Shown here piece after piece: positions 1-64,000 of a DNA stretch of 64,000 bases. The notes below the pieces were generated by a model. The model was given only the letters and a program-made list of their open reading frames with translations. It made no database searches and was not told the DNA's origin. The DNA is from Tissierellales bacterium (GTDB lineage: Bacteria > Bacillota > Clostridia > Tissierellales > Tissierellaceae), in NCBI GenBank assembly GCA_014360205.1, contig JACIXZ010000007.1, positions 1-64,000 of the forward strand, in the 5' to 3' direction. The position numbers and the translations under genes are program-made. Each line of letters begins with the position of its first letter. Position 1 is the first letter of the stretch.

Positions 1-320
1 TTACTTTCTATAGCCGTTCCTATATATAAGCTTATAAAAGATATATCTTCATCGTCTATATTGTTATAAGATAAAATACCATTATTTTTTAATATTCTTC
101 TTAATATCTCGACTATATATGGATATTTGTACTTTACTTTATCTGTTAGGGTATTATATTTTCTAATATCTTTTGTATTATTAAGTAATGTAAAAAGATG
201 GATTTTCAATCCATTTATAAATTCAAAATCATCACTTAAATCTATTTCTAAATATTCTTTAATAATACTATTATTACAATCCAAAGTGGCAAAACTTGAA
301 ACAACAACTTTCACATTTTC
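1..320 (-). pseudogene. PRD-domain regulator fragment (runs off left edge)
   Basis: The minus strand is open from about 320 to the left edge. It reads like a PRD (PTS regulation domain) of a BglG/LevR/MtlR-type regulator: a helix with NGLKIHLFTLLNNTK, then YPYIVEILRRIL, then DDEDISFISLYIGTAIES, which resembles the usual 'E(I/D)xFI(A/S)xHIGxA' region. A stop codon lies at 321-323. The only start in frame is GTG at 314, which has no ribosome site and lies just 15 bases beyond the terminator of the upstream gene. A PRD normally sits in the middle of a much longer protein, so this looks like a 5'-truncated remnant. The 3' end is outside the window, so a short functional protein cannot be excluded. 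Confidence 0.5.
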
Positions 321-328
321 TCAAATAA

Positions 329-380
329 AAAATGCTTCTTAAAAACAATCTAAGATAAAATTGATTTTAAAAAGCATTTT
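329..380 (-). terminator. Rho-independent terminator of the MFS gene
   Basis: On the minus strand AAAATGCTT pairs with AAGCATTTT, and the stem extends inwards through TTAAAA and CAAT blocks with two mismatches. A T-rich stretch follows. It sits directly after the MFS stop codon. Confidence 0.7.
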
Positions 381-385
381 ATATT

Positions 386-1627
386 TTAGTTCTTTTCTCT
401 TACTATTCCCCTAGATATAAACATTATGCTAGCTATAAATCTCAATATAGCTATCACTATAAGAGCTATTGCAATATTTGTCATATCTTTTATAGCTACT
501 CCCATAATTGGGGCAACCGCTGATACTATTGCGGTGATTGTGTTATATACTGCGATGTAAATTGTCCTATTAATAGAAGGTGTTACTTCTAATAGCATAT
601 TAAATAATATAAGATTTGTACCAGCTACAGATATCCCTATTACTATGTTAAATAAAACTAACATAAATATGTTTGTTGAAATAACATAGAAAATTGGTGT
701 AATTGCCATTCCTATTAATGCTATGCCTAGTGCAAAGTTATTGCCCTTTTTATCTGCATATCTTGCCCATCTTGTAAATGAGAGTATTGATGAAAGGCTT
801 CCAGCTATTGATATAGCACTTAACCAAAATTCATTTGCCCCTAAGACTTTAATTGTATAAATATTAAACAGTGGTTGTGCTCCCATCCATCCTATGTAAA
901 AGAAAGCTGATATAAGAGTGAACACTATGAAATTTCTTTCTTTAGGTAAATTTTTTATGGTGATTTTCAGTGAATCTAAATATCTTGTTGTTTTTTTCTT
1001 GCTTCTCATCCCTCTAAACTTTAAGAAACTGATAATTTCACCCAATGAGAATAAAAAAGCAGATACAAAAAATATTTGGTATAGCCTTATAGAATCCTGA
1101 TTTGTTTTTGGAATATGAGTTAGTAGTTGACCTGATATAAAGGTTACTGCTAATGCAAATATAGTGGAGTACTTATTTCTTAGGCCCATAGCATTTCCGC
1201 GATCTTCTATTTTAAATACATCACCTATGCTCGATTGATATCCCATGGTTGCGATTGCTCCAGGGAGATTCATAAGACCTATGAGGATTACAAAAACACT
1301 TGCTTGATTGATTCCCTTTAAAAAGGGTAAAAGTGCTAAAAAGAGATAAAACAATTTATGTATAAACATAGTCACAGCAGTGGTTTTCTTTTTATCACTC
1401 AAGCTCTCGATTAAAATAGCTCCTGGGATGTATGCAAAGATGCTTATAAAAAATGGAAAACTTGTAAGATAGGCGATTTGGTAATCTGTTGCGCCTAGCC
1501 TTTCAGCAAATTTAGCTAAATATGGGTTTACTAAGTTAAACGTTATAGCTGCAAATACTCCATTTATAATATTTACTCTTATATTATACGAAACTAATTT
1601 TTCTTTAAGTGAAACGTTTTCACTCAT
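386..1627 (-). CDS. MFS transporter
   Basis: A 413-residue membrane protein with about twelve hydrophobic segments, typical of the major facilitator superfamily. The loop after the second segment carries ESLSDKKKTTAV, in the place of the family's loop 2-3 G-x-x-x-D-(R/K) signature, and the central loop is basic (KFRGMRSKKKTTR). The start is taken as the ATG at 1627 because GGAGG lies seven bases upstream of it; the frame is open for 11 more codons but they have no ribosome site. It is transcribed alone, between a terminator and a divergent operon. The substrate cannot be told from sequence. Confidence 0.85.
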   Translation of the reverse strand: MSENVSLKEKLVSYNIRVNIINGVFAAITFNLVNPYLAKFAERLGATDYQIAYLTSFPFFISIFAYIPGAILIESLSDKKKTTAVTMFIHKLFYLFLALLPFLKGINQASVFVILIGLMNLPGAIATMGYQSSIGDVFKIEDRGNAMGLRNKYSTIFALAVTFISGQLLTHIPKTNQDSIRLYQIFFVSAFLFSLGEIISFLKFRGMRSKKKTTRYLDSLKITIKNLPKERNFIVFTLISAFFYIGWMGAQPLFNIYTIKVLGANEFWLSAISIAGSLSSILSFTRWARYADKKGNNFALGIALIGMAITPIFYVISTNIFMLVLFNIVIGISVAGTNLILFNMLLEVTPSINRTIYIAVYNTITAIVSAVAPIMGVAIKDMTNIAIALIVIAILRFIASIMFISRGIVREKN

Positions 1628-1778
1628 CTTGTTTCCTCCATTGGATAAGTTTAGAGACACAAATTATTATACATTATATTTATTCTTTTTACTATATATT
1701 ATATAAATAATACCAAAAGTGTTAAAAGAGGTTAAATTATGGTAAAATAGAGATTAGTACATAATGATGAGGTGGATT

Positions 1779-2642
1779 GTGAAAAAAGTTTTATCTTATA
1801 TCATAATATTTAGCTTTATAATCATTGCTTTTTTAGCAATGCAAGAAAGTAATGGCAATTTTTCTTTAGATTTCTTAAACGATTCAGATGATTTAAAGAT
1901 TCATTTTATCGATATTGGGCAAGGGGATAGTTCTATTATCATTACTCCAAATAAAAAAACAATTTTAATAGATACTGGAACAAAAAGCAGTTCAAATATT
2001 TTAATCGAATATCTAAAAAGACAAGGGGTAGATACTATAGATGTTTTGGTATCAACTCACCCTCATTCCGATCATATAGGTGGGGCTGTCGATATAATGG
2101 ATAATTTTAAAGTTAATCAGGTTTTGGATAGTGGATTTGTTCATACAAGCAAAACCTATGAAAATTACCTAGAAAAAATCGATGAAAAAGATATCCCATT
2201 TAGCGTAGTAAAATCAGGTGATACATTTAATTTAGATGGATTAAATGTAAAGATATTAAATCCTCTTGAACCAAAAGAAGATGCCAACAATAGTTCAATA
2301 GTGATGAGGGTAGAATATGGCGATTTTTCTTGCCTATTTACTGGAGATATTGAGGAAAAATCTGAAATAGAGATAATAAATAATAATCATTTCATACAAT
2401 CAGTTGTTTTGAAAGTAGCTCATCATGGGAGCGATACATCTAGCAGTCAAATATTTTTAGAAAAAGTTATGCCAGATGTTTCTATTATAGAAGTAGGAAA
2501 AGATAACCCATATGGGCATCCAAGCAAAAGAGTCTTAGATAGATTAAATATCATAAAAACGGAAGTGTTTAGAACTGATTTAGATGGTACAATTATTATC
2601 AAATCTGATGGAGTTAATTATTCTGTGAGTGCTTCAAAGTAG
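1779..2642 (+). CDS. ComEC/Rec2-like metallo-beta-lactamase-fold hydrolase
   Basis: An N-terminal membrane anchor or signal segment (about residues 5-22) is followed by a metallo-beta-lactamase domain that begins FIDIGQGDSSII and carries the metal motif STHPHSDHIGG near residue 95, the later FTGDIE aspartate and KVAHHGSDTS. This is the soluble form of the ComEC C-terminal domain. Such proteins are presumed extracytoplasmic hydrolases, possibly nucleases; the substrate is unknown. The GTG at 1779 is chosen because GAGGTG ends four bases before it, while the in-frame ATGs at 1764 and 1767 have no ribosome site. It is followed almost at once by DUF3006 and a D-cysteine desulfhydrase-like gene. 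Confidence 0.85.
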   Translation: MKKVLSYIIIFSFIIIAFLAMQESNGNFSLDFLNDSDDLKIHFIDIGQGDSSIIITPNKKTILIDTGTKSSSNILIEYLKRQGVDTIDVLVSTHPHSDHIGGAVDIMDNFKVNQVLDSGFVHTSKTYENYLEKIDEKDIPFSVVKSGDTFNLDGLNVKILNPLEPKEDANNSSIVMRVEYGDFSCLFTGDIEEKSEIEIINNNHFIQSVVLKVAHHGSDTSSSQIFLEKVMPDVSIIEVGKDNPYGHPSKRVLDRLNIIKTEVFRTDLDGTIIIKSDGVNYSVSASK

Positions 2643-2651
2643 GTGATGAAT

Positions 2652-2867
2652 GTGATAAGTATTGGAATTGTTGATAGGATTGAGGGAGAGTTTGTAATTG
2701 TAGAAATCTTTGAAAAAATTTACACATTTCCTAAAGAAATGTTTCCAGAAGATGTTTCTGAAGGTGATGTTATTAGTTTCAATGTGGAAATAAAGAAAAA
2801 TGACACTGAAGATAGAAGAAAAATGATGGAAGAGAAACTAAAAAAACTTATTGATAAAAATAGTTAA
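2652..2867 (+). CDS. DUF3006 family small protein
   Basis: A 71-residue protein with the DUF3006 pattern: a beta-rich opening (IGIVDRIEGEFVIVEIF), PKEMFPEDVSEGDVI in the middle and a charged helical end (DRRKMMEEKLKKL). Members are commonly encoded next to ComEC-like hydrolases, as here, nine bases after the hydrolase stop. The function of the family is unknown. GTG 2652 is preferred because AGGTGA lies five bases upstream; GTG 2643 and ATG 2646 are also in frame but overlap that site. Confidence 0.8.
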   Translation: MISIGIVDRIEGEFVIVEIFEKIYTFPKEMFPEDVSEGDVISFNVEIKKNDTEDRRKMMEEKLKKLIDKNS

Positions 2868-2879
2868 TGGGGGATTATC

Positions 2880-3866
2880 ATGCTTTATGGTATTGAAAAA
2901 CTTGAATTAGCTAATTTGCCAACTCCCATAGAAAGATTGGTAAAGGTTTCAAGATATTTAAATAAAAACATATACATTAAAAGAGATGATTATACTGGAT
3001 TTGAGTTTTCAGGAAATAAGATAAGAAAACTAGAATTTAGTTTAAAAGAGGCACTTGAAAAAGGCGCTAATCACTTAATAACTTGTGGAGCCTTACAATC
3101 TAACCATGCCAGAGCGACAGCTTGTGTTGCTGCTAAACTAGGGCTTAGCTGTACTCTCATACTAAAGGGTAATGAAAGTGATGAAATTGATGGCAATTAT
3201 TTATTAGATAAGTTATTTGGTGCTGAAATCATATTTATATCAGCTGATGAATATGCTTTTAGGCGAAATGAGATAATGAAGAATATTAAAGAAAATCTAG
3301 AAAAACTTGGAATAAAACCATATATAATACCTGAAGGGGCATCTAACGGGATTGGAACTTTAGGCTATGTAAACTGTTTTGAAGAGATTTTAATACAAGA
3401 GAAAAAATTAAATATAGAATTTGATTCGATTGTAGTGCCTGTCGGCTCAGGAGGAACTTATTCAGGATTATATATAGGCAATCAATTACATAGAGCTAAC
3501 AAAAAAATCATTGGATTTAATGTTTCAAGTACTGCAGAACATTTTGTTTGTCGAGTTTCTGAACTTATAGATGAAACAGTTGATATATTACCTGAGAAGA
3601 TAAATATTTGCAAAAAAGATATAAATATTATAGACGGATATGTTGGAAGAGGATATTCAATAAGCAGGGTAGAGGAATTAGAGTTTATTAAAAAAATTGC
3701 TCAAAGTGAAGGGTTTTTATTAGATCCAGTCTATTCAGGAAAGGCTTTCTATGGACTATTTAATGAAAACCTAAAAGGAAGATTTAAAGGTAATAACAAT
3801 ATTTTATTTATTCATACTGGTGGCCAATTTGGATTATTTCCCAAAAAAGATGTATTTGAGCTTTAA
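2880..3866 (+). CDS. D-cysteine desulfhydrase / ACC deaminase family PLP enzyme
   Basis: A 328-residue fold-type II PLP enzyme. The PLP lysine is K47 in SGNKIRKLE, and the substrate-carboxylate loop is GALQSNHARATA (residues 70-81). A glycine-rich phosphate loop, VPVGSGGTYSGL, follows later. The family removes sulfide and ammonia from D-cysteine or opens 1-aminocyclopropane-1-carboxylate; the two activities are hard to separate by sequence, and DcyD-like is the likelier role in an anaerobe. It follows DUF3006 by 12 bases with a GGGGG-type ribosome site. Its last seven codons (KKDVFEL) and stop lie inside a perfect palindrome shared with the facing GntR gene. Confidence 0.85.
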   Translation: MLYGIEKLELANLPTPIERLVKVSRYLNKNIYIKRDDYTGFEFSGNKIRKLEFSLKEALEKGANHLITCGALQSNHARATACVAAKLGLSCTLILKGNESDEIDGNYLLDKLFGAEIIFISADEYAFRRNEIMKNIKENLEKLGIKPYIIPEGASNGIGTLGYVNCFEEILIQEKKLNIEFDSIVVPVGSGGTYSGLYIGNQLHRANKKIIGFNVSSTAEHFVCRVSELIDETVDILPEKINICKKDINIIDGYVGRGYSISRVEELEFIKKIAQSEGFLLDPVYSGKAFYGLFNENLKGRFKGNNNILFIHTGGQFGLFPKKDVFEL

Positions 3867-3892
3867 ATTTAAAGCTCAAATACATCTTTTTT
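3843..3892. terminator. 50-bp perfect palindrome, bidirectional terminator
   Basis: Both arms are 25 bases with no spacer, centred at 3867/3868 (AAATTT). Each strand ends in a run of six or seven T residues, so it can terminate both facing genes. The 3' ends of both coding regions lie within it, and the two stop codons are two bases apart. Confidence 0.85.
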
Positions 3893-4537
3893 TAAGTAAT
3901 CATCAGAGCATTTTTTTAAGTGCGATTCCATTAAAGTGCGTGCAAGACTACAGTCTTTATTTTCAAACGCTTCTAATATCTTTTTATGTTCTGTTACAGA
4001 TATTTCCACTCTTTCATTTACGAAATCAACACTTATAGCACGATAAATAATGTTATTCCAAAAGCTTAGTATCATATTCTTTAAATTGGGCATGTTTGCC
4101 ATTTCTATGATTTTATAATGGAACATTTCATTATATTTTGAATTTGTGTTGAATAGGCTATTTTCATCACATTTTTCATTTTCTTGGATTATAAGATTTA
4201 ACTCATTTATATCATCTAAAGTTGCATTTTTACACGCCATTTCGCATGCTAAAGCTTCTAAACATGCTCTAATTTTCATATCCTCCATTATTGTATTTAA
4301 ATCTGGCATCTTTATGGTGCAACCTACTTGGGGGATAATTTCTATTATTCCTTCCTGTTCTAGCTTTTTTAAAGCATTTGTTATAGGAGTACGTGTCAGT
4401 TTTATACATTCTGAGAGCTTATATGAAGAAATTATTTCTCCAGGCTTAATTTCTCCGTTTAGTATCATATCTTTAATTTTAATGTAAGCTATATCAGTCT
4501 TTCTTAAGTTTTGTAAATATGGATCATATATTTGCAT
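3869..4537 (-). CDS. GntR/FadR-family transcriptional regulator
   Basis: The protein has 222 residues. An N-terminal winged helix-turn-helix (about residues 12-75, with IKDMILNGEIKPGEIISSYKLSECIKLTRTPITNALKKLEQEGII) is followed by an all-helical FCD effector domain containing the metal/ligand-type residues FHYKIIE and TEHKKILEAF. The start is ATG 4537, seven bases after GGAGG. It faces the D-cysteine desulfhydrase-like gene and shares its terminator. No operator was identified, and the ligand is unknown. Confidence 0.85.
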   Translation of the reverse strand: MQIYDPYLQNLRKTDIAYIKIKDMILNGEIKPGEIISSYKLSECIKLTRTPITNALKKLEQEGIIEIIPQVGCTIKMPDLNTIMEDMKIRACLEALACEMACKNATLDDINELNLIIQENEKCDENSLFNTNSKYNEMFHYKIIEMANMPNLKNMILSFWNNIIYRAISVDFVNERVEISVTEHKKILEAFENKDCSLARTLMESHLKKCSDDYLKKDVFEL

Positions 4538-4643
4538 TTTCAAACCTCCAATTATCACCATAATATAACAGTTATTTTATAAATGCAATAGTTTAAAATA
4601 ATTGATAAATATGCTAAAATTTAAACAGAAAGGATGTGCATTT

Positions 4644-5141
4644 ATGGTAAATCCAATAGCAATTATTGAAATGGAAAATGGTAAAAAAATTAAATTAGAA
4701 CTTTATCCAGATGTTGCTCCAATTACTGTCGAAAATTTTATAAAATTAGCAAAGGATAATTTTTATGATGGAGTTATTTTTCACAGAGTGATAAAGGGCT
4801 TTATGATTCAAGGTGGAGATCCCGAAGGTACTGGAATGGGGGGACCGGGGTATAGCATTAAAGGTGAGTTTAGAGATAATGGGTTTGAAAACAATTTAAA
4901 ACATGAAAGAGGAGTCATCTCTATGGCTAGAGCCAGTGATCCAAACTCAGCAGGTTCTCAGTTTTTTATAATGCACCAAGATGCACCTCATTTAGATGGT
5001 TCTTATGCTGCTTTTGGCAGAGTAATTGAAGGAATTGAAGTGGTTGATGAAATAGCTAATGTAAAGACAGATTTCAGAGATAGGCCAGTTGAAAAACAAG
5101 TTATTAAGACTATTATCATAGATGATCAAATGGAGGTTTAA
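4644..5141 (+). CDS. Cyclophilin-type peptidyl-prolyl cis-trans isomerase
   Basis: A cytoplasmic cyclophilin of about 165 residues. Active-site features seen are the FHRVIKGFMIQGGD block (catalytic arginine and the F/M/Q pocket), GVISMARASDPNSAGSQFFI, and the histidine in HLDGSYAAFGRV. It accelerates proline isomerisation during protein folding. ATG 4644 is chosen because AAAGGATG precedes it by about seven bases; the reading frame extends 14 codons upstream without a ribosome site. It is the first gene of a tight run with the PPC protein (one base gap), galU and a HAD phosphatase. Confidence 0.92.
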   Translation: MVNPIAIIEMENGKKIKLELYPDVAPITVENFIKLAKDNFYDGVIFHRVIKGFMIQGGDPEGTGMGGPGYSIKGEFRDNGFENNLKHERGVISMARASDPNSAGSQFFIMHQDAPHLDGSYAAFGRVIEGIEVVDEIANVKTDFRDRPVEKQVIKTIIIDDQMEV

Positions 5142-5142
5142 A

Positions 5143-5568
5143 ATGGATTATAGAGCTTTTGGGAATAAATTCATAGTACGACTTAACAAAGGTGAAGAGA
5201 TAGTACAAAAGATCAAAGATTTAGTAGAAAAAGAAAATATAAAATTAGGATCAATCATTGGAATTGGGGCAGTTGACATTGCTACTATTGGACTATTTGA
5301 TACTAACACAAAAGAGTATCATTCAACTAAACTAGAGGGTGATTTTGAAATAACAAGCCTTGTAGGGAATATATCTACTAAAAATGGCGAAACTTATCTC
5401 CATATGCATATAGCTTTAGGGGATGAAGAATACCATGTTTATGGGGGACACTTAAATGAGGCTTTTGTTAGTGCAACCTGTGAATTAATTATTGAAAAAA
5501 TTGATGGAGTTGTAGAAAGAGAGTTTGATGAAAATTCAGGTTTAAATTTATTGAAATTCGTTGACTAG
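5143..5568 (+). CDS. PPC/DUF296 domain protein
   Basis: A 141-residue protein consisting only of a PPC (DUF296) domain. Family features seen are the start RAFGNKFIVRLNKGEEI, GSIIGIGAVDIATIGLFD, and the histidine-rich metal-type motif LHMHIALGDEEYHVYGGHLNEA. Plant homologues with AT-hooks bind DNA; the stand-alone bacterial proteins form trimers of unknown role and have no AT-hook here. The ATG follows GGAGG by six bases, right at the cyclophilin stop. Confidence 0.85.
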   Translation: MDYRAFGNKFIVRLNKGEEIVQKIKDLVEKENIKLGSIIGIGAVDIATIGLFDTNTKEYHSTKLEGDFEITSLVGNISTKNGETYLHMHIALGDEEYHVYGGHLNEAFVSATCELIIEKIDGVVEREFDENSGLNLLKFVD

Positions 5569-5578
5569 GAGGGGTTAT

Positions 5579-6469
5579 ATGAGAGTAAAAAAGGCTGTTA
5601 TCCCTGCAGCAGGTTTAGGGACTAGATTTCTTCCAGCGACAAAAGCTCAACCCAAAGAGATGCTTCCTTTAGTTGATAAACCTACACTTCAATATATTAT
5701 TGAAGAAGCTGTGGAATCTGGTATAGAAGAGATATTAATAATCACTGGTAGAAATAAAAAAAGCATAGAGGATCATTTCGACAAGTCTATAGAACTTGAA
5801 TTGGAGCTAGAGAAATCAGGAAAATCTGATCTTTTGGAAGAAGTACGCAGAACTTCGGATTTGGCAGACATTTATTATATAAGACAAAAACAACCTCTAG
5901 GTCTTGGTCATGCTATATATTGTGCCAAGACATTTATTGATAACGAGCCATTTGCAGTCCTTTTAGGGGACGATGTTGTATATAATCCTGAGAAACCTTG
6001 TTTAAAGCAGATGATAGAGATATATGATGAGTACAAGACTACCATCTTAGGAGTTCAACCTGTTGATAATGAAGAAGTCAATAAATATGGGATAATAGAT
6101 GGAAAATATATAGAAGATAGGGTATATAAAGTTAAAGATTTGGTAGAAAAACCTCCTATAGGTTCAGCTCCATCGAATATTGCTATTTTAGGAAGGTACA
6201 TTATCAGTCCATCAATATTTGAAGCATTAGAGAATACTAAACCTGGTAAAAATGGGGAAATACAGCTTACAGATGCATTAAAAGAGTTGGCAAAAAAAGA
6301 AGCTATGTATGCATATGAATTTGAAGGCAAGAGATACGATGTGGGCGATAAACTAGGGTTTTTGGAAGCAACTGTTGAGTTTGCATTAAGAAGAGAAGAT
6401 TTAAAAATAGACTTTTTAAAATATTTAATTGAATTAGTAGAAAGAGAGAGAGAAAAGCTTAATGATTAA
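5579..6469 (+). CDS. galU: UTP-glucose-1-phosphate uridylyltransferase
   Basis: It makes UDP-glucose from UTP and glucose-1-phosphate. The protein has 296 residues with the nucleotide-binding signature AAGLGTRFLPATKAQPKEMLP, GRNKKSIEDHFD, LLGDDVV and the sugar-binding LVEKPP. ATG 5579 follows AGGAGGGG. The stop overlaps the next gene. UDP-glucose is needed for galT, which lies with galE and galK at 47.9-51.1 kb, as well as for cell-surface glycans. Confidence 0.95.
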   Translation: MRVKKAVIPAAGLGTRFLPATKAQPKEMLPLVDKPTLQYIIEEAVESGIEEILIITGRNKKSIEDHFDKSIELELELEKSGKSDLLEEVRRTSDLADIYYIRQKQPLGLGHAIYCAKTFIDNEPFAVLLGDDVVYNPEKPCLKQMIEIYDEYKTTILGVQPVDNEEVNKYGIIDGKYIEDRVYKVKDLVEKPPIGSAPSNIAILGRYIISPSIFEALENTKPGKNGEIQLTDALKELAKKEAMYAYEFEGKRYDVGDKLGFLEATVEFALRREDLKIDFLKYLIELVEREREKLND

Positions 6470-7277
6470 ATTAGTAGGATTAGATTTAGATGGGACACTT
6501 TTAAATGATGAGCATAAGATTTCAAATGAAAACAAAGCGATAATTGATAGTTTAAAGGAACTTGGAGTTAAAGTTGTTTTAGCTTCTGGTAGAGAGGTAG
6601 AGTCGATGATTTGGGCTAGCAATGAACTTAAACTTGACACGCCCCTAATTGCATTGAATGGTGCTATAGTAACTGATAATAAAGGAGAGAAAATCATATT
6701 TGATAAACCTTTGAATTTGATAAAAATAAAGGATTTGTTCATCGACTTATATAATAATGGAAGATTTATGCTTATATTTTTTAAAGACGAGGTCATAGCT
6801 ACCGACAATAATGATGATTATTTTAACTTGTTTATAAAATACAGCAATGTCATACCAAAAAGAGTAAACAATGTGGTTAAATATCTAGATGACAACAATC
6901 TGTGGGATTCTGTTTATAAGATAATTTTTTCCGATGAGGAAGAAGTCCTTATTAAATTAAGAGATGATCTAAGTGGGAAAATAGATGATGATTATAATCT
7001 AACTTTTTCAATGCCATTTTATTTAGAGCTTTATGATTCAAATGTTTCCAAAGGAATAGCATTGGAATTTGTAGCAAATATCTATGGAATAAATAATGAA
7101 GAGATAATGGCAATTGGAGATGGAGAAAATGACTTATCGATGATTGAGTTTGCCAAAATAGGAATAGCAATGGAAAATGCTCCTGATTTTATCAAAGAAA
7201 GAGCTAATTATATCACTAGTTCAAATATAGAAAATGGAGTATTCCATGCGATAAAAAAGTTCATATACAACGAATAG
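6462..7277 (+). CDS. Cof-type HAD-IIB family phosphatase
   Basis: A 271-residue HAD hydrolase of the Cof/IIB subfamily. Motif I is LDLDGTLLNDE (nucleophile Asp near residue 7), motif II is the serine in VLASGRE, motif III is the lysine in SKGIAL, and motif IV is GDGENDLSMI. The large C2B cap lies between motifs II and III. These enzymes dephosphorylate sugar phosphates and cofactors such as FMN or PLP; the substrate cannot be assigned. It overlaps the galU end by eight bases, so the two are probably translationally coupled. Confidence 0.88.
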   Translation: MIKLVGLDLDGTLLNDEHKISNENKAIIDSLKELGVKVVLASGREVESMIWASNELKLDTPLIALNGAIVTDNKGEKIIFDKPLNLIKIKDLFIDLYNNGRFMLIFFKDEVIATDNNDDYFNLFIKYSNVIPKRVNNVVKYLDDNNLWDSVYKIIFSDEEEVLIKLRDDLSGKIDDDYNLTFSMPFYLELYDSNVSKGIALEFVANIYGINNEEIMAIGDGENDLSMIEFAKIGIAMENAPDFIKERANYITSSNIENGVFHAIKKFIYNE

Positions 7278-7296
7278 CCCGATATTTCGGGCTATT
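7273..7296. terminator. Bidirectional terminator
   Basis: AATAGCCCGA and TCGGGCTATT form a perfect stem with the loop TATT, followed by TTT. It holds the stop codon of the HAD gene and reaches the last codons of the facing VTE6-like gene. Confidence 0.85.
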
Positions 7297-8098
7297 TTAA
7301 TACAACAAATACTAGCATTGAAGCGATTAAATTGCTTAGGAAATTCACCATATTGTTGTCAATTATGCCAATTCCTCTTACTTTTCTAGCATTTTTATTT
7401 GAGTTTATTTTCTTTTCTGTTAAACTTTGAGTTTCTTCGTCAAAATACTGTGCTTGCAAAGTAGCACCTAATATGCTGTCAATAATCGAGCCTAAAAAAC
7501 CTAAAATTAAGCTTATAAACATAAAATAAATGCTTTGGTTTAGATCTTTATAGAGTACAAAGCTAAATATAAATGCTAGTATTGATATTAACCCAGCTCC
7601 TAAAAATGAAGCAAACAAACCTACGGGTGATACACCTCCTGACAAACCTTTAGGAACAGGCTTTAATGTTATTATTTTTATAGGATTTTTTTTACTCAAA
7701 ATCCCTATTTCAGATGCCCATGTATCTGAAGTAGATATAGCAAAAGATACACAAAATGCTAAGAAAAATACTGGAGAATTGTATATATATTCTAATATAA
7801 CAAATATAAAACCCATAGCACCGTTTGCCAATACTTGAGTAAAATCTCTTTTTCCTGACTTTTGGTTGATTATTTCATATTTTGATTTAACATTTTCTTT
7901 ATATTTAGTAAGGAGGCTTGATGATATAAAGAAAGTGATTAAAATCAAAAAATGATATATGCTTCCAAAGGAATATATGACTGTGCCAAGTATAATCGCT
8001 GATATTGCTCCACTAATTGAAAGTGAGTTTTTCTTAAATGCTGGATATACAATAATCAATGAAAGTATAATTCCAATTAATATATCTAATATTTTCAA
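7292..8098 (-). CDS. DUF92 family membrane protein, VTE6-like (prenyl-phosphate kinase homologue)
   Basis: A 268-residue protein with about seven membrane segments and the DUF92 core: residues 84-96 RDFTQVLANGAMG, 122-139 STSDTWASEIGILSKKNP, then PVPKGLSGGVSPVGL. The plant and cyanobacterial member VTE6 phosphorylates phytyl phosphate to phytyl diphosphate. Here it follows a VTE5-like gene by 10 bases and a crtM-type synthase, so a role in turning a prenyl phosphate (farnesyl or geranylgeranyl) into the diphosphate used by the synthase is likely. That is inference from context; DUF92 proteins are often left unannotated. Confidence 0.8.
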   Translation of the reverse strand: MKILDILIGIILSLIIVYPAFKKNSLSISGAISAIILGTVIYSFGSIYHFLILITFFISSSLLTKYKENVKSKYEIINQKSGKRDFTQVLANGAMGFIFVILEYIYNSPVFFLAFCVSFAISTSDTWASEIGILSKKNPIKIITLKPVPKGLSGGVSPVGLFASFLGAGLISILAFIFSFVLYKDLNQSIYFMFISLILGFLGSIIDSILGATLQAQYFDEETQSLTEKKINSNKNARKVRGIGIIDNNMVNFLSNLIASMLVFVVLK

Positions 8099-8108
8099 GC
8101 CATCACCC

Positions 8109-8771
8109 CTATAAATATGCTAAGATATAGTAAATCAAACTCGAACCAAGGGGAACTGATAAATTGTCAAATCCCTTTGGTGTGAATAACTCTAATAATG
8201 TCGCAAAAACTGCCAAAACAAAAGAATAAATGATAATATTTGTCGGATTATAGATGCTTAAAATTATTAGGTTTACAATAAATGTTACAACAAACATAGT
8301 TAAACTGCCAATTAAGCTCTTTGTGCTGCCAAATATTTTATATTTCTTTCTACCATATCTTTTTCCTATAACAGCCGCCAATCCATCGCCATAGCCCATA
8401 GTGAGTATTCCTAATGCTCCAATATACGCATAATTGATATCTTTAAATGTTAGGATAGATAGTATGAATAATGATATAGCATAATATACTGTGCCTAAAT
8501 CTTCTTTGTCACCACCTCTTTCCATAGCTGTGAATAGATTCTTTCTATAAGATAAATAATTTAAAACTATAAATAAAGCAGGGACTATACTCGCATAAAT
8601 ATTGTTATCAAAAAATATCATTGCTAATATCCACCAGTTTGACACTCCAATATGAATGAATTTTCTGCTTCCTTCATCTTTTAAAATATTTTTCCTTGTC
8701 AATAGTGTAGATATTCCAATAATTAAAAATACAAACAATATAGAAATAATTATACCTAACAGATTGTTCAT
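8109..8771 (-). CDS. VTE5/DGK1/SEC59-type polyprenol kinase homologue
   Basis: A 220-residue integral membrane protein with about seven hydrophobic segments. It has the signature of CTP-dependent lipid-alcohol kinases (phytol kinase VTE5, dolichol kinase, diacylglycerol kinase Dgk1): RKFIHIGVSNWW near residue 36, GYGDGLAAVIGKRYG at 126-140 and STKSLIGSLTMF at 149-160. The expected reaction is phosphorylation of a prenol. The start codon overlaps the crtM stop (ATGA), so translation is coupled to the synthase. It is usually annotated as a phosphatidate cytidylyltransferase-like protein, but the neighbours argue for prenol kinase. Confidence 0.8.
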   Translation of the reverse strand: MNNLLGIIISILFVFLIIGISTLLTRKNILKDEGSRKFIHIGVSNWWILAMIFFDNNIYASIVPALFIVLNYLSYRKNLFTAMERGGDKEDLGTVYYAISLFILSILTFKDINYAYIGALGILTMGYGDGLAAVIGKRYGRKKYKIFGSTKSLIGSLTMFVVTFIVNLIILSIYNPTNIIIYSFVLAVFATLLELFTPKGFDNLSVPLGSSLIYYILAYL

Positions 8772-9580
8772 TTTACACCACCATTCTTAAGTTGATTTTT
8801 TATTTTTAAAACAATTTGAGTTTTTTTAACATTTGACACAACATTTCTTTTACTTAAACAATCATAAGAATTTCTTATAACTTCATCTAATATTTCTCTA
8901 TAAATATATGCTGCTGTAAGCACTGGGTATAAGCTGTCATCATCAAATTTATAAAGTGAATCTAAAGAACTCTCATAAAGCTCTTCTGCTAATTTTGCTT
9001 CGTGTTCCCACAGATTTATAAAATTATCATTTATTATTTTCTTAGAGAGCTCGTCGTATGTATAGCTATATTTTTCAAATAATTCTTTTGGCAAATAAAC
9101 CCTACCATTTTCAAAATCTTCTCCTACATCTCTTAATATATTTGTTAACTGCATTGCCTTTCCTAAGTTAATAGCACTTTCTTCCAAGATTTCATGGTTT
9201 TTTGTCGCTAATATCGGTAGTATCATTAATCCAACAGTGCCAGCGACATAATAGCAATATTCCATAAGTTGGTCCTGCGTTAAAAATTCCTTAAAATTGT
9301 AATCCATTTTTTGACCCTTTATTAAATCAAAAAAAGGCTCTCTTTTTATTTCATATTTACTTGCCACATCTGCTAAAGCTATCCATATTGGCTTATCGGG
9401 AGTATTGCCTCTGAAAAAAGAGTCAAGCTCTGATTCCAATTCTAAGAGAATTTCTAAGTCGTTGTATTCGTCTATGCTGTCATCACATATTCTACAAAAA
9501 CCATAAACTGCATATATTGCATTAGCTTTATCTTGTGGCAACAAACTAAAAGCTTTGTAAAATGAACTGACCTTTGTCAA
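8768..9580 (-). pseudogene. crtM: Squalene/phytoene synthase (crtM-type), C-terminal part cut off by IS
   Basis: This part encodes a trans-prenyl head-to-head synthase that joins two FPP or GGPP molecules. Both Asp-rich motifs are present: DDSID after GFCRI, and NILRDVGED after LGKAMQLT. The body from FYKAFSLLP to the C-terminus is uninterrupted. The frame opens with TTG 9580, but the first six codons are IS sequence and no ribosome site precedes them. The true first 21 codons lie beyond the IS at 11257-11319. Joined, they give a 284-residue enzyme, near the usual length (about 287 for staphylococcal CrtM). The truncated form lacks most of helix 1 and is probably inactive. C30 against C40 specificity cannot be told by eye. 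Confidence 0.9.
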
Positions 9581-9604
9581 GTAGACAGGTAATTTAATTA
9601 AACT

Positions 9605-10423
9605 TTATGCACATCCAGATGCATGGTTTCGATATTCCAAAGGAGCCATGCATCTTAGTCTTTTTTGAAATCTTTTTTCGTTGTAAAATATAATATACTC
9701 AACTATTTTTCCTCTTAATTCTTCAAGTGTTCTGAACTTTTTCCCGTAAAACATTTCAGTTTTCAAAATGCCAAAAAATCCTTCCATAGGTCCATTATCA
9801 ATACATTTCCCAACTCTAGACATACTTTGAGTCATTCCAGCTTCTTCAATCTTACCTTTAAAGATATTCCCTGTATATTGAAACCCTCTATCACTGTGAA
9901 ATATGGGCTTAGCATCAGGATATTTTTGTATTGCTTTATCAAACATGCTAAATACAAGATGATTATTGTTCTTAAAGGAGAGTTCATATTCAATAATACT
10001 ATTATCATAAAGATCCATAATCGCACTTAAATATAACTTTCTACTATCTCCAGGAATTGAGAATTCAGTTACATCTGTAAGCCATTTCTCATTAGGGACC
10101 TTAGCACCAAAATCCCTTGATAAAATATTTTCCTTTGTATACTCTGGCTTTACTCTGATACGATTAACTTTCTTTCTTCTAATTCTAGCTGTAATACCCA
10201 AAACATTCATAAGTCTATGTATATATCCTTCTGAGAATGACTTATGATTTAGTTTATTAATGAACATGGTCATTCTTCTATACCCTAAAATCCCATCAAA
10301 TGTTGAATGATATTCATTAATTAATGAACATAGTAGCTCATCTTGCTTTTCTTTTTCAGGTTTGATCCTATTTTTATGTTTGTAGTATCCACTTCTTGAA
10401 ACATCTAAAACTTCACATAACAT
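9605..10423 (-). CDS. IS3-family transposase OrfB (DDE integrase core)
   Basis: This is the catalytic half of an IS150-type transposase: an HTH_21-like region (SRSGYYKHKNR), then the rve DDE domain with WLTDVTEF, IMDLYDNSIIEY, HSDRGFQYTG and the glutamate in GPMEGFFGILKTE. Its frame is open upstream of ATG 10423 back into orfA and meets it in the -1 frame at an A9G run, so the active OrfAB fusion is probably made by ribosomal frameshifting. It ends about 40 bases inside the left terminal repeat. Confidence 0.9.
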   Translation of the reverse strand: MLCEVLDVSRSGYYKHKNRIKPEKEKQDELLCSLINEYHSTFDGILGYRRMTMFINKLNHKSFSEGYIHRLMNVLGITARIRRKKVNRIRVKPEYTKENILSRDFGAKVPNEKWLTDVTEFSIPGDSRKLYLSAIMDLYDNSIIEYELSFKNNNHLVFSMFDKAIQKYPDAKPIFHSDRGFQYTGNIFKGKIEEAGMTQSMSRVGKCIDNGPMEGFFGILKTEMFYGKKFRTLEELRGKIVEYIIFYNEKRFQKRLRCMAPLEYRNHASGCA

Positions 10424-10482
10424 GGTTACTGGATAGCCTTTTTCTTTAAAAATATCTATTGTTTTGTATTCCGTTTCCTGTC

Positions 10483-11187
10483 TTACTTTCGAGATCGAAG
10501 TTGTCGTTCTAATTCCTCTTTTTTTTTAAGAACTTCAAGCTCAAATTCTCTTCTTTTTCTTAATGCTTTCTCTTTTTCTAGCTCTAGCTTTAGTTTGTCT
10601 ATTTCTGTTAAATTACTCTCATCAACTTCAGATTTTGTCTTTGGTCCACGCTTTTGATATTTTAGTGCTTCTGGTCCCTTGTCTATATATGCCCTTGTCC
10701 ATTTGTATACTAGTGCATAAGTAATTGAGAACATATCAGCTGCATCTTTGTAGCTCATATTATTGTCAATAACCCATTGAACTATTTCCAATCTCTCTTC
10801 GAATGTAGTTTTTCTAGATTTCATAGTATAGACATCTCCTTTGGGATCATAATCCTTGTTCTCTATACCATTATACCATTTATTAATCCATGACCTCACA
10901 ACAGAATAAGCAATATTATATTTAGCTGCTAAGTCAGGTATTGAATATTTACCTGAAGTATATTCTTCTACTACTGACAGCTTAAATGCCTTACTATATG
11001 ATTGGTTTCTACTTGATGAATCAAGAGCATTAGGTCCATGTTCTTTATATCTTAGATACCATTGACGCACAACTTCTTTTGTGGTTCCAATTCCATCAGC
11101 AATTCCTTTAAGACTAATATGACCTTTCTCATAATCTTTGCAAGCTTTAATTTGTACTTCTTTACTATACTTCGCTTTTCTTCCCAT
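10483..11187 (-). CDS. IS3-family transposase OrfA (helix-turn-helix)
   Basis: A 234-residue DNA-binding half of the transposase with three tandem helix-turn-helix units (about residues 8-50, 63-105 and 125-165), then a leucine-rich coiled coil (LKLELEKEKALRKRREFELEVL) that would mediate dimers. It is longer than the single- or double-HTH OrfA of many IS3 elements. ATG 11187 follows GGAGG by eight bases; the frame is open five codons further. Confidence 0.88.
   Translation of the reverse strand: MGRKAKYSKEVQIKACKDYEKGHISLKGIADGIGTTKEVVRQWYLRYKEHGPNALDSSSRNQSYSKAFKLSVVEEYTSGKYSIPDLAAKYNIAYSVVRSWINKWYNGIENKDYDPKGDVYTMKSRKTTFEERLEIVQWVIDNNMSYKDAADMFSITYALVYKWTRAYIDKGPEALKYQKRGPKTKSEVDESNLTEIDKLKLELEKEKALRKRREFELEVLKKKEELERQLRSRK
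10519..10527 (-). other. Probable programmed -1 frameshift site (A9G) between orfA and orfB
   Basis: The minus-strand sequence CTT followed by nine A residues and GAG lies near the orfA end. Slipping back one base at this run enters a frame that stays open (reading ...SKVRQETEYKTIDIFKEKGYPVT) into the OrfB start MLCEV. This is the normal way IS3 elements make OrfAB. Confidence 0.7.
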
Positions 11188-11256
11188 AAAAAATACCTCC
11201 AAGTAGATAATCTAATTTTAATTAATTAGACTGTCTACTTTGGAAGTATCATATCA

Positions 11257-11319
11257 AAAGCTCTTTGAATGTTTTTTAATTATTTCCTCACAATACTTGT
11301 AGCTATTTGTAATATCCAT
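11257..11319 (-). pseudogene. crtM: crtM N-terminal fragment (codons 1-21)
   Basis: ATG 11319 has GAGGTG four bases upstream and opens MDITNSYKYCEEIIKKHSKSF, running directly into the IS, where TGA follows. This matches the first helix of CrtM-type synthases (for example KKHSKSF before the YAFDLLP of the staphylococcal enzyme). The frame continues at 9562 with YKAFSLLP. Confidence 0.88.
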
Positions 11320-11348
11320 ATTTCACCTCATTTATTTTTTTCAAAAAT

Positions 11349-11354
11349 ATTATA
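11349..11354 (-). promoter_or_regulatory. Likely -10 box for crtM
   Basis: On the minus strand TATAAT stands about 30 bases upstream of the crtM ATG. No good -35 hexamer is seen 17 bases upstream of it (GCTTAA). Confidence 0.45.
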
Positions 11355-11383
11355 CCCTGAGGCTGTCATTTTTAAGCTAATTG

Positions 11384-11412
11384 TTGTTAAAATATGGATT
11401 TTGTGTTAAAAT
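11384..11412 (+). promoter_or_regulatory. Predicted sigma-A promoter for crtN
   Basis: TTGTTA (11384-11389), a 17-base spacer and TAAAAT (11407-11412) lie 37 bases upstream of crtN. With the crtM -10 box it makes the 130-bp gap a divergent promoter region. Confidence 0.55.
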
Positions 11413-11448
11413 TTTTGAAAGATTTAGAATAAAATAAAGAGGTGGATC

Positions 11449-12945
11449 ATGAAAAAGAAAATTATAGTAATAGGTGCTGGTGTTGGTGGATTAGCTACTG
11501 CCGTTAGATTACAATCACAAGGCTATGATGTAACTATTTATGAAAAATTCGACAGAGTTGGGGGCAAGATGAATTTGATAGCTGGTGATGGATATAATTT
11601 CGATTTAGGTCCCACTATCGTAATGATGCCTGAAGTATATGAGGACGTTTTTAAATTTGCAGGCGTTAATCCAAAGGATTACATACCGATGGAGAAAATA
11701 GAGCCAATGTATTCTTTGTATTATGATGATGGTGATAAACTTAAAGTAACCACAGATTATGTAGAAATGAATAAAATGCTTGAGGGAATTAGTTACAATG
11801 ATGCCCAAGGATTCTATGAATACATTGCTGAAATTTACAGAAGATATTTAGTAGCAAAAGATGATTTTATTGAAATATCATTTAGAGGACCAAAGGACTT
11901 TTACAATCCTTATACAATTAAGCAAACATTTAAGCTAAAGACTTTTGATAGTGCATATCATACAATATCAAAATACTTAAAAGATGATAAACTAAGAAAA
12001 ATGTTAAGTTTTCAAACATTATATATTGGAATTTCTCCATATAATGGGCCTTCAATCTATACAATTATACCTATGGTTGAAATGTTATATGGGGTTTGGT
12101 TTATCAAAGGTGGCATGTATACAATGGCAAATGCAATGGAAAGACTTTTTAAAGAACTAGGAGGAAATGTTTATTTAAATTCAGAAGTAGATGAAATTAT
12201 TTTTAAAGACAAAAAAGCAGTAGGAATTAGGTTAAATGGCAAAGAGATATATGCAGATTATATTGTATGCAATGCTGATTTCCCATATGCTATGAAAAAT
12301 TTGGTAAAAGATAAAGAAGTAAAAGGGAAATATACGGATGAAAAAATAGATAAAATGAAATACTCTTGTTCGTGTTTTTTGATGTATCTTGGAATAGATA
12401 AAAAGCTTGACCAAATGGATTGTCATAATGTTTTCTTTGCAAAAGATTTTGACAAAAATATTGAAGACATCTTTACTGGAACAGTGCCAGAAGATCCATC
12501 ATTTTACGCTTATGTCCCAACTAAGATGGATGAAAGCCTAGCACCTAAAGGTAAAGAGAGTTTATATGTATTGGTACCTGTTCCTGAGTTGTCAAAAAGC
12601 AAGGAAAACTGGGATGAAAAATTTGTAAATGAGTATAAAGAAAGAATATTAAATATAATATCAAACAAGATAAATGAAAGAGATTTAAAAGCACATATAG
12701 AGTTTGAGAAATTAATCACACCTAATGACTTTAAAGATAAATTTAACGTATATAACAGTGCTACATTCGGATTAGCTCCGACTTTATTTCAAAGCAATTA
12801 TTATAGACCACACAATAAATACAAATATGCAGAAAATTTATATTTTGCAGGCAGCAGTGTTCATCCTGGAGCTGGAGTGCCTATGGTTTTGACATCAGCT
12901 AAATTAGCATGTGAAGAGATAATTAGAGATGATAAAGGGGAATAA
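11449..12945 (+). CDS. crtN: Phytoene/diapophytoene desaturase (crtI/crtN family)
   Basis: A 498-residue FAD-dependent carotene desaturase. The dinucleotide fold is at the N-terminus (IVIGAGVGGLATAVRL, GxGxxG at residues 9-14, ending YEK), followed by GGKMNLIAGDGYNFDLGP. The C-terminal FAD signature is YFAGSSVHPGAGVPMVLTSAKL. The length is close to staphylococcal CrtN. It would desaturate the product of the divergent crtM synthase to a coloured polyene; C30 (CrtN) against C40 (CrtI) is not certain. The start follows AAGAGGTGG. With crtM broken, its substrate may be missing in this strain. Confidence 0.88.
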   Translation: MKKKIIVIGAGVGGLATAVRLQSQGYDVTIYEKFDRVGGKMNLIAGDGYNFDLGPTIVMMPEVYEDVFKFAGVNPKDYIPMEKIEPMYSLYYDDGDKLKVTTDYVEMNKMLEGISYNDAQGFYEYIAEIYRRYLVAKDDFIEISFRGPKDFYNPYTIKQTFKLKTFDSAYHTISKYLKDDKLRKMLSFQTLYIGISPYNGPSIYTIIPMVEMLYGVWFIKGGMYTMANAMERLFKELGGNVYLNSEVDEIIFKDKKAVGIRLNGKEIYADYIVCNADFPYAMKNLVKDKEVKGKYTDEKIDKMKYSCSCFLMYLGIDKKLDQMDCHNVFFAKDFDKNIEDIFTGTVPEDPSFYAYVPTKMDESLAPKGKESLYVLVPVPELSKSKENWDEKFVNEYKERILNIISNKINERDLKAHIEFEKLITPNDFKDKFNVYNSATFGLAPTLFQSNYYRPHNKYKYAENLYFAGSSVHPGAGVPMVLTSAKLACEEIIRDDKGE

Positions 12946-12947
12946 AA

Positions 12948-14183
12948 ATGTCGTATAAATTAAAAACATCTATCATTGTGTTTTTTATTTTATTATTAGC
13001 ATTTATATTTTTTATGTTTAGAGCTGAGCTTAAGAACATTGAGGCTTTAAAAAGAGATTATACTGAATTAGAAGATAAAGTCTATAGTTACAGAATTGAT
13101 TTATTAAAGGTATGGGCTGTTAGATTAGTGGCAACTTTTCTTTTGCCACTAATTTTTCTAATAAGTGGATTATCGCAAAAGATTAGCATATTTGCACAAG
13201 ACAGACACAGCTTATTTGTTAGTGGAATAATTTATGGGTTAATTTTCTTTGGAATTATTTTTTTAATCAATTTGCCAATTAATTTTTATAGTTCATATTA
13301 TCTAGGGCATAAATATGGGCTTTCAAATCAAACGATTTTAAGATGGCTCGAATTGAACATAAAATCATTCCTAGTAAATGATGTAGTCATCTCAATGTTT
13401 TTATTCATTCCATTTAAAATCATATATAGTAGCCCAAATATGTGGTGGTTTAATATTTGGCTTATCTCAATACCTGTGATTGTATTTATTGTTTTTATAT
13501 CTCCATTTGTTATAGACCCTATATTTAATGATTACAAACAATTAGAAGATGGATTATTAAAGGAAGAGATAACTGAAATTCTTGAAAAAGTAGACTTAGA
13601 AGACGCTTCAATTATGGTTGTAGATAAGAGTAAAGACACAAAAGCCATGAATGCATACATGACAGGTATATTTAGTGCAAAGAGAATAGTACTTTGGGAC
13701 AATACAATAAACAATTTGGAAACCAAAGAGGTAGTGAGTATAACAGCACATGAAATTGGACATTATGTAAAGGGGCATATCTGGAAAAATATATTGTTTG
13801 GGATAGTTGGGAGTTTTGTTATTCTCTATTTATTAAATATTTCTGCTAAATGGATACTCATAGAATCAAGGGGGACATTTGGTTTTAAAAATATGACTAA
13901 CTTTGCTGTAATCCCTTTATTATTGATACTTATAAACTTATTTAATTTTTTAGGAAGCCCAATTCAAAACGCAGTTTCAAGGGAATTTGAAAGGCAAGCA
14001 GACAGATATGAAATATCTTTGACTAAGGATAGGGAGTCAGCAGCTTCTGCTTTAAAAAAATTAAGCCAAAATAATTTAGGGCTGCCAAGGGCATCAAAAT
14101 TTTATGAGTTTTGGTATTATTCACATCCTTCTTTAGAAGAGCGCATTGAATTTTATATGACAGAAGATTTTGAAGAAATTTAA
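12948..14183 (+). CDS. M48 family zinc metallopeptidase (Ste24/CAAX prenyl protease-like)
   Basis: A 411-residue membrane peptidase with about seven hydrophobic segments. Zinc residues are H268-E269-x-x-H272 in TAHEIGHYVKGH, and the third ligand is in SREFERQAD near residue 346. The long N-terminal membrane part, the DPIFNDY motif at 190 and the RQADRYEISL helix match Ste24p, which cuts prenylated CAAX proteins in eukaryotes; bacterial members act in membrane protein quality control. It follows crtN by two bases in an operon, an uncommon partnership. No CAAX-type substrate was seen in the window. Confidence 0.85.
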   Translation: MSYKLKTSIIVFFILLLAFIFFMFRAELKNIEALKRDYTELEDKVYSYRIDLLKVWAVRLVATFLLPLIFLISGLSQKISIFAQDRHSLFVSGIIYGLIFFGIIFLINLPINFYSSYYLGHKYGLSNQTILRWLELNIKSFLVNDVVISMFLFIPFKIIYSSPNMWWFNIWLISIPVIVFIVFISPFVIDPIFNDYKQLEDGLLKEEITEILEKVDLEDASIMVVDKSKDTKAMNAYMTGIFSAKRIVLWDNTINNLETKEVVSITAHEIGHYVKGHIWKNILFGIVGSFVILYLLNISAKWILIESRGTFGFKNMTNFAVIPLLLILINLFNFLGSPIQNAVSREFERQADRYEISLTKDRESAASALKKLSQNNLGLPRASKFYEFWYYSHPSLEERIEFYMTEDFEEI

Positions 14184-14199
14184 AAAATTGTTGATTTAA

Positions 14200-14286
14200 A
14201 TTAGGAAAACAACAAACAAATGCCAAATGGGAAAAGAGGCTGTGGACATGTTAATCAACATGATCAATAGCTATGATATGGATTAA
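14200..14286 (+). pseudogene. LacI-family regulator C-terminal remnant
   Basis: A short open stretch ends QMGKEAVDMLINMINSYDMD and a stop, closely like the last helix of LacI/PurR-type regulators (mG-x-x-A-x-x-x-L). A stop codon at 14197 precedes it and no N-terminal part is present. It lies 44 bases before ribokinase, where an rbsR-type gene is common, so it is probably what is left of one. Confidence 0.45.
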
Positions 14287-14330
14287 GAGATTATTCTAAG
14301 AACTAGTTTAATTGAAAGGATGAGCACTTG

Positions 14331-15236
14331 ATGGGCAATATTGTTGTTATAGGAAGTATAAATTTAGATTTAGTTGTTAAAGTTGACGAAATTCCTAAAA
14401 TAGGGGAAACAGTAATGGGAAATTCTATTTCGCAAATACCTGGAGGGAAAGGTGCAAATCAAGCTGTTGCCATGGCAAAATTAGGTTGTGAAGTAGACTT
14501 TTTAGGAAAGGTTGGCAATGATAGCTTTGCTGATATTGTTTTAAATTCTATGGAAGAATCAGGCGTAAATATAAAAAATATAAAAAGTGAAAATGCATCT
14601 ACTGGAATCGCAGTTATAAATGTAGATAAAAATGCTAACAACAACATTATAGTAATAGCTGGTGCAAACGGAAAAGTTGATGAAGCATATTTACTCGAGA
14701 ATGAAGAAATAATTGAAAAAGCAGAAGCGGTTGTTTTTCAGCTTGAGATACCAATAGAAACAGTAAAATATGGACTCAGACTTGCTAAGAAACACGATAA
14801 ACTAACAATACTAAACCCTGCACCAGCATATGAGTTAGACGATGAAATCATTGAAAATGTAGATATAATAATACCAAATGAGCATGAACTATCTAGGATA
14901 GCTAACAAAGAAATAAAAGATGAAAATTCCTTAATTGGAGCTTGTAAAATGTTGATAGGAAAAAATGTCAAAAGAATAATAGTCACATTAGGGGAAAAAG
15001 GGGCACTATATGTAGATGAACATGTTACCAAAATGTACCCTTCAAATAAAGTGAAAGCAGTTGATTCAACTGCCGCAGGGGATGCATTTATAGGTGGTTT
15101 TGTAGCTAATTATACTAAGACATATGATATTGATGATGCGATTGATATGGGGCAAAAAACTGCAGCTATTTCAATTCAAAGATTTGGTGCACAGACTTCA
15201 TTACCTACATTAGAAGAAGTATTAAATTTTAAATAG
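14331..15236 (+). CDS. rbsK: Ribokinase (PfkB family)
   Basis: It phosphorylates ribose to ribose-5-phosphate. The protein has about 301 residues with the PfkB motifs IGSINLDLVVKVDEIP, PGGKGANQAVAMAKLG and, near the C-terminus, DSTAAGDAFIGGF carrying the catalytic Asp and anion hole. ATG 14331 is chosen (AAAGGATG upstream); a TTG directly before it is also in frame. No ribose transporter or RbsD is next to it, only a lacI remnant, so it may now act as an orphan kinase. A related sugar such as deoxyribose cannot be excluded. Confidence 0.9.
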   Translation: MGNIVVIGSINLDLVVKVDEIPKIGETVMGNSISQIPGGKGANQAVAMAKLGCEVDFLGKVGNDSFADIVLNSMEESGVNIKNIKSENASTGIAVINVDKNANNNIIVIAGANGKVDEAYLLENEEIIEKAEAVVFQLEIPIETVKYGLRLAKKHDKLTILNPAPAYELDDEIIENVDIIIPNEHELSRIANKEIKDENSLIGACKMLIGKNVKRIIVTLGEKGALYVDEHVTKMYPSNKVKAVDSTAAGDAFIGGFVANYTKTYDIDDAIDMGQKTAAISIQRFGAQTSLPTLEEVLNFK

Positions 15237-15257
15237 GATAATAACAAAATAAGAAAG

Positions 15258-15294
15258 AAAATAGAGTGGTGAAAAAATTTCACTACTCTATTTT
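15258..15294. terminator. Bidirectional terminator
   Basis: AAAATAGAGTGGTGAAA pairs with TTTCACTACTCTATTTT (one G-T pair) around AAA. T runs follow on both strands. It serves rbsK and the facing GNAT gene, whose stop codon lies inside it. Confidence 0.85.
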
Positions 15295-15765
15295 TAGCCT
15301 CATATAAATAGAATTGCCCATAGGATTGTCATTAAAAGGTTCTATCTCTTCAAAGCCATATATTTTATATAGTTTCAAAGCAGTTTCTAAATAGGGGAGT
15401 GTATCTAAAATTATGTACTGATATCCTATTTCTTTAGCAGACTCAATAACCTTTTGAATGAGTAAATGAGAATAGCCATTTCCCCTGAACTGAGGCCTTA
15501 TATACAATCTTTTCATCTCGCAATTCAAATCATCAACTTTTCTTAATGCTACGCATCCAATAGGCTGCCCATTTGATTTCATTAGGAAAAGCCTGCCAGA
15601 TGGAAGCCCATATTTTATTGCAGGATTATGGAACTCTTCTTCATAATCTTGTTGTTTTAAATACTTTTCAAAATTTGCATCCTTCTCTATAAGCATATCT
15701 GTATATTCTTTGAATAATTCTCTGATTGAATCAATTTCATTGTAAGCTAAAATTATTTCAAGCAT
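15283..15765 (-). CDS. GNAT family N-acetyltransferase
   Basis: A 160-residue single-domain GNAT protein. The acetyl-CoA loop is RPQFRGNGYSHLLIQKVIESA (R-x-x-G-x-G/A motif), preceded by the strand CEMKRLYI and followed by YIILDT and the Y-x-x-x-GF motif KLYKIYGFEEI. The acceptor substrate is unknown. It stands alone. Confidence 0.85.
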   Translation of the reverse strand: MLEIILAYNEIDSIRELFKEYTDMLIEKDANFEKYLKQQDYEEEFHNPAIKYGLPSGRLFLMKSNGQPIGCVALRKVDDLNCEMKRLYIRPQFRGNGYSHLLIQKVIESAKEIGYQYIILDTLPYLETALKLYKIYGFEEIEPFNDNPMGNSIYMRLKIE

Positions 15766-15828
15766 GTGATCACCCTTTCATCAATATAATATTCATTTTA
15801 TCCCTATAAGCCTTAGATTACAATATTA

Positions 15829-15857
15829 TTGAAAATAGAGTTATCATTTGGTAGAAT
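15829..15857 (+). promoter_or_regulatory. Predicted sigma-A promoter for the FprA-ZIP unit
   Basis: TTGAAA (15829-15834), 17 bases and TAGAAT (15852-15857) stand about 70 bases before the flavoprotein start. Confidence 0.6.
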
Positions 15858-15927
15858 GATAAATAGATAACATAAATTAGAAATGATTCAACATTGAAAA
15901 GGTTTCACATAAATTAGGAGGGATAAG

Positions 15928-17133
15928 ATGAACATAGTTAAGTTGGAGAATGGTATAACTAAGTTGTCAGCGAGTTTAGATGGTATATTATTTGAAGGAA
16001 TGTGGGAAATACCAAATGGAGTATCTTTAAATTCCTATATAGTTAAAGGGGAAAAGACTGCTATAATTGATGGATTCTGTGATTGGGATGGAGTGCCAGA
16101 ATTATTATTTGAACTTTTAAAAGAAGCTGATGTAAAAATTGAGGATATCAGTTATTTAATAATAAACCATATGGAACCAGATCATTCTGGGTGGATTAAT
16201 GATTTTAAAAAATTAAATACTAATTTTGAGGTAATTTGTACTAAAAAAGCTGCTAGTATGATTAAAGCTTTTTATGGTCTAGAAGAAAATGTGAGAGTAG
16301 TTAAAAATGGAGATATTCTTGATTTGGGTGATGGGAAAGTACTAGAATTTCATGAAGTACCAAATGTTCATTGGCCTGAAACAATGATTACATTGGAAAA
16401 ATCTACTGGAATAGCTTTTACTTGTGATCTGTTTGGTACTTTTGGGAAAACTAAATATGATTTTGATGATGATTTGACAGAAAAAGATTTAAATTATCTA
16501 GATGATGAAGGCTTGAGATATTATTCAAATGTTATGATGACATTTACTTCACAAGTTAAGAAAGCAATCGAAAAATATGAGAGTCTTGATGCAAAAATAG
16601 TTGCTCCATCTCATGGAATAGTATGGAGAAACAATCCGAATAAAATTGTAGAGATGTATAAAAATTATGTTGATTATGCTTTGGGTTATGGCAGAAAAGA
16701 GATAACTATATTATGGGGATCTATGTACGGAAGAACTGAAACTGCAGTTAGAGAAATCGAAAAATATATTGAAAGTAGAGATATAAAGGTAAATGTTTGT
16801 AGGTTGCCTCAAACAAACTGGGGAACTGTTTTAAAATCTGTATTGAGTTCATCTGGAGTTATAATTGCGGCACCAACTTATGAATATCAAATGTTTCCAC
16901 CTGTTGCATGTGCTTTAGAAGAAATTGGTAGAAAGAAAATACTTAAAAGGCATGCATTTGCTTTGGGTTCTTATGGATGGGCTAATGGGCTACAAAAAGA
17001 AATAGATGATATTGTCAGTAGATTTAAGCTAAATTGGGATTTTGTAGACACCTATATATTTAATGGGAAGGTTAGAGAAGAAGACCTAGATGTTATTAGA
17101 AAAAGAGTTGATGCATTGATTAACAAAATTTAA
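15928..17133 (+). CDS. FprA-type flavodiiron protein (A-type flavoprotein)
   Basis: A 401-residue protein with an N-terminal metallo-beta-lactamase-like diiron domain and a C-terminal flavodoxin domain. The diiron ligands are H81, E83, D85 (in NHMEPDHSG), H148 (VHWPE), D167 (CDLFG) and H229 (PSHGIVW). The FMN loop is WGSMYGRTETA at about 263-273. These enzymes reduce O2 (or NO) to water in anaerobes with electrons from rubredoxin. A rubredoxin gene lies 3 kb downstream, though not in the same operon. A ZIP metal transporter follows by 19 bases. Confidence 0.93.
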   Translation: MNIVKLENGITKLSASLDGILFEGMWEIPNGVSLNSYIVKGEKTAIIDGFCDWDGVPELLFELLKEADVKIEDISYLIINHMEPDHSGWINDFKKLNTNFEVICTKKAASMIKAFYGLEENVRVVKNGDILDLGDGKVLEFHEVPNVHWPETMITLEKSTGIAFTCDLFGTFGKTKYDFDDDLTEKDLNYLDDEGLRYYSNVMMTFTSQVKKAIEKYESLDAKIVAPSHGIVWRNNPNKIVEMYKNYVDYALGYGRKEITILWGSMYGRTETAVREIEKYIESRDIKVNVCRLPQTNWGTVLKSVLSSSGVIIAAPTYEYQMFPPVACALEEIGRKKILKRHAFALGSYGWANGLQKEIDDIVSRFKLNWDFVDTYIFNGKVREEDLDVIRKRVDALINKI

Positions 17134-17152
17134 CTTATAAGGGGAGAAATTC

Positions 17153-17983
17153 ATGCTTGATTTTCTATATTCATTTTCACCTGTACAGCAGGCTTTTCTT
17201 GCTACATTATTTACTTATGGGGTCACAGCGCTTGGGGCATCACTTGTTTTCTTTTTTAAAAATATAAATAAAACTATATTGAATGGAATGCTTGGGTTTG
17301 CGGCTGGGGTTATGATAGCTGCATCATTTTGGTCTCTTTTGCAACCAGGATTAGAAATGGCAGAAAATCTAGGGCAAGTACCTTATTTAACTGCTGCAAT
17401 AGGATTTTTGCTAGGAGGAGGTTTTTTATATTTAGTTGATACAATAATGCCTCACTTGCATATGGGTCTTGAAAGTTCAAAAGCTGAAGGTCCAAAAACA
17501 TCTTTACAAAGAAGTATACTATTAGTACTGGCAATCACGCTTCACAATATACCTGAAGGCTTGGCAGTAGGGGTTGCTTTTGGAGCAGCTGCCTTAGGAG
17601 ATGCGTCTGGAGCTACTATAGCAGGAGCAAGTGTATTAGCACTTGGTATAGGACTTCAAAATTTTCCTGAAGGAGCAGCAGTATCTATTCCTTTAAGAAG
17701 AGAGGGATATTCTAGAACAAAAGCGTTCTTATATGGGCAAGCATCGGGGATAGTTGAACCAATAGCTGCTGTTATAGGGGCTTATGCAGTTATAGCTATT
17801 CAGCCAATATTGCCATATGCATTGGCTTTTGCGGCAGGAGCGATGATATATGTTGTAGTAGAGGAACTCATTCCTGAAGCTCAAATGGACTCTAAATTGG
17901 GTAAATCAAGTACTGATATATCGACTATAGGTTGCATGATTGGTTTTACGATAATGATGGTTTTAGATGTTGCATTAGGTTAG
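17153..17983 (+). CDS. ZIP family metal transporter
   Basis: A 276-residue protein with eight membrane segments. The metal-site helices show [17 protein letters not shown] and [21 protein letters not shown], the paired H-N-x-P-E-G and N-x-P-E-G motifs of ZupT/GufA-like ZIPs. The cytoplasmic loop between segments 3 and 4 has [10 protein letters not shown]. It likely imports Zn2+ or other divalent ions such as Fe2+. Co-transcription with the diiron protein fits iron supply, but this is inference. Confidence 0.9.
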
Positions 17984-18011
17984 ATAAATTTATATCTAAC
18001 CTAATTTTTTT
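17975..18011 (+). terminator. Rho-independent terminator of the FprA-ZIP operon
   Basis: TTAGGTTAGATA pairs with TATCTAACCTAA around a six-base loop, followed by seven T residues. The ZIP stop codon lies inside the stem. Confidence 0.88.
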
Positions 18012-18085
18012 GATTATCAGGCAAAGTTATAATTAAAAAAATTTGGGTAATAATTGATTGAAAAATATTTCAAGGAGGCAGTACC

Positions 18086-20032
18086 ATGAGTGAAACACTA
18101 ATGTTCCCCAAATTATTTGATCCAATAAAGATTCGGAATGTAGAAATCAAAAATAGGATTGTTTTTTTGCCGCATGCTACAGTTTATCCGGATCAAAAAT
18201 TTATGCATACAATAAGAGAAACTTACTATTATGAGGAAAGAGCTAAAGGAGGAGCTGGCTTAATTGTTTTGCCAAGTCAAGTGGTTCAACCATCTGGAGT
18301 ATTTCCTGGTTTAGGCATTGGGTATAGTAAGGAAAATATCGATAATTACAAAAGAACTAATGCAAAAGTGCATGCACAAGGGGCTAAAATGTTTGTGCAA
18401 CTAACTCATATGGGAAACCAAACTAAGAGTGTAGAAACATTTCAACCCACATTAGCTCCATCAAACATACCGGATTTAACAGTAGGCGAAATACCTCATC
18501 AAATGAGTATAGAAGATATTAAAGAGATGATAAAAGCTTTTGCAGATTGTGCCGAACTATTAATGACAGCGGATTTTGATGGAGTAGAGGTTAAGGTAGG
18601 CCATGATGGCATACTTGGGCAATTCGTCTCATTACTTAAAAATAAAAGAGAAGATGAATATGGAGGAAACACTTTTAATAGAGCAAGAGTCGTATTAGAA
18701 ATTTTAGAAGCAATCAGAGAGAGGATAGGGGACGTTCCGCTTGGCGTTAGACTTGGGATTAATAGATACTTGGAAGGTGACTACGGAGTAGATGAAGCTG
18801 TAGAGTATGCAAAGATTTTTTCTAAAGTTGCAGATTACATAAGTACAGATACAGGAACTTGGGAGAGCATTGATATGCTAGTGCCAAGTATGAACATTCC
18901 CCAAGGATTTCTATTAGAAGATGTAAATAAGATAAAAAAAGCTACAGGAAAGATTGTAATTGGAAACGGAAGAATTGTTTGGCCTGCGACTGCAGAAGAA
19001 GCTCTAGAAAAAGGATATTTAGATATGGTAGGCATGGCAAGAGCGCAGATAGCTGATCCTTATTGGGCGAAGAAAGCTTATGAAAATAGGCCAGATGAGA
19101 TAAGAGGATGCATTGGATGCAATCAAAAATGCATGGGTCGACTATTGTTGAATTTGCCAATTAGCTGTGTTCAAAATCCTACTTCAGGAAATGAAGAAGA
19201 ATATGGCGAGGACATACTATACAAAAAGGCAGAGATGAAACAGAAAATCGTAGTTGTAGGTGGCGGGCCTGCAGGAATGAAAGCTAGTGAAATATTTGCT
19301 AGAAGAGGCCATGAAGTTGTTTTGTTTGAAAAGGAGAATACTCTAGGAGGAAGAGTTAATTGGGAAAGTAGAATTCCTGGAAGACGTGGAGTATCCGGAG
19401 TGAGTAGATATCTTATTCATATGCTTGAGAAGTTAGAGAATGTTGATATAAGACTTGGAGTTGAAGCAGATGTAGACACAATTATAAATGAAAAACCTGA
19501 TATAGTAATCATAGCTACAGGTGCCATTCCAACTAGCACTCAAGAAAGATACTTAAATCCACTTGATGTATTAAACAATGGAGTTGAGGGCAACAATGTC
19601 ATAATTTTTGACAACGATTCAACTACAGAAGGTATGGGATTGGTAGAATGGATGCTTAAAAATGATAAAAATGTGTATTGGGTAACACCTGGATTTTTCA
19701 ATGGGCAAAATATTACTGCTCCAATTTTAATTGATTATTTTAAGAGAATTGGTGGAAATCCAAAGTTGCATTTGAAGCCTATGAGTGTTTTGACGCATAT
19801 AGAAGGAAAAGAGGCAGGTTTGTTTAACATTTACTATAATTTACCTGATAAGATCGAAAATATCGATGATGTTGTCGTGGCTGGCGTTAAAATCGCAAAT
19901 GATTCATTATACACTTCGCTAAAAAGTAGACTCGATGAAGTATATATTATAGGAGATGCTGCTGCACCTAGAGATATTGCTTCTGCTCTTCAGGATGCAG
20001 TTGGTCTTATAAAAAGAATTCCTAAAATTTAA
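18086..20032 (+). CDS. OYE-like NADH:flavin oxidoreductase / 2,4-dienoyl-CoA reductase family
   Basis: A 648-residue enzyme with three parts. Residues 1-335 are an FMN TIM barrel (KLFDPIKIRNVEIKNRIVFLPH at the start; YGGNTFNRARVVLEILEAIRERIG). Residues about 340-370 hold the 4Fe-4S cysteines in CIGCNQKCMGRLLLNLPISC. From about 383 on is an FAD/NAD domain (VVVGGGPAGMKASEIFARRGHEVVLFEK). This is the architecture of FadH, trimethylamine dehydrogenase and bile-acid enoate reductases. The substrate is unknown. A rubredoxin gene follows by 12 bases and may be its redox partner. Confidence 0.88.
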   Translation: MSETLMFPKLFDPIKIRNVEIKNRIVFLPHATVYPDQKFMHTIRETYYYEERAKGGAGLIVLPSQVVQPSGVFPGLGIGYSKENIDNYKRTNAKVHAQGAKMFVQLTHMGNQTKSVETFQPTLAPSNIPDLTVGEIPHQMSIEDIKEMIKAFADCAELLMTADFDGVEVKVGHDGILGQFVSLLKNKREDEYGGNTFNRARVVLEILEAIRERIGDVPLGVRLGINRYLEGDYGVDEAVEYAKIFSKVADYISTDTGTWESIDMLVPSMNIPQGFLLEDVNKIKKATGKIVIGNGRIVWPATAEEALEKGYLDMVGMARAQIADPYWAKKAYENRPDEIRGCIGCNQKCMGRLLLNLPISCVQNPTSGNEEEYGEDILYKKAEMKQKIVVVGGGPAGMKASEIFARRGHEVVLFEKENTLGGRVNWESRIPGRRGVSGVSRYLIHMLEKLENVDIRLGVEADVDTIINEKPDIVIIATGAIPTSTQERYLNPLDVLNNGVEGNNVIIFDNDSTTEGMGLVEWMLKNDKNVYWVTPGFFNGQNITAPILIDYFKRIGGNPKLHLKPMSVLTHIEGKEAGLFNIYYNLPDKIENIDDVVVAGVKIANDSLYTSLKSRLDEVYIIGDAAAPRDIASALQDAVGLIKRIPKI

Positions 20033-20044
20033 GGAGGCAGTAAA

Positions 20045-20206
20045 ATGGATAAGTACAAATGCTCAGTATGTGGTTATGTTTACGATCCAGAGAAAGGAGA
20101 TCCCAGCTCTGGGATTGCACCTGGAACTAAATTTGAAGATCTGCCAGAAGATTGGCTATGTCCTGTTTGTGACTCACCAAAGTCGAAATTTGTAAAAGTT
20201 GAATGA
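20045..20206 (+). CDS. Rubredoxin
   Basis: A 53-residue Fe(Cys)4 electron carrier. The two knuckles are [15 protein letters not shown] and [11 protein letters not shown], with the typical [18 protein letters not shown] between them. AAGGAGG lies eight bases upstream of ATG 20045. It is in an operon with the OYE-like flavoenzyme and is a candidate electron donor for the flavodiiron protein at 15.9 kb. Confidence 0.95.
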
Positions 20207-20242
20207 ATAAAGGGTAAACTAAAAAGTTTACCCTTTATTCAT
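20203..20242. terminator. Bidirectional terminator
   Basis: A perfect 18-base stem (ATGAATAAAGGGTAAACT and its complement) with the loop AAAA. Stop codons of rubredoxin and of the facing DUF3343 gene both lie within the stem. T runs are weak. Confidence 0.75.
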
Positions 20243-20471
20243 CTTGGTATATTTTTATGAATTCACCATCTTTAAGTATAAAAATGCTCTCTATGTCATT
20301 ACTTACAATCGTATTTATATCTATATTTGTTATAAATTTGACGCATATTCCGCAGCTTGAGCTAAGGGAGCGCGGTACTGGCATGATTTGATTATCTATA
20401 TTTTTATTTTTAAGAAATTTTGAATATTTAACTGCACCATAATGTGTATAGAAAATTGCTATATATTCCAT
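20235..20471 (-). CDS. DUF3343 putative Se/S carrier-like protein
   Basis: A 78-residue protein with the DUF3343 pattern: a hydrophobic opening strand (YIAIFYTHYGAVKYSKFLK), then PVPRSLSSSCGICVKF, whose cysteines would carry sulfur or selenium. The family is found with selenium metabolism genes, and here it follows the TusA-like and YedE genes by four bases. The exact role is unproven. Confidence 0.8.
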   Translation of the reverse strand: MEYIAIFYTHYGAVKYSKFLKNKNIDNQIMPVPRSLSSSCGICVKFITNIDINTIVSNDIESIFILKDGEFIKIYQDE

Positions 20472-20475
20472 ATAA

Positions 20476-20691
20476 TCACTTTGTAAGAGTCAGTATAAAT
20501 GAATCTTTTTCTTCCTTGATATCAACTTTATAACCAGCATTTATTGCAAATCTTGAAACATTTTCCTTAGCTACACTGCTGTCAACTATAACTTGAACAT
20601 TTGAATTATCTATGGTTGCATTTTTAGTCATTAGTACTGGCTCGGGACAAGATCTTCCTCTAGCATCTACTATTTTATATTTCAATTTCAA
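20476..20691 (-). CDS. TusA/SirA-like sulfurtransferase-type protein
   Basis: A 71-residue TusA fold protein. The conserved CPxP motif is C15 in DARGRSCPEPVLM, the persulfide or selenide carrier cysteine. It resembles the N-terminal half of the selenium protein YedF, whose C-terminal half is absent here. It overlaps the yedE end by 17 bases, with AGGAGG close before TTG 20691; a second in-frame TTG at 20685 has better spacing and could be the true start. Confidence 0.82.
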   Translation of the reverse strand: MKLKYKIVDARGRSCPEPVLMTKNATIDNSNVQVIVDSSVAKENVSRFAINAGYKVDIKEEKDSFILTLTK

Positions 20692-21760
20692 CAGCCTCCT
20701 TAATCTCTACTTCACTTGATTTTTCAATATTGAAATATCCTATTAGAGATACTACGATAAATCCGATTATAACAGCAATTTTACCATTTGAAGTAGGACC
20801 TTGTGCAGATGAAGCTAGTCCAAAATTGTGTGCGAATGCTGCACCAATTACTAATCCCAAGACAGTAATTGCTGAATCGATATTACCTTCTGCTGATAAG
20901 ATAAGCTGCCTTAGTGGGCATCCTCCTAGCAATACAGATGCAAATCCAACTAGTCCCATTCCTAAGAAATTCCATAAACCATCAGTATGAGCAATAGGTT
21001 GATCTACAAAGCCTAGTTTAAATTGTCCTAATAATAAGTTTCCTATTAAAGCAGCAATGAAAATTGCTAAAAATCCAGAAATTAGATGGAAGTCTCTAAA
21101 CATAATTACATCTCTTATTCCGCCTGCACAGCATAATTTACTCCTCTGAGCTAACACACCAACTATTAAGCCACTTATTAATGATAAATAGATAGGTGCA
21201 TGACTTGCTCCTGGGCCTTTTTCACTAAAAAGCAAAATTGATGGGAAAGCAACTAAGAGTATAAATAAAATTACTGCTACACTTGGAAGAATATATCCTT
21301 CAGTCTTAGGTAATGTGTAATTTCCTTTTAAACTAAAGCCTTTATTTAAGAATTGCACACCTATAAATATTCCTGATAAAAATCCTAAAATTCCAAAAAT
21401 TGCGTTTAAATCTCCACCTGCTAATCTTAAAATCATTCTCAATGGGCAACCTAAAAACATCAAAGCACCAATCATTACGAAAAAACCTAGAACAAATCTA
21501 GTAAGAGGTGCAGAACCACCCTTTACTTTAAATTCTTTGCCTGCAATACTCATTACAAACGCTCCAATAATGATACCGATTATTTCAGGCCTTACATATT
21601 GGACTGCCTCGGCTCTATGCAACCCCAATGCTCCCGCTGTATCCCTTAGAAAGCATGCGATACAAAAACCCATATTACCAGGATTGCCAGCTTTAACTAA
21701 TAAAACTGAAATCAATCCTATTACAAAGCCTGTGAAAATTATTCCTTTGTTCTTTTTCAT
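20675..21760 (-). CDS. yedE: YedE family putative selenium transporter
   Basis: A 361-residue membrane protein with two repeats of the YeeE/YedE domain, each carrying a LGCPLR / GGCPLR cysteine motif (residues about 103 and 268). Further cysteines are in GFCIACFLRD and SKLCCAGGIRD. It is assigned to selenium because it is followed by TusA-like and DUF3343 genes, and the SDMH accessory genes are on the other side of the divergent cysteine desulfurase-like gene. GGGAGG precedes the ATG. Thiosulfate or sulfur import is the alternative for the family. Confidence 0.85.
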   Translation of the reverse strand: MKKNKGIIFTGFVIGLISVLLVKAGNPGNMGFCIACFLRDTAGALGLHRAEAVQYVRPEIIGIIIGAFVMSIAGKEFKVKGGSAPLTRFVLGFFVMIGALMFLGCPLRMILRLAGGDLNAIFGILGFLSGIFIGVQFLNKGFSLKGNYTLPKTEGYILPSVAVILFILLVAFPSILLFSEKGPGASHAPIYLSLISGLIVGVLAQRSKLCCAGGIRDVIMFRDFHLISGFLAIFIAALIGNLLLGQFKLGFVDQPIAHTDGLWNFLGMGLVGFASVLLGGCPLRQLILSAEGNIDSAITVLGLVIGAAFAHNFGLASSAQGPTSNGKIAVIIGFIVVSLIGYFNIEKSSEVEIKEAVEIEI

Positions 21761-21916
21761 AATAAACCTCCCTTCATTTTTACTTTAAGTATACAACATT
21801 TGTTAAACATATAACATTTAAAAAACTAATTGATAAAGACTATCTATTAAAAAAATCAATTAAAAAAAATATTTATTGTAAGATATTTGAGGTATCATAA
21901 AGATGGAGGGATACTT

Positions 21917-23065
21917 ATGAATAAAATATATTTGGATAATGCTGCCACTAGTTTTCCAAAAGCTCCGGGTGTTAGCGATAGTATGAAATATTACATAGAC
22001 AATATAGGAACCAATATAAATAGAGGAGGTTATAGTGAGCAGTATAAAGCTGAGGAGATAGTATTTGATACTAGAGAAATATTAAGGGAACTTTTTAATG
22101 GTGAAGATAGTGCAAATTGTATATTTACTCAAAATATAACGCAAAGTTTAAATACTGTAATCAAAGGATATTTAAAACACGGTGATCATGTGATAGTCTC
22201 TTCAATGGAACACAATGCTGTAATGAGGCCTTTAGTACAGCTTGAGAAAAAAGGTATAAATTTTACACGGGTTATGTGTGATGAATATGGAAGACTAAAT
22301 GCATTAGATATAGAAATGGCTATAAAAAAAGATACAAGATTGGTTGTGTTAACCCATGCATCTAATGTCAGTGGTACGATATTGCCAATTAAAGAAGTTG
22401 GTGAAATTTGTGAAAAACATGGGATAAAATTCATAGTTGATACTGCGCAAACAGCTGGATGTATAGAGCTAGATATGAAGGAAAACAAAATAGATGTTCT
22501 TGCATTTACAGGTCACAAGGGACTGATGGGACCTCAAGGTATTGGTGGATTTTTAGTCTCTAACAATATGGCAAATGAGATTGAACCCTTAATTTCAGGT
22601 GGTACAGGAAGCATGTCAGACTCGGAGGAGATACCTTCATTTATGCCAGACAAATTTGAAAGCGGGACATTGAATATACCTGGAATTTTCGGATTAAATG
22701 AAGCTTTGAAATTTATGAATCGGATAGGAATTAGCAATATTTATAATAAAGAAATGAATATGGCTAAAAGGTTTATAGAAGGGCTAAATGAAATTGATAG
22801 ACTAAAGATAATTGGATTAAAGGGTATAGAAGGAAGAGTTAGTACTATTTCAATAGACTGCATTTATCAAGATAATGCTATAGTATCACATAGATTAGAT
22901 TCAGAGTTTAATATTATGACTAGATGTGGGCTGCATTGTGCTCCATCTGCTCACAAAACTTTAGGAACATTTCCCCAAGGAACTATTAGATTTTCTATTG
23001 GATATCACAACACAATTGAAGAAATTGATGAGGCACTGGTTGCTTTAAAGAAAATATTATATTAA
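21917..23065 (+). CDS. Cysteine desulfurase-like class V aminotransferase (EF2568 type)
   Basis: A 382-residue PLP enzyme. It begins IYLDNAATSFPKAPGV; the PLP lysine is in AFTGHKGLMGPQG and the reactive cysteine lies in RCGLHCAPSAHK near the C-terminus. It matches the EF2568-type subfamily that is found in selenium-dependent molybdenum hydroxylase loci, where it probably supplies Se or S from (seleno)cysteine for the Mo site. ATG 21917 follows GGAGGG; ten upstream codons in frame are unsupported. It is divergent from yedE and faces the XdhC-YqeB-YqeC operon. Confidence 0.85.
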   Translation: MNKIYLDNAATSFPKAPGVSDSMKYYIDNIGTNINRGGYSEQYKAEEIVFDTREILRELFNGEDSANCIFTQNITQSLNTVIKGYLKHGDHVIVSSMEHNAVMRPLVQLEKKGINFTRVMCDEYGRLNALDIEMAIKKDTRLVVLTHASNVSGTILPIKEVGEICEKHGIKFIVDTAQTAGCIELDMKENKIDVLAFTGHKGLMGPQGIGGFLVSNNMANEIEPLISGGTGSMSDSEEIPSFMPDKFESGTLNIPGIFGLNEALKFMNRIGISNIYNKEMNMAKRFIEGLNEIDRLKIIGLKGIEGRVSTISIDCIYQDNAIVSHRLDSEFNIMTRCGLHCAPSAHKTLGTFPQGTIRFSIGYHNTIEEIDEALVALKKILY

Positions 23066-23067
23066 AA

Positions 23068-23091
23068 ATCCCCTTTTTCATTAAAGGGGAT
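23068..23091. terminator. Bidirectional terminator
   Basis: ATCCCCTTT pairs with AAAGGGGAT around a six-base loop. The stem holds the last codons and stop of the facing XdhC gene (HPL-stop). Confidence 0.75.
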
Positions 23092-23863
23092 GAGTTGTTT
23101 TATTGTTTTTCACCGCTAATATTTCAGCTATTATGCTGATAGCTAATTCTTCGGGTGAATTTGTCGCAATATCTAAACCTATTGGAGCTTTAACTCTAGA
23201 TATTTTTTCTTCATCAAATCCTTGTGATAATAGTTCATCAAATATTTCCTTTATCTTTTTTTTGCTCCCCATAAGACCGATGTATTTTGCATTAGAATTT
23301 ATAACAGCTTTAAGAGCTTCAAAGTCTTCTTTGTGGCTTTTTGTAACAATGCATATATAACTGCTTTCATCTATTTGGCGATTGATTAGTGTTTCGTTTA
23401 TTTTCCCTAAGACAACCTCATCTGCATCAGGAAATCTCATTTCATTTAAGTATTCTTCTCTATCATCTAAAACTGTTATTTTAAAGTTTAATGTTTTTGC
23501 AATTTCATAGATTGCTTTTCCAACATGTCCAGCCCCACATATTATTAGGTTAGGTTTTGGGTTAAAAACTTCAATAAAAATATCGACTTCACCCCCACAA
23601 ATCATACCAATTTCTTTAGAGTTTAAAGGAAGATTATAAATTGCTGAATTATTTGATTTAATACAATCCTTAGCTAATTCAATGACTCTTACTTCTAAAG
23701 CACCTCCACCAATAGTACCCTTTGTTTCGCCATTTTCTAATATCAGCATATCTGCACCAATTTCACGTGGAGTAGATCCTTTAGCATTTATAACAGTTGC
23801 ATGTGCAAATTTAGTACCCTTATCAACAAGATTAATTAACTCTTTTAAAATATTAATATCCAT
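23081..23863 (-). CDS. XdhC/CoxI family protein, selenium-hydroxylase accessory
   Basis: A 260-residue protein with an N-terminal XdhC_CoxI domain (GSTPREIGADMLILENGETKGTIGGGALEVRVI, then ICGGEVDIFIE) and a C-terminal Rossmann domain (LIICGAGHVGKAIYEIAKTL, GLMGSKKKI, PIGLDIATNSPEELAISI). XdhC proteins bind the sulfurated Mo cofactor and load molybdenum hydroxylases. ATG 23863 follows AAAGGTGG and overlaps the yqeB end by 11 bases. Co-transcription with yqeB and yqeC places it in selenium-type Mo cofactor maturation. Confidence 0.88.
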   Translation of the reverse strand: MDINILKELINLVDKGTKFAHATVINAKGSTPREIGADMLILENGETKGTIGGGALEVRVIELAKDCIKSNNSAIYNLPLNSKEIGMICGGEVDIFIEVFNPKPNLIICGAGHVGKAIYEIAKTLNFKITVLDDREEYLNEMRFPDADEVVLGKINETLINRQIDESSYICIVTKSHKEDFEALKAVINSNAKYIGLMGSKKKIKEIFDELLSQGFDEEKISRVKAPIGLDIATNSPEELAISIIAEILAVKNNKTTHPL

Positions 23864-24659
23864 AATAACCACCTTTTGACAATCCATTTAATATTGCTTC
23901 TAATACTCCACCTGCCACTGCTCTAGCTTTATCAGAAATTGTATAAACATAATCAATTTCTCCTCTTGGGTCAATATCAGCTATTTTCATAGATTTTGTG
24001 ACAAAGAGATTTTCTCTAATAAGGCCTCGAATGACACCTTTAATTGGAGATTTGACTTTTAAGTCTCCGACATAGCAGATGATATCATCTTCCTTTACTA
24101 AATCACCTATATTTCTCTCATGCCTTATTAATCCATCGCATGGCGACTTAATAACTCTTTCCTCTCCATATCCATTTATTAATCCAGGTATACCTGTGTT
24201 TGGAATAGCAGAGCCTTTATATATAACTTTTCCAAGGTAATGCCCTCTTTTTGTTTCTATTACATAATCAACATCCTCTCCAGCACAAAATCCTGGTCCA
24301 ACGCCAATGGTTATAGGAGCTTGATTTCTATTAGTTCCTAGATTTTTTTTAGCTAATATAGCATCAACAACAGCCATTGGCTTTATTTGACTTATGCTCA
24401 AGCCCTCTTCGTCAATTATCACTGGAACATTTCCATCTTCTAATATTGATAGAGCAGTCTTTACATTGTCTGCAAATACAGCTTTTACACCTTCAACGGT
24501 TGTTTCTCCATCGTATATGGCTTCCGAAAATGACACTGTTCTTCTGATAGAAAGTGGTTTTTCAATTTCCAGAGCAATTACTTTAAATCCAGACTTAAAA
24601 AGCCTATGTATTATACCTGAAGCTATGTCACCTGCACCTCTAACTATTACTATTTGCAT
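23853..24659 (-). CDS. yqeB: YqeB selenium-dependent molybdenum hydroxylase accessory protein
   Basis: A 268-residue protein with an N-terminal nucleotide-binding fold (IVIVRGAGDIASGIIHRLFKSGF), ITIGVGPGFCAGEDVDYVIETKRGHYLG in the middle and a biotinyl-like beta region (KSPCDGLIRHERNIGDLVKEDDIICYVGDLKVKSP). This is the YqeB/EF2563 family, which co-occurs with selenium-dependent molybdenum hydroxylases; the reaction is unknown. ATG 24659 follows GGAGG by eight bases. It overlaps both neighbours, so the three genes form one translationally coupled unit. Confidence 0.85.
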   Translation of the reverse strand: MQIVIVRGAGDIASGIIHRLFKSGFKVIALEIEKPLSIRRTVSFSEAIYDGETTVEGVKAVFADNVKTALSILEDGNVPVIIDEEGLSISQIKPMAVVDAILAKKNLGTNRNQAPITIGVGPGFCAGEDVDYVIETKRGHYLGKVIYKGSAIPNTGIPGLINGYGEERVIKSPCDGLIRHERNIGDLVKEDDIICYVGDLKVKSPIKGVIRGLIRENLFVTKSMKIADIDPRGEIDYVYTISDKARAVAGGVLEAILNGLSKGGYYGY

Positions 24660-25371
24660 TGACTTTCCTCCAATCATACATTTCACCGAAAACTACCTTA
24701 AGCCCTGGAACATCTTTTAAACTACTCTCGATTTCGATAGCATCAGAAATTTCTATAATTTTATTTAAATACAAAATCTTATCTCCAACGGCATTTTTAA
24801 ATAATCCTATGGGACTTTTTACTAAATTGATTATAGAATTTATGTCAATATAATCATCAATCACCCTATTAGTCAATTTGCAAAAGATTTCAGGCCTATG
24901 GCATATTTCTTTAATTGGTTTTCCTAAAGAATCTAGACCTATTACTCCTACTGTTTTTGTAGTGTAGTTTGTAATTACGGGTTCAGTTTCATTTGGAGCT
25001 TTAATTGGTTTTTCTCGTGAACCGTCAGCTTCAATAAGTATGTAATCAAATAAATCTTTTTTTATTATTTTCTCAATATTTTTTATTTCTAAACATTTAA
25101 CTTTTTTTCCTATGGTAGTATCTGCATAAAAGGTAATTGAACTATCTTTAGGCATATAATCTTCAGGGAATGAACCAATGAAGATATTTTCATATATATC
25201 CATATTTGGATTGAACATTGCAGTTGAAGTTGTCACAAGAACTTTTTTGTTTAGTGACGATAGTTCTTTTGAAAGTTTTTCAATTGTAGTAGTCTTTCCA
25301 CCTGCACCTACAAAAGAGATGATTTCATTCTTTGATAGATCAATATTAAATTTTTGATAAATATATTCCAT
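24640..25371 (-). CDS. yqeC: YqeC putative selenium-dependent hydroxylase accessory protein
   Basis: A 243-residue P-loop protein. Walker A is VGAGGKTTT at residues 21-29, followed by KVLVTTSTAMF; a Walker B-like aspartate is in YILIEADGSREKPIKAPNETEPVI. This pattern defines the YqeC family of the selenium-dependent molybdenum hydroxylase trait. It heads the yqeC-yqeB-xdhC operon. A molybdopterin cytidylyltransferase (mocA) and selD, often present in such loci, are not seen here. Confidence 0.85.
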   Translation of the reverse strand: MEYIYQKFNIDLSKNEIISFVGAGGKTTTIEKLSKELSSLNKKVLVTTSTAMFNPNMDIYENIFIGSFPEDYMPKDSSITFYADTTIGKKVKCLEIKNIEKIIKKDLFDYILIEADGSREKPIKAPNETEPVITNYTTKTVGVIGLDSLGKPIKEICHRPEIFCKLTNRVIDDYIDINSIINLVKSPIGLFKNAVGDKILYLNKIIEISDAIEIESSLKDVPGLKVVFGEMYDWRKVNANSNS

Positions 25372-25571
25372 ATTATTCTCCTAAAGTTATTATCATTAAT
25401 TATAGCATAAAGTGGCTTAAGTATTAAATATGTGCAAATAAATTAGTTTTATAAATAAAAATCATTCATAATATGAAACTAAATTTCTATATAATGTTTG
25501 GTTGTTTATAATATAATTTCAAATGGTATAATATTCTTAAAACTTGGCAAGTTATTCCATGGAGGTAACTT

Positions 25572-26426
25572 ATGAAAAGTACATTTGTTAGAATTCAAGA
25601 GTACAAAGCTAATGCAAATGGTGCAGATAAAAAAATTATTGATTTTCTATTAGAGAAATCTGAAGAAGCAGCCAATTTAACTATTCATGAACTAGCTGAG
25701 AAAACGTATTCTTCGGCTTCTACAATAGTAAGGCTGTGCAAGAAATTAGGATTTAAAGGCTATAAAGATTTTCAGAAATCTTTAGTTTATGAGCTTGCTT
25801 TAAGGAAAGAGGTGCTAGACGAAAAAAGCCAAGAAATTAATAGAGAAGATTCATTAGAAAGTATTATTGAAAAGGTTACATATAAAAATGTTGTTTCATT
25901 GGAAAATACTATGAAGCTTATTGATTTACAAATACTAGAAGAATGTGTTGACCTATTGGACAAATCAAATACAATACATCTATTTGGAATGGGCTCATCA
26001 CTTTTAGTAGCAAAAGATGCATACCTTAAATTTTTAAGAATAAATAAGCCTTGTTTAATCAGTGATGATTGGCATGCTCAGCTGCTACAGGCACGAAACA
26101 TAACTAATAATGATGTTGCTATTGCAATCAGCTATTCGGGAATGACGGAAGAAGTACTTAGATGCGTTCAAACTGCCAAAGAAAACAATGCTCCAATCAT
26201 AGCTATTACTAGGTTTGAAGAAAATCCATTATCTGAAATAGCTGATTATAATCTATATGTTTCAGCCACAGAGTTTATATTTAGAAGTGGGGCAATGTCA
26301 TCAAGGATATCGCAATTAGGTATTATTGATATTTTATTTACTGCTCTCATTAATAGAAACTATGAAAAATATTTAAAGCAATTTCAAAAAACTCACATTG
26401 AAAAACCATACAAACCAGTAGAATAA
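25572..26426 (+). CDS. murR: MurR/RpiR family transcriptional regulator
   Basis: The protein has 284 residues: an N-terminal RpiR helix-turn-helix (about 1-80, with HELAEKTYSSASTIVRLCKKLGFKGYKDFQ) and a C-terminal SIS sugar-phosphate domain (about 125-265, with LFGMGSSLLVAKDAYLKF and ISYSGMTEEVLR). The ligand is probably MurNAc-6-phosphate, since murQ, murP and mupG follow. It is the first gene of the operon; a TATAAT at 25527-25532 may be its -10 box, with a poor -35. Confidence 0.87.
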   Translation: MKSTFVRIQEYKANANGADKKIIDFLLEKSEEAANLTIHELAEKTYSSASTIVRLCKKLGFKGYKDFQKSLVYELALRKEVLDEKSQEINREDSLESIIEKVTYKNVVSLENTMKLIDLQILEECVDLLDKSNTIHLFGMGSSLLVAKDAYLKFLRINKPCLISDDWHAQLLQARNITNNDVAIAISYSGMTEEVLRCVQTAKENNAPIIAITRFEENPLSEIADYNLYVSATEFIFRSGAMSSRISQLGIIDILFTALINRNYEKYLKQFQKTHIEKPYKPVE

Positions 26427-26445
26427 TTTTAGGAGGAGAAATATT

Positions 26446-27342
26446 ATGACAAATATTGAAAAACTAACAACAGAGTCGAGAAATCCAAAAACAATTAATT
26501 TAGATCAAATGGAACCTTTAGAAATAGTTAAAGTGATGAATGAAGAAGATGAAAATGTAATCAGGGCTGTACGAGATGAATTAGAGAATATTGCGAAAGC
26601 AATTGAGATTTGTACTAAATCTTTAGAAAATGGCGGAAGATTAATATATATGGGAGCAGGAACTAGTGGTAGATTAGGATTATTAGATGCAGTAGAATGC
26701 CCTCCGACATTTGGTACTCCGGATGATTTAGTGATTGGACTTATTGCCGGAGGTGAAAAAGCGTTTATAAAAGCAGTAGAAGGGGCTGAAGATAGTAAAA
26801 CATTAGGGGAAGAAGACTTAAAATCAATTGGTGTGAATAGTAAAGATGTAGTTGTTGGTATTGCAGCTAGTGGGAGAACCCCTTATGTAATTTATGGACT
26901 GAGATATGCTAAATCTATAGGTGCACATACTATTGCAATTGCATGCAACAAAGATTCTGAAGTGGGCAAAGAAGCAGATTTGGCAATAGAAGTTGTTACA
27001 GGACCTGAAGTGTTGACTGGATCAACTAGATTAAAAGCAGGTACAGCACAGAAGATGGTTTTAAATATGATATCAACTGGTACAATGGTTGGGATTGGTA
27101 AAGTATACCAGAACTTAATGGTAGATGTTGTTCAAACCAATGAGAAACTTAAAATGAGAGCTGAAAATATTGTTATGGCTGCAACAAATTGTAGTAGAGA
27201 TGAAGCAAAAAAATTTTTAGAGTTAGCTGATGGCAATGCAAAGACTGCAATAGTTATGATTCTTAAAAATTGTTCTTTTGAGGAGGCGATTGAAAGACTG
27301 AGAAAAAACAAAGGACATATTAGAAAGGCATTATTAAATTAA
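26446..27342 (+). CDS. murQ: N-acetylmuramic acid 6-phosphate etherase
   Basis: It removes the lactyl ether of MurNAc-6-phosphate to give GlcNAc-6-phosphate and D-lactate. It has 298 residues with an SIS fold: TESRNPKTINLDQMEPLEIV at the start, GRLIYMGAGTSGRLGLLDAVECPPTFG and LTGSTRLKAGTAQKMVLNMIST, all typical of MurQ. A UBA-like helical end follows. It is preceded by AGGAGG. Its product feeds NagA at 30.4 kb. Confidence 0.95.
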   Translation: MTNIEKLTTESRNPKTINLDQMEPLEIVKVMNEEDENVIRAVRDELENIAKAIEICTKSLENGGRLIYMGAGTSGRLGLLDAVECPPTFGTPDDLVIGLIAGGEKAFIKAVEGAEDSKTLGEEDLKSIGVNSKDVVVGIAASGRTPYVIYGLRYAKSIGAHTIAIACNKDSEVGKEADLAIEVVTGPEVLTGSTRLKAGTAQKMVLNMISTGTMVGIGKVYQNLMVDVVQTNEKLKMRAENIVMAATNCSRDEAKKFLELADGNAKTAIVMILKNCSFEEAIERLRKNKGHIRKALLN

Positions 27343-27371
27343 TATACTATAAAAATACAAGGAGGAAGAAA

Positions 27372-28796
27372 ATGGATAATAAACAATTAGCTATACGAAT
27401 TGTTGAACTCGTAGGTGGTAAAGAAAACATAATAAAAGCAGCAAACTGCATGACTAGATTAAGAATAACTGTTAAAAATCCTAGTTTAGTAAATGAAACT
27501 GAGTTAAAAAACACAGAAGGAGTACTTGGAACAGTAATAGATGGGAATTATGCACAAATTGTTTTAGGACCTGGAAAAGCAAAAAAAGTTGCTGATATAT
27601 GCATTGATGAGCTTGGAATTCCAAGAGATTTTACAGTTGATGAAGATTGGATAGAAAACAAAGAAGAGATCAAAGCAATGCAAAAACAGAGTCCATTAAA
27701 AAACGCCATAAAAACTATAGCTGATATATTTATCCCTCTTATACCTGCAATTATTGCAGCTGGGCTATTTAATGGACTTGCTAGTTTAATTTCGACACTC
27801 CAAGGGCAAGCAATATTACCGGCTGAAGGTACATGGAAAGTCATCCAACTTTTATTTGCGCTTATTGGCGGTGGGTTCCTAGGATATTTCGCAATATATA
27901 CTGGTATAAATGCAGCAAAACAATTCGGTGCAACTGAAGGTTTAGGCGGAATGTTAGGTGCAATATCAATCAGTCCTAACATAGTTGCTATTTCGACTAT
28001 ATTTGGATTATATGATGCTGAAGTCCCACTAAAATCAATTTTGACTACAGGAAAAGGTGGGATAATAGGAGTTATTTTAGGAGTTTGGATACTATCAAAG
28101 ATTGAGAAAAGGATTAGAAAGAGAATACCTGATGTATTAGATTTAGTTGTAACACCATTTTTGACATTGTTAATAACTTCAGTATTATTTGTATTTATAA
28201 TTATGCCTGTTACTGGATATCTTTCAGATTTATTGGTTAGAGGTTTGAGTTTAATCATAGGGTCTCCTAATTCAATTGTTAACATAATAAGTGGATATAT
28301 TTTAGCAGCAATATTTCTACCAATGGTTTTATTAGGACTTCACCATGGGTTAATACCTATATATGCTATTCAGTTAGAAAATTTAGGTGGAGTATCATTA
28401 TTTCCTGTATTAGCAATGGCTGGTGCTGGGCAAGTAGGGGCTGCAATTGCAATTTATATTAAAGCCAAGAGAGTTGGCAATACTAGGATGCAAAAGGTAA
28501 TTACCGGTGCATTGCCAGCAGGTTTCTTAGGAGTTGGAGAACCACTCATATATGGAGTTACATTGCCTTTGTTTAAACCATTTATTACAGCTGGCTTAGG
28601 GGCAGGATTTGGTGGGGCTTATGTAATGCTTAGTAGAGTTATGGCTAATGCATGGGGACCATCTGGATTAGTTGCAATACCAATAATGAAACCAGAGTCA
28701 ATGTTAAACTACTTTATTGGATTAGTTATATCATATATAGCAGGTTTCATAATAACTTATTTTGTAATGAAAGATGATGAAGTAAAAAATGTCTAG
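27372..28796 (+). CDS. murP: PTS transporter EIIBC, MurNAc-type
   Basis: The protein has 474 residues. The N-terminal EIIB domain has the phosphocysteine C26 in AANCMTRLRITV. The EIIC membrane domain runs from about 110 to the end, with LLGLHHGLIPIY and GVGEPLIYGVTLP. It belongs to the glucose/sucrose superfamily and lacks EIIA, which is encoded two genes later. Its position between murQ and mupG supports MurNAc or MurNAc-containing disaccharide as substrate. The end overlaps mupG by eight bases. Confidence 0.88.
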   Translation: MDNKQLAIRIVELVGGKENIIKAANCMTRLRITVKNPSLVNETELKNTEGVLGTVIDGNYAQIVLGPGKAKKVADICIDELGIPRDFTVDEDWIENKEEIKAMQKQSPLKNAIKTIADIFIPLIPAIIAAGLFNGLASLISTLQGQAILPAEGTWKVIQLLFALIGGGFLGYFAIYTGINAAKQFGATEGLGGMLGAISISPNIVAISTIFGLYDAEVPLKSILTTGKGGIIGVILGVWILSKIEKRIRKRIPDVLDLVVTPFLTLLITSVLFVFIIMPVTGYLSDLLVRGLSLIIGSPNSIVNIISGYILAAIFLPMVLLGLHHGLIPIYAIQLENLGGVSLFPVLAMAGAGQVGAAIAIYIKAKRVGNTRMQKVITGALPAGFLGVGEPLIYGVTLPLFKPFITAGLGAGFGGAYVMLSRVMANAWGPSGLVAIPIMKPESMLNYFIGLVISYIAGFIITYFVMKDDEVKNV

Positions 28797-29835
28797 TAAT
28801 ATTAGTTTCTCAATTTATGTTTCAACATGGAGAGAAAACATAGAAGCTTTACCTTCTGTATATACAGATGGGGCTTCTGTTTTTACTTCATTGCATGTAC
28901 CAGAGGAAAACAATGAAGAATTTATCAATGAAGCTACAGAAATGATAAAAAGTGTTAAAAAGATTGGATATAATGTGATAGCTGATGTATCAAATAAAAC
29001 TTTATCCAATTTTAAAGTTACTAGTCTAGAAGAGCTTGCAAATTTATTACCCATAGATATCCTTAGAATTGATTATGGTTTTAATATTTCGGAAATCATT
29101 GAAATAAAAAATAATGTAAAGATAGCTATAAATGGATCTACAATCAATAAAAATCTTCTAGAAAAATTAAATGATACTCCTGAGCAACTAATCGCAATAC
29201 ACAATTTTTATCCTAGAGTTGATACAGGACTAGATGATAAACAATTTATTGATCTAAATAATATGTTATTAGAAAATAATTTTCGGATTTATACTTTCAT
29301 ACCTGGTGATTTGAATTTGAGAGGACCTGTTTATGAAGGGTTGCCTACTTTAGAAAGTCATAGAAATTGTTCACCATATGCTTGTTTTGTTGATATGCAT
29401 AAAAATTATTCAATTAATGATATCATTGTTGGAGATGGAATCATATCGCATGTAGAATATGATATGATAAAGTATTACAAAGAAAATAATGTTATAATCT
29501 TGCCTGTTGAGCTAGATGAAAATTATAAATATTTGGATGGGACAATTTTTAGTATAAGAGAAGACTCTCCATATTCTCTCTTGAGATTAAAGGAATCAAG
29601 AGAGTATGCTTTAATGGGCGATAAAATATATGACCATAATTGTATTAAGAGAATTAGAGGGTGTTTAACTATTGATAATTATAAATATGGCAGATATTCT
29701 GGTGAAATTCAAATTACAAAGAAAGATTATCAAGCAGATGAAAGAGTAAATGTTATCGGGCAAATTAAAGATGAATATATATTGCTTTTAAAGTGTATAA
29801 AAAATGGGGATAAAATTAAAATCATAAATGTTTAG
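28789..29835 (+). CDS. mupG: MupG-type 6-phospho-N-acetylmuramidase (DUF871)
   Basis: A 348-residue DUF871/MupG protein: an N-terminal TIM-barrel domain (FSIYVSTWRENIEALPSVYTDGASVFTSLHVPEE, DILRIDYGF, AIHNFYPRVDTGLD) and a C-terminal small beta domain (from about 240). MupG hydrolyses phosphorylated MurNAc-GlcNAc released from peptidoglycan, inside the cell. Overlap with murP and position next to murQ fit uptake and cleavage of a phosphorylated muro-disaccharide. Confidence 0.87.
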   Translation: MSSNISFSIYVSTWRENIEALPSVYTDGASVFTSLHVPEENNEEFINEATEMIKSVKKIGYNVIADVSNKTLSNFKVTSLEELANLLPIDILRIDYGFNISEIIEIKNNVKIAINGSTINKNLLEKLNDTPEQLIAIHNFYPRVDTGLDDKQFIDLNNMLLENNFRIYTFIPGDLNLRGPVYEGLPTLESHRNCSPYACFVDMHKNYSINDIIVGDGIISHVEYDMIKYYKENNVIILPVELDENYKYLDGTIFSIREDSPYSLLRLKESREYALMGDKIYDHNCIKRIRGCLTIDNYKYGRYSGEIQITKKDYQADERVNVIGQIKDEYILLLKCIKNGDKIKIINV

Positions 29836-29849
29836 GAAGTGAAGATTTG

Positions 29850-30344
29850 ATGTTTAATATATTTAAGAAAGACAAAAGTAATGAGATTGTAATAAAAACT
29901 CCAATTACTGGGAAAATTGTCAAAATTGAAGATGTACCAGATAATGTTTTTTCTGGTAAATTAGTTGGAGATGGAATAGCTATATTGCCTGATGACGAAT
30001 TCGTTTATTCTCCTTTTGATGGAGAGATAGTACAGATTGCTCCTCAAAAATATGCATTGGGGTTAAGGAACAAAGAGAATGTTGAATTATTGATCCATTT
30101 AGGTATAGATACAGTAAACTTAAAAGGAGAAGGGTTTAAAGTTTATGTCGAAAGAAATCAAAAAGTTAAAACTGGAGATAAACTCATTAAGGCAGACTGG
30201 CAATATATTTCAAAGAATGCAAAATCAACAATTTCTCCTATAGTTATAACAAATATGGAAGTAGTTAAGGAAATAATAATTACAGAAGCCGAATATGTGC
30301 ATGCAGGAGATAATATTTTTACAATCATATTGAACGATAGATAA
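29850..30344 (+). CDS. PTS glucose-type EIIA component
   Basis: A 164-residue stand-alone EIIA of the Crr type. The phosphohistidine is H83 in ELLIHLGIDTVNLKGEGF; KTPITGKIVKIEDVPDNVFSGKLVGDGIAI and SPFDGEI form the beta sandwich. It would accept phosphate from HPr and pass it to the MurP EIIB. ATG 29850 is used; an in-frame TTG precedes it directly. As the last gene before a terminator it belongs to the mur operon. Confidence 0.9.
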   Translation: MFNIFKKDKSNEIVIKTPITGKIVKIEDVPDNVFSGKLVGDGIAILPDDEFVYSPFDGEIVQIAPQKYALGLRNKENVELLIHLGIDTVNLKGEGFKVYVERNQKVKTGDKLIKADWQYISKNAKSTISPIVITNMEVVKEIIITEAEYVHAGDNIFTIILNDR

Positions 30345-30352
30345 CTATATAA

Positions 30353-30384
30353 AAAATCGAGTCAGCACATTGCTGCTCGATTTT
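30353..30384 (+). terminator. Rho-independent terminator of the mur operon
   Basis: AAAATCGAG/CAGC pairs with GCTG/CTCGATTTT (one bulged T) around ACATT, followed by TTTATTTT. Confidence 0.8.
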
Positions 30385-30429
30385 ATTTTGCTTTAAAATA
30401 GGGTATCATAGACCAAAGGGGGCATTTGA

Positions 30430-31593
30430 ATGAAATTATTGATTAAAAATGCAAGAGTAATAACTCCATATGAAATTTTAAATGACAAAAGTATAATAGT
30501 TGAAAATGGGAAAATAGTTGATATTACTTCTGATGAAGTAGAACCGAAAAATTTTTTAGAATTCATCGATGCTAAATCAAATTATCTTTCCCCAGGATTT
30601 ATAGATATACACAATCATGGAAATTCAGGTTATGATTTTATGGATGCAAATTTTGATGCTTTTGATGAAATTTCGAAATTCCACTTAAAAAATGGGGTAA
30701 CTTCATATCTGTTAACTACTATTACATCGAAGCATGAAGATTTAATCAATGTATTAAATGCAGGTAGTGAATATATTGACTCTGATATGAGGTATTCAAA
30801 TATGGTTGGCATATATTTAGAAGGACCATATTTTTCTAAAGAAAAGAAAGGTGCTCAACCAGAAAAATATCTTAAAAATCCAACAATAGAAGAAATAGAT
30901 GAATTCATAAAAGCTTCAAATAATCGCCTTAAAGTTGTTTCAATTGCACCAGAGATGGAAAATTCATTCGGTGCAATTAGATATCTGAAAGATAAAGGAA
31001 TTAAAGTTGCTTTGGGGCATACAAATTCAACTTTTGATATCGCTAGAAAAGCTATTGATTCAGGAGCAAGTATAGCCACACATCTTTACAATGGGATGAG
31101 ATCATTTAGCCATAGGGAGCCTGGGATAATCGGTGCTTGCTTAACTGATGAGAGAGTTAAATGTGAATTAATTGCAGATATGATTCATATCCATAAAGCA
31201 GCTTTAAAGCTTGCCATAGATGTGAAAGGATCTGACTCTATAATTCTAATATCAGATGCAATGATGGCAGCAGGCAAAGCTGATGGAATGTACAAATTGG
31301 GTGGACAAGATGTTACAGTTAAAGAAGGAAAGGCAATATTAAATGATGGCACAATTGCAGGCTCTACGTTGACACTAGATAGGGCAGTATTTAATCTTGT
31401 GCATCATGTAGGTATAAAATTAAGTGATGCTGTTAGGATGGCTAGTTTATCTGCTGCTAAAGCGATCGGAATTGATGATAAAAAGGGAAGTATAGAGATA
31501 GGAAAAGATGCTGACATGATTAAATTTGACGAAAACTTAAAGATTTTGAACACTATTGTCAATGGTGAAGTTCGCTATTATAGAGAAATATAA
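30430..31593 (+). CDS. nagA: N-acetylglucosamine-6-phosphate deacetylase
   Basis: It converts GlcNAc-6-phosphate, the MurQ product, to glucosamine-6-phosphate and acetate. It has 387 residues in an amidohydrolase fold: GFIDIHNHGNSGYDFMD, the metal glutamate in YLEGPYFSKEKKGA, GHTNST, THLYNGMRSFSHREPG and the catalytic aspartate in ISDAMMAAG. GGGGGC precedes ATG 30430. It follows the mur operon terminator by 45 bases, so it may be transcribed partly by readthrough. NagB is not in the window. Confidence 0.93.
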   Translation: MKLLIKNARVITPYEILNDKSIIVENGKIVDITSDEVEPKNFLEFIDAKSNYLSPGFIDIHNHGNSGYDFMDANFDAFDEISKFHLKNGVTSYLLTTITSKHEDLINVLNAGSEYIDSDMRYSNMVGIYLEGPYFSKEKKGAQPEKYLKNPTIEEIDEFIKASNNRLKVVSIAPEMENSFGAIRYLKDKGIKVALGHTNSTFDIARKAIDSGASIATHLYNGMRSFSHREPGIIGACLTDERVKCELIADMIHIHKAALKLAIDVKGSDSIILISDAMMAAGKADGMYKLGGQDVTVKEGKAILNDGTIAGSTLTLDRAVFNLVHHVGIKLSDAVRMASLSAAKAIGIDDKKGSIEIGKDADMIKFDENLKILNTIVNGEVRYYREI

Positions 31594-31648
31594 TAGGATA
31601 TTTAATTTTGGCAGCAATTATTGTAGACTCAACTATGACTAGTTTTGA

Positions 31649-31677
31649 TTGATATTAACTGTTTTACTTCATATAAT
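31649..31677 (+). promoter_or_regulatory. Predicted sigma-A promoter for the mannitol operon
   Basis: TTGATA (31649-31654), 17 bases and TATAAT (31672-31677) stand 32 bases before the mtlA start. Confidence 0.7.
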
Positions 31678-31708
31678 TATATTAAAGTTATGAAGAGGAG
31701 GTACCAAA

Positions 31709-33130
31709 ATGTCAGATATGTCTAGTAGTCTACAAAGTTCAACTGGTGGGAAAGGACAAAATATTCAAAGATTTGGCAGAGTTTTAAGTGGCATGGTCAT
31801 GCCAAACATAGGAGCATTTATCGCTTGGGGATTAATAACAGCGATATTCATTCCTACTGGTTGGTGGCCAAATGAAAATTTAGCATCACTAGTCGGACCG
31901 ATGATAACATATTTGCTTCCATTGCTCATTGGGTATACTGGAGGTAGAAATGTCGCAGGACAAAGAGGTGCAGTTATCGGTGCAATAGCTACTATGGGTG
32001 TTGTAGTAGGTGCTGATGTGCCAATGTTTTTAGGAGCTATGTTGGTAGGACCTTTAGCAGCTTATCTAATAAAGAAATTCGATAAAGCTATTGAAGGAAA
32101 GGTAAGAGCAGGATTTGAGATGTTGGTTGACAATTTCTCACTAGGAATATTAGGTGCGATTCTTGCAATTTTATCTTATTTAGCAATTGGACCATTAGTA
32201 GAAGGACTAAATAATATTTTAAAATCTGGTGTAGAAGCAATAGTAAATGCTGGATTGTTGCCATTAACATCTATTTTCATCGAACCAGGCAAAATTCTTT
32301 TCTTAAACAATGCTATTAATCATGGAGTATTGGGGCCAATTGGCATCCAAGAAGCTGAAGAAGTTGGTAAATCAATATTTTTCTTGCTTGAAACAAATCC
32401 TGGCCCTGGATTAGGTATATTATTAGCATATTGGGTATTCTCAAAAGGATCAGTTAAACAATCAGCTCCTGGAGCAGTAATAATTCACTTTTTAGGTGGA
32501 ATACATGAAATATATTTCCCATATGTTTTGATGAATCCTATTTTGGTATTAGCTGTAATTGCTGGAGGAGCAAGTGGTGTATTGACATTTTCATTATTTA
32601 ATGCAGGATTAGTTGCAACTCCTTCACCAGGTAGTATAATTGCTTTAATGGCAATGACACCAAAAGGCAATTATCTAGGTGTGTTAGCAGGAGTAGCGGT
32701 ATCAGCTGCAGTATCATTTTTGGTTGCATCATACTTTGTGAAGAGAAATTCAGATAAAATAAGTGATGAAGACTTATCTGGTGCAAAAGAAAAAGTAAAA
32801 GAGATGAAATACAAACCACAAGATAATACAGTTACAAACGGAGTTTTGACAAATGTAGATAAAATAGTATTTGCTTGTGATGCTGGTATGGGATCAAGTG
32901 CAATGGGTGCGACTACTTTAAAAAACAAGCTCAAAAAAGCTGGTTTAGATATTGAAGTTATACATTGTGCAATTGAGGAAATACCATCCGATGCAAAAGT
33001 AATAATAACCCACAAGAGCTTGACAGAAAGAGCTAGAGCAAAGGCACCAAATGCTTATCATGTTTCCATTGACAATTTTATTAACAGTCCTGAATACGAC
33101 AAACTTGTTGACAGACTATTAGGCAAATAA
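31709..33130 (+). CDS. mtlA: PTS mannitol transporter EIICB
   Basis: The protein has 473 residues. The EIIC membrane domain (about 20-345) shows the mannitol-family blocks [38 protein letters not shown] and [16 protein letters not shown]. The EIIB domain follows with phosphocysteine C390 in [22 protein letters not shown] is separate (mtlF). It takes up mannitol as mannitol-1-phosphate. A strong hairpin separates it from mtlR. Confidence 0.93.
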
Positions 33131-33134
33131 TTGT

Positions 33135-33164
33135 GTAAGCAGCGGAATTTATTTCGCTGCTTAC
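33135..33164 (+). terminator. Intra-operon hairpin between mtlA and mtlR
   Basis: GTAAGCAGCG pairs perfectly with CGCTGCTTAC around a ten-base loop; TTTAAA follows instead of a long T run. It may act as an attenuator or mRNA-stabilising end for mtlA. Confidence 0.6.
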
Positions 33165-33182
33165 TTTAAAGAGGTGATAGTA

Positions 33183-35255
33183 GTGATTTCAATTAAACTC
33201 ACCCAAAGGCAAAGAGGGATCATAGAACTCTTAATCAAGGAAGATAGATTTTTTACTGTATCTGAAATAGCTAAGAAAATAAATGTGAGCAATAGGACAG
33301 TATCTAGAGAACTTAGGGATTTAGATTCATATTTAGGTTACTTTTCATGCTCGATTGATAGCCGATCGGGAAAAGGCATTCGGTTTGTGGGAAGCGAACG
33401 GAGTAGAGAATTACTTTTGGATAATATTAAAAAAAGTGGAGAAATTAAGAATTACACGCAAAGTCAAAGAATGGTATATATATTGACTGAACTCTTGAAT
33501 GCAAGTGAACCATTAAAAATCAACAATTTTACTATTGAATTAAATGTTACGGAAGGAACTATAAGTCACGATTTAGATAGAGTTAGTGAAAGACTAGAAA
33601 AATATGGATGCAAATTAATTCGCAAACCTGGTGTTGGATTCTACGTAGATGCAAATGAATCTGACAAGAGGAGGGCAATAGTTGATTTAATATATGAAAA
33701 TATAGAAGAGACGGAACTTATTGACATTATTAGAAATAAAGATAGATTGAGTGTAGAAACAAGAGAAAATCTTGTAAACTTAATAAGTAAAAACACATTG
33801 TATGAGTTAGAGAGGTTATTAATTGACAATGAAAACAAACTAAAAACAACTTTAAATGATAGGGCATATATTGGTTTGCTCATACATTTAGCAATCGCAA
33901 TAGATAGAATAAATAAGGGCGAAAATATAATCATCGACAAAGATTATTTAAATATATTAAAAAAATGTGATGAATATTTAGAAGCAGAGAAACTCGCAAA
34001 GGCTATTGGGAAAAAGTTTAACATTTCCATGCCTGAAGATGAAATAGGGTACATTACAATGCATATCATAGGTAATGCAGGGACTAAAACAACTCAAATA
34101 GATGATGAAGTAATTATGATTTCTTCAAGAATCCTTTCAAATGCATATAGTGAGTTGGGATTGAATGCAAAAATTGATAGGCAGTCTATAATTTGGCTAG
34201 CAACACACTTGCAAACAGCACTTTATAGAATAAGAATGAATATGGAAATAAGGAATCCTCTTTTAGAAGAAATAAAAAACAATTATACAGATATTTACAA
34301 AGTTGCAATAAAAGCAGTGAACCCTATTGAAATAGAACTTGGCATAAAGATGCCTGATTCTGAAATAGCATATATAGCGATGCATATCGGAGCATCGGTT
34401 GAAAGGAACAGGAAAAATTTTATCAAATATGATGTACTTGTCGTATGTGCAACTGGAATGGGTACAGCTACACTTCTTTCAACGAGATTACAAAATGAAT
34501 ATCAAAATTTAAATATAGTAGATGTGGTTTCTTCACTAAATATTGAAGAAGTGATAGAAACAACCAGAGATATTGATTTTATTATATCCACTATTCCAAT
34601 TGACTATGGGAAAATACCTTTAGTAGTGGTTAACCCACTTTTGCTTAGTGATGATAAAAGATTAATCGATGAATTTTTAAAAAATTTCAATATAATCGAT
34701 AAAAATAAGGGGGTAAAAACCTCTAAATCAACAGCCAAAAAAGATCTTAATAGTTTAAAAGAATATTTGGATGCAATACTTGAAGTGCTTAACAACCTTG
34801 TTGTAGTAGATATGCTAGAAAAAGAAAGCATAAACTCATTGATTGATCACATAAGTAGTACAATTGGTAGAAACGAGATTGAAGTTACAAATATAAAAGA
34901 AGGATTGCTTAGGAGAGAAACCTTAGGAAGTACAGTATTAGATCAATATAATGCAGTTTTGCTTCATGCAAAAACCACAGGTGTTGATAGGCTTATATTT
35001 GGGGCTATAAGGCTTTTAAAGCCAATATATATAGAGAATGATGGAAATTCAAATAAAATAGATTTAGCAATAATAATGCTTGCGCCTAAAAATATAAATA
35101 ATAATAAGCTAAGTGTTATGAGTTTTCTAAGCTCAAAGATTATCGAAGATGAGAAATTTTTATTTACTTTAAGAAATTCCGAAAAAGACATGATATATGA
35201 GTTGTTAGAAGATTATTTAAATGAATTTTATGAAAGAGTTCATTATGAAAATTAG
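33183..35255 (+). CDS. mtlR: MtlR-type PTS-regulated transcriptional activator
   Basis: The protein has 690 residues in the MtlR/LicR order. Helix-turn-helix domains come first (ISIKLTQRQRGIIELL, FTVSEIAKKINVSNRTVSRELRDLD). Two PRDs follow, each with the histidine motif DEIGYITMHIIGNAG or DSEIAYIAMHIGASVERN. Then an EIIB-like domain with the cysteine in VLVVCATGMGTATLLSTRLQ, and a C-terminal EIIA-like domain with a histidine in VLLHAKTTGVDRLIFG. Activity would be set by phosphorylation from HPr and the mannitol EII proteins. GTG 33183 follows GAGGTGA; an in-frame GTG at 33174 overlaps that site. Confidence 0.9.
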   Translation: MISIKLTQRQRGIIELLIKEDRFFTVSEIAKKINVSNRTVSRELRDLDSYLGYFSCSIDSRSGKGIRFVGSERSRELLLDNIKKSGEIKNYTQSQRMVYILTELLNASEPLKINNFTIELNVTEGTISHDLDRVSERLEKYGCKLIRKPGVGFYVDANESDKRRAIVDLIYENIEETELIDIIRNKDRLSVETRENLVNLISKNTLYELERLLIDNENKLKTTLNDRAYIGLLIHLAIAIDRINKGENIIIDKDYLNILKKCDEYLEAEKLAKAIGKKFNISMPEDEIGYITMHIIGNAGTKTTQIDDEVIMISSRILSNAYSELGLNAKIDRQSIIWLATHLQTALYRIRMNMEIRNPLLEEIKNNYTDIYKVAIKAVNPIEIELGIKMPDSEIAYIAMHIGASVERNRKNFIKYDVLVVCATGMGTATLLSTRLQNEYQNLNIVDVVSSLNIEEVIETTRDIDFIISTIPIDYGKIPLVVVNPLLLSDDKRLIDEFLKNFNIIDKNKGVKTSKSTAKKDLNSLKEYLDAILEVLNNLVVVDMLEKESINSLIDHISSTIGRNEIEVTNIKEGLLRRETLGSTVLDQYNAVLLHAKTTGVDRLIFGAIRLLKPIYIENDGNSNKIDLAIIMLAPKNINNNKLSVMSFLSSKIIEDEKFLFTLRNSEKDMIYELLEDYLNEFYERVHYEN

Positions 35256-35274
35256 AAATATGGAGGTCTAAAAA

Positions 35275-35754
35275 ATGGGGTTAAATCTGTTTTCTAGTAA
35301 AAACAAAAGAGCAGATGAAGGAAATGTAGATGTTTTATTAAAAGAGAATATTTTGTTAAATTTACACAATATGGATAAGTATGATGCTATTAGGTTTGCA
35401 GGAGAACTTTTAGTCAAGAGTGGCTGTGTCGACGAAGCCTATATTGACGCTATGATAGAAAGGGAAAATGATTTAACCACATATATTGGCTGTGGAGTGG
35501 CTATACCCCATGGAGTTGGAAAAGCAAAGGAATTTATTAAGAAATCAGGCATAGTTATCTTACAATTTCCTGATGGAGTTGACTTCGATGGTCAAAAAGC
35601 ATATCTAGTAATTGGAATTGCTGGGAAAGGCGATGAGCATTTAAGCATTTTAGCCAATGTCGCTACTATTATCAGTGAAGATGAAGAAAAGTTAAAAGAA
35701 CTCATAAAAACTAATGACGTAGATTTTATTTATTCTACTTTTACAGCTAAATAA
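35275..35754 (+). CDS. mtlF: PTS mannitol EIIA component
   Basis: A 159-residue EIIA of the mannitol/fructose class. The active histidine is H79 in YIGCGVAIPHGVGKAKEFI, preceded by the typical YIDAMIERENDLTTY. It passes phosphate from HPr to MtlA. GGAGG lies upstream. It follows mtlR by 19 bases in the same operon. Confidence 0.92.
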   Translation: MGLNLFSSKNKRADEGNVDVLLKENILLNLHNMDKYDAIRFAGELLVKSGCVDEAYIDAMIERENDLTTYIGCGVAIPHGVGKAKEFIKKSGIVILQFPDGVDFDGQKAYLVIGIAGKGDEHLSILANVATIISEDEEKLKELIKTNDVDFIYSTFTAK

Positions 35755-35770
35755 AGAGGGAGGAAAAGAA

Positions 35771-37024
35771 ATGAAAACAAAAGCAGTAAGATTATATGGG
35801 GCAAATGATTTGAGATTGGAGGAATTTGAACTTCCTGAGATAAAAGACGATGAAATACTAGTTGAGATAATCTCAGACAGCATTTGCATGTCAACTTATA
35901 AATGTGCAATATTAGGAGAAAAACATAAAAGAGTACCAAAAGATGTTTCTGAAAATCCGATAATTATTGGGCATGAATTTGCTGGTAATATCGTAAAAGT
36001 CGGTAAAAAGTGGCAAGATAAATTTAAGCCAGGTACTAAATTTGCGCAACAACCAGCTTTAAATTACAAAGGGAGCATGGCTTCGCCTGGATATTCATAT
36101 ATGTATTTTGGTGGCGATGCAACTTATGCAATAGTGCCGCCTGAAGTAATGGAATTAGGGTGTTTGATTAACTATAAGGGTGATGCATATTATGAAGCGA
36201 GTTTAGCTGAGCCTATGTCATGTATAATAGGTGCATATCACGCAACATATCATACAGAAATGGGAAAATATACTCACTTTATGGGAATAAAAGAAAATGG
36301 GAATTTAGCTATCTTAGCTGGAGCTGGACCAATGGGTCTTGGAACTATTGATTATGCTTTACATGGAGATAAAAATCCTAAGCTTGTAGTAGTTACTGAT
36401 GTTGACAGCAATAGACTAAAAAGAGCAAGAGAAATTTTTGAGGATGAGGCCAATAAATGTGGAATAAAGCTAATTTTTGTAAATACAAAAGAATTAGCTG
36501 ATCCAGACATGTATTTAATGGAAATTTCTGAAGGGCATGGATATGACGATGTATTTGCCATGGCACCTGTGAGAGAAGTAGTGGAACAGGCTGATAGGAT
36601 ATTGGCTAGGGATGGTTGTTTGAACTTTTTTGCAGGCCCTACTGATACTAATTTCAAAGGCGAAATTAACTTCTATAACGTCCACTATAATTCAACTCAT
36701 GTTATGGGGACGACAGGCGGAAATACAGATGATTTAATTGAGTCTTTAAAGCTTACTGAAAATAAAAGAATAAATCCAGCATGTATGGTAACTCATATAG
36801 GTGGATTAGACAGTGTCATTGATACTACGTTGAATTTGCCAAAGATTCCAGGAGGCAAAAAATTAATCTATACTCAAATTAACATGCCATTAACAGCAAT
36901 TGACGACTTTAGGGAGAAAGCAAAGGAAGACAAGAGATTTGAAAAACTAGCAGAAATAGTTGAAAACAACAAGGGATTATGGAGCGTTGAAGCAGAAAAA
37001 TATTTGCTTGAAAATTTCAAATAA
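35771..37024 (+). CDS. Zinc-binding medium-chain dehydrogenase (YggP-like)
   Basis: A 417-residue MDR-superfamily alcohol dehydrogenase. The catalytic zinc region shows SICMSTYKC and GHEFAGNIVKVG, then LAEPMSCIIGAYHA; the Rossmann domain begins ILAGAGPMGLGTIDYAL with DVDSNRLKRA. It resembles E. coli YggP, which lies in the cryptic mannitol PTS locus (cmtAB), and sorbose-1-phosphate reductases. It stands where mtlD is expected, so it likely oxidises the hexitol phosphate from the PTS; no MtlD-family protein is present. The substrate is inferred only from position. Confidence 0.8.
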   Translation: MKTKAVRLYGANDLRLEEFELPEIKDDEILVEIISDSICMSTYKCAILGEKHKRVPKDVSENPIIIGHEFAGNIVKVGKKWQDKFKPGTKFAQQPALNYKGSMASPGYSYMYFGGDATYAIVPPEVMELGCLINYKGDAYYEASLAEPMSCIIGAYHATYHTEMGKYTHFMGIKENGNLAILAGAGPMGLGTIDYALHGDKNPKLVVVTDVDSNRLKRAREIFEDEANKCGIKLIFVNTKELADPDMYLMEISEGHGYDDVFAMAPVREVVEQADRILARDGCLNFFAGPTDTNFKGEINFYNVHYNSTHVMGTTGGNTDDLIESLKLTENKRINPACMVTHIGGLDSVIDTTLNLPKIPGGKKLIYTQINMPLTAIDDFREKAKEDKRFEKLAEIVENNKGLWSVEAEKYLLENFK

Positions 37025-37118
37025 GATATTTTCATTTTATGGTTGCTCTTTTATAACTTAAAAGGTAAAATATTTATTGTATATAAATTAGCAAATATTT
37101 AATAGAGAGGGTTATGCT

Positions 37119-37382
37119 ATGAAAAAATTAGAAGTAACACTTGAAAATGAAACTGGTTTACATGCTAGACCTGCTAGTCTTTTGGTTAAAGAGGCTTCAA
37201 AGTACAAGTCTAACATAACTATTGAATTAGATGGGCAAGAGTATGTTGCCAAAAGTATAATGTCTGTTCTGAGCATGGGTGCTGGGAAAGGGACTCATTT
37301 GGTTTTTAAAGCTGAAGGAGAAGATGAAGAAGCTGCTATCGCAGGAATAAAAAGTTTAGTTGATAACAATTTTGGAGAATAA
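37119..37382 (+). CDS. ptsH: HPr phosphocarrier protein
   Basis: An 87-residue HPr. H15 in ENETGLHARPASLLV takes phosphate from enzyme I, and S46 in YVAKSIMSVLSMGAGKG is the site used by HPr kinase in Gram-positives. It lies 95 bases after the dehydrogenase and ends at a strong terminator. No ptsI is beside it, so it could be a second, operon-specific HPr rather than the general one. Confidence 0.93.
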   Translation: MKKLEVTLENETGLHARPASLLVKEASKYKSNITIELDGQEYVAKSIMSVLSMGAGKGTHLVFKAEGEDEEAAIAGIKSLVDNNFGE

Positions 37383-37412
37383 GAAAACGCACGATTTATC
37401 GTGCGTTTTCTT
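37381..37412. terminator. Bidirectional terminator
   Basis: A perfect 15-base stem (AAGAAAACGCACGAT and its complement) around TT, A/T-rich on both sides, between HPr and the facing UPF0173 gene. Confidence 0.9.
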
Positions 37413-37413
37413 A

Positions 37414-38091
37414 TTAAAATGAATAACTTTCTCCAATTTCAAGTACTTTTGTATCACTATAGATATTTTTCTTTTTAAACTCTAATGGGTCTGCTTTTAT
37501 AAGTGGGAAAGTATTGTAGTGCATTGGTATAGTAAGTTTAGGTTCAATAAGCTTGACTGCTTTTACTGCATCATCAATATCCATGGTGTAATTCCCCCCG
37601 ATTGGCAAAATAGCAATGTCTATACCATCATCTCTTAACAGTTTCATGTCTGTAGAAAGGCCGGTATCCCCAGCATAATATATTTTTTTACCCTTTATTT
37701 CTAATAGAAAACCACATGGATTTCCAGCATATAATATTCCTTCATCAGTTTCTATAGATGATCCATGAAGTGCTGGAGTAAGCTTTACCTTTCCAAAATC
37801 AAATTTATAGCTACCTCCTATGTGCATTGGGTGTGTTTCAACACCAAAAGTAGAAAGATATCCAGCAATTTCAGCATTGGTAATTACCAATGCATCATTT
37901 GCGTTTGCCAAATCAATGGTGTCACCAAGGTGATCTTGATGACCATGTGATACGAATATATGGGTTATGTCGTTGATGTCAGTGGGTAGAACTTTAGCTA
38001 ACGGATTTCCTGTTATAAAAGGGTCAAATATAGCTTTGAACCCGTCTGATTCTAATATGAACACTGAATGGCTTAAATATGTTAGTTTCAT
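37414..38091 (-). CDS. UPF0173 family metal-dependent hydrolase
   Basis: A 225-residue protein with a metallo-beta-lactamase fold of the UPF0173/YtkL type: LTYLSHSVFILESDG at the start, the metal motif FVSHGHQDHLGDTIDLA, ALHGSS, IYYAGDTGLSTDMKLL and IPMHYNTFPLIKADP at the end. The substrate is unknown. A GGAGG stands upstream of ATG 38091. Confidence 0.88.
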   Translation of the reverse strand: MKLTYLSHSVFILESDGFKAIFDPFITGNPLAKVLPTDINDITHIFVSHGHQDHLGDTIDLANANDALVITNAEIAGYLSTFGVETHPMHIGGSYKFDFGKVKLTPALHGSSIETDEGILYAGNPCGFLLEIKGKKIYYAGDTGLSTDMKLLRDDGIDIAILPIGGNYTMDIDDAVKAVKLIEPKLTIPMHYNTFPLIKADPLEFKKKNIYSDTKVLEIGESYSF

Positions 38092-38580
38092 ATTTATTAC
38101 CTCCTTGGAAAATTTATACCCTAATAATATTAATTTAATTAATTTTTAGAATATATAGTATTAATTTATTGGTGGAAAATGATCTTAAAATAATTAAAGG
38201 AATTGATTTATCTAGTCCTTGTGATATAATTTAAAAATATTAAATAACAGTTTTTTGTAAGAATTTAACTATATTATTTAGGGGGGTGGATAATCAAAAG
38301 AGTTTGATAAGACAAATATGATTTTGACAATCTAGCTTCTTTTATTTTGTCTAAAAGATATTATTTAGCTATTGCCATAGTTTTTTTAAGGGAAATTTAC
38401 ATAATTATCAAATAGCTATGATGATTAAACATTCGACATAATTTCTTACTTAAAAAAGTTGTGAATACTATTTATAATTAACAAAAGGAGTTATAAAAGA
38501 ATTTTCTGCTTTATTATTAAAGTATCAATATTGAGGAATAGCAGTTAATTTCGGGAATACATACGTGGGAGTTGTTTTAA
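38092..38580 (+). other. Gene-free 489-bp region, long leader of the ABC gene
   Basis: No convincing ORF is present in any frame. The longest open stretch (near 38316-38411) has no start codon or ribosome site. A promoter lies at 38203-38230, a G-rich run GGGGGGTGG at 38281, and the ribosome site GGGAG sits just before the ABC start. If that promoter is used the leader is about 340 bases. Confidence 0.5.
38203..38230 (+). promoter_or_regulatory. Predicted sigma-A promoter upstream of the ABC gene
   Basis: TTGATT (38203-38208), 16 bases and TATAAT (38225-38230). Confidence 0.5.
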
Positions 38581-40308
38581 ATGAAAAAATACATATTAAA
38601 TCACAAATTTTTACTGTCATTAAGTCTTATTTTTGTAATAGTAATATCTATCGTTGAAGCTTATCAGGCTATATTGTTCAAAACAATAGTAGATACTGCT
38701 ACAGGTACTTATAGTTATGAAATTTCTACTCTAATACTATTTTCAATAATATTTTTAGCAGCAGTTTTTCTTTCTGAAACATTATCAAAAGCAAGTAATG
38801 CAGCTTTGAATGCTGCTGTTATGAGAGACTATAAACAATCTATTATAAAAAGTTTCTTAAGCATTGATACTCAATCTAAGCTAAGTAGTTCAGAATTAAT
38901 CTCAATTCTAAATAATGATATTAAGGTGATAGAAGATAATTATTTAAACAGCATAATTAATATAGCTAAAGATATTTTCTTGTTTATTATATCGCTATAT
39001 CTATTGTTAAGAATAAATATTTATCTTACATTAGCAATATTTATTTTCGGGTGGTTACCTGTAGTTATACCTCAGTTATTTAATAAAAGAAACCAAGCTT
39101 TGAAAGGTAAGTATCTCGAAAATCTAGAAAGACAAGTAAATCATGTCAAGGAAATTGCTCAAGGGTTTGAATTAATTAAGGGATTTAACATAGAAGATAA
39201 AATATTTAATATATTTTCTGGAATAAATAAAGAAACAGAACATTCAAAATTCAAGTCAGACTCATTTATGGGTTTTCAAGGAGCGATATCATTAGTTTCT
39301 GGGTTTAGTATTTTCTTTATCAATATTATTATTGCTAGTGTATTCGTAATGCGAGGAGATATTACAGTTGGATCGATGATTGCAGCTGTACAATTAATGA
39401 ATTATATAATTAACCCACTTATTTCAATCTCTATGTATGTCACTAAGATAAAATCCGTTAGTAAAGTTATCACAAACATACAAGAAAGAATATTAAACAA
39501 ATCTAATTCTAATCAAGGAGAAAATGAATTTTCTTTTCATAACAAACTTGAAATTGAAGATTTATCATATTCATATGATAACAGAGAAGAAGTAATTTCT
39601 AACATTAATTATGTATTCGAAAAAGGTAAGAAATATGCTATTGTTGGGGAGAGTGGATGTGGCAAATCTACTTTACTCAAAATACTAATGAATCAAATAG
39701 ACAATTATCAAGGAAAAATTAAAATTGATGATACTGACATTAAATCGTTTGATCCTAGTTCATATTACAATAAAGTAACATTAATACAACAAAATGTATT
39801 TATGTTCAAGGATACTATAAAAAACAACATTTGCTTATACAATGATTTTCCTGAAGAAAAATTTAATAAAGTAATTAAACAATCAGGTTTGCTTAAAACT
39901 ATTAGTTTACACGAAAAAGGAGTAGATACATTAGTTGGAGAAGGTAAAGTTCAGTTATCCGGAGGAGAATTAAATAGAATTGCCATCGCAAGAGCATTGA
40001 TAAAGGATGCAGAAATATTATTAGTAGATGAAGCTACATCTGCATTGGATAAAGTAACAGCATATGAAATTGAGAAAACATTGACTAATCTTGATAAAAC
40101 TTTAATTGCGATAACTCATCAAATGGATGAGACTATACTAAATAAATATGATGAAATCTTGGTTATGAGAGACGGAAAGATAGTAGAGTCAGGTAACTTT
40201 AAGCAGTTACTGGATAATGAATCGCATTTCTATTTTATGTATAACAGCAAAATTCATGATAACGAAATTCCAAACAATTTTATTAAAGAAGCATTAGATT
40301 TTATATAG
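38581..40308 (+). CDS. ABC transporter, fused membrane and ATPase domains
   Basis: A 575-residue half-transporter of the exporter type. Residues about 1-310 have six membrane segments. The ATPase domain has Walker A GESGCGKST (about 356-364), the Q-loop in LIQQNVFMF, the signature LSGGELNRIAIARAL, Walker B ILLVDEATSALD and the switch THQ. Family members export peptides, lipids or drugs. It has no recognisable partner and lies alone between a long leader and an IS30 insertion, so its cargo is unknown and it may have arrived by transfer. Confidence 0.88.
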   Translation: MKKYILNHKFLLSLSLIFVIVISIVEAYQAILFKTIVDTATGTYSYEISTLILFSIIFLAAVFLSETLSKASNAALNAAVMRDYKQSIIKSFLSIDTQSKLSSSELISILNNDIKVIEDNYLNSIINIAKDIFLFIISLYLLLRINIYLTLAIFIFGWLPVVIPQLFNKRNQALKGKYLENLERQVNHVKEIAQGFELIKGFNIEDKIFNIFSGINKETEHSKFKSDSFMGFQGAISLVSGFSIFFINIIIASVFVMRGDITVGSMIAAVQLMNYIINPLISISMYVTKIKSVSKVITNIQERILNKSNSNQGENEFSFHNKLEIEDLSYSYDNREEVISNINYVFEKGKKYAIVGESGCGKSTLLKILMNQIDNYQGKIKIDDTDIKSFDPSSYYNKVTLIQQNVFMFKDTIKNNICLYNDFPEEKFNKVIKQSGLLKTISLHEKGVDTLVGEGKVQLSGGELNRIAIARALIKDAEILLVDEATSALDKVTAYEIEKTLTNLDKTLIAITHQMDETILNKYDEILVMRDGKIVESGNFKQLLDNESHFYFMYNSKIHDNEIPNNFIKEALDFI

Positions 40309-40567
40309 ACTGAATAACTATGGCATCAGAAAAATAATTGGGTCAATTGTAAAACTAAATTAGACTTTGTAAACTTAAATTAGACCCACCCAATAAATTA
40401 GTAAAATAAACAATTTAAAATAGTTTATTTTTTTAAAAACTAGCTTTAATAGCAAATTTTTATGCTATAATTATGGTATAAAAATTAATTTTGGACATAG
40501 TTTTTAGAGGTCTACTAAAATCCAAATTTTTTGTAAGACTAAATTAGACCCCTAGAATTAATATGAA

Positions 40568-41913
40568 ATGTCCGGATAACAAATTATATTATTTTATTAG
40601 ACTTGGTTTTAAAATAATATAATTAGGATTTATTTTCTCGATGCCTAATGCATTAATTAATTTAAAACCGTATCTGGAGCTGAATGCATCAAATGGAGAT
40701 TGGTCATTCAGCTTCTTTCTTGTATAAGAATTTACATGAGACATAACCAAACGGATATCTGCCTGTGTTAGATGATCCATGCTACTTCCTTTTGGTAGTA
40801 TTCTGCGAATTAATTGATGATTATTTTCAACTTCTGGCTTCAAATATGCAGAATAAGGATAGCAATAAAATACATTTGTCAGCTTCTCTTCACTTTGTAT
40901 TTTTCAATTTTACCTGGATCTGAAAATTCACTTCCATTATCAGTCAATATTACAGGAAATAATGCTTTATAATCCTCAGCACCAACCGCTTCGTAAATAC
41001 ATTTAAACCACTCTGTAACACTTCTAGCATCATTTGAATCTCTTAAGAACATAAGCATAAATGAAGTATCAATAAAGTGTATTGTAAGTAAAACCTTACC
41101 GCCTTTTCTACCCTCTACAGTATCCATTTCAACAATAGAAATATCTTTGTTATCATTTAGAAAATCTAGGTAATCATCGTACCTTCTACCTTTTAAACAA
41201 GACTTATCAACCTTGTATCCCATTTGTTTTTTCTTTCTAGCATGATATCTAACTTTTCTAGGCAAATCGATATTATTAACAGACAAGATACCATTATCAA
41301 TATATTTATACAATGTTTTTTCACTAATCATAATAATATCTTTGTTATTTGCATAAATATGATGTATTGATTGTCCTTGACTAACTAATGGAGTAATAAT
41401 ATCACAAGTCACTTTAATCTCCTCATGAGAATATTCAATACCAGATCTAGAATCAACCAATATTTTCTCATAATCTTTTTGAGCTACTTTAGCTGAATAA
41501 AGCTTCTTGGTAAGAGTGTATTTATTCCTATCATTGCAGCCATTGCAAACATAGGGAGAGATAGTTAGTTTATTACATAGGTCTTCTTTAAAATATTGAC
41601 AGTTACTATTGCAATTTTCACAAAACCTGCAGTAGCTAACATGTTTATTGCATTTACTATTCTTGCAAATATTCCTAATATCACAATCGAATCTATGAAT
41701 ACATGCATTATAGCAACGGCCATAGCAACCATTTTTATTGAAGGTGGATCTAAGAGAAATCTCCCTAGAAATGGTGGATTTATGTCTATTTAGTTCTCTT
41801 GAAATTACTGATAATGAAGATCCTGATTTTAGTAGTTCTTGAATAGTCAATCTATCATCATAAGTTAAATGTTTAGCCATAATAGTTCCTCCTTGGAGCT
41901 ATTATCCGGACAT
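40568..41913 (-). mobile_element. IS30-family insertion sequence (defective)
   Basis: ATGTCCGGATAA at 40568-40579 and its exact complement at 41902-41913 bracket an IS30-type transposase gene, giving an element of about 1,346 bp. No clear target duplication is seen. The transposase is frameshifted, so it is probably not autonomous. Confidence 0.7.
40589..41880 (-). pseudogene. IS30-family transposase, frameshifted
   Basis: The start MAKHLTYDDRLTIQELLKSG with the helix-turn-helix SVISRELNRHKSTISREI is the IS30 signature, followed by a cysteine-rich region (about residues 48-120). The DDE core shows IVEMDTVEG (first Asp) and VILTDNGSEF (second Asp). Near 40890 the frame is lost after EKYKV. 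The other frame continues EKLTNVFYCYPYSAYLKPEVENNHQLIRRIL with the catalytic glutamate region and runs to 40589. One base was probably lost. Start ATG 41880 follows AAGGAGG. Confidence 0.8.
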
Positions 41914-42141
41914 AACATAATGATACTATAAATCAAGCCGATATTGACATGGGAATCTGAAAATGATGTGAAGAAAATTCCCCGAAGGCTACTAGAACAA
42001 AATTAGTTTATTAAAAATTTGTAAGATTAAATTAGACCCATCAGTTTGTAAGACTAAATTAGACTGCAAAGCAAAAAAAGGTCTAATTTAGTTTTACAAT
42101 TAATGCTCACATAGAATATTTATATAATTCTATTATTTGTG

Positions 42142-42170
42142 TTGAGTTTCATTTCTATATATGATATAAT
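42142..42170 (+). promoter_or_regulatory. Predicted sigma-A promoter of the mgl-gal operon
   Basis: TTGAGT (42142-42147), 17 bases and a consensus TATAAT (42165-42170). Confidence 0.7.
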
Positions 42171-42177
42171 TTCCATA

Positions 42178-42193
42178 AAAGAAAACGTTTACT
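42178..42193 (+). promoter_or_regulatory. LacI/CcpA-type operator at the mgl-gal transcription start
   Basis: AGAAAACGTTTACT is a near-palindrome with the central CG typical of LacI-family operators (gal operators and cre sites). It overlaps the expected start point 8-10 bases after the -10 box. The LacI-type regulator encoded at 45971-46990 or CcpA could bind. Confidence 0.55.
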
Positions 42194-42303
42194 ATAAATA
42201 TACAAACTCAATTTAAAATCATCTTGCCCAACATAAAAATCAATTTGAGTTTAATCTATTTTTATATAGATAAACTAATTAAATTAATAAGGAGGATTGG
42301 CAA

Positions 42304-43320
42304 ATGAAAAAATCTTTAGTGCTGCTTATTGTTGTTGCCATGTTAGTTCTTTCACTAGCTGGATGTACTTCGAATGGTGAGGAATCGACAAATGGGACAA
42401 ATGACAAGCTAAAAATTGGTGTGTTGATATATAAATATGATGATACATATATATCAACCGTTAGACAGGCAATAGAGAAGGAAGCTGAAAACGACACGGA
42501 AGTTGAACTTCTTATGAATGACGGGCAAGGGGATCAATCTAAACAAAATGATCAGATCGACATACTAATTGAAAAAGGCGTAGATGCATTGGCGGTAAAC
42601 ATAGTAGATATAGGTGCAGCAAGTTCTGTCATAGATAAAGCTAAATCAGCTGGTATACCAGTAGTATTTTTTAACAGAGAACCAGATACTGAAGTCATTA
42701 AATCATATGATAAGGCTAGATTTGTTGGAACTAAACCAGAAGAAGCCGGGATTATTCAAGGACAAATGATGGCGGAAGTATGGAACGAAGGTAAATATGA
42801 CAGAAATGGAGACAATATAATGCAATATGTAATGCTTAAGGGTGATGCAGATAATCCTGAAGCGATCGCTAGAACAGAATATTCTATAAAAACTTTAAAT
42901 GAAGCAGGCATAAAGACAGAAGAACTAGGATTACAAGTAGCTAATTGGGATAATGATAAAGCAAATCAAGCCATGGAAGCATGGTTAGCTAAATTTGGAG
43001 ACAAAATTGAATTTGTCATTGCAAACAATGATGGAATGGCTTCAGGAGCGATTTCTGCACTTCAAAATGCAGGATACAATACAGGTGACTCAGAAAAATA
43101 CATTCCTGTATTTGGAGTTGATGCAACTGAAGAAGCAATTAATTTGATTAAAAAAGGTGCAATGACAGGCACAGTAAAACAAGATGGTGAAGGCATGGGG
43201 AAAGCAGTTTTTGCATTAGCAAAAAATGCAGCTCAGGGAAAAGATTTCTTAGAAGGGACATCATATGAATATGATGAAACAGGAGTTGCTGTGAGAATTC
43301 CTTATCAACCATATAAATAA
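42304..43320 (+). CDS. mglB: Galactose ABC transporter substrate-binding lipoprotein
   Basis: A 338-residue periplasmic-binding-like protein. The lipoprotein signal peptide ends LVLSLAGC (lipobox cysteine about residue 21), so it is anchored outside the membrane. The mature part is a type I sugar-binding fold (KIGVLIYKYDDTYISTVRQAIEKEAE, VDALAVNIVD, PVVFFNREPD, FVIANNDGMASGAISALQNAG, PVFGVDATEEA), close to MglB of galactose/glucose systems. It heads the operon with mglA and mglC. Confidence 0.9.
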   Translation: MKKSLVLLIVVAMLVLSLAGCTSNGEESTNGTNDKLKIGVLIYKYDDTYISTVRQAIEKEAENDTEVELLMNDGQGDQSKQNDQIDILIEKGVDALAVNIVDIGAASSVIDKAKSAGIPVVFFNREPDTEVIKSYDKARFVGTKPEEAGIIQGQMMAEVWNEGKYDRNGDNIMQYVMLKGDADNPEAIARTEYSIKTLNEAGIKTEELGLQVANWDNDKANQAMEAWLAKFGDKIEFVIANNDGMASGAISALQNAGYNTGDSEKYIPVFGVDATEEAINLIKKGAMTGTVKQDGEGMGKAVFALAKNAAQGKDFLEGTSYEYDETGVAVRIPYQPYK

Positions 43321-43341
43321 TAAGAATCAATACTGATGAGG

Positions 43342-43379
43342 AGAATCGCACATGAATGTAATATTTCTTGTGCGATTCT
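43342..43379 (+). terminator. Hairpin between mglB and mglA
   Basis: AGAATCGCACA pairs with TGTGCGATTCT around a 16-base loop, then TTATAAATG. Such hairpins allow more binding protein than ATPase/permease to be made by partial termination or mRNA protection. Confidence 0.55.
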
Positions 43380-43410
43380 TTATAAATGAATGCTATAAGG
43401 AGTGATGTAC

Positions 43411-44910
43411 ATGGCAGAAGATACATATCTATTGGAGATGAGAAATATATCAAAATCTTTTCCTGGAGTAAAGGCACTCGATAATGTGAGCTTTAGGTTA
43501 AGAAAAGGGACTGTACATGCTTTGATGGGAGAAAATGGAGCTGGAAAATCAACTCTAATGAAAATTTTATTCGGAATTTATACAGAAGATGAGGGCGAGA
43601 TTTATATTGAAGGACAAAAAACTAAATTTCCTGATCCAAAAACTGCCTTAGAAAATGGAGTATCAATGGTACATCAAGAACTAAATCAGGTTCTTCAAAG
43701 AGATGTAATGGACAATATATTACTAGGGAGATACCCACAGAAGGGATTTTTTGTGGATCAAAAAAGTATGTATGAATTTACAAAAAAAATATTTGATGAT
43801 TTGGCCATAAATATAGATCCTAGAGCAAAGTTGAAAAATCTTTCTGTTTCAGAAAGACAAATGGTAGAAATCGCAAAAGCTGTTTCGTATAATGCAAAAA
43901 TATTGGTGCTAGATGAACCCACATCTTCGTTAACGCAACAGGAAATAGAGCACTTATTCAGGATAATAAACTTATTAAGGGATAGAGGATGTGGCATAAT
44001 TTATATTTCACATAAGATGGAAGAAATATTGAGAATTTCTGATGAAGTTACGGTAATGAGAGATGGAAAGTGGATAGCAACAGAATATGCTAAAAATCTA
44101 ACAACTGACATGATTATTAAGTTAATGGTAGGTAGGGATTTGACCAATAGATTTCCTCCTAAGACTAATAAACCTAGTGAAGTAATGCTTGAAGTAAAAG
44201 ATCTCACTGGAAGATATCGGCCATCAATAGAGAATGTGTCTTTTGATTTGAGAAAGGGCGAAATCCTAGGAGTTGCTGGTTTGGTGGGTTCAAGGAGAAC
44301 AGAACTATTGGAAACAATATTTGGGATAGCTTCTTATTCAGAAGGTGAAATTTATTTAAACGGAAAGCTCATAGAGAATAAAGACCCATCTACGGCAATA
44401 GAGAATGGTTTTGCACTACTCACTGAAGAAAGAAGAGCTACTGGTATTTTTAGTATGTTGAGCGTTAGATTTAATACAATTATTGCAAATATAGATAGCT
44501 ATTCAAAATATGGTGTATTAAATGGCAAGAGAATGAAAGAAGACACTGATTGGGTTATAAAGAGCTTAAATGTAAAGACACCTAGTCAAAATACTCTTAT
44601 AAAATCTTTGTCGGGAGGGAATCAGCAAAAGGTAATTATTGGCAGATGGTTGCTTACTGATCCTGAGATTTTGCTATTAGATGAACCGACAAGAGGAATA
44701 GATGTTGGAGCAAAATACGAGATATATCAACTCATCATAGACTTGGCTAATAGAGGTAAAGCGGTAATATTTGTTTCTTCGGAAATGCCTGAGTTACTTG
44801 GGATATGTGATAGAATCTTAGTCATGTCAAATGGGAAGTTAGCAGGAATTGTAGAGGCCAGGAAAACTACTCAAGAAGAGATTATGACTTTAGCGGCAAA
44901 ATATCTATAA
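43411..44910 (+). CDS. mglA: Galactose/methyl galactoside ABC transporter ATP-binding protein
   Basis: A 499-residue protein with two ABC domains. Domain 1 has Walker [10 protein letters not shown], signature LSVSERQ and Walker [12 protein letters not shown]. Domain 2 has the degenerate Walker [12 protein letters not shown], normal for MglA/RbsA, signature LSGGNQQKV and [23 protein letters not shown]. It powers MglBC uptake of galactose. ATG 43411 is preceded by AAGGAGTGA; three upstream codons are not needed. Confidence 0.93.
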
Positions 44911-44927
44911 AGGTAGGGGTGCAATAA

Positions 44928-45962
44928 ATGGAAAATATCAAAAATAAAAAGAAAAATGTAATGGATGGATTGCTTAACTATGCGCTATATATTATTTTAG
45001 GAATAATGATATTGGTAGTTATCATTATAGATCCATCATTTATATCAATCAAAAACTTTACCAATATATTAAGTCAAGCGGCTACTCGGGCTATATTAGG
45101 GATGGGAGTTGCTGGATTGATAGTCCTACAGGGGACAGATCTTTCCGCGGGGCGAATTCTTGGGCTTTCCGGAATTGTAGCAGCATCGCTATTACAAGAT
45201 GTAGCTTATGCATCTAGGATGTACCCAAATTTAGGTCAACTTCCACTAGTAATACCGTTATTAGTCTCGATATTAATTGGGGTGGCTATATCTGCTATTA
45301 ATGGTTTTGGAGTTGCAAAACTAAAACTACATGCATTTATTGTAACATTAGGTACACAGCTTTTAGCCTATGGTTTGGCTCTTATATACATAGATAGACC
45401 ACCTCTAGGGGCTCAACCAATTGCTGGATTAGATGAGAGATATACTAATTTTGTAAAAGGCGCTATTAAAATTGGATTTGGTGATAATAAAATCGAGATT
45501 CCCTATTTAATATTATATGCAGCAATTATTGCAGTTGTTATGTGGTTTATATGGAATAAAACTAAACTGGGGAAAAATATGTTTGCAATTGGTGGAAATC
45601 CAGAAGCTGCTGCAGTATCTGGAGTTAACATAGTAAAAAACATAATGATGATTTATATTATTGCAGGGGTACTATATGGAATTGCAGGTTTCTTGGAAGT
45701 TGCAAGAATTGGTTCTGCCACTAGTATTACAGGGCAAAACTATGAATTAGATGCAATTGCAGCCTGTGTAGTTGGCGGGGTTTCATTTTCAGGTGGAGTT
45801 GGAACAATTCCTGGAGTCTTGATTGGTGCAGTTCTATTACAGTTCATTAACTATGGATTGAATTTCATTGGGGTAAATCCTTATCTACAAATAATTATAA
45901 AAGGATTGATTATTATCATAGCAGTTTCAATAGATGTAAGAAAATATATTGAGAAGAAGTAA
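44928..45962 (+). CDS. mglC: Galactose/methyl galactoside ABC transporter permease
   Basis: A 344-residue membrane protein with eight to ten segments of the BPD_transp_2 family. Typical blocks are GMGVAGLIVLQGTDLSAGRILGLSG, LHAFIVTLGTQLLAYGLALIY, GGNPEAAAVSGVN, and YELDAIAACVVGGVSFSGGVGTIPGVLIGA. It follows mglA by 17 bases. A related permease fragment lies at 51445-51672. Confidence 0.93.
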   Translation: MENIKNKKKNVMDGLLNYALYIILGIMILVVIIIDPSFISIKNFTNILSQAATRAILGMGVAGLIVLQGTDLSAGRILGLSGIVAASLLQDVAYASRMYPNLGQLPLVIPLLVSILIGVAISAINGFGVAKLKLHAFIVTLGTQLLAYGLALIYIDRPPLGAQPIAGLDERYTNFVKGAIKIGFGDNKIEIPYLILYAAIIAVVMWFIWNKTKLGKNMFAIGGNPEAAAVSGVNIVKNIMMIYIIAGVLYGIAGFLEVARIGSATSITGQNYELDAIAACVVGGVSFSGGVGTIPGVLIGAVLLQFINYGLNFIGVNPYLQIIIKGLIIIIAVSIDVRKYIEKK

Positions 45963-45970
45963 AGGAGTGA

Positions 45971-46990
45971 TTGATAATTATCACTATACATGATGTAGCG
46001 AAAAAAGCTGGAGTTTCAATTGCAACTGTTTCAAGAGTGATCAACAATAATTATCCAGTCAAACCAGAGACTAAAGAAAAAATATATAAAGCCATAAATG
46101 AGTTGGGATATGTGCCAAATGAAACAGCTAGAAGCTTGATTCTTAAGAGCTCATCTACTATCGGAATAATCGTTCCAGGTATTACTAACCTGTTCTTTCC
46201 AACGATAGTTGAAGAGATAAATAGAGTTCTGATGAATTATGGGTATACAATGTCTTTATATAGTACAGAAGGTAATTCGGATGTGGAGAAAAGAGTTATT
46301 GCTAGCATAATATCGAACAATATGGGGGGCATTATAGCGATAGACCCATCTATTGAAAATTTGGATAATGGATATTTTCATGAAGTATCAAAAAAGATTC
46401 CCATGATCATAATCAATGCAAATACTGATAGAGATGATTGCAATTTCATATCTTACGATGAAGAGGTAGGGACAAAAGAAGCTTTTCAGTATTTAGCAAA
46501 TTTAGGTCACACAAAGATAAGCTTTTTACGTGGAGATCGGAGCTTATCTTACGACTTAAAAGAACGAATTTACAAGGATTTCTTAAAAGAGGGAAAATTA
46601 GAATTCGAGAATATAGTAAATGTTGGAATGGGGAATAGTATAGAGGTTATTGAAAATACAGAAAATATTTGTGAGGAACTGTTAAAAAATCAAAATCTAG
46701 GTACAGCTGTATTTGCATGTAACGATTTAATGGCAGTAGGAGTTGTGAATGCATGTACAAAATTAAATTTAAGAGTGCCACAGCATCTATCTGTCATAGG
46801 TTTTGATAACACATTGCTTTCAAATATAAATCACCCGAGAATAACTACTGTGGATTTGAAGATGAAGACCATAGGTCATGATTCGGCAATGCAAATAATA
46901 GAGATGATAAAAAGGAAAAGCAAAAAGTTTGACAAGAAAATTTATGAAACTCGATTAGTAATCAGGGATAGTTGTGTGAAAGCCAATTAA
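45971..46990 (+). CDS. LacI-family transcriptional regulator (GalR-like)
   Basis: The protein has 339 residues: an N-terminal LacI helix-turn-helix and hinge helix (TIHDVAKKAGVSIATVSRVINN, YVPNETARSL), then a sugar-binding domain (IGIIVPGITNLFFPTIVEEINRVL, GHTKISFLRGDR, AVFACNDLMAVGVVNA, LSVIGFDNTLLS). Being inside the mgl-gal operon it is the likely galactose-responsive repressor, with a candidate operator at 42178-42193. The start is not certain: TTG 45971 follows AAAGGAG closely, and the conserved region begins six codons later. Confidence 0.87.
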   Translation: MIIITIHDVAKKAGVSIATVSRVINNNYPVKPETKEKIYKAINELGYVPNETARSLILKSSSTIGIIVPGITNLFFPTIVEEINRVLMNYGYTMSLYSTEGNSDVEKRVIASIISNNMGGIIAIDPSIENLDNGYFHEVSKKIPMIIINANTDRDDCNFISYDEEVGTKEAFQYLANLGHTKISFLRGDRSLSYDLKERIYKDFLKEGKLEFENIVNVGMGNSIEVIENTENICEELLKNQNLGTAVFACNDLMAVGVVNACTKLNLRVPQHLSVIGFDNTLLSNINHPRITTVDLKMKTIGHDSAMQIIEMIKRKSKKFDKKIYETRLVIRDSCVKAN

Positions 46991-47002
46991 GTAGGTGAGT
47001 TT

Positions 47003-47899
47003 ATGGTTAAAATAGAAAATGGTAAACATTTGAATATGAATGCGATAATAATGAAAAATCAAAACTTACAGGTTAAATTGTTACCAGATCTTGGGTTTAA
47101 AATAGCTTCTATAGTCCATCTCCCAAAGCAGAAAGAATTTTTGTTTCAACCAACTAAAAACAAGTATAGTATACCTAATTACAATGATAAATTTGGAAAA
47201 TATGACACTTCAGGATTAGATGATGTAATACCTACAATAGATGAATGCATATATCCCCATGGTAAGTTTAAGGGAAAGTTATTGCCTGATCATGGTGATG
47301 TATGGAGTATGAAATGGGATGTTGATGTATTCGAAAATAAGGTTGTGGGACATGTTATGTTAAAAAGCCTCCCGTTGAAATTAACTAGATCAATAGAATT
47401 TTCGAATGATGATACAATCAAATTGAATTATACAGTCAAGAACTTAGATGATGGTGATGTTTATTTTATTTGGGCACTGCATGGATTAAACACTTTTGAC
47501 GATTATACTGAATTTATATTCGAAGAAGATATGTTAGATGTCATAAATGTTCATGACAATGAGGATTTGAGTAAAATTAACTTGAAAAAATTAAATAGCT
47601 ATGAAAATAATAGGGCTTATAAATATTACTTTTTAAACAAATTGAGTAAAGGAGAAGTTGGCATTAATTACACTAAAGAAAAGTTAAAATACATCATAAA
47701 ATATGATCCTAATATATTGCCTTACCTAGGAATATGGGTTACAAAAGGAGGATTTAAAGGAGAATATAATTGCGCAATAGAACCTTCAAATGGATTTTAT
47801 GATTCTCTCTTTACTGCATATCAAAATAACAAATTGCCCTGTCTAAGTTCACATGAAGAGATTAATTGGACTATTGAGATTCAAATATTAGAGTATTGA
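47003..47899 (+). CDS. Aldose 1-epimerase (galactose mutarotase family)
   Basis: A 298-residue beta-sandwich protein of the galactose mutarotase-like superfamily: VKLLPDLGFKIASIVHLP at the start, LLPDHGDVWSMKWDV carrying a histidine, IWALHGLNTF with the second histidine, and a C-terminal ...NCAIEPSNGFYDSL holding the likely catalytic glutamate. It interconverts alpha- and beta-galactose before GalK. It is divergent from classical GalM, so the exact sugar is not sure; the place between regulator and galE supports galactose. Confidence 0.8.
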   Translation: MVKIENGKHLNMNAIIMKNQNLQVKLLPDLGFKIASIVHLPKQKEFLFQPTKNKYSIPNYNDKFGKYDTSGLDDVIPTIDECIYPHGKFKGKLLPDHGDVWSMKWDVDVFENKVVGHVMLKSLPLKLTRSIEFSNDDTIKLNYTVKNLDDGDVYFIWALHGLNTFDDYTEFIFEEDMLDVINVHDNEDLSKINLKKLNSYENNRAYKYYFLNKLSKGEVGINYTKEKLKYIIKYDPNILPYLGIWVTKGGFKGEYNCAIEPSNGFYDSLFTAYQNNKLPCLSSHEEINWTIEIQILEY

Positions 47900-47932
47900 G
47901 ATTTGGATTTTTTAATGAAGGGAGGCAAAACA

Positions 47933-48925
47933 ATGTCTTTATTAATTACAGGAGGAGCTGGATATATTGGTTCTCATACTTTAAAATATTTTACTGAAAA
48001 AGGGAAAGAAGTAGTTGTGGTAGATAATCTAGAAACTGGGCATAAAGAGTTTGTCAGAGATGCAATTTTTTATAATTTAGATATTAGAAATAAAATAGAA
48101 TTGGATAAGTTATTTAAAAAACATGATATCGAAGGAGTTATACATTTTGCTGCAAATTCTATCGTTGGAGAAAGCATGATAGATCCTTACAAGTATTATC
48201 ATAACAATGTATACGGGATGTTATGTCTATTGGATGTTATGAAACATAATAATGTTAAAAAGATAGTTTTTTCCTCTACTGCTGCTGTTTATGGCGAACC
48301 CAGAGAAATACCAATATCAGAAGACAATCCTACATTACCAACTAATCCATATGGGGAAACAAAGTTAGCGATGGAGAGAATGATGCATTGGTTTGATGTA
48401 GCTTATGGGATAAAATATGTATCGCTTAGGTATTTTAATGCCGCTGGAGCGATAGAGGACTCTAGTATTGGTGAATTACATATACCTGAGACTCATTTAA
48501 TTCCTCTGATATTACAAGTTCCACTAGGTCAAAAAGATAGAGTATATGTATTTGGAGATGATTATCCAACTAAAGATGGAACTTGCATAAGAGATTATGT
48601 ACATGTGATGGATTTAGCTTCGGCACATTATTTAGCTTATAATTACCTTTTAGAAGGGAACGAAAGCCAAGTATTTAATTTAGGCAATGAAATTGGATAT
48701 ACGGTGTTTGAAGTGATAAATACAGCTAAAAAGGTCACTGGATGCAAAATACCAGTTGAGGTTATTGGAAGAAGAAGTGGAGATCCTGCTGCGTTAATAG
48801 CTTCATCAAAAAAAATTAAAGATACACTAAATTGGGAACTTAAGTACAGTTCTCTAGAAAAAATTATTAAAGATGCATGGGAATTTCAAAAAAATTATAT
48901 AAATAAATGGAAAGAGAGGAACTGA
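47933..48925 (+). CDS. galE: UDP-glucose 4-epimerase
   Basis: A 330-residue short-chain dehydrogenase-type epimerase. NAD binding is at LITGGAGYIGSHTLKYF, VVDNLETGH and IHFAANSIVGES; the catalytic set is the SSTAAVYG serine/threonine with Y-x-x-x-K in NPYGETKLAMERM. YVHVMDLASAHYLA and EVIGRRSGDPA are typical of GalE. ATG 47933 follows GGGAGG; ten earlier codons in frame are unsupported. It recycles UDP-galactose to UDP-glucose for GalT. Confidence 0.95.
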   Translation: MSLLITGGAGYIGSHTLKYFTEKGKEVVVVDNLETGHKEFVRDAIFYNLDIRNKIELDKLFKKHDIEGVIHFAANSIVGESMIDPYKYYHNNVYGMLCLLDVMKHNNVKKIVFSSTAAVYGEPREIPISEDNPTLPTNPYGETKLAMERMMHWFDVAYGIKYVSLRYFNAAGAIEDSSIGELHIPETHLIPLILQVPLGQKDRVYVFGDDYPTKDGTCIRDYVHVMDLASAHYLAYNYLLEGNESQVFNLGNEIGYTVFEVINTAKKVTGCKIPVEVIGRRSGDPAALIASSKKIKDTLNWELKYSSLEKIIKDAWEFQKNYINKWKERN

Positions 48926-48927
48926 TT

Positions 48928-49911
48928 ATGGCAGAGCTGAGATGGAATCCACTACTGAGAGACTGGACAATGGTAGCGGCACATAGACAGCACAGACCAG
49001 ATATGCCTAAAGATTATTGCCCATTTTGCCCTAATTCTGGGAAAGTACCAAAGGATTATGAAGTATATAAATATGACAATGACTTTCCTGTATTATCACT
49101 CAATCCTCCAAAACCGGATGAAGTCGGAAATGATTTTTATAAAGTAAGAGAAGCATATGGAAAATGTGAAGTTATATTGTATTCACCTCTTCACGATGCA
49201 TCTTTGTGTGAATTAAGTATTGAGCATATAGTGAAATTAGTTGATCTTTGGGTGAACAGATATGAAGAGCTATCAAAAGACGAGAAGATAAAATACGTGC
49301 TAATTTTTGAAAATAGGGGCAAAGAAGTTGGTGTTACTATGCCTCACCCACATGGTCAAATATACGGATATTCTTTTATGCCACTAAAGATTAAAACAGA
49401 GTTAGATTCATCTAAAGATTATTACGAAAACAGTGGAGAATGCCTGATGTGTAGGATTAACAAAGAAGAGTTAGAGTTTAAAGAGAGAATAATTATACAA
49501 AACGATGATTTTATTGCATATTTACCATTTTTTACTGATTATCCTTATGGGGTTTTTATATCTACTAGAAAACACATTCCCAATATGTTAAGTTTTTCTG
49601 AAGAAAATAAGCTTAATTTTGCTAGGATTTTAAAAGACGTTACAGGAAGTTTTGATTTACTATTTAACAAGAAATTTCCATATATGATGGTCATACATCA
49701 AGCACCAGTGAATTCCTATGAATATAGTAATTGTGAAGACTATTATCACTTCCATGTAGAATTCTACCCTCCACTAAGAGGTGCAAATAGCATAAAATAT
49801 AATGCTTCATCAGAAACTGGAGCTTGGGCAGCTGCAAATCCTAGATGTATTGAAGAGACAGCTGATGAACTTAAACTTGCTTATAAGAGATTTAAGAACA
49901 CTAAGGAGTGA
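48928..49911 (+). CDS. galT: Galactose-1-phosphate uridylyltransferase
   Basis: A 327-residue HIT-superfamily enzyme. The active-site histidine is in TMPHPHGQIYGY, zinc cysteines in YCPFCPNSG, and a second structural metal site is formed near HFHVEFYPPLR. It exchanges UMP between UDP-glucose and galactose-1-phosphate. ATG 48928 (AGAGGA upstream) starts two bases after the galE stop. Confidence 0.95.
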   Translation: MAELRWNPLLRDWTMVAAHRQHRPDMPKDYCPFCPNSGKVPKDYEVYKYDNDFPVLSLNPPKPDEVGNDFYKVREAYGKCEVILYSPLHDASLCELSIEHIVKLVDLWVNRYEELSKDEKIKYVLIFENRGKEVGVTMPHPHGQIYGYSFMPLKIKTELDSSKDYYENSGECLMCRINKEELEFKERIIIQNDDFIAYLPFFTDYPYGVFISTRKHIPNMLSFSEENKLNFARILKDVTGSFDLLFNKKFPYMMVIHQAPVNSYEYSNCEDYYHFHVEFYPPLRGANSIKYNASSETGAWAAANPRCIEETADELKLAYKRFKNTKE

Positions 49912-49916
49912 TAGTA

Positions 49917-51092
49917 TTGCTTTTAGATAGGCTTAAAGACAAATTTGTCGAATTATATGGTGATGGAGATATATTCACTTTTTTCTCCCCTAGCAGAATC
50001 AACTTAATTGGTGAACATATAGATTATAATGGAGGTAGAGTTTTACCAGCCGCAATAAATATTGGGACTTATGGTCTAGTTAGAAAAAGAGCTGACGATC
50101 TTATAAATCTGACATCTGAAAATATAGATTTGAAAGTGACTGTAAGTCTTGAAGACGTGAAATATGATAGAGCACATGGATGGGGTAATTATCCTAAAGG
50201 AGTCTTATACTTCATGAAAGAAAGAGAATATAATATTGGAGGAATGGATATCTTAGTGAAAGGGAATATTCCAAATGGAGCTGGTCTATCTTCATCTGCT
50301 TCATTAGAATTATTAATTGCTGAAATGGCGAATATTCTATTCAATAATGGAGAAATACCAATGTTGGAGCTAGTAAAACTTTGCCAAAGAGCAGAGAATG
50401 AATTCATTGGAGTAAGATGTGGAATAATGGATCAATTTGCAATTGGAATGGGCAAGAAAAATAAAGTTATATTATTAGATACAAATACTCTTGAATATGA
50501 ATATATCGAAATTAGTTTAGGAGACAATGCTTTAGTAGTGATGGACACCAACAAGAGAAGGGAATTAAGTGACTCTAAATACAATGAAAGAAGAGCAGAG
50601 TGTGAAGAGGGATTGAAAATATTGCAGGAATTTAGAAATATAAATAGTTTATGTGACTTGAGCATAGAAGAATACAATTCTTTAAAGAGTCATATAAGTG
50701 ATGACAAAATTAGAAAAAGAGTGAAACATGTCGTTTATGAAAACAATAGAGTAAATTTAACTAGCACAGCACTGCGAATTGGAGATATTGAATCGTTGGG
50801 GAAATTTCTCATTGAATCCCATAATTCATTGAAAGACTTATATGAAGTTACAGGGATTGAGCTTGATAGCATAGTAAATGCAGCTAATAGCTTTGACTTT
50901 TGTCTTGGAGCTAGAATGATGGGTGCGGGATTTGGAGGATGTGCAATAGCTATAGTCGAAAGAGAAAAACTTGAGGAATTTATGAGCCATGTTGAACGTA
51001 TCTATAAAAAAGAAATAGGAAAACAATGTAAGTTTTATATAGCTGAAATTAGTGATGGAACAAGACAGTTGAACAATTGTGCATTGGACTAA
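49917..51092 (+). CDS. galK: Galactokinase
   Basis: A 391-residue GHMP kinase. The galactose signature is GEHIDYNGGRVLPAAI, the ATP loop GNIPNGAGLSSSASLELLIAE, the catalytic aspartate in VRCGIMDQFAIGMG, and motif 3 GARMMGAGFGGCAIAIVE. It makes galactose-1-phosphate. TTG 49917 is chosen because AAGGAG, which spans the galT stop, lies eight bases upstream. It is the last gene of the operon. Confidence 0.93.
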   Translation: MLLDRLKDKFVELYGDGDIFTFFSPSRINLIGEHIDYNGGRVLPAAINIGTYGLVRKRADDLINLTSENIDLKVTVSLEDVKYDRAHGWGNYPKGVLYFMKEREYNIGGMDILVKGNIPNGAGLSSSASLELLIAEMANILFNNGEIPMLELVKLCQRAENEFIGVRCGIMDQFAIGMGKKNKVILLDTNTLEYEYIEISLGDNALVVMDTNKRRELSDSKYNERRAECEEGLKILQEFRNINSLCDLSIEEYNSLKSHISDDKIRKRVKHVVYENNRVNLTSTALRIGDIESLGKFLIESHNSLKDLYEVTGIELDSIVNAANSFDFCLGARMMGAGFGGCAIAIVEREKLEEFMSHVERIYKKEIGKQCKFYIAEISDGTRQLNNCALD

Positions 51093-51444
51093 TAAAATTA
51101 CATTTAATATATCACTATAAAACTATACTAAAAATTATTTTTTTGAATTTCATAGTGTAAAAATTGTTGGAAAAATAAATAAAAATATAGAGAATATTCC
51201 TCGATTTGATATAATGTAATTGACTAAGCTACAAAAAAAGGAGTATATTCTATACAATCAATACTGAAAAGTTAAAAATGGAATTAAATAATGATATATA
51301 TATATATATATATCATAAGATGAACTATTGAAAACATATGGTAAAGGATAAAGATTTATTTGAAGAAAAAAATATAGATGTAATGCAGAGGAACATATAA
51401 GTCACATGTTATCATCGAAATTAAGCTTAAGATAGACTAATGGT
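51093..51444 (+). other. 352-bp intergenic region with AT dinucleotide run
   Basis: It holds an (AT)10 run at 51294-51313, an isolated TATAAT at 51210 without a fitting -35, and short broken reading frames that were not recognised. With the permease fragment that follows, it looks like decayed sequence of a lost sugar-transport gene. Confidence 0.4.
51294..51313. repeat. (AT)10 dinucleotide repeat
   Basis: Ten uninterrupted AT units flanked by G and C, forming a palindrome; possible cruciform or slippage site. Confidence 0.8.
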
Positions 51445-51672
51445 ATGGGTTTTGAACTTGATGCTATTGCGGCAGCTTATGTAGGTGGAGTATCAGCAGC
51501 AGGTGGAGTTGGGAAAGTTACAGGCTCAATAATAGGTGCACTTGTTATGGCATCATTATCAAACGGAATGAATTTAATGGGTGTTGGCATATCTTATCAA
51601 TATATGATTAGAGGAGCAATTTTAATATTAGCAGTAGTATTTGATGTTGTAACTAGAAACCGAAATTCATAA
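51445..51672 (+). pseudogene. Sugar ABC permease C-terminal fragment
   Basis: The 75 codons read GFELDAIAAAYVGGVSAAGGVGKVTGSIIGALVMASLSNGMNLMGVGISYQYMIRGAILILAVVFDV, which is the last quarter of an MglC/XylH/GguB-type permease. It is not a copy of the mglC gene 6 kb upstream; NGMNLMGVGISYQ is closer to the XylH/GguB type. The first three quarters are missing and no ribosome site is seen, so it is a remnant. Confidence 0.7.
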
Positions 51673-51698
51673 CAGGCTTTTGTTATAGAAGGTAAAAT

Positions 51699-52412
51699 AT
51701 GAATAAAGCAATTAACTTAACGATAAAAATAATTCTAATAATTTTATTTTTTGCATATGTCAGTTTTATGATAATAGACATATTCTACATTGATTTATAT
51801 TTTTATTCAAACTGGATTAAATTTATATCTATAGCATTGATAGTATCTTTAAGTTTCGTAGAGAGAAAAGTTTGTTTATCAAAAATAGACATTAATTTAT
51901 TGAATATTGCTATGGTTTTAACTTTATTTGCTGATTACTTTTTACTTATCAAAGGGAGTAATTACATCCTAGGTTTAGCTATTTTTTCAGTGGCTCATTT
52001 ATTTCATGGGATTAGAATGCATAAAGATAATACAAAAATAATTCTTATTAGATTTATTAGTTTTTTGATTGTTGTATTTATATTATATTCTGTTTTTTTA
52101 GGAACACCTTACGAAATTGATTTAATTATATTTTTAAGTTTATTTTATTTTGTAAATTTAATATCTAATTTATTTAGGGCATTTGATATTCATAAATACA
52201 ATAAGTTGCCAGCTATAAATAGTTCTTTACTTGTGGCAGGATTTACACTTTTTTTATTGTGTGATATAAATGTTGGATTGTATAATATTTTATCCACTAA
52301 TTCAAGCAATATCATTTTCAATATATTAAATGATTTATCTCTTAGACTTATTTGGTTTTTTTATTTGCCATCGCAAGTTTTTATAGTATTGAGTGGCCTT
52401 GATTTTAGTTAA
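51699..52412 (+). CDS. YhhN-like (lysoplasmalogenase family) membrane protein
   Basis: A 237-residue protein with about eight membrane segments. It shows two motif regions of the YhhN/TMEM86 family: LFADYFLLIKGSNYILGLAIFSVAHLFHGIRM near residue 76 and LFLLCDINVGLYN near 190. Family members hydrolyse the vinyl-ether bond of lysoplasmalogens, and anaerobic clostridia do make plasmalogens. The match is distant, so the activity is uncertain. It stands alone. Confidence 0.6.
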   Translation: MNKAINLTIKIILIILFFAYVSFMIIDIFYIDLYFYSNWIKFISIALIVSLSFVERKVCLSKIDINLLNIAMVLTLFADYFLLIKGSNYILGLAIFSVAHLFHGIRMHKDNTKIILIRFISFLIVVFILYSVFLGTPYEIDLIIFLSLFYFVNLISNLFRAFDIHKYNKLPAINSSLLVAGFTLFLLCDINVGLYNILSTNSSNIIFNILNDLSLRLIWFFYLPSQVFIVLSGLDFS

Positions 52413-52482
52413 GGAATATAAATGTTATATTACTATCATATATGGGTATTTTTATACTAAAATTTGTGTTAGGAGGCAATAA

Positions 52483-52743
52483 ATGGATAATAATCAAAAT
52501 GTTTACCAAGTAAAAGATGACACAGTAAGTGTTAAAGAATGGCTTATTACTATGCTGATTCTTCTAATTCCTGTAGTAAATATTGTAATGACATTTGTTT
52601 GGGCATTTGGAAGCAATACTAAACCTAGCAAAGCTAATTATTTTAAAGCTAGTATATTATTTTGGATAATAGGAATAGTACTTTATTTTGTTCTTATGAT
52701 GTTGGGTATTTTTAGTTTTGGAATGTTGAACTCATATATTTAA
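52483..52743 (+). CDS. Small two-segment membrane protein
   Basis: An 86-residue protein. A short polar start is followed by VKEWLITMLILLIPVVNIVMTFVWAFGSNTKPSKANYFKASILFWIIGIVLYFVLMML, giving two membrane helices joined by a loop with GSNTKPSKANY. Similar small proteins of unknown function are common in Bacillota. GGAGGC precedes the start. Confidence 0.7.
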   Translation: MDNNQNVYQVKDDTVSVKEWLITMLILLIPVVNIVMTFVWAFGSNTKPSKANYFKASILFWIIGIVLYFVLMMLGIFSFGMLNSYI

Positions 52744-52766
52744 GTGGATTATTAGGAGGGATTTTT

Positions 52767-53516
52767 ATGAATGAAACGATTAAAACTCAATTAAATCATA
52801 GGACTATTAGGGAATTTAAAGACAAGCCAATTCCTCAAGATATATTTAACACCCTCATGGAAGTAGCTAGACAAACACCTACTTCTAATGGAATGCAATC
52901 ATTTTCTATAATAAGGGTTAGAGATATGGATAAAAAATCTATTGTTTCTGAAGTCTGCAATCAAGAATATGTTAAAAGAGCACCTGAGCTGTTGATATTT
53001 ATTGTAGATCAATTCAGAAACATGATGATAGCAAAAGAAAAAGGTGGAAACATAGAAAATGCTAATGACATGGATAGATTTTTTCAAGGATTTACTGACG
53101 CATGTTTAGCAGCTCAAAATGTTGTTGTAGCTGCTGAATCCATGGGCTTGGGAACTGTATATTTTGGCAGCATATTAAATGACCCACAAATGATAATAGA
53201 TACTTTTGAATTACCAGAGCTAACTTTCCCTGTAGTAGGACTAGGAATTGGATATCCAAATCAAGAACCACAATTAAAACCTCGCATGGATATGAGTTTA
53301 AGGCTATTTGAAGACAAATACTTTATATTTGAAAATTATTTAAAAGCAATAGAAGATTATGACAAAAAAATGACTGAATACTATGATTTACGAAATGCTA
53401 ATAAAAGAGTGGATTCATTTTCTGATCAAATAGTAGCTAAACTAAAAAATCCTATTTTGAAAAGACAAGAAATTCTAAAGATAATTAAAAAACAAGGATT
53501 TGACTTAAAAATATGA
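52767..53516 (+). CDS. Nitroreductase family FMN oxidoreductase (NfsA/FRP type)
   Basis: A 249-residue FMN enzyme: HRTIREFKDKPIPQDIFNTLMEVARQTPTSNGMQSFSI at the start is the FMN phosphate-binding region, and AAESMGLGTVYFGSILNDP, VVGLGIGYPNQEPQLKPRM are typical of the NfsA/flavin reductase P subgroup. It probably reduces nitro compounds, quinones or flavins with NAD(P)H. Its end overlaps the next gene by four bases. Confidence 0.88.
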   Translation: MNETIKTQLNHRTIREFKDKPIPQDIFNTLMEVARQTPTSNGMQSFSIIRVRDMDKKSIVSEVCNQEYVKRAPELLIFIVDQFRNMMIAKEKGGNIENANDMDRFFQGFTDACLAAQNVVVAAESMGLGTVYFGSILNDPQMIIDTFELPELTFPVVGLGIGYPNQEPQLKPRMDMSLRLFEDKYFIFENYLKAIEDYDKKMTEYYDLRNANKRVDSFSDQIVAKLKNPILKRQEILKIIKKQGFDLKI

Positions 53517-54031
53517 GATTGTTTATAGCTATAAACTTTGATGATTTGACTAAAAACAAAATCTATAATATTTCTAGTCAGTTAAAAGCTCATTCTATAA
53601 AGGGTAAGTTTGTTCATAAAGAGCATATTCATTTAACAATAGAATTCATAGGTGAGGTTGAGGAGGAAAAAACGAAAGAAATAGAATCCATGATAGAAAA
53701 CTATTCCATAAATCCATTTGAAATTTTTATAAGTGGGTTAGGTGTTTTTAATACTAGGCATGGAGATATATATTGGTTAAAAGTCAAGGAGAATGATTAT
53801 TTATACTATTTACAAAAAGATATTCATAATAGATTGTTAGGGTTGAATCTAAAGATTGAAGAACGGAAATATATTCCTCACATAACTTTAGGAAGAGATG
53901 TAGTATTAAAAGATCAACCCAAAGAACTAGAAAAAATAGAATTTAATTATACGGTTGGAAGGATTTCTCTTTTTAAATCGTTTAATTCTGGGAATAAACT
54001 TATACATGAGATTATCGCAGAAAGCAAATAG
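53513..54031 (+). CDS. thpR: RNA 2',3'-cyclic phosphodiesterase (2H family)
   Basis: A 172-residue 2H phosphoesterase with the two H-x-T motifs HLTIEFIGEVEEE (about residue 42) and HITLGRDV (about 127), and the start RLFIAINFDD usual for ThpR/LigT. It opens 2',3'-cyclic phosphate ends of RNA. Its ATG overlaps the nitroreductase stop, indicating coupled translation. Confidence 0.88.
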   Translation: MRLFIAINFDDLTKNKIYNISSQLKAHSIKGKFVHKEHIHLTIEFIGEVEEEKTKEIESMIENYSINPFEIFISGLGVFNTRHGDIYWLKVKENDYLYYLQKDIHNRLLGLNLKIEERKYIPHITLGRDVVLKDQPKELEKIEFNYTVGRISLFKSFNSGNKLIHEIIAESK

Positions 54032-54052
54032 AAGACCTAAATTCTTCAGCGA

Positions 54053-54610
54053 TTAAAAGCTAGGAGGAGTCATTGCCCAAACTGATATGCAATCGACTTC
54101 TCCTATATTTACATATCTGTGCGGCACCGTGCTATCGAAATATATGCTATCACCTTCATTTAGGGCGAAATCACCTTTTGCCGTTTTTATTAGAAGTTTT
54201 CCCTCAATTATATATCCACATTCTTCTCCGTCATGGACAATAAGTTCGTTTTGTAGTGAATCTCCAGGTTTAATAGTGATATATAAAAATTCTATTTTTT
54301 TATTTAAATTTGGCGATAGTAGTTCATATATTCCATTATTATTTGATACAATGAGCTTTTTCCTTTCTGATTTTCTAATCACTGAGCACCAATTTTTATC
54401 CCTATCAATAGCTTCATCTAATAAATAGCCTATGGACACATCTAAAGCTTGAGATATTTTCCATAATGTTACAATAGTTGGAGAAACAATGTTTCTCTCT
54501 ATTTGACTAATTAGACCTGAACTCAGTTTAGAATTTTTAGCTAAATCATTAATTGTCATATTTTTAGTTCTTCTTAACTCTCTTATTTTATTTCCAATAT
54601 TTATTTCCAT
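54053..54610 (-). CDS. XRE-family regulator with cupin domain
   Basis: A 185-residue protein: an N-terminal helix-turn-helix (about residues 5-60; IRELRRTKNMTINDLAKNSKLSSGLISQIERNIVSPTIVTLWKI) and a C-terminal cupin_2 domain (about 110-182, LIVHDGEECGYIIEGKLLI ... GDSIYFDSTVPHRYVN). The type senses small ligands, often amino acids or polyamines. ATG 54610 follows GAGGAG; ten upstream codons are unsupported. A perfect palindrome lies 53 bases upstream. The likely partner genes, DUF819 transporter and M19 dipeptidase, lie beyond an IS110 remnant. Confidence 0.88.
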   Translation of the reverse strand: MEINIGNKIRELRRTKNMTINDLAKNSKLSSGLISQIERNIVSPTIVTLWKISQALDVSIGYLLDEAIDRDKNWCSVIRKSERKKLIVSNNNGIYELLSPNLNKKIEFLYITIKPGDSLQNELIVHDGEECGYIIEGKLLIKTAKGDFALNEGDSIYFDSTVPHRYVNIGEVDCISVWAMTPPSF

Positions 54611-54662
54611 GTTACTCAACTCCTCGTATAATAAAGTCATAGTTTAAATACTATATTTTTTC

Positions 54663-54685
54663 TATCTCATAAGTCTTATGAGATA
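54663..54685. promoter_or_regulatory. Perfect palindromic site, probable XRE-cupin operator
   Basis: TATCTCATAAG and its exact complement flank a single T. It stands upstream of the XRE-cupin gene with no T run after it, so an operator is more likely than a terminator. Confidence 0.6.
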
Positions 54686-54880
54686 ATAATTGTACAGATA
54701 GAGGTCGTAGTTCAGCTCCTTGAAGTGTTGTCTTCCTTTTTAATGGTTACTCCTCTTCTTTACATCCATATGTGAATGAGCTGGATAATACCTAGTTACT
54801 TAATATCTAACGAGGTAGTATTGTGCAAAGTAAAGAGGTCCTAGACTTTATCTGTTAATATTTTAAAAGCTGGTGATTTT
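54686..54880 (+). other. Non-coding left end of the IS110 remnant
   Basis: About 195 bases with no ORF stand between the palindrome and the transposase start. In IS110-family elements the left non-coding end encodes a bridge RNA that guides recombination, so relics of one may lie here; no structure was confirmed. Confidence 0.35.
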
Positions 54881-56053
54881 ATGTTTTATGTTGGTATCGA
54901 TATTGCTAAGCAAAACCACGAAACTTCTATTATTAATTCTAAAGGCGAGATTCTTGATAAAAGTATTTCCTTTTCAAACTCTCAAGCAGGATGTGCTAAG
55001 GTAGTCTCTATGCTTGATAAAGTCCAAGCTTATTCCTCCAACGTTATTATTGGGATGGAAGCAACTGGTCATTACTGGGTTAGCCTTTATTATTTTCTGA
55101 TTGATCTAGGCTTTACTGTTTATGTTATTAATCCTATTCAATCTGATGCCTTTAGAAAAATGTATATTAGATAAACCAAAAATGATTCTAAGGATTCTTT
55201 TGTAATAGCTCAAATTATGCGTTTTGCGCAATTTTCATCTACTTTTTTAGCCGATGGAGATATTATGGCTTTACGTCAACTATCTCGTTATAGACTTGCT
55301 TTAGTAGATGAATGTTATATTGGAAACGCAAGTATATTTTTCTTTTAGATCAAGTTTTTCCTGAATACTCTAAGCTTTTTATGATACCTTTGGGGTTACT
55401 TCGAGAGAGTTTCTATCTAAATACCCTACCCCTGAAGACATGTTGTCCATAGATATAGACACTCTTGCAGAACTTTTATCGAAAGCAAGTAAAGGTCGAT
55501 TTGGTATTTCAAAAACTAATGAAATAAAAGAATTTACCTCTAATACCTTTGGAGTAAACTTTACTAAATATGCCTTTGCATTCCAAATTAAACAAATTAT
55601 TTCTCAAATTAACTTCATTGAAGAACAATTAGGAGAATAAAAAACAAAAATCTCAGAATATTATACCAAACTAATCAAGTTATCACAACTATTACAGGAA
55701 TTGGTGATGTGCTAGGTGCAATTATCATTGGAGAAATTGGTGATATTTCTCGTTTTGAATCAGCTTCACATCTGGTTGATTTTGCAGGACTAGATATAGC
55801 TCTAAAACAATCTGGAGATTTCATTTGAACACAGACTAAAATTTCAAAACTTGGTTCTTCTTATCTTAGTAGAGCAATTTGGTAGGTTGTGACTGTTGCA
55901 GCTTTTAAATATCCAGCATTATCTGTATATTATCACTTGCTTAGAGCAAGAGGAAAACATCATTTAACAGCTATAGGTGCAGTTGCTAGAAAAACGCGCA
56001 CATTATATTCGCTGTATTACGTGATAACAAACCTTATACCTGATATCAAATAA
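54881..56053 (+). pseudogene. IS110-family transposase, decayed
   Basis: The start MFYVGIDIAKQNHETSIINSKGEI with IIGMEATGHYW and VYVINPIQSDAFRKM is the RuvC-like DEDD domain of IS110 transposases. After TAA at 55172 the frame goes on (TKNDSKDSFVIAQIMRFAQFSSTFLADGDIMALRQL). Later parts include SKASKGRFGISKTNEIKEF, then ITGIGDVLGAIIIGEIGDISRF of the transposase_20 domain and ARGKHHLTAIGAVARK. At least two frameshifts and several stops (TAA 55638, TGA 55828, a later TAG) break it, so it is dead. Confidence 0.85.
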
Positions 56054-56394
56054 TAATAACTTACATAGCTTATCCTTCATCCTAAATTTTGAATATCCAG
56101 TTTAGGTTTATTTATTTTGTTTAATTTTACATAAGAACTTATCACAGGTTCTGTCAATAGTGATTTCCACCTAGACGGATTCTGAAAGAAATTCTACAAT
56201 TGCAAAGGCAAAATAAATTACATTACTGCTTGACATTAAATACCTGGTCTTATAGATATATTAACACATTATCTATCAAAATTTTATAAATAAAATTAAT
56301 AAAATAAATTTAATATATAAAAAAAATTTAATATATTGAATATTTTTAAACTTTTGTATATAATGTTGGTAAATAAATAAAAGGAGGTATTTTT
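56054..56394 (+). other. 341-bp intergenic region before the DUF819 gene
   Basis: The left part is probably the right end of the IS110 remnant. A promoter lies at 56336-56364 and GGAGG just before the DUF819 start. No ORF is seen. Confidence 0.5.
56336..56364 (+). promoter_or_regulatory. Predicted sigma-A promoter for the DUF819-M19 operon
   Basis: TTGAAT (56336-56341), 17 bases and a consensus TATAAT (56359-56364), about 30 bases before the start codon. Confidence 0.7.
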
Positions 56395-57606
56395 ATGGGA
56401 ACCATCATAAATGCAGACAATACTTGGGCTTTATGGGCAATTCTGGTGACTATAGCAGCTGTCAGTATTTATTTAGAACAAAATTACAAATGGGCTAGCA
56501 AAGTTACAGGAGCAATAATTGGGCTATTAATAGCTATGATACTGGCAAATTTTAATGTAATACCAACATCTGCGACAACTTATGATATAATCTGGGATTA
56601 TATAGTACCTTTGGCAATTCCATTACTGTTATTTAATGCAAATATTAAAAAGATATGGAAAGAAAGTGGTAGAATATTAGCTATATTTCTATTGACCTCA
56701 ATTGGAACCCTTCTAGGAGTTCTTATTTCATATTTATTACTTAAAAGCCAAATTCCAGATCTGTATAAGATGGCTGCAATTATGACAGGCTCTTATATAG
56801 GAGGAGGCGTAAATTTTGCTGCTATGGCTGAAGCATTTAAGACTGATCCAGAATGGATATCAGCATTGGTAGTAGCTGATAATTTGTTAATGGCATTGTA
56901 TTTTTTTGTTTTACTTGCAATTCCTTCAATTTCTTTCTTTAGAAATAAATATAATCACCCTCATATTGATGAAGTAGAATCAGGAATTACGGTTGAAGAT
57001 GGGGAAACATTATCAGCAAAGTACTGGGGAAGAAAAGAGATTTCTTTAAAAGACATCGCATTTGCCATGTCATTATCATTTTTAATTGTGTGGATATCTA
57101 CAGATTTATCTCGATATTTAGCTAATATTATTCCTACTGGGAACTTTTTTTTAAATTTAATAAATGGACTTTTTGGGAACAGATACTTATTAATAACTAC
57201 TTTCACAACGTTATTAGCAACCTATTTGCCGAATTTTATGTCGAACATAAAAGGGGCTGAAGAAATAGGAACTTTCTTAATATATATCTTTTTAGTTGTA
57301 ATAGGTGTCCCTGCATCAATTAAACTTATTATTACTAGATCCCCTCTTTTATTAGTATTTACTGGTATTATAGTTTTAGTAAATATGATTATTTCTTTAA
57401 CACTTGGAAAAATATTCAAGTTTAATCTTGAAGAAATTTTATTAGCTTCAAATGCTAATATCGGAGGACCGACAACTGCTGCGGCTATGGCTATTGCAAA
57501 AGGATGGAATAAACTTGTTGGACCGATTATACTTGCTGGTGTATTTGGATATATCATAGGAAATTATTTTGGAATATTAATGGGTAATATTTTACAATAT
57601 TTTTAG
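56395..57606 (+). CDS. DUF819 family membrane protein (probable transporter)
   Basis: A 403-residue protein with ten to twelve membrane segments and the DUF819 (YjcL) blocks: VPLAIPLLLFNANIKKIWKESGR, MTGSYIGGGVNFAAMAEAF and, near the end, LLASNANIGGPTTAAAMAIAKGW. The paired glycine-rich re-entrant-like blocks suggest a two-repeat secondary transporter. The following gene is an M19 dipeptidase, so a dipeptide or amino-acid-like substrate is plausible but not shown. Confidence 0.85.
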   Translation: MGTIINADNTWALWAILVTIAAVSIYLEQNYKWASKVTGAIIGLLIAMILANFNVIPTSATTYDIIWDYIVPLAIPLLLFNANIKKIWKESGRILAIFLLTSIGTLLGVLISYLLLKSQIPDLYKMAAIMTGSYIGGGVNFAAMAEAFKTDPEWISALVVADNLLMALYFFVLLAIPSISFFRNKYNHPHIDEVESGITVEDGETLSAKYWGRKEISLKDIAFAMSLSFLIVWISTDLSRYLANIIPTGNFFLNLINGLFGNRYLLITTFTTLLATYLPNFMSNIKGAEEIGTFLIYIFLVVIGVPASIKLIITRSPLLLVFTGIIVLVNMIISLTLGKIFKFNLEEILLASNANIGGPTTAAAMAIAKGWNKLVGPIILAGVFGYIIGNYFGILMGNILQYF

Positions 57607-57623
57607 GAAAGGGTGGAATTGCA

Positions 57624-58601
57624 TTGATATTTGATATGCATGGAGATATCTGGACTGATGTAACTGTAAAAAGAATGAATGGTAGTAAAAACATAATAAA
57701 GACTAATCATCTAGATAGATTTAAAAAGGGGAATATGCTTGGCGGAATATTTGTTGTTTGGATTGATCCTCCTCACGATAAAAGACCTTTTGATAGATTG
57801 ATTGAAAATTTAATAGAAATATCAAAGGAGATATTAGACAGTGATGATGTTATTTACATTGTTAAAGAAAAAGAAGATTTGGCAAAAGCGATAAATGAAA
57901 ATAAATTAGCTGTTGTCATGGGATTAGAGGGTTTAAGTTCAATTGATAAAAATATAGAGTTGATTTACCCATTATATGAATTTGGTTTTAGACATGCTAG
58001 TTTAACATGGAATGAAGAAAATAATTTAGCGACAGGTATAGATGGTGATGTATCAAGGGGGATTACAAATAAGGGGAAAGATGTAATCAAAATCATGGAA
58101 GATCTTAATATGATAATTGATGTATCACACGCTAATGAAAAGACATTTTGGGATATTGTAAATTGCACAAAAGGGCCAATAATTGCATCACATTCTAATG
58201 CGAAGGCGATATGTAACCATAAAAGAAATTTATCTGATGAACAGATTAAAGCTATTGGAGATAAAAAAGGCTTAATTGGAGTAAATTCTTTTCACAAATT
58301 TGTTCATCATGATAAAGAAAGACAAAATATTTTAACTTTAGCTGATCATATAGAACATATTGCTTATTTAATCGGAATTGATCACGTGGCATTTGGGTTT
58401 GATTTTTTTGATTATCTAAGTAGTGAATCAACTTCATCTTTTTCTGCTAATGATAGCAATGCAATTCCTGATATGAAAGATATTTCGCAAGTTTATAAAT
58501 TGATTGATGTGTTGCTGGAGAGAGGATTTAGCAATGAAGAAATTGATAAAATTAGTTACATGAATTTTATGCGATATTTTACAGAATTTAGAGATGCTTA
58601 A
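57624..58601 (+). CDS. Membrane dipeptidase (peptidase family M19)
   Basis: A 325-residue zinc TIM-barrel dipeptidase. The first metal pair is H-x-D in FDMHGDIWTDV, the bridging glutamate is in VVMGLEGLSSI, and further ligands lie in IIDVSHANEKTFWDI and IIASHSNAKAI; ALTWNEEN-type sequence (HASLTWNEENNLATG) is typical. No signal peptide is present, so it is cytoplasmic despite the family name. It cleaves dipeptides, including some with D-residues. TTG 57624 follows GGGTGG by seven bases. Confidence 0.9.
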   Translation: MIFDMHGDIWTDVTVKRMNGSKNIIKTNHLDRFKKGNMLGGIFVVWIDPPHDKRPFDRLIENLIEISKEILDSDDVIYIVKEKEDLAKAINENKLAVVMGLEGLSSIDKNIELIYPLYEFGFRHASLTWNEENNLATGIDGDVSRGITNKGKDVIKIMEDLNMIIDVSHANEKTFWDIVNCTKGPIIASHSNAKAICNHKRNLSDEQIKAIGDKKGLIGVNSFHKFVHHDKERQNILTLADHIEHIAYLIGIDHVAFGFDFFDYLSSESTSSFSANDSNAIPDMKDISQVYKLIDVLLERGFSNEEIDKISYMNFMRYFTEFRDA

Positions 58602-58628
58602 TAACAAATATATAGAATATTGTGGGTA

Positions 58629-58659
58629 ATTGGGATATAATTAAATATTATATCCCAAT
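58629..58659. promoter_or_regulatory. Inverted repeat upstream of the ferritin-VIT gene
   Basis: ATTGGGATATAAT and its exact complement flank TAAAT. Each arm contains a TATAAT-like -10, and no T run follows. It could be an operator for a metal-responsive regulator, or a weak terminator for the dipeptidase gene. Confidence 0.5.
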
Positions 58660-58679
58660 ATTTCTGTGGGGGTGATATT

Positions 58680-59567
58680 GTGAAAGATTTAGATTTCCTC
58701 GAAGCCGTAAAAAGAATGCAAGCAGATGAACTTATGGAGAGAGAAGTATATTTAAGACTTCTAAAAAACATAAACAATGAAAATGATAAAAATATTCTAA
58801 AGAAAATAGCTGATGAGGAATCAGGACATTATGAAATTTGGAAAAACTATACTAAAACAGATGTCAAACCTAACATGCTAAAAGTTAGATGGTATGTGTT
58901 TTTAGGTAGATTATTAGGATACACATTCACTGCTAAGATAATGGAAAAAAAATTAAATGAATTTAATCAGACAATTACTGAAGAATTCAAAGCTGAACTA
59001 ACTCATAAAATACCAGATATCGACATAATTTTAAAAGAAGAAGATGAACATGAAATGGAGCTACTAAGCATGATAGACGAGGAACGCTTTCAATATGTTG
59101 GCTCAATTGTTTTAGGCTTAAATGATGCTCTAGTTGAGTTTACTGGAAGTCTTGCTGGTTGGACTTTTGCTATGCAAAGCAATAGACTTGTGTTATTAGC
59201 AGGGATTATAGCGGGTATATCTGCAACACTTTCTATGGCATCTTCGGAATATTTGTCTACGAAAAACGAAGGTGGAAGAGATGCTTTAAAATCAGCAATT
59301 TATACTGGATTTGCTTATTTAATTACCGTTTTGTTGCTTTTGGTACCATATGCTATATTACCGGATAAAAGCTATAGTATAGCTTTGCTGATCATGATAG
59401 GATTAGTAGTTGCTATTATTGCTGCATTTAATTATTATATTTCTATTGCTAAAGATTTATCATTTAGAAACAAATTTAAAGAAATGGCTTCAGTGAGCTT
59501 GGGAGTTGCTGCAGTATCCTTTCTAATAGGTCTTTTAGTTAAACAATTTTTAGGTATTGATATATAA
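58680..59567 (+). CDS. Ferritin-like/VIT1 fusion, iron or manganese transporter
   Basis: The protein has 295 residues. Residues 1-135 form a rubrerythrin-like helical domain with E-x-x-x-x-Y and D-E-E-S-G-H motifs (ADELMEREVY, IADEESGHYEIW) and a late EEDEHEMELL, giving the diiron ligands. Residues about 140-295 are a VIT1/CCC1 domain with five membrane segments (GLNDALVEFTGSLAGWTFAM, MASSEYLSTKNEG). Related fusions (MbfA) export iron under stress. GTG 58680 follows GGGGGTGA. A metal-type palindrome lies just upstream. Confidence 0.87.
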   Translation: MKDLDFLEAVKRMQADELMEREVYLRLLKNINNENDKNILKKIADEESGHYEIWKNYTKTDVKPNMLKVRWYVFLGRLLGYTFTAKIMEKKLNEFNQTITEEFKAELTHKIPDIDIILKEEDEHEMELLSMIDEERFQYVGSIVLGLNDALVEFTGSLAGWTFAMQSNRLVLLAGIIAGISATLSMASSEYLSTKNEGGRDALKSAIYTGFAYLITVLLLLVPYAILPDKSYSIALLIMIGLVVAIIAAFNYYISIAKDLSFRNKFKEMASVSLGVAAVSFLIGLLVKQFLGIDI

Positions 59568-59591
59568 GTAATATTTGGATGGTGACAAACT

Positions 59592-61676
59592 ATGAATAAA
59601 CTTACTCGAAAATTTTATATATACGCGCTCATTATGGCATTGTTTGTCACCATTTTGAGTATTTTTGTATATAATTATTTAACGAATATTATCGAAAATC
59701 AAATACAATCAAGAGCTATTTTTGAAACTGAAAGTAAAATAAAGCTTATAGAATCTAATTTTAAAGTTCATGAGCAAGTAGTGGTAGATATAGAGTCTTT
59801 TATTAAGATTGAACCAACTAAAGAAGAAATTTTAAAATATTTAGAGATAGTTATGAAAGAGAGGGAACAATTCACTGCTGTTTACATAGGCACTGTAGAC
59901 GGCGAATTGTTAGCAGGAGAAGACTGGGAAATACCAGCAGATTATATAGTAAAAGAAAGACCATGGTATGTTAAAGCTGTGGAAGAAAATCAGTTGGTTT
60001 ATACTGAAGTATATCCTGATGCATATTTAAACACTTGGACTATAACTATAGCAAAGCCTTTTTATGATAGTTCTGGAGAACTAAAAGGAGTAATAGCTAG
60101 TGATATAGATTTAAATAAAATTTCGCAAATTTTGAATCCAATTAATGGAGAAAAAGAGGGGATAACTTTTCTTGTTGATTCTAAGGGGATGATAATTGGT
60201 CACGAATATTATAATGTAGATGTTACAGATGAAAGTATAGAAAAGATGACTATATACAATATACTTCCTGAATTCAATCCTAACAATAACTTCTATATAG
60301 AAAGAACTATTTTCGAAGAAAGAGATGGATTTTTATCATATTATTACATCAAATCTTTAAATATGTTTTTAGTAAATTTTGTGCCTGTAGCAGATACTTT
60401 AAAAGTTGGACAGCAGTTAATTTATACATTTGTTATTTTTGTTATAAGTCTTATATTTGTTATTTTATTCTTTTTTGTATTCGAAAGAAGAAATATCATT
60501 TATCCTGTTGAAAAACTAGTTGATGATATATTAAAAATTCCAATGGGGATAAATACAGATTATAAAATAAGTGAAAAAGATGATCTGCTTTTTGAAGTTA
60601 AAAAAACAATTAATGAATTATTAATAAATAAAAATGAATTGTTAAAGCAGATGGAAATTGCCCAAGAGGAAACTAATAAGATTGCCTTAACAACTGAAGC
60701 AATGCTTGCTATAAACAGAGCTGCAAATACAAATAAGGATATAAGTGAAATTTATGAACTCATACTAGAACAATCTTTAAGAGCTATTAAACATGCCAAA
60801 TTAGGGAGTGTTATGGTAAAAGAGGATAATATGTTAAGAGTTGTAGCGCATAGAGGATATCGTACTAGTGAAATTAAAGAATTTTCCTTACCAATAGAAG
60901 AAACATTTATCTATAGAGCTACAGATGGGAAATTAGACTCGGTTGCAATTATAAAAGATGTATCAGATTATGAAATATTTGTTCCTTTAGATACTACAGA
61001 AGGTGAATTTTATATAAAGTCTTCGATAATAGCACCATTATATGTAAAAAATGTATTTTATGGCTGTATAAATTTAGATGCAGTTTATGAAAATGCATTT
61101 GATGAAAATGATTTAAAGTTAATGGAATTTATTCAAACTAACACTGAAATTGCTATAAACAACTACATCATAAATCATGCTAATTTTTATTTAGCAACAC
61201 ATGATGCATTAACAGGTGTATATAATAGAAGTTACTTCAGCCAATTATTCGAAAGCTTTAAAGAAAGGGCTTTGAGATATAATGAAATTTTTCATTTAGT
61301 TATGTTTGATTTAAATAACCTAAAATATATAAATGATAATTTTGGGCATATTGCAGGTGATGAAGCTATAAAGACATTTGCTAAAAGGTTATCTGTTATT
61401 ATAAGGAAAAGCGATGTGTTTGCTAGATATGCAGGAGATGAATTTGTAGCAATTTTTCTAAATACTGATTATGATAATCTCAAAGAAAGATTAAATGAGT
61501 TACTAAGGAATATGGAACAGAATCCAATCATCGTAGATAAAGGGTCTGTAATAGTATCCTTTAGTTATGGTATTTCAACATTTAAAGAAGATTCAGTGGA
61601 ATTTGAAGGATTAATTAAGATTGCTGATAGAAGAATGTATGAAATGAAGAATGCGAACCGTAAAAAAAAGGAATAA
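59592..61676 (+). CDS. Sensor diguanylate cyclase (dCACHE-GAF-GGDEF)
   Basis: A 694-residue protein. Two membrane helices (about 10-32 and 280-302) flank an extracellular double-CACHE sensor (ERPWYVKAV, YPDAYLNTWTITIAKPFYDSSGELKGVIASDIDL). A cytoplasmic GAF domain (about 375-530) follows, then GGDEF from about 535 (THDALTGVYNRSYFSQL, FDLNNLKYINDNFGHIAGDEAI). The active loop is RYAGDEFVAIF, an AGDEF variant seen in active cyclases. No EAL domain. It would make c-di-GMP in response to an external small ligand. Confidence 0.9.
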   Translation: MNKLTRKFYIYALIMALFVTILSIFVYNYLTNIIENQIQSRAIFETESKIKLIESNFKVHEQVVVDIESFIKIEPTKEEILKYLEIVMKEREQFTAVYIGTVDGELLAGEDWEIPADYIVKERPWYVKAVEENQLVYTEVYPDAYLNTWTITIAKPFYDSSGELKGVIASDIDLNKISQILNPINGEKEGITFLVDSKGMIIGHEYYNVDVTDESIEKMTIYNILPEFNPNNNFYIERTIFEERDGFLSYYYIKSLNMFLVNFVPVADTLKVGQQLIYTFVIFVISLIFVILFFFVFERRNIIYPVEKLVDDILKIPMGINTDYKISEKDDLLFEVKKTINELLINKNELLKQMEIAQEETNKIALTTEAMLAINRAANTNKDISEIYELILEQSLRAIKHAKLGSVMVKEDNMLRVVAHRGYRTSEIKEFSLPIEETFIYRATDGKLDSVAIIKDVSDYEIFVPLDTTEGEFYIKSSIIAPLYVKNVFYGCINLDAVYENAFDENDLKLMEFIQTNTEIAINNYIINHANFYLATHDALTGVYNRSYFSQLFESFKERALRYNEIFHLVMFDLNNLKYINDNFGHIAGDEAIKTFAKRLSVIIRKSDVFARYAGDEFVAIFLNTDYDNLKERLNELLRNMEQNPIIVDKGSVIVSFSYGISTFKEDSVEFEGLIKIADRRMYEMKNANRKKKE

Positions 61677-61680
61677 ATGT

Positions 61681-62739
61681 ATGAAAAAGAATTCAAACAA
61701 AGTAAACAAAGCTATTATTTATGCAATTTTAGCTGCTATATTGTATGGAGTAAGCACGCCATTTTCTAAAATAATACTAACTGAGATTTCACCAACTTTT
61801 TTGTCGGCACTTTTATATTTGGGTGCAGGATTTGGAATGTTAATAGTTAAAATATTAACATTAAATATAAAATTTCAAAGTGAAGCAAAGTTAGATAAAA
61901 AAGATCTACCTTATGTAATTGCTATGATAGCATTAGATATCTTAGCGCCAATATTGCTTATGGTTGGACTTGTGAGAGCTAATCCATCTACTGTGTCATT
62001 ATTAAATAATTTCGAAATAGTTGCTACAGCGATTATAGCTTTAATATTATTTGGTGAGCAAATAGGAGGAAAAATGTGGCTGGCAATAGGATTAATTACT
62101 CTATCTTCTATGATACTTTCGCTGGAAAATATTGAGGAAATCAAATTTTCTATTGGAGCAGTATATGTATTGCTCGCAACTATTTCGTGGGGATTTGAAA
62201 ATAATTTTACTAGAAAACTTTCAGTAAAAAATCCGATAGATATAGTTATTTTAAAAGGTATAGGATCAGGGTTTGGAGCGTTACTTATAGCTAATTATTT
62301 ACAATCCATTAATTTAAATTATATTTATATAATTTCAGCATTATCGTTGGGATTTATGGCATATGGACTTAGCATATTTATGTATATAAAAGCTCAGAGG
62401 GATTTAGGAGCAGCTAGGACTAGTGCTTACTATGCTGTTGCACCGTTCATAGGAGTAATTTTTTCTTGGCTATTATTTGATGAACTCATTAATGTAAGAT
62501 TTATTGTTGCTCTAATTATAATGATAATAGGAGTGTATTTTAATATATCTGAAAATCATGAGCATGAGCATATACATAATAAAATGGTTCATGAGCACTC
62601 ACATAGGCACGATGACTTACATCATAATCATTTTCATGATTATGATGTAGTCGGAAGCCATTCACATGTACATGAACATGAAAATTTAGTACATTCTCAC
62701 TCGCATACTCCAGATATTCATCATAAGCATACCCACTAA
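61681..62739 (+). CDS. EamA/DMT family transporter with histidine-rich tail
   Basis: A 352-residue protein with ten membrane segments of the drug/metabolite transporter superfamily (two EamA repeats: AILYGVSTPFSKIILTEISPTFLSALLYLG; ISWGFENNFTRKLSVKNPIDIVILKGIGSG). After the last segment (ISEN) comes a cytoplasmic tail of about 60 residues, about a third of them histidine, made of H-E-H and H-S-H units. The tail suggests binding of divalent metal such as Ni, Co or Zn, either as cargo or as a sensor. ATG 61681 is chosen; the frame starts earlier inside the previous gene. It overlaps the facing amylase gene by four bases. Confidence 0.87.
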   Translation: MKKNSNKVNKAIIYAILAAILYGVSTPFSKIILTEISPTFLSALLYLGAGFGMLIVKILTLNIKFQSEAKLDKKDLPYVIAMIALDILAPILLMVGLVRANPSTVSLLNNFEIVATAIIALILFGEQIGGKMWLAIGLITLSSMILSLENIEEIKFSIGAVYVLLATISWGFENNFTRKLSVKNPIDIVILKGIGSGFGALLIANYLQSINLNYIYIISALSLGFMAYGLSIFMYIKAQRDLGAARTSAYYAVAPFIGVIFSWLLFDELINVRFIVALIIMIIGVYFNISENHEHEHIHNKMVHEHSHRHDDLHHNHFHDYDVVGSHSHVHEHENLVHSHSHTPDIHHKHTH

Positions 62740-64000
62740 AATTTTTCTGTAGAGAGTATAATTATCTCCAAAGGATTTAGATTTAAAGATAAATTATCAT
62801 TTGCAACTTTAATTTTTTCATTGCTTTCAAAAATAAATAAATTCTTTAATCCACCTTCAATATTTAAATTCAATTCTTTATTTTTATTTTTTAAATTCAT
62901 GACAATTATTATGCTATCATTTCCATCAATGTATTGATAAGATAAAGTTTCATTATCTGTTTCTAACAATATAAATTCTCCATCAGTTATGATTTTATTT
63001 TTTCTCAATGACGATAAGAATTTAAAGTACTCTAAATGAGTTGAGTTTCCAACATTTTCCCATTCCATATAAAATCGGTTTAGAGGGTCATCTTTTCCTT
63101 CCATGGCTATTTCTGTGCCATAGTAAATAACTGGTATTTGAGGATATGTCATGATAAAAGTTAATGCTTGTTTGTAATATTCTTCTGCATAGTTTCTATG
63201 CTTTGATATAAACCGTGGATTATCATGATTATCAATGAATATTGCATTTTTAGGATTATTTAAAACATCTAAATCGGCTTTAATTGCATTTTTTAGTTTG
63301 TTTGAATTTCCATATTCATTAAATGTAGAAGTTATAGCTTTATATAGTGGATAGTTAGTGAAACCTGTTATCCCAGTGTCTTCGTATTGTTTAATGTAAT
63401 ATATGTTTTCTGACCATACTTCTCCTAAAAAGTAAAAATCAGGATATTTTTCAAGAATATTTGAAGTGAATTTAGACCAAAACTCTTTGGGGACATGTTT
63501 TACAGTATCCAGTCTATATCCGTCTATTCCGGTCTCATCTATCCACCACAGTGAATTTTCCAAGAAGAAATCTACTACATCCGGATTGTCAAAGTTTAAA
63601 TCAGGTAAACCCATAAGCCATCCTTTTTCTACCTCAGATTGATCGTTCCAATTAAAAATTTCTTTATTTTCGTTAAACCAATCTTTATAATTTTCATCAT
63701 CTAGCCATGGGGAGTCATATCCTACATGGTTTACTACATAATCAAGGATGACTTTTATATCTCTTTTATGAGCTTCTTCTACAAGTAGCTTTAGATCATC
63801 CATAGTGCCAAGGTGTGGATCAACTTTATAGAAATCATTAATCCAGTAACCGTGATATCCATCTTTACCATTTTCCATCACAGGAGTTAACCATATAGCT
63901 GTTGCTCCTAGAGATTCTATGTAATCTAATTTTTCAATAACACCTTTTAAGTCCCCACCATGTCTTTTTTTCAAATCGTTTTTGTCTACATCAAAATTAT
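62736..64000 (-). CDS. Alpha-amylase family glycosyl hydrolase (5' end outside the window)
   Basis: A GH13 enzyme that is open to the right edge, so the N-terminus is missing. The frame continues beyond TTG 63974 with FDVDKNDLKKRHGGDLKGVIEKLDYIESLGATAIWLTPV. Family regions seen are DYVVNH (region I), GIDGYRLDTVKH with the nucleophile aspartate, FLGEVW with the acid glutamate, and FIDNHDNPRF with the transition-state aspartate. A C-terminal beta domain follows (about the last 80 residues). It cleaves alpha-glucans; location and exact specificity cannot be told without the N-terminus. Confidence 0.9.
   Translation of the reverse strand, partial: NFDVDKNDLKKRHGGDLKGVIEKLDYIESLGATAIWLTPVMENGKDGYHGYWINDFYKVDPHLGTMDDLKLLVEEAHKRDIKVILDYVVNHVGYDSPWLDDENYKDWFNENKEIFNWNDQSEVEKGWLMGLPDLNFDNPDVVDFFLENSLWWIDETGIDGYRLDTVKHVPKEFWSKFTSNILEKYPDFYFLGEVWSENIYYIKQYEDTGITGFTNYPLYKAITSTFNEYGNSNKLKNAIKADLDVLNNPKNAIFIDNHDNPRFISKHRNYAEEYYKQALTFIMTYPQIPVIYYGTEIAMEGKDDPLNRFYMEWENVGNSTHLEYFKFLSSLRKNKIITDGEFILLETDNETLSYQYIDGNDSIIIVMNLKNKNKELNLNIEGGLKNLFIFESNEKIKVANDNLSLNLNPLEIIILSTEKF

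Follow-up and report, generated by a model that had tools for sequence, protein, structure and literature searches.

A SorE/YggP-type dehydrogenase in place of MtlD in bacterial mannitol PTS operons and a proposed entry of mannitol carbon through fructose-1-phosphate

In bacterial mtlA loci a zinc-dependent MDR dehydrogenase of the SorE/YggP type replaces MtlD, and 1-phosphofructokinase (FruK), the enzyme that uses fructose-1-phosphate, is tied to the mannitol operons that carry this dehydrogenase. One operon with the replacement lies in the 64,000-nucleotide stretch of a Tissierellales bacterium analysed here (the window). We infer the substrate, the carbon oxidised, the product, the direction and the cofactor of its dehydrogenase, and the best reading, which we hold with good confidence, is that mannitol-1-phosphate is converted by the dehydrogenase to fructose-1-phosphate and by FruK to fructose-1,6-bisphosphate.

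The mannitol operon, its host genome and its dehydrogenase

The window's open reading frames and profile matches reveal an intact operon at positions 31709-37382 on the plus strand with the order mtlA-mtlR-mtlF-dehydrogenase-ptsH, in agreement with the gene order claimed in the original prediction, and with intergenic gaps, calculated from the coordinates, of 43, 19, 16 and 94 bp. The first gene, mtlA (31709..33130, plus strand), encodes a mannitol PTS EIICB of 473 aa that matches TIGR00851 with 547 bits (cut-off 468.4) and NF011663 with 717 bits (cut-off 589). It is followed by mtlR (33174..35255, plus strand), encoding a PRD-type regulator of 693 aa with the Pfam domains HTH_11, PRD, PTS_IIB and PTS_EIIA_2, arranged as an HTH, two PRD stretches, a IIB-like domain and an EIIA domain, and by mtlF (35275..35754, plus strand), encoding a mannitol PTS EIIA of 159 aa (Pfam PTS_EIIA_2) for which the top-scoring NCBIfam model is NF011663, matched at its EIIA end and below the cut-off for a whole IICBA. 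A mannitol-type EIICB, an EIIA and a PRD regulator in one run identify this as a mannitol PTS operon. The SorE/YggP-type dehydrogenase gene (35771..37024, plus strand; 417 aa) and ptsH (37119..37382, plus strand; 87 aa), which encodes HPr, complete the run. A promoter-like site, TTGATA-17-TATAAT, is located 5' of mtlA (31649..31677, plus strand) and matches the consensus at 11 of 12 positions, which is in itself no evidence of function; matches of the same kind are frequent in the region, with 44 found against a mean of 30.2 in shuffles. No catabolite-responsive (cre) site was found near the operon, the window holding one match against 3.9 expected. After ptsH, a perfect inverted repeat of 18 nt (37378..37415) is probably a two-way terminator common to ptsH and the convergent gene at 37414-38091 on the minus strand.

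The host assembly is a 1.98 Mb draft in 78 contigs, given as 100% complete, with the window on contig 67. Among the loci found, the closest relative with a name is Soehngenia longivitae, of the same genus, whose dehydrogenase is 94% identical. The original prediction turned in part on whether an mtlD lies elsewhere in the genome, and a search of the host assembly for the MtlD C-terminal domain, PF08125, gave no match at E 0.001; neither was an SrlD-type sorbitol-6-phosphate dehydrogenase found above the cut-off in this genome.

The product of ptsH scores 95.9 bits against TIGR01003, above the cut-off, and has His15 and Ser46 in the stretches GLHARPA and AKSIM. Each of three Soehngenia genomes has two HPr-family matches, the operon copy with His15, the only His15 form found in each, and a second copy with Gln15. 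By this residue, which we take to match that of Crh, the second protein would be Crh-like; in the host genome it adjoins a gene recognised by eye as presumably whiA-like. The only ptsI above the cut-off in the host genome stands on a different contig, at the head of a fructose cluster of the order ptsI, EIIA, DeoR-type regulator, fruK, fruA (labels by eye, except for ptsI and fruK), and the operon does end in an HPr gene without ptsI, as had been predicted. The idea drawn from this, that the HPr is a dedicated mannitol carrier, was rejected: judging from its sequence it is most likely the general HPr, serving every PTS of the cell, since no other His15 form was found, the second protein having Gln15. 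The search for a second ptsH accordingly yielded a second HPr-family protein but, given its Gln15, no second His15 HPr.

Over its full length the dehydrogenase shares 56% identity with E. coli YggP and 47.9-50.6% with the products of three plasmid-borne genes annotated as sorE; its identity to a sorbose-operon member of Lactiplantibacillus is 46.5%. This similarity places it in the SorE/YggP zinc MDR family. Its only Pfam domains are ADH_N and ADH_zinc_N, and the PF08125 domain that marks MtlD is not among them, so the earlier description of a YggP-like enzyme unrelated to MtlD holds. The operon also differs from that of SorE proper, with mtlA, mtlR and mtlF in place of a mannose-family sorbose PTS and no SDR of the SorD kind. 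The fold is that of an MDR enzyme, with a pLDDT of 93.9 for an AF2 model built from an alignment of 41 sequences (A2; the window enzyme and 40 from named loci, L184 left out), and the best PDB matches listed for this model are MDR alcohol/polyol dehydrogenases with Z up to 36.6, including sorbitol, butanediol and threonine dehydrogenases.

Residues C39, H68, E69 and E147 are conserved in 97% or more of the 168 alignment rows and are expected, by analogy with the MDR family, to be the catalytic zinc ligands (Cys-His-Glu-Glu). The basic residues K44, H52, K53, K363 and K364 are identical across mannitol-linked, YggP-type, SorE and SrlD/FGGY-linked rows, and position 54 carries Arg except in the sorbose-PTS rows, which have Lys there. 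Positions 105, 113 and 143 separate the mannitol-linked copies, the YggP-type group included, from the other rows, SorE among them, and may be regarded only as candidates for residues that mark mannitol linkage. NAD is the cofactor suggested by Asp210, which closes the second Rossmann strand.

The dehydrogenase replaces MtlD and is tied to FruK

Loci containing mtlA were drawn regardless of the dehydrogenase, by even draws of 391 genomes (class) and 398 genomes (phylum), and their neighbouring genes were labelled by BLAST to marker proteins rather than by full annotation. An mtlA match was present in 24 genomes of the class draw and 43 of the phylum draw, with two genomes in both, for a total of 70 loci, which are not fully independent because the draws include closely related genomes (the 18 dehydrogenase-type loci contain three from Soehngenia). 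The dehydrogenase is found in 18 of these loci, MtlD in 47 and neither in five, of which L256 and L262 stop at a contig edge. None of the 70 holds both enzymes and no MtlD was found in the host genome, which upholds the prediction that the dehydrogenase stands in place of MtlD. The exclusion is limited to mtlA loci, since an MtlD-like gene is located within 6 kb in two of the 165 dehydrogenase loci described below, both of them not mannitol-linked, and PF08125 proteins occur elsewhere in some genomes with the dehydrogenase.

FruK was found near 9 of the 18 dehydrogenase-type mtlA loci but near only 3 of the 47 that have MtlD (Fisher p 2e-4); with a stricter cut, under which two loci with PfkB-family matches of 24-28% were not counted, the latter number drops to one (p 1.3e-5). 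A larger set was assembled from class-wide homologs of the dehydrogenase, 80 named loci selected by their resemblance to the mannitol-linked enzymes, and the locus from E. coli. For it 91 dehydrogenase neighbourhoods were taken (90 class-wide matches and one other; the partial and distant matches that ended the list were left out), and loci whose protein is identical over the last 300 residues were counted once, giving 165 distinct loci, 72 of them mannitol-linked and 93 others. FruK is near 48 of the 72 mannitol-linked loci, 41 at an identity of at least 42% and seven at lower identity, and the remaining 24 have no FruK nearby; the FruK of L312 was called at 35% identity from the neighbourhood labelling. 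Among the 93 other loci, only three (L193, L206 and L245) have a FruK nearby, and all three fall inside the mannitol clade of the dehydrogenase tree. In 44 of the 48 FruK-bearing loci, fruK is the immediate neighbour of the dehydrogenase gene on its 5' side, on either strand.

All 18 FruK proteins tested pass the 1-phosphofructokinase cut-off (16 linked to the dehydrogenase, one from the MtlD operon L265 and one from a fru-type cluster). The possibility that the linked kinases are 6-phosphofructokinases or tagatose-6-phosphate kinases was rejected, as the tested proteins pass the 1-phosphofructokinase model and miss the cut-offs of the tagatose-6-phosphate kinase and 6-PFK-II models where these are listed. 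L265, an operon with MtlD, does carry a true FruK, the only one in that genome above the threshold used, and on the FruK tree this kinase nests within the lineage of the dehydrogenase operons. The FruK of the host is above the cut-off and belongs to the separate fru cluster, outside the window operon. A FruK is encoded elsewhere in the genome in all nine dehydrogenase-type genomes sampled that lack a linked one, the host included; the proposal could have failed there and did not, although this result hardly discriminates because 11 of 12 MtlD-type genomes have a FruK too.

The arrangement of these genes varies between groups, with the order mtlA-mtlR-mtlF-fruK-dehydrogenase in Clostridium, fruK-dehydrogenase-DeoR-mtlA in Lachnospiraceae, and mtlA divergent from fruK-dehydrogenase-DeoR in Agathobaculum (with mtlR) and in Coriobacteriia. 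Most operon FruKs form one group of the FruK tree (47 rows, SH-aLRT 84), and those of L179/L180, L183/L229, L197 and L184 are outside it, with fru-type or E. coli FruK. Of these separate types, all tied to the dehydrogenase, that of L184 is the Anaerospora type and that of L179 and L180 a fru-type located downstream from mtlA; L183 and L229 have a lone fruK and L197 a fru operon, in both cases divergent. The differing gene orders and FruK lineages point to repeated recruitment of FruK to these mannitol operons rather than to one inherited cassette, with some of the separate placements being unsure because the FruK tree has long branches. On the dehydrogenase tree, 67 of 71 mannitol-linked copies fall in one large group (72 rows, SH-aLRT 98), and the remaining four, YggP being one of them, in one small group, in which YggP lies with L099, L108, L119 and L244 (SH-aLRT 89); the dehydrogenase of L184 has an in-frame stop and was kept out of the tree while being counted among the 72 mannitol-linked loci. 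Five independent contrasts are available on this tree, too few for the test to reach significance, and FruK and mannitol linkage change together in 3.3 of them on average and in opposite directions in none.

Proposed oxidation next to the phosphate and the alternatives

The identity that we propose for the enzyme, from the linkage to FruK and from stereochemistry, is a mannitol-1-phosphate 2-dehydrogenase that forms fructose-1-phosphate; the original prediction did not anticipate this product in place of fructose-6-phosphate. MtlA and MtlF would import mannitol as mannitol-1-phosphate, with the phosphate coming from PtsI and the operon HPr, and the SorE-type dehydrogenase would then oxidise C2, the carbon adjoining the phosphorylated one, with NAD to give D-fructose-1-phosphate. 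FruK, supplied by the unlinked fru cluster in Soehngenia and from within the mannitol operon in many relatives, would convert this product to fructose-1,6-bisphosphate, bypassing both MtlD and 6-phosphofructokinase. SorE reduces L-sorbose-1-phosphate to sorbitol-6-phosphate (PMC12817954), a reaction at the carbon adjoining the phosphate. Counted from the phosphate end in Fischer projection, mannitol-1-phosphate and glucitol-6-phosphate share their configuration from carbon 2 to carbon 4, and carbon 5 alone sets them apart. By the same bookkeeping, oxidation next to the phosphate gives D-fructose-1-phosphate from the former and L-sorbose-1-phosphate from the latter, and oxidation of mannitol-1-phosphate at the far end, as by MtlD, gives fructose-6-phosphate. 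A fructose-1,6-bisphosphatase (FBPase) gene is present in 6 of the 72 mannitol-linked dehydrogenase loci (five of one family, and YggF of another), and in one of the 93 others, L235, which falls within the mannitol clade. The 61 further mtlA loci, nine of them of the dehydrogenase type, have none; this small count is a weak sign in favour of carbon entry at fructose-1,6-bisphosphate.

Considering that the dehydrogenase occupies the position of MtlD and is never found together with it in the 70 mtlA loci, it could be an ordinary replacement that oxidises mannitol-1-phosphate at the far carbon to fructose-6-phosphate, and the mannitol-linked loci without a nearby FruK (24 of 72) would agree with this. 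Such a reaction would, however, leave FruK without a role, though FruK is tied to the dehydrogenase operons and hardly to the MtlD operons; SorE, the characterised relative, reacts at the carbon beside the phosphate and has the same basic residues and expected zinc ligands, and fructose-6-phosphate as the direct product would not readily account for the FBPase genes of a few of these loci. We therefore regard oxidation at the far carbon as unlikely.

The presence of SorE in the same family would also suit an operon for a polyol other than mannitol (sorbitol or arabitol, for example) taken up by a broad MtlA-like transporter, with sorbitol being converted by the dehydrogenase to L-sorbose-1-phosphate. 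This is quite improbable, given that MtlA clears the mannitol EIIC model with a margin, that the genome has no SrlD-type enzyme above the cut-off, that SrlD is located near one of the 72 mannitol-linked loci as against 35 of the 93 others, and that L-sorbose-1-phosphate would presumably have no known onward enzyme here. Finally, SorE is named for the reducing direction and a fructose-type PTS with FruK is present in the same genome, so that the dehydrogenase might run in reverse, from fructose-1-phosphate to mannitol-1-phosphate, as a redox sink or an osmolyte route; the encoding of an uptake PTS and of a PRD regulator in the same operon, and the FruK of the relatives' operons, which would compete for fructose-1-phosphate, make this highly improbable. 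The formation of fructose-1-phosphate from mannitol-1-phosphate is the reading that we retain.

Known systems and significance

In E. coli MG1655, yggP is located beside cmtA/cmtB, a mannitol-type EIICB and EIIA, just as the window dehydrogenase is located by mtlA and mtlF, and the FBPase gene yggF adjoins it in the order cmtAB-yggP-yggF; unlike the HPr-bearing operon of the window, the stretch read has no fruK or HPr gene. SorE, at 48-51% identity and with the same expected zinc ligands and basic residues, is expected to share the carbon chemistry, but it differs at residues 105, 113 and 143, and the neighbours of sorE are genes for a mannose-type sorbose PTS and for an SDR that we take to be SorD, with no FruK in the stretches read. 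MtlD (mannitol-1-phosphate 5-dehydrogenase) holds the same place in the operon and uses the same substrate as proposed here, whereas its family is unrelated and its product is fructose-6-phosphate. The fructose PTS operon fruA-fruK has in common with the proposal the last step, from fructose-1-phosphate to fructose-1,6-bisphosphate by FruK, but its transporter makes fructose-1-phosphate directly.

Taken more broadly, these comparisons probably reflect a second bacterial pathway for PTS mannitol, present in many Clostridia, other Bacillota and some Coriobacteriia, in which SorE-type oxidation next to the phosphate would bring carbon through fructose-1-phosphate and FruK to fructose-1,6-bisphosphate; E. 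coli cmtAB-yggP-yggF would be a version of it, with the FBPase supplying fructose-6-phosphate. Every part is of a known kind; what would be new is how they are combined and where the carbon enters. In the open-licence literature searched, no description of a route from mannitol-1-phosphate to fructose-1-phosphate was found. A Clostridium thermocellum paper of 1971 reportedly names fructose-1-phosphate kinase and mannitol-1-phosphate dehydrogenase together in its title. In a Shigella annotation yggP_1 is called an alternative version of mtlD (PMC11708030).

Annotation and metabolic models route PTS mannitol to fructose-6-phosphate through MtlD, and because of this assumption genomes with the dehydrogenase operon may be read as mannitol-negative or be assigned the wrong step. 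If the proposal is true, entry at fructose-1-phosphate skips 6-phosphofructokinase, shifts the point of carbon entry relative to the pentose phosphate pathway and links mannitol to fructose-1-phosphate as a regulatory signal. It also makes the role of YggP in E. coli directly and cheaply testable.

Other genes of the window and a Crh-like protein

Directly upstream of the mannitol operon, window 27372-31593 carries genes for a PTS IIBC protein, a MupG 6-phospho-N-acetylmuramidase, a glucose-type EIIA and NagA, and this stretch is probably a cluster for the recycling of peptidoglycan sugars. The PTS IIBC is closest to the MurNAc type, with a match that falls under the cut-off. A PfkB-family sugar kinase at window 14328-15236 lies under the cut-off for 1-phosphofructokinase. 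On the minus strand, an apparent transposase frame, so labelled from the look of the sequence, occupies window 40589-41880, seemingly in two pieces (40879-41880 and 40589-40843).

Another contig of the same genome encodes a Crh-like HPr-family protein with Gln15 in place of His15 (G000:C34:58678-58917, locus L007); its gene adjoins one that looks like whiA, and Gln15 is likewise found in the Crh-like protein of two more Soehngenia genomes.

Fructose phosphate genes near the dehydrogenase

Genes for fructose-1,6-bisphosphatase, belonging to two families, were found near the dehydrogenase gene in clusters that are mostly linked to mtlA. The loci are L186 (9066-11015), L190, L222, L230, L235 and L248, together with L171, the E. 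coli cmtAB-yggP-yggF locus, where the gene is yggF. An in-frame stop interrupts the dehydrogenase gene (L184:6992-8257) in an mtlA-mtlF-DeoR-fruK-HPr operon of Anaerospora hongkongensis.

Dehydrogenase groups with other neighbours

Comparison of gene neighbourhoods showed that the dehydrogenase family has a second large group (L045, L048, L072 and others) devoid of a mannitol PTS; here the neighbouring genes encode a DeoR regulator and an E1/E2/E3 complex resembling a 2-oxoacid dehydrogenase. By the same comparison, an E2 gene lies near the dehydrogenase in 43 of the 165 loci; sorbitol-6-phosphate dehydrogenase is frequent in the loci linked to the complex, and some also hold a PHP-domain protein. 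A divergent group (L108, L111, L113 and L126-L129) has a class II aldolase as its neighbour, together with a SorC/DeoR-like regulator.

Elsewhere, the dehydrogenase is paired with an FGGY kinase of the rhamnulokinase type (L058, L059, L062, L066, L077, L078, L080, L084 and L085), part of these loci also containing an ABC solute-binding protein. The FGGY-kinase loci perhaps serve the use of L-sorbose by way of a kinase and not a PTS.
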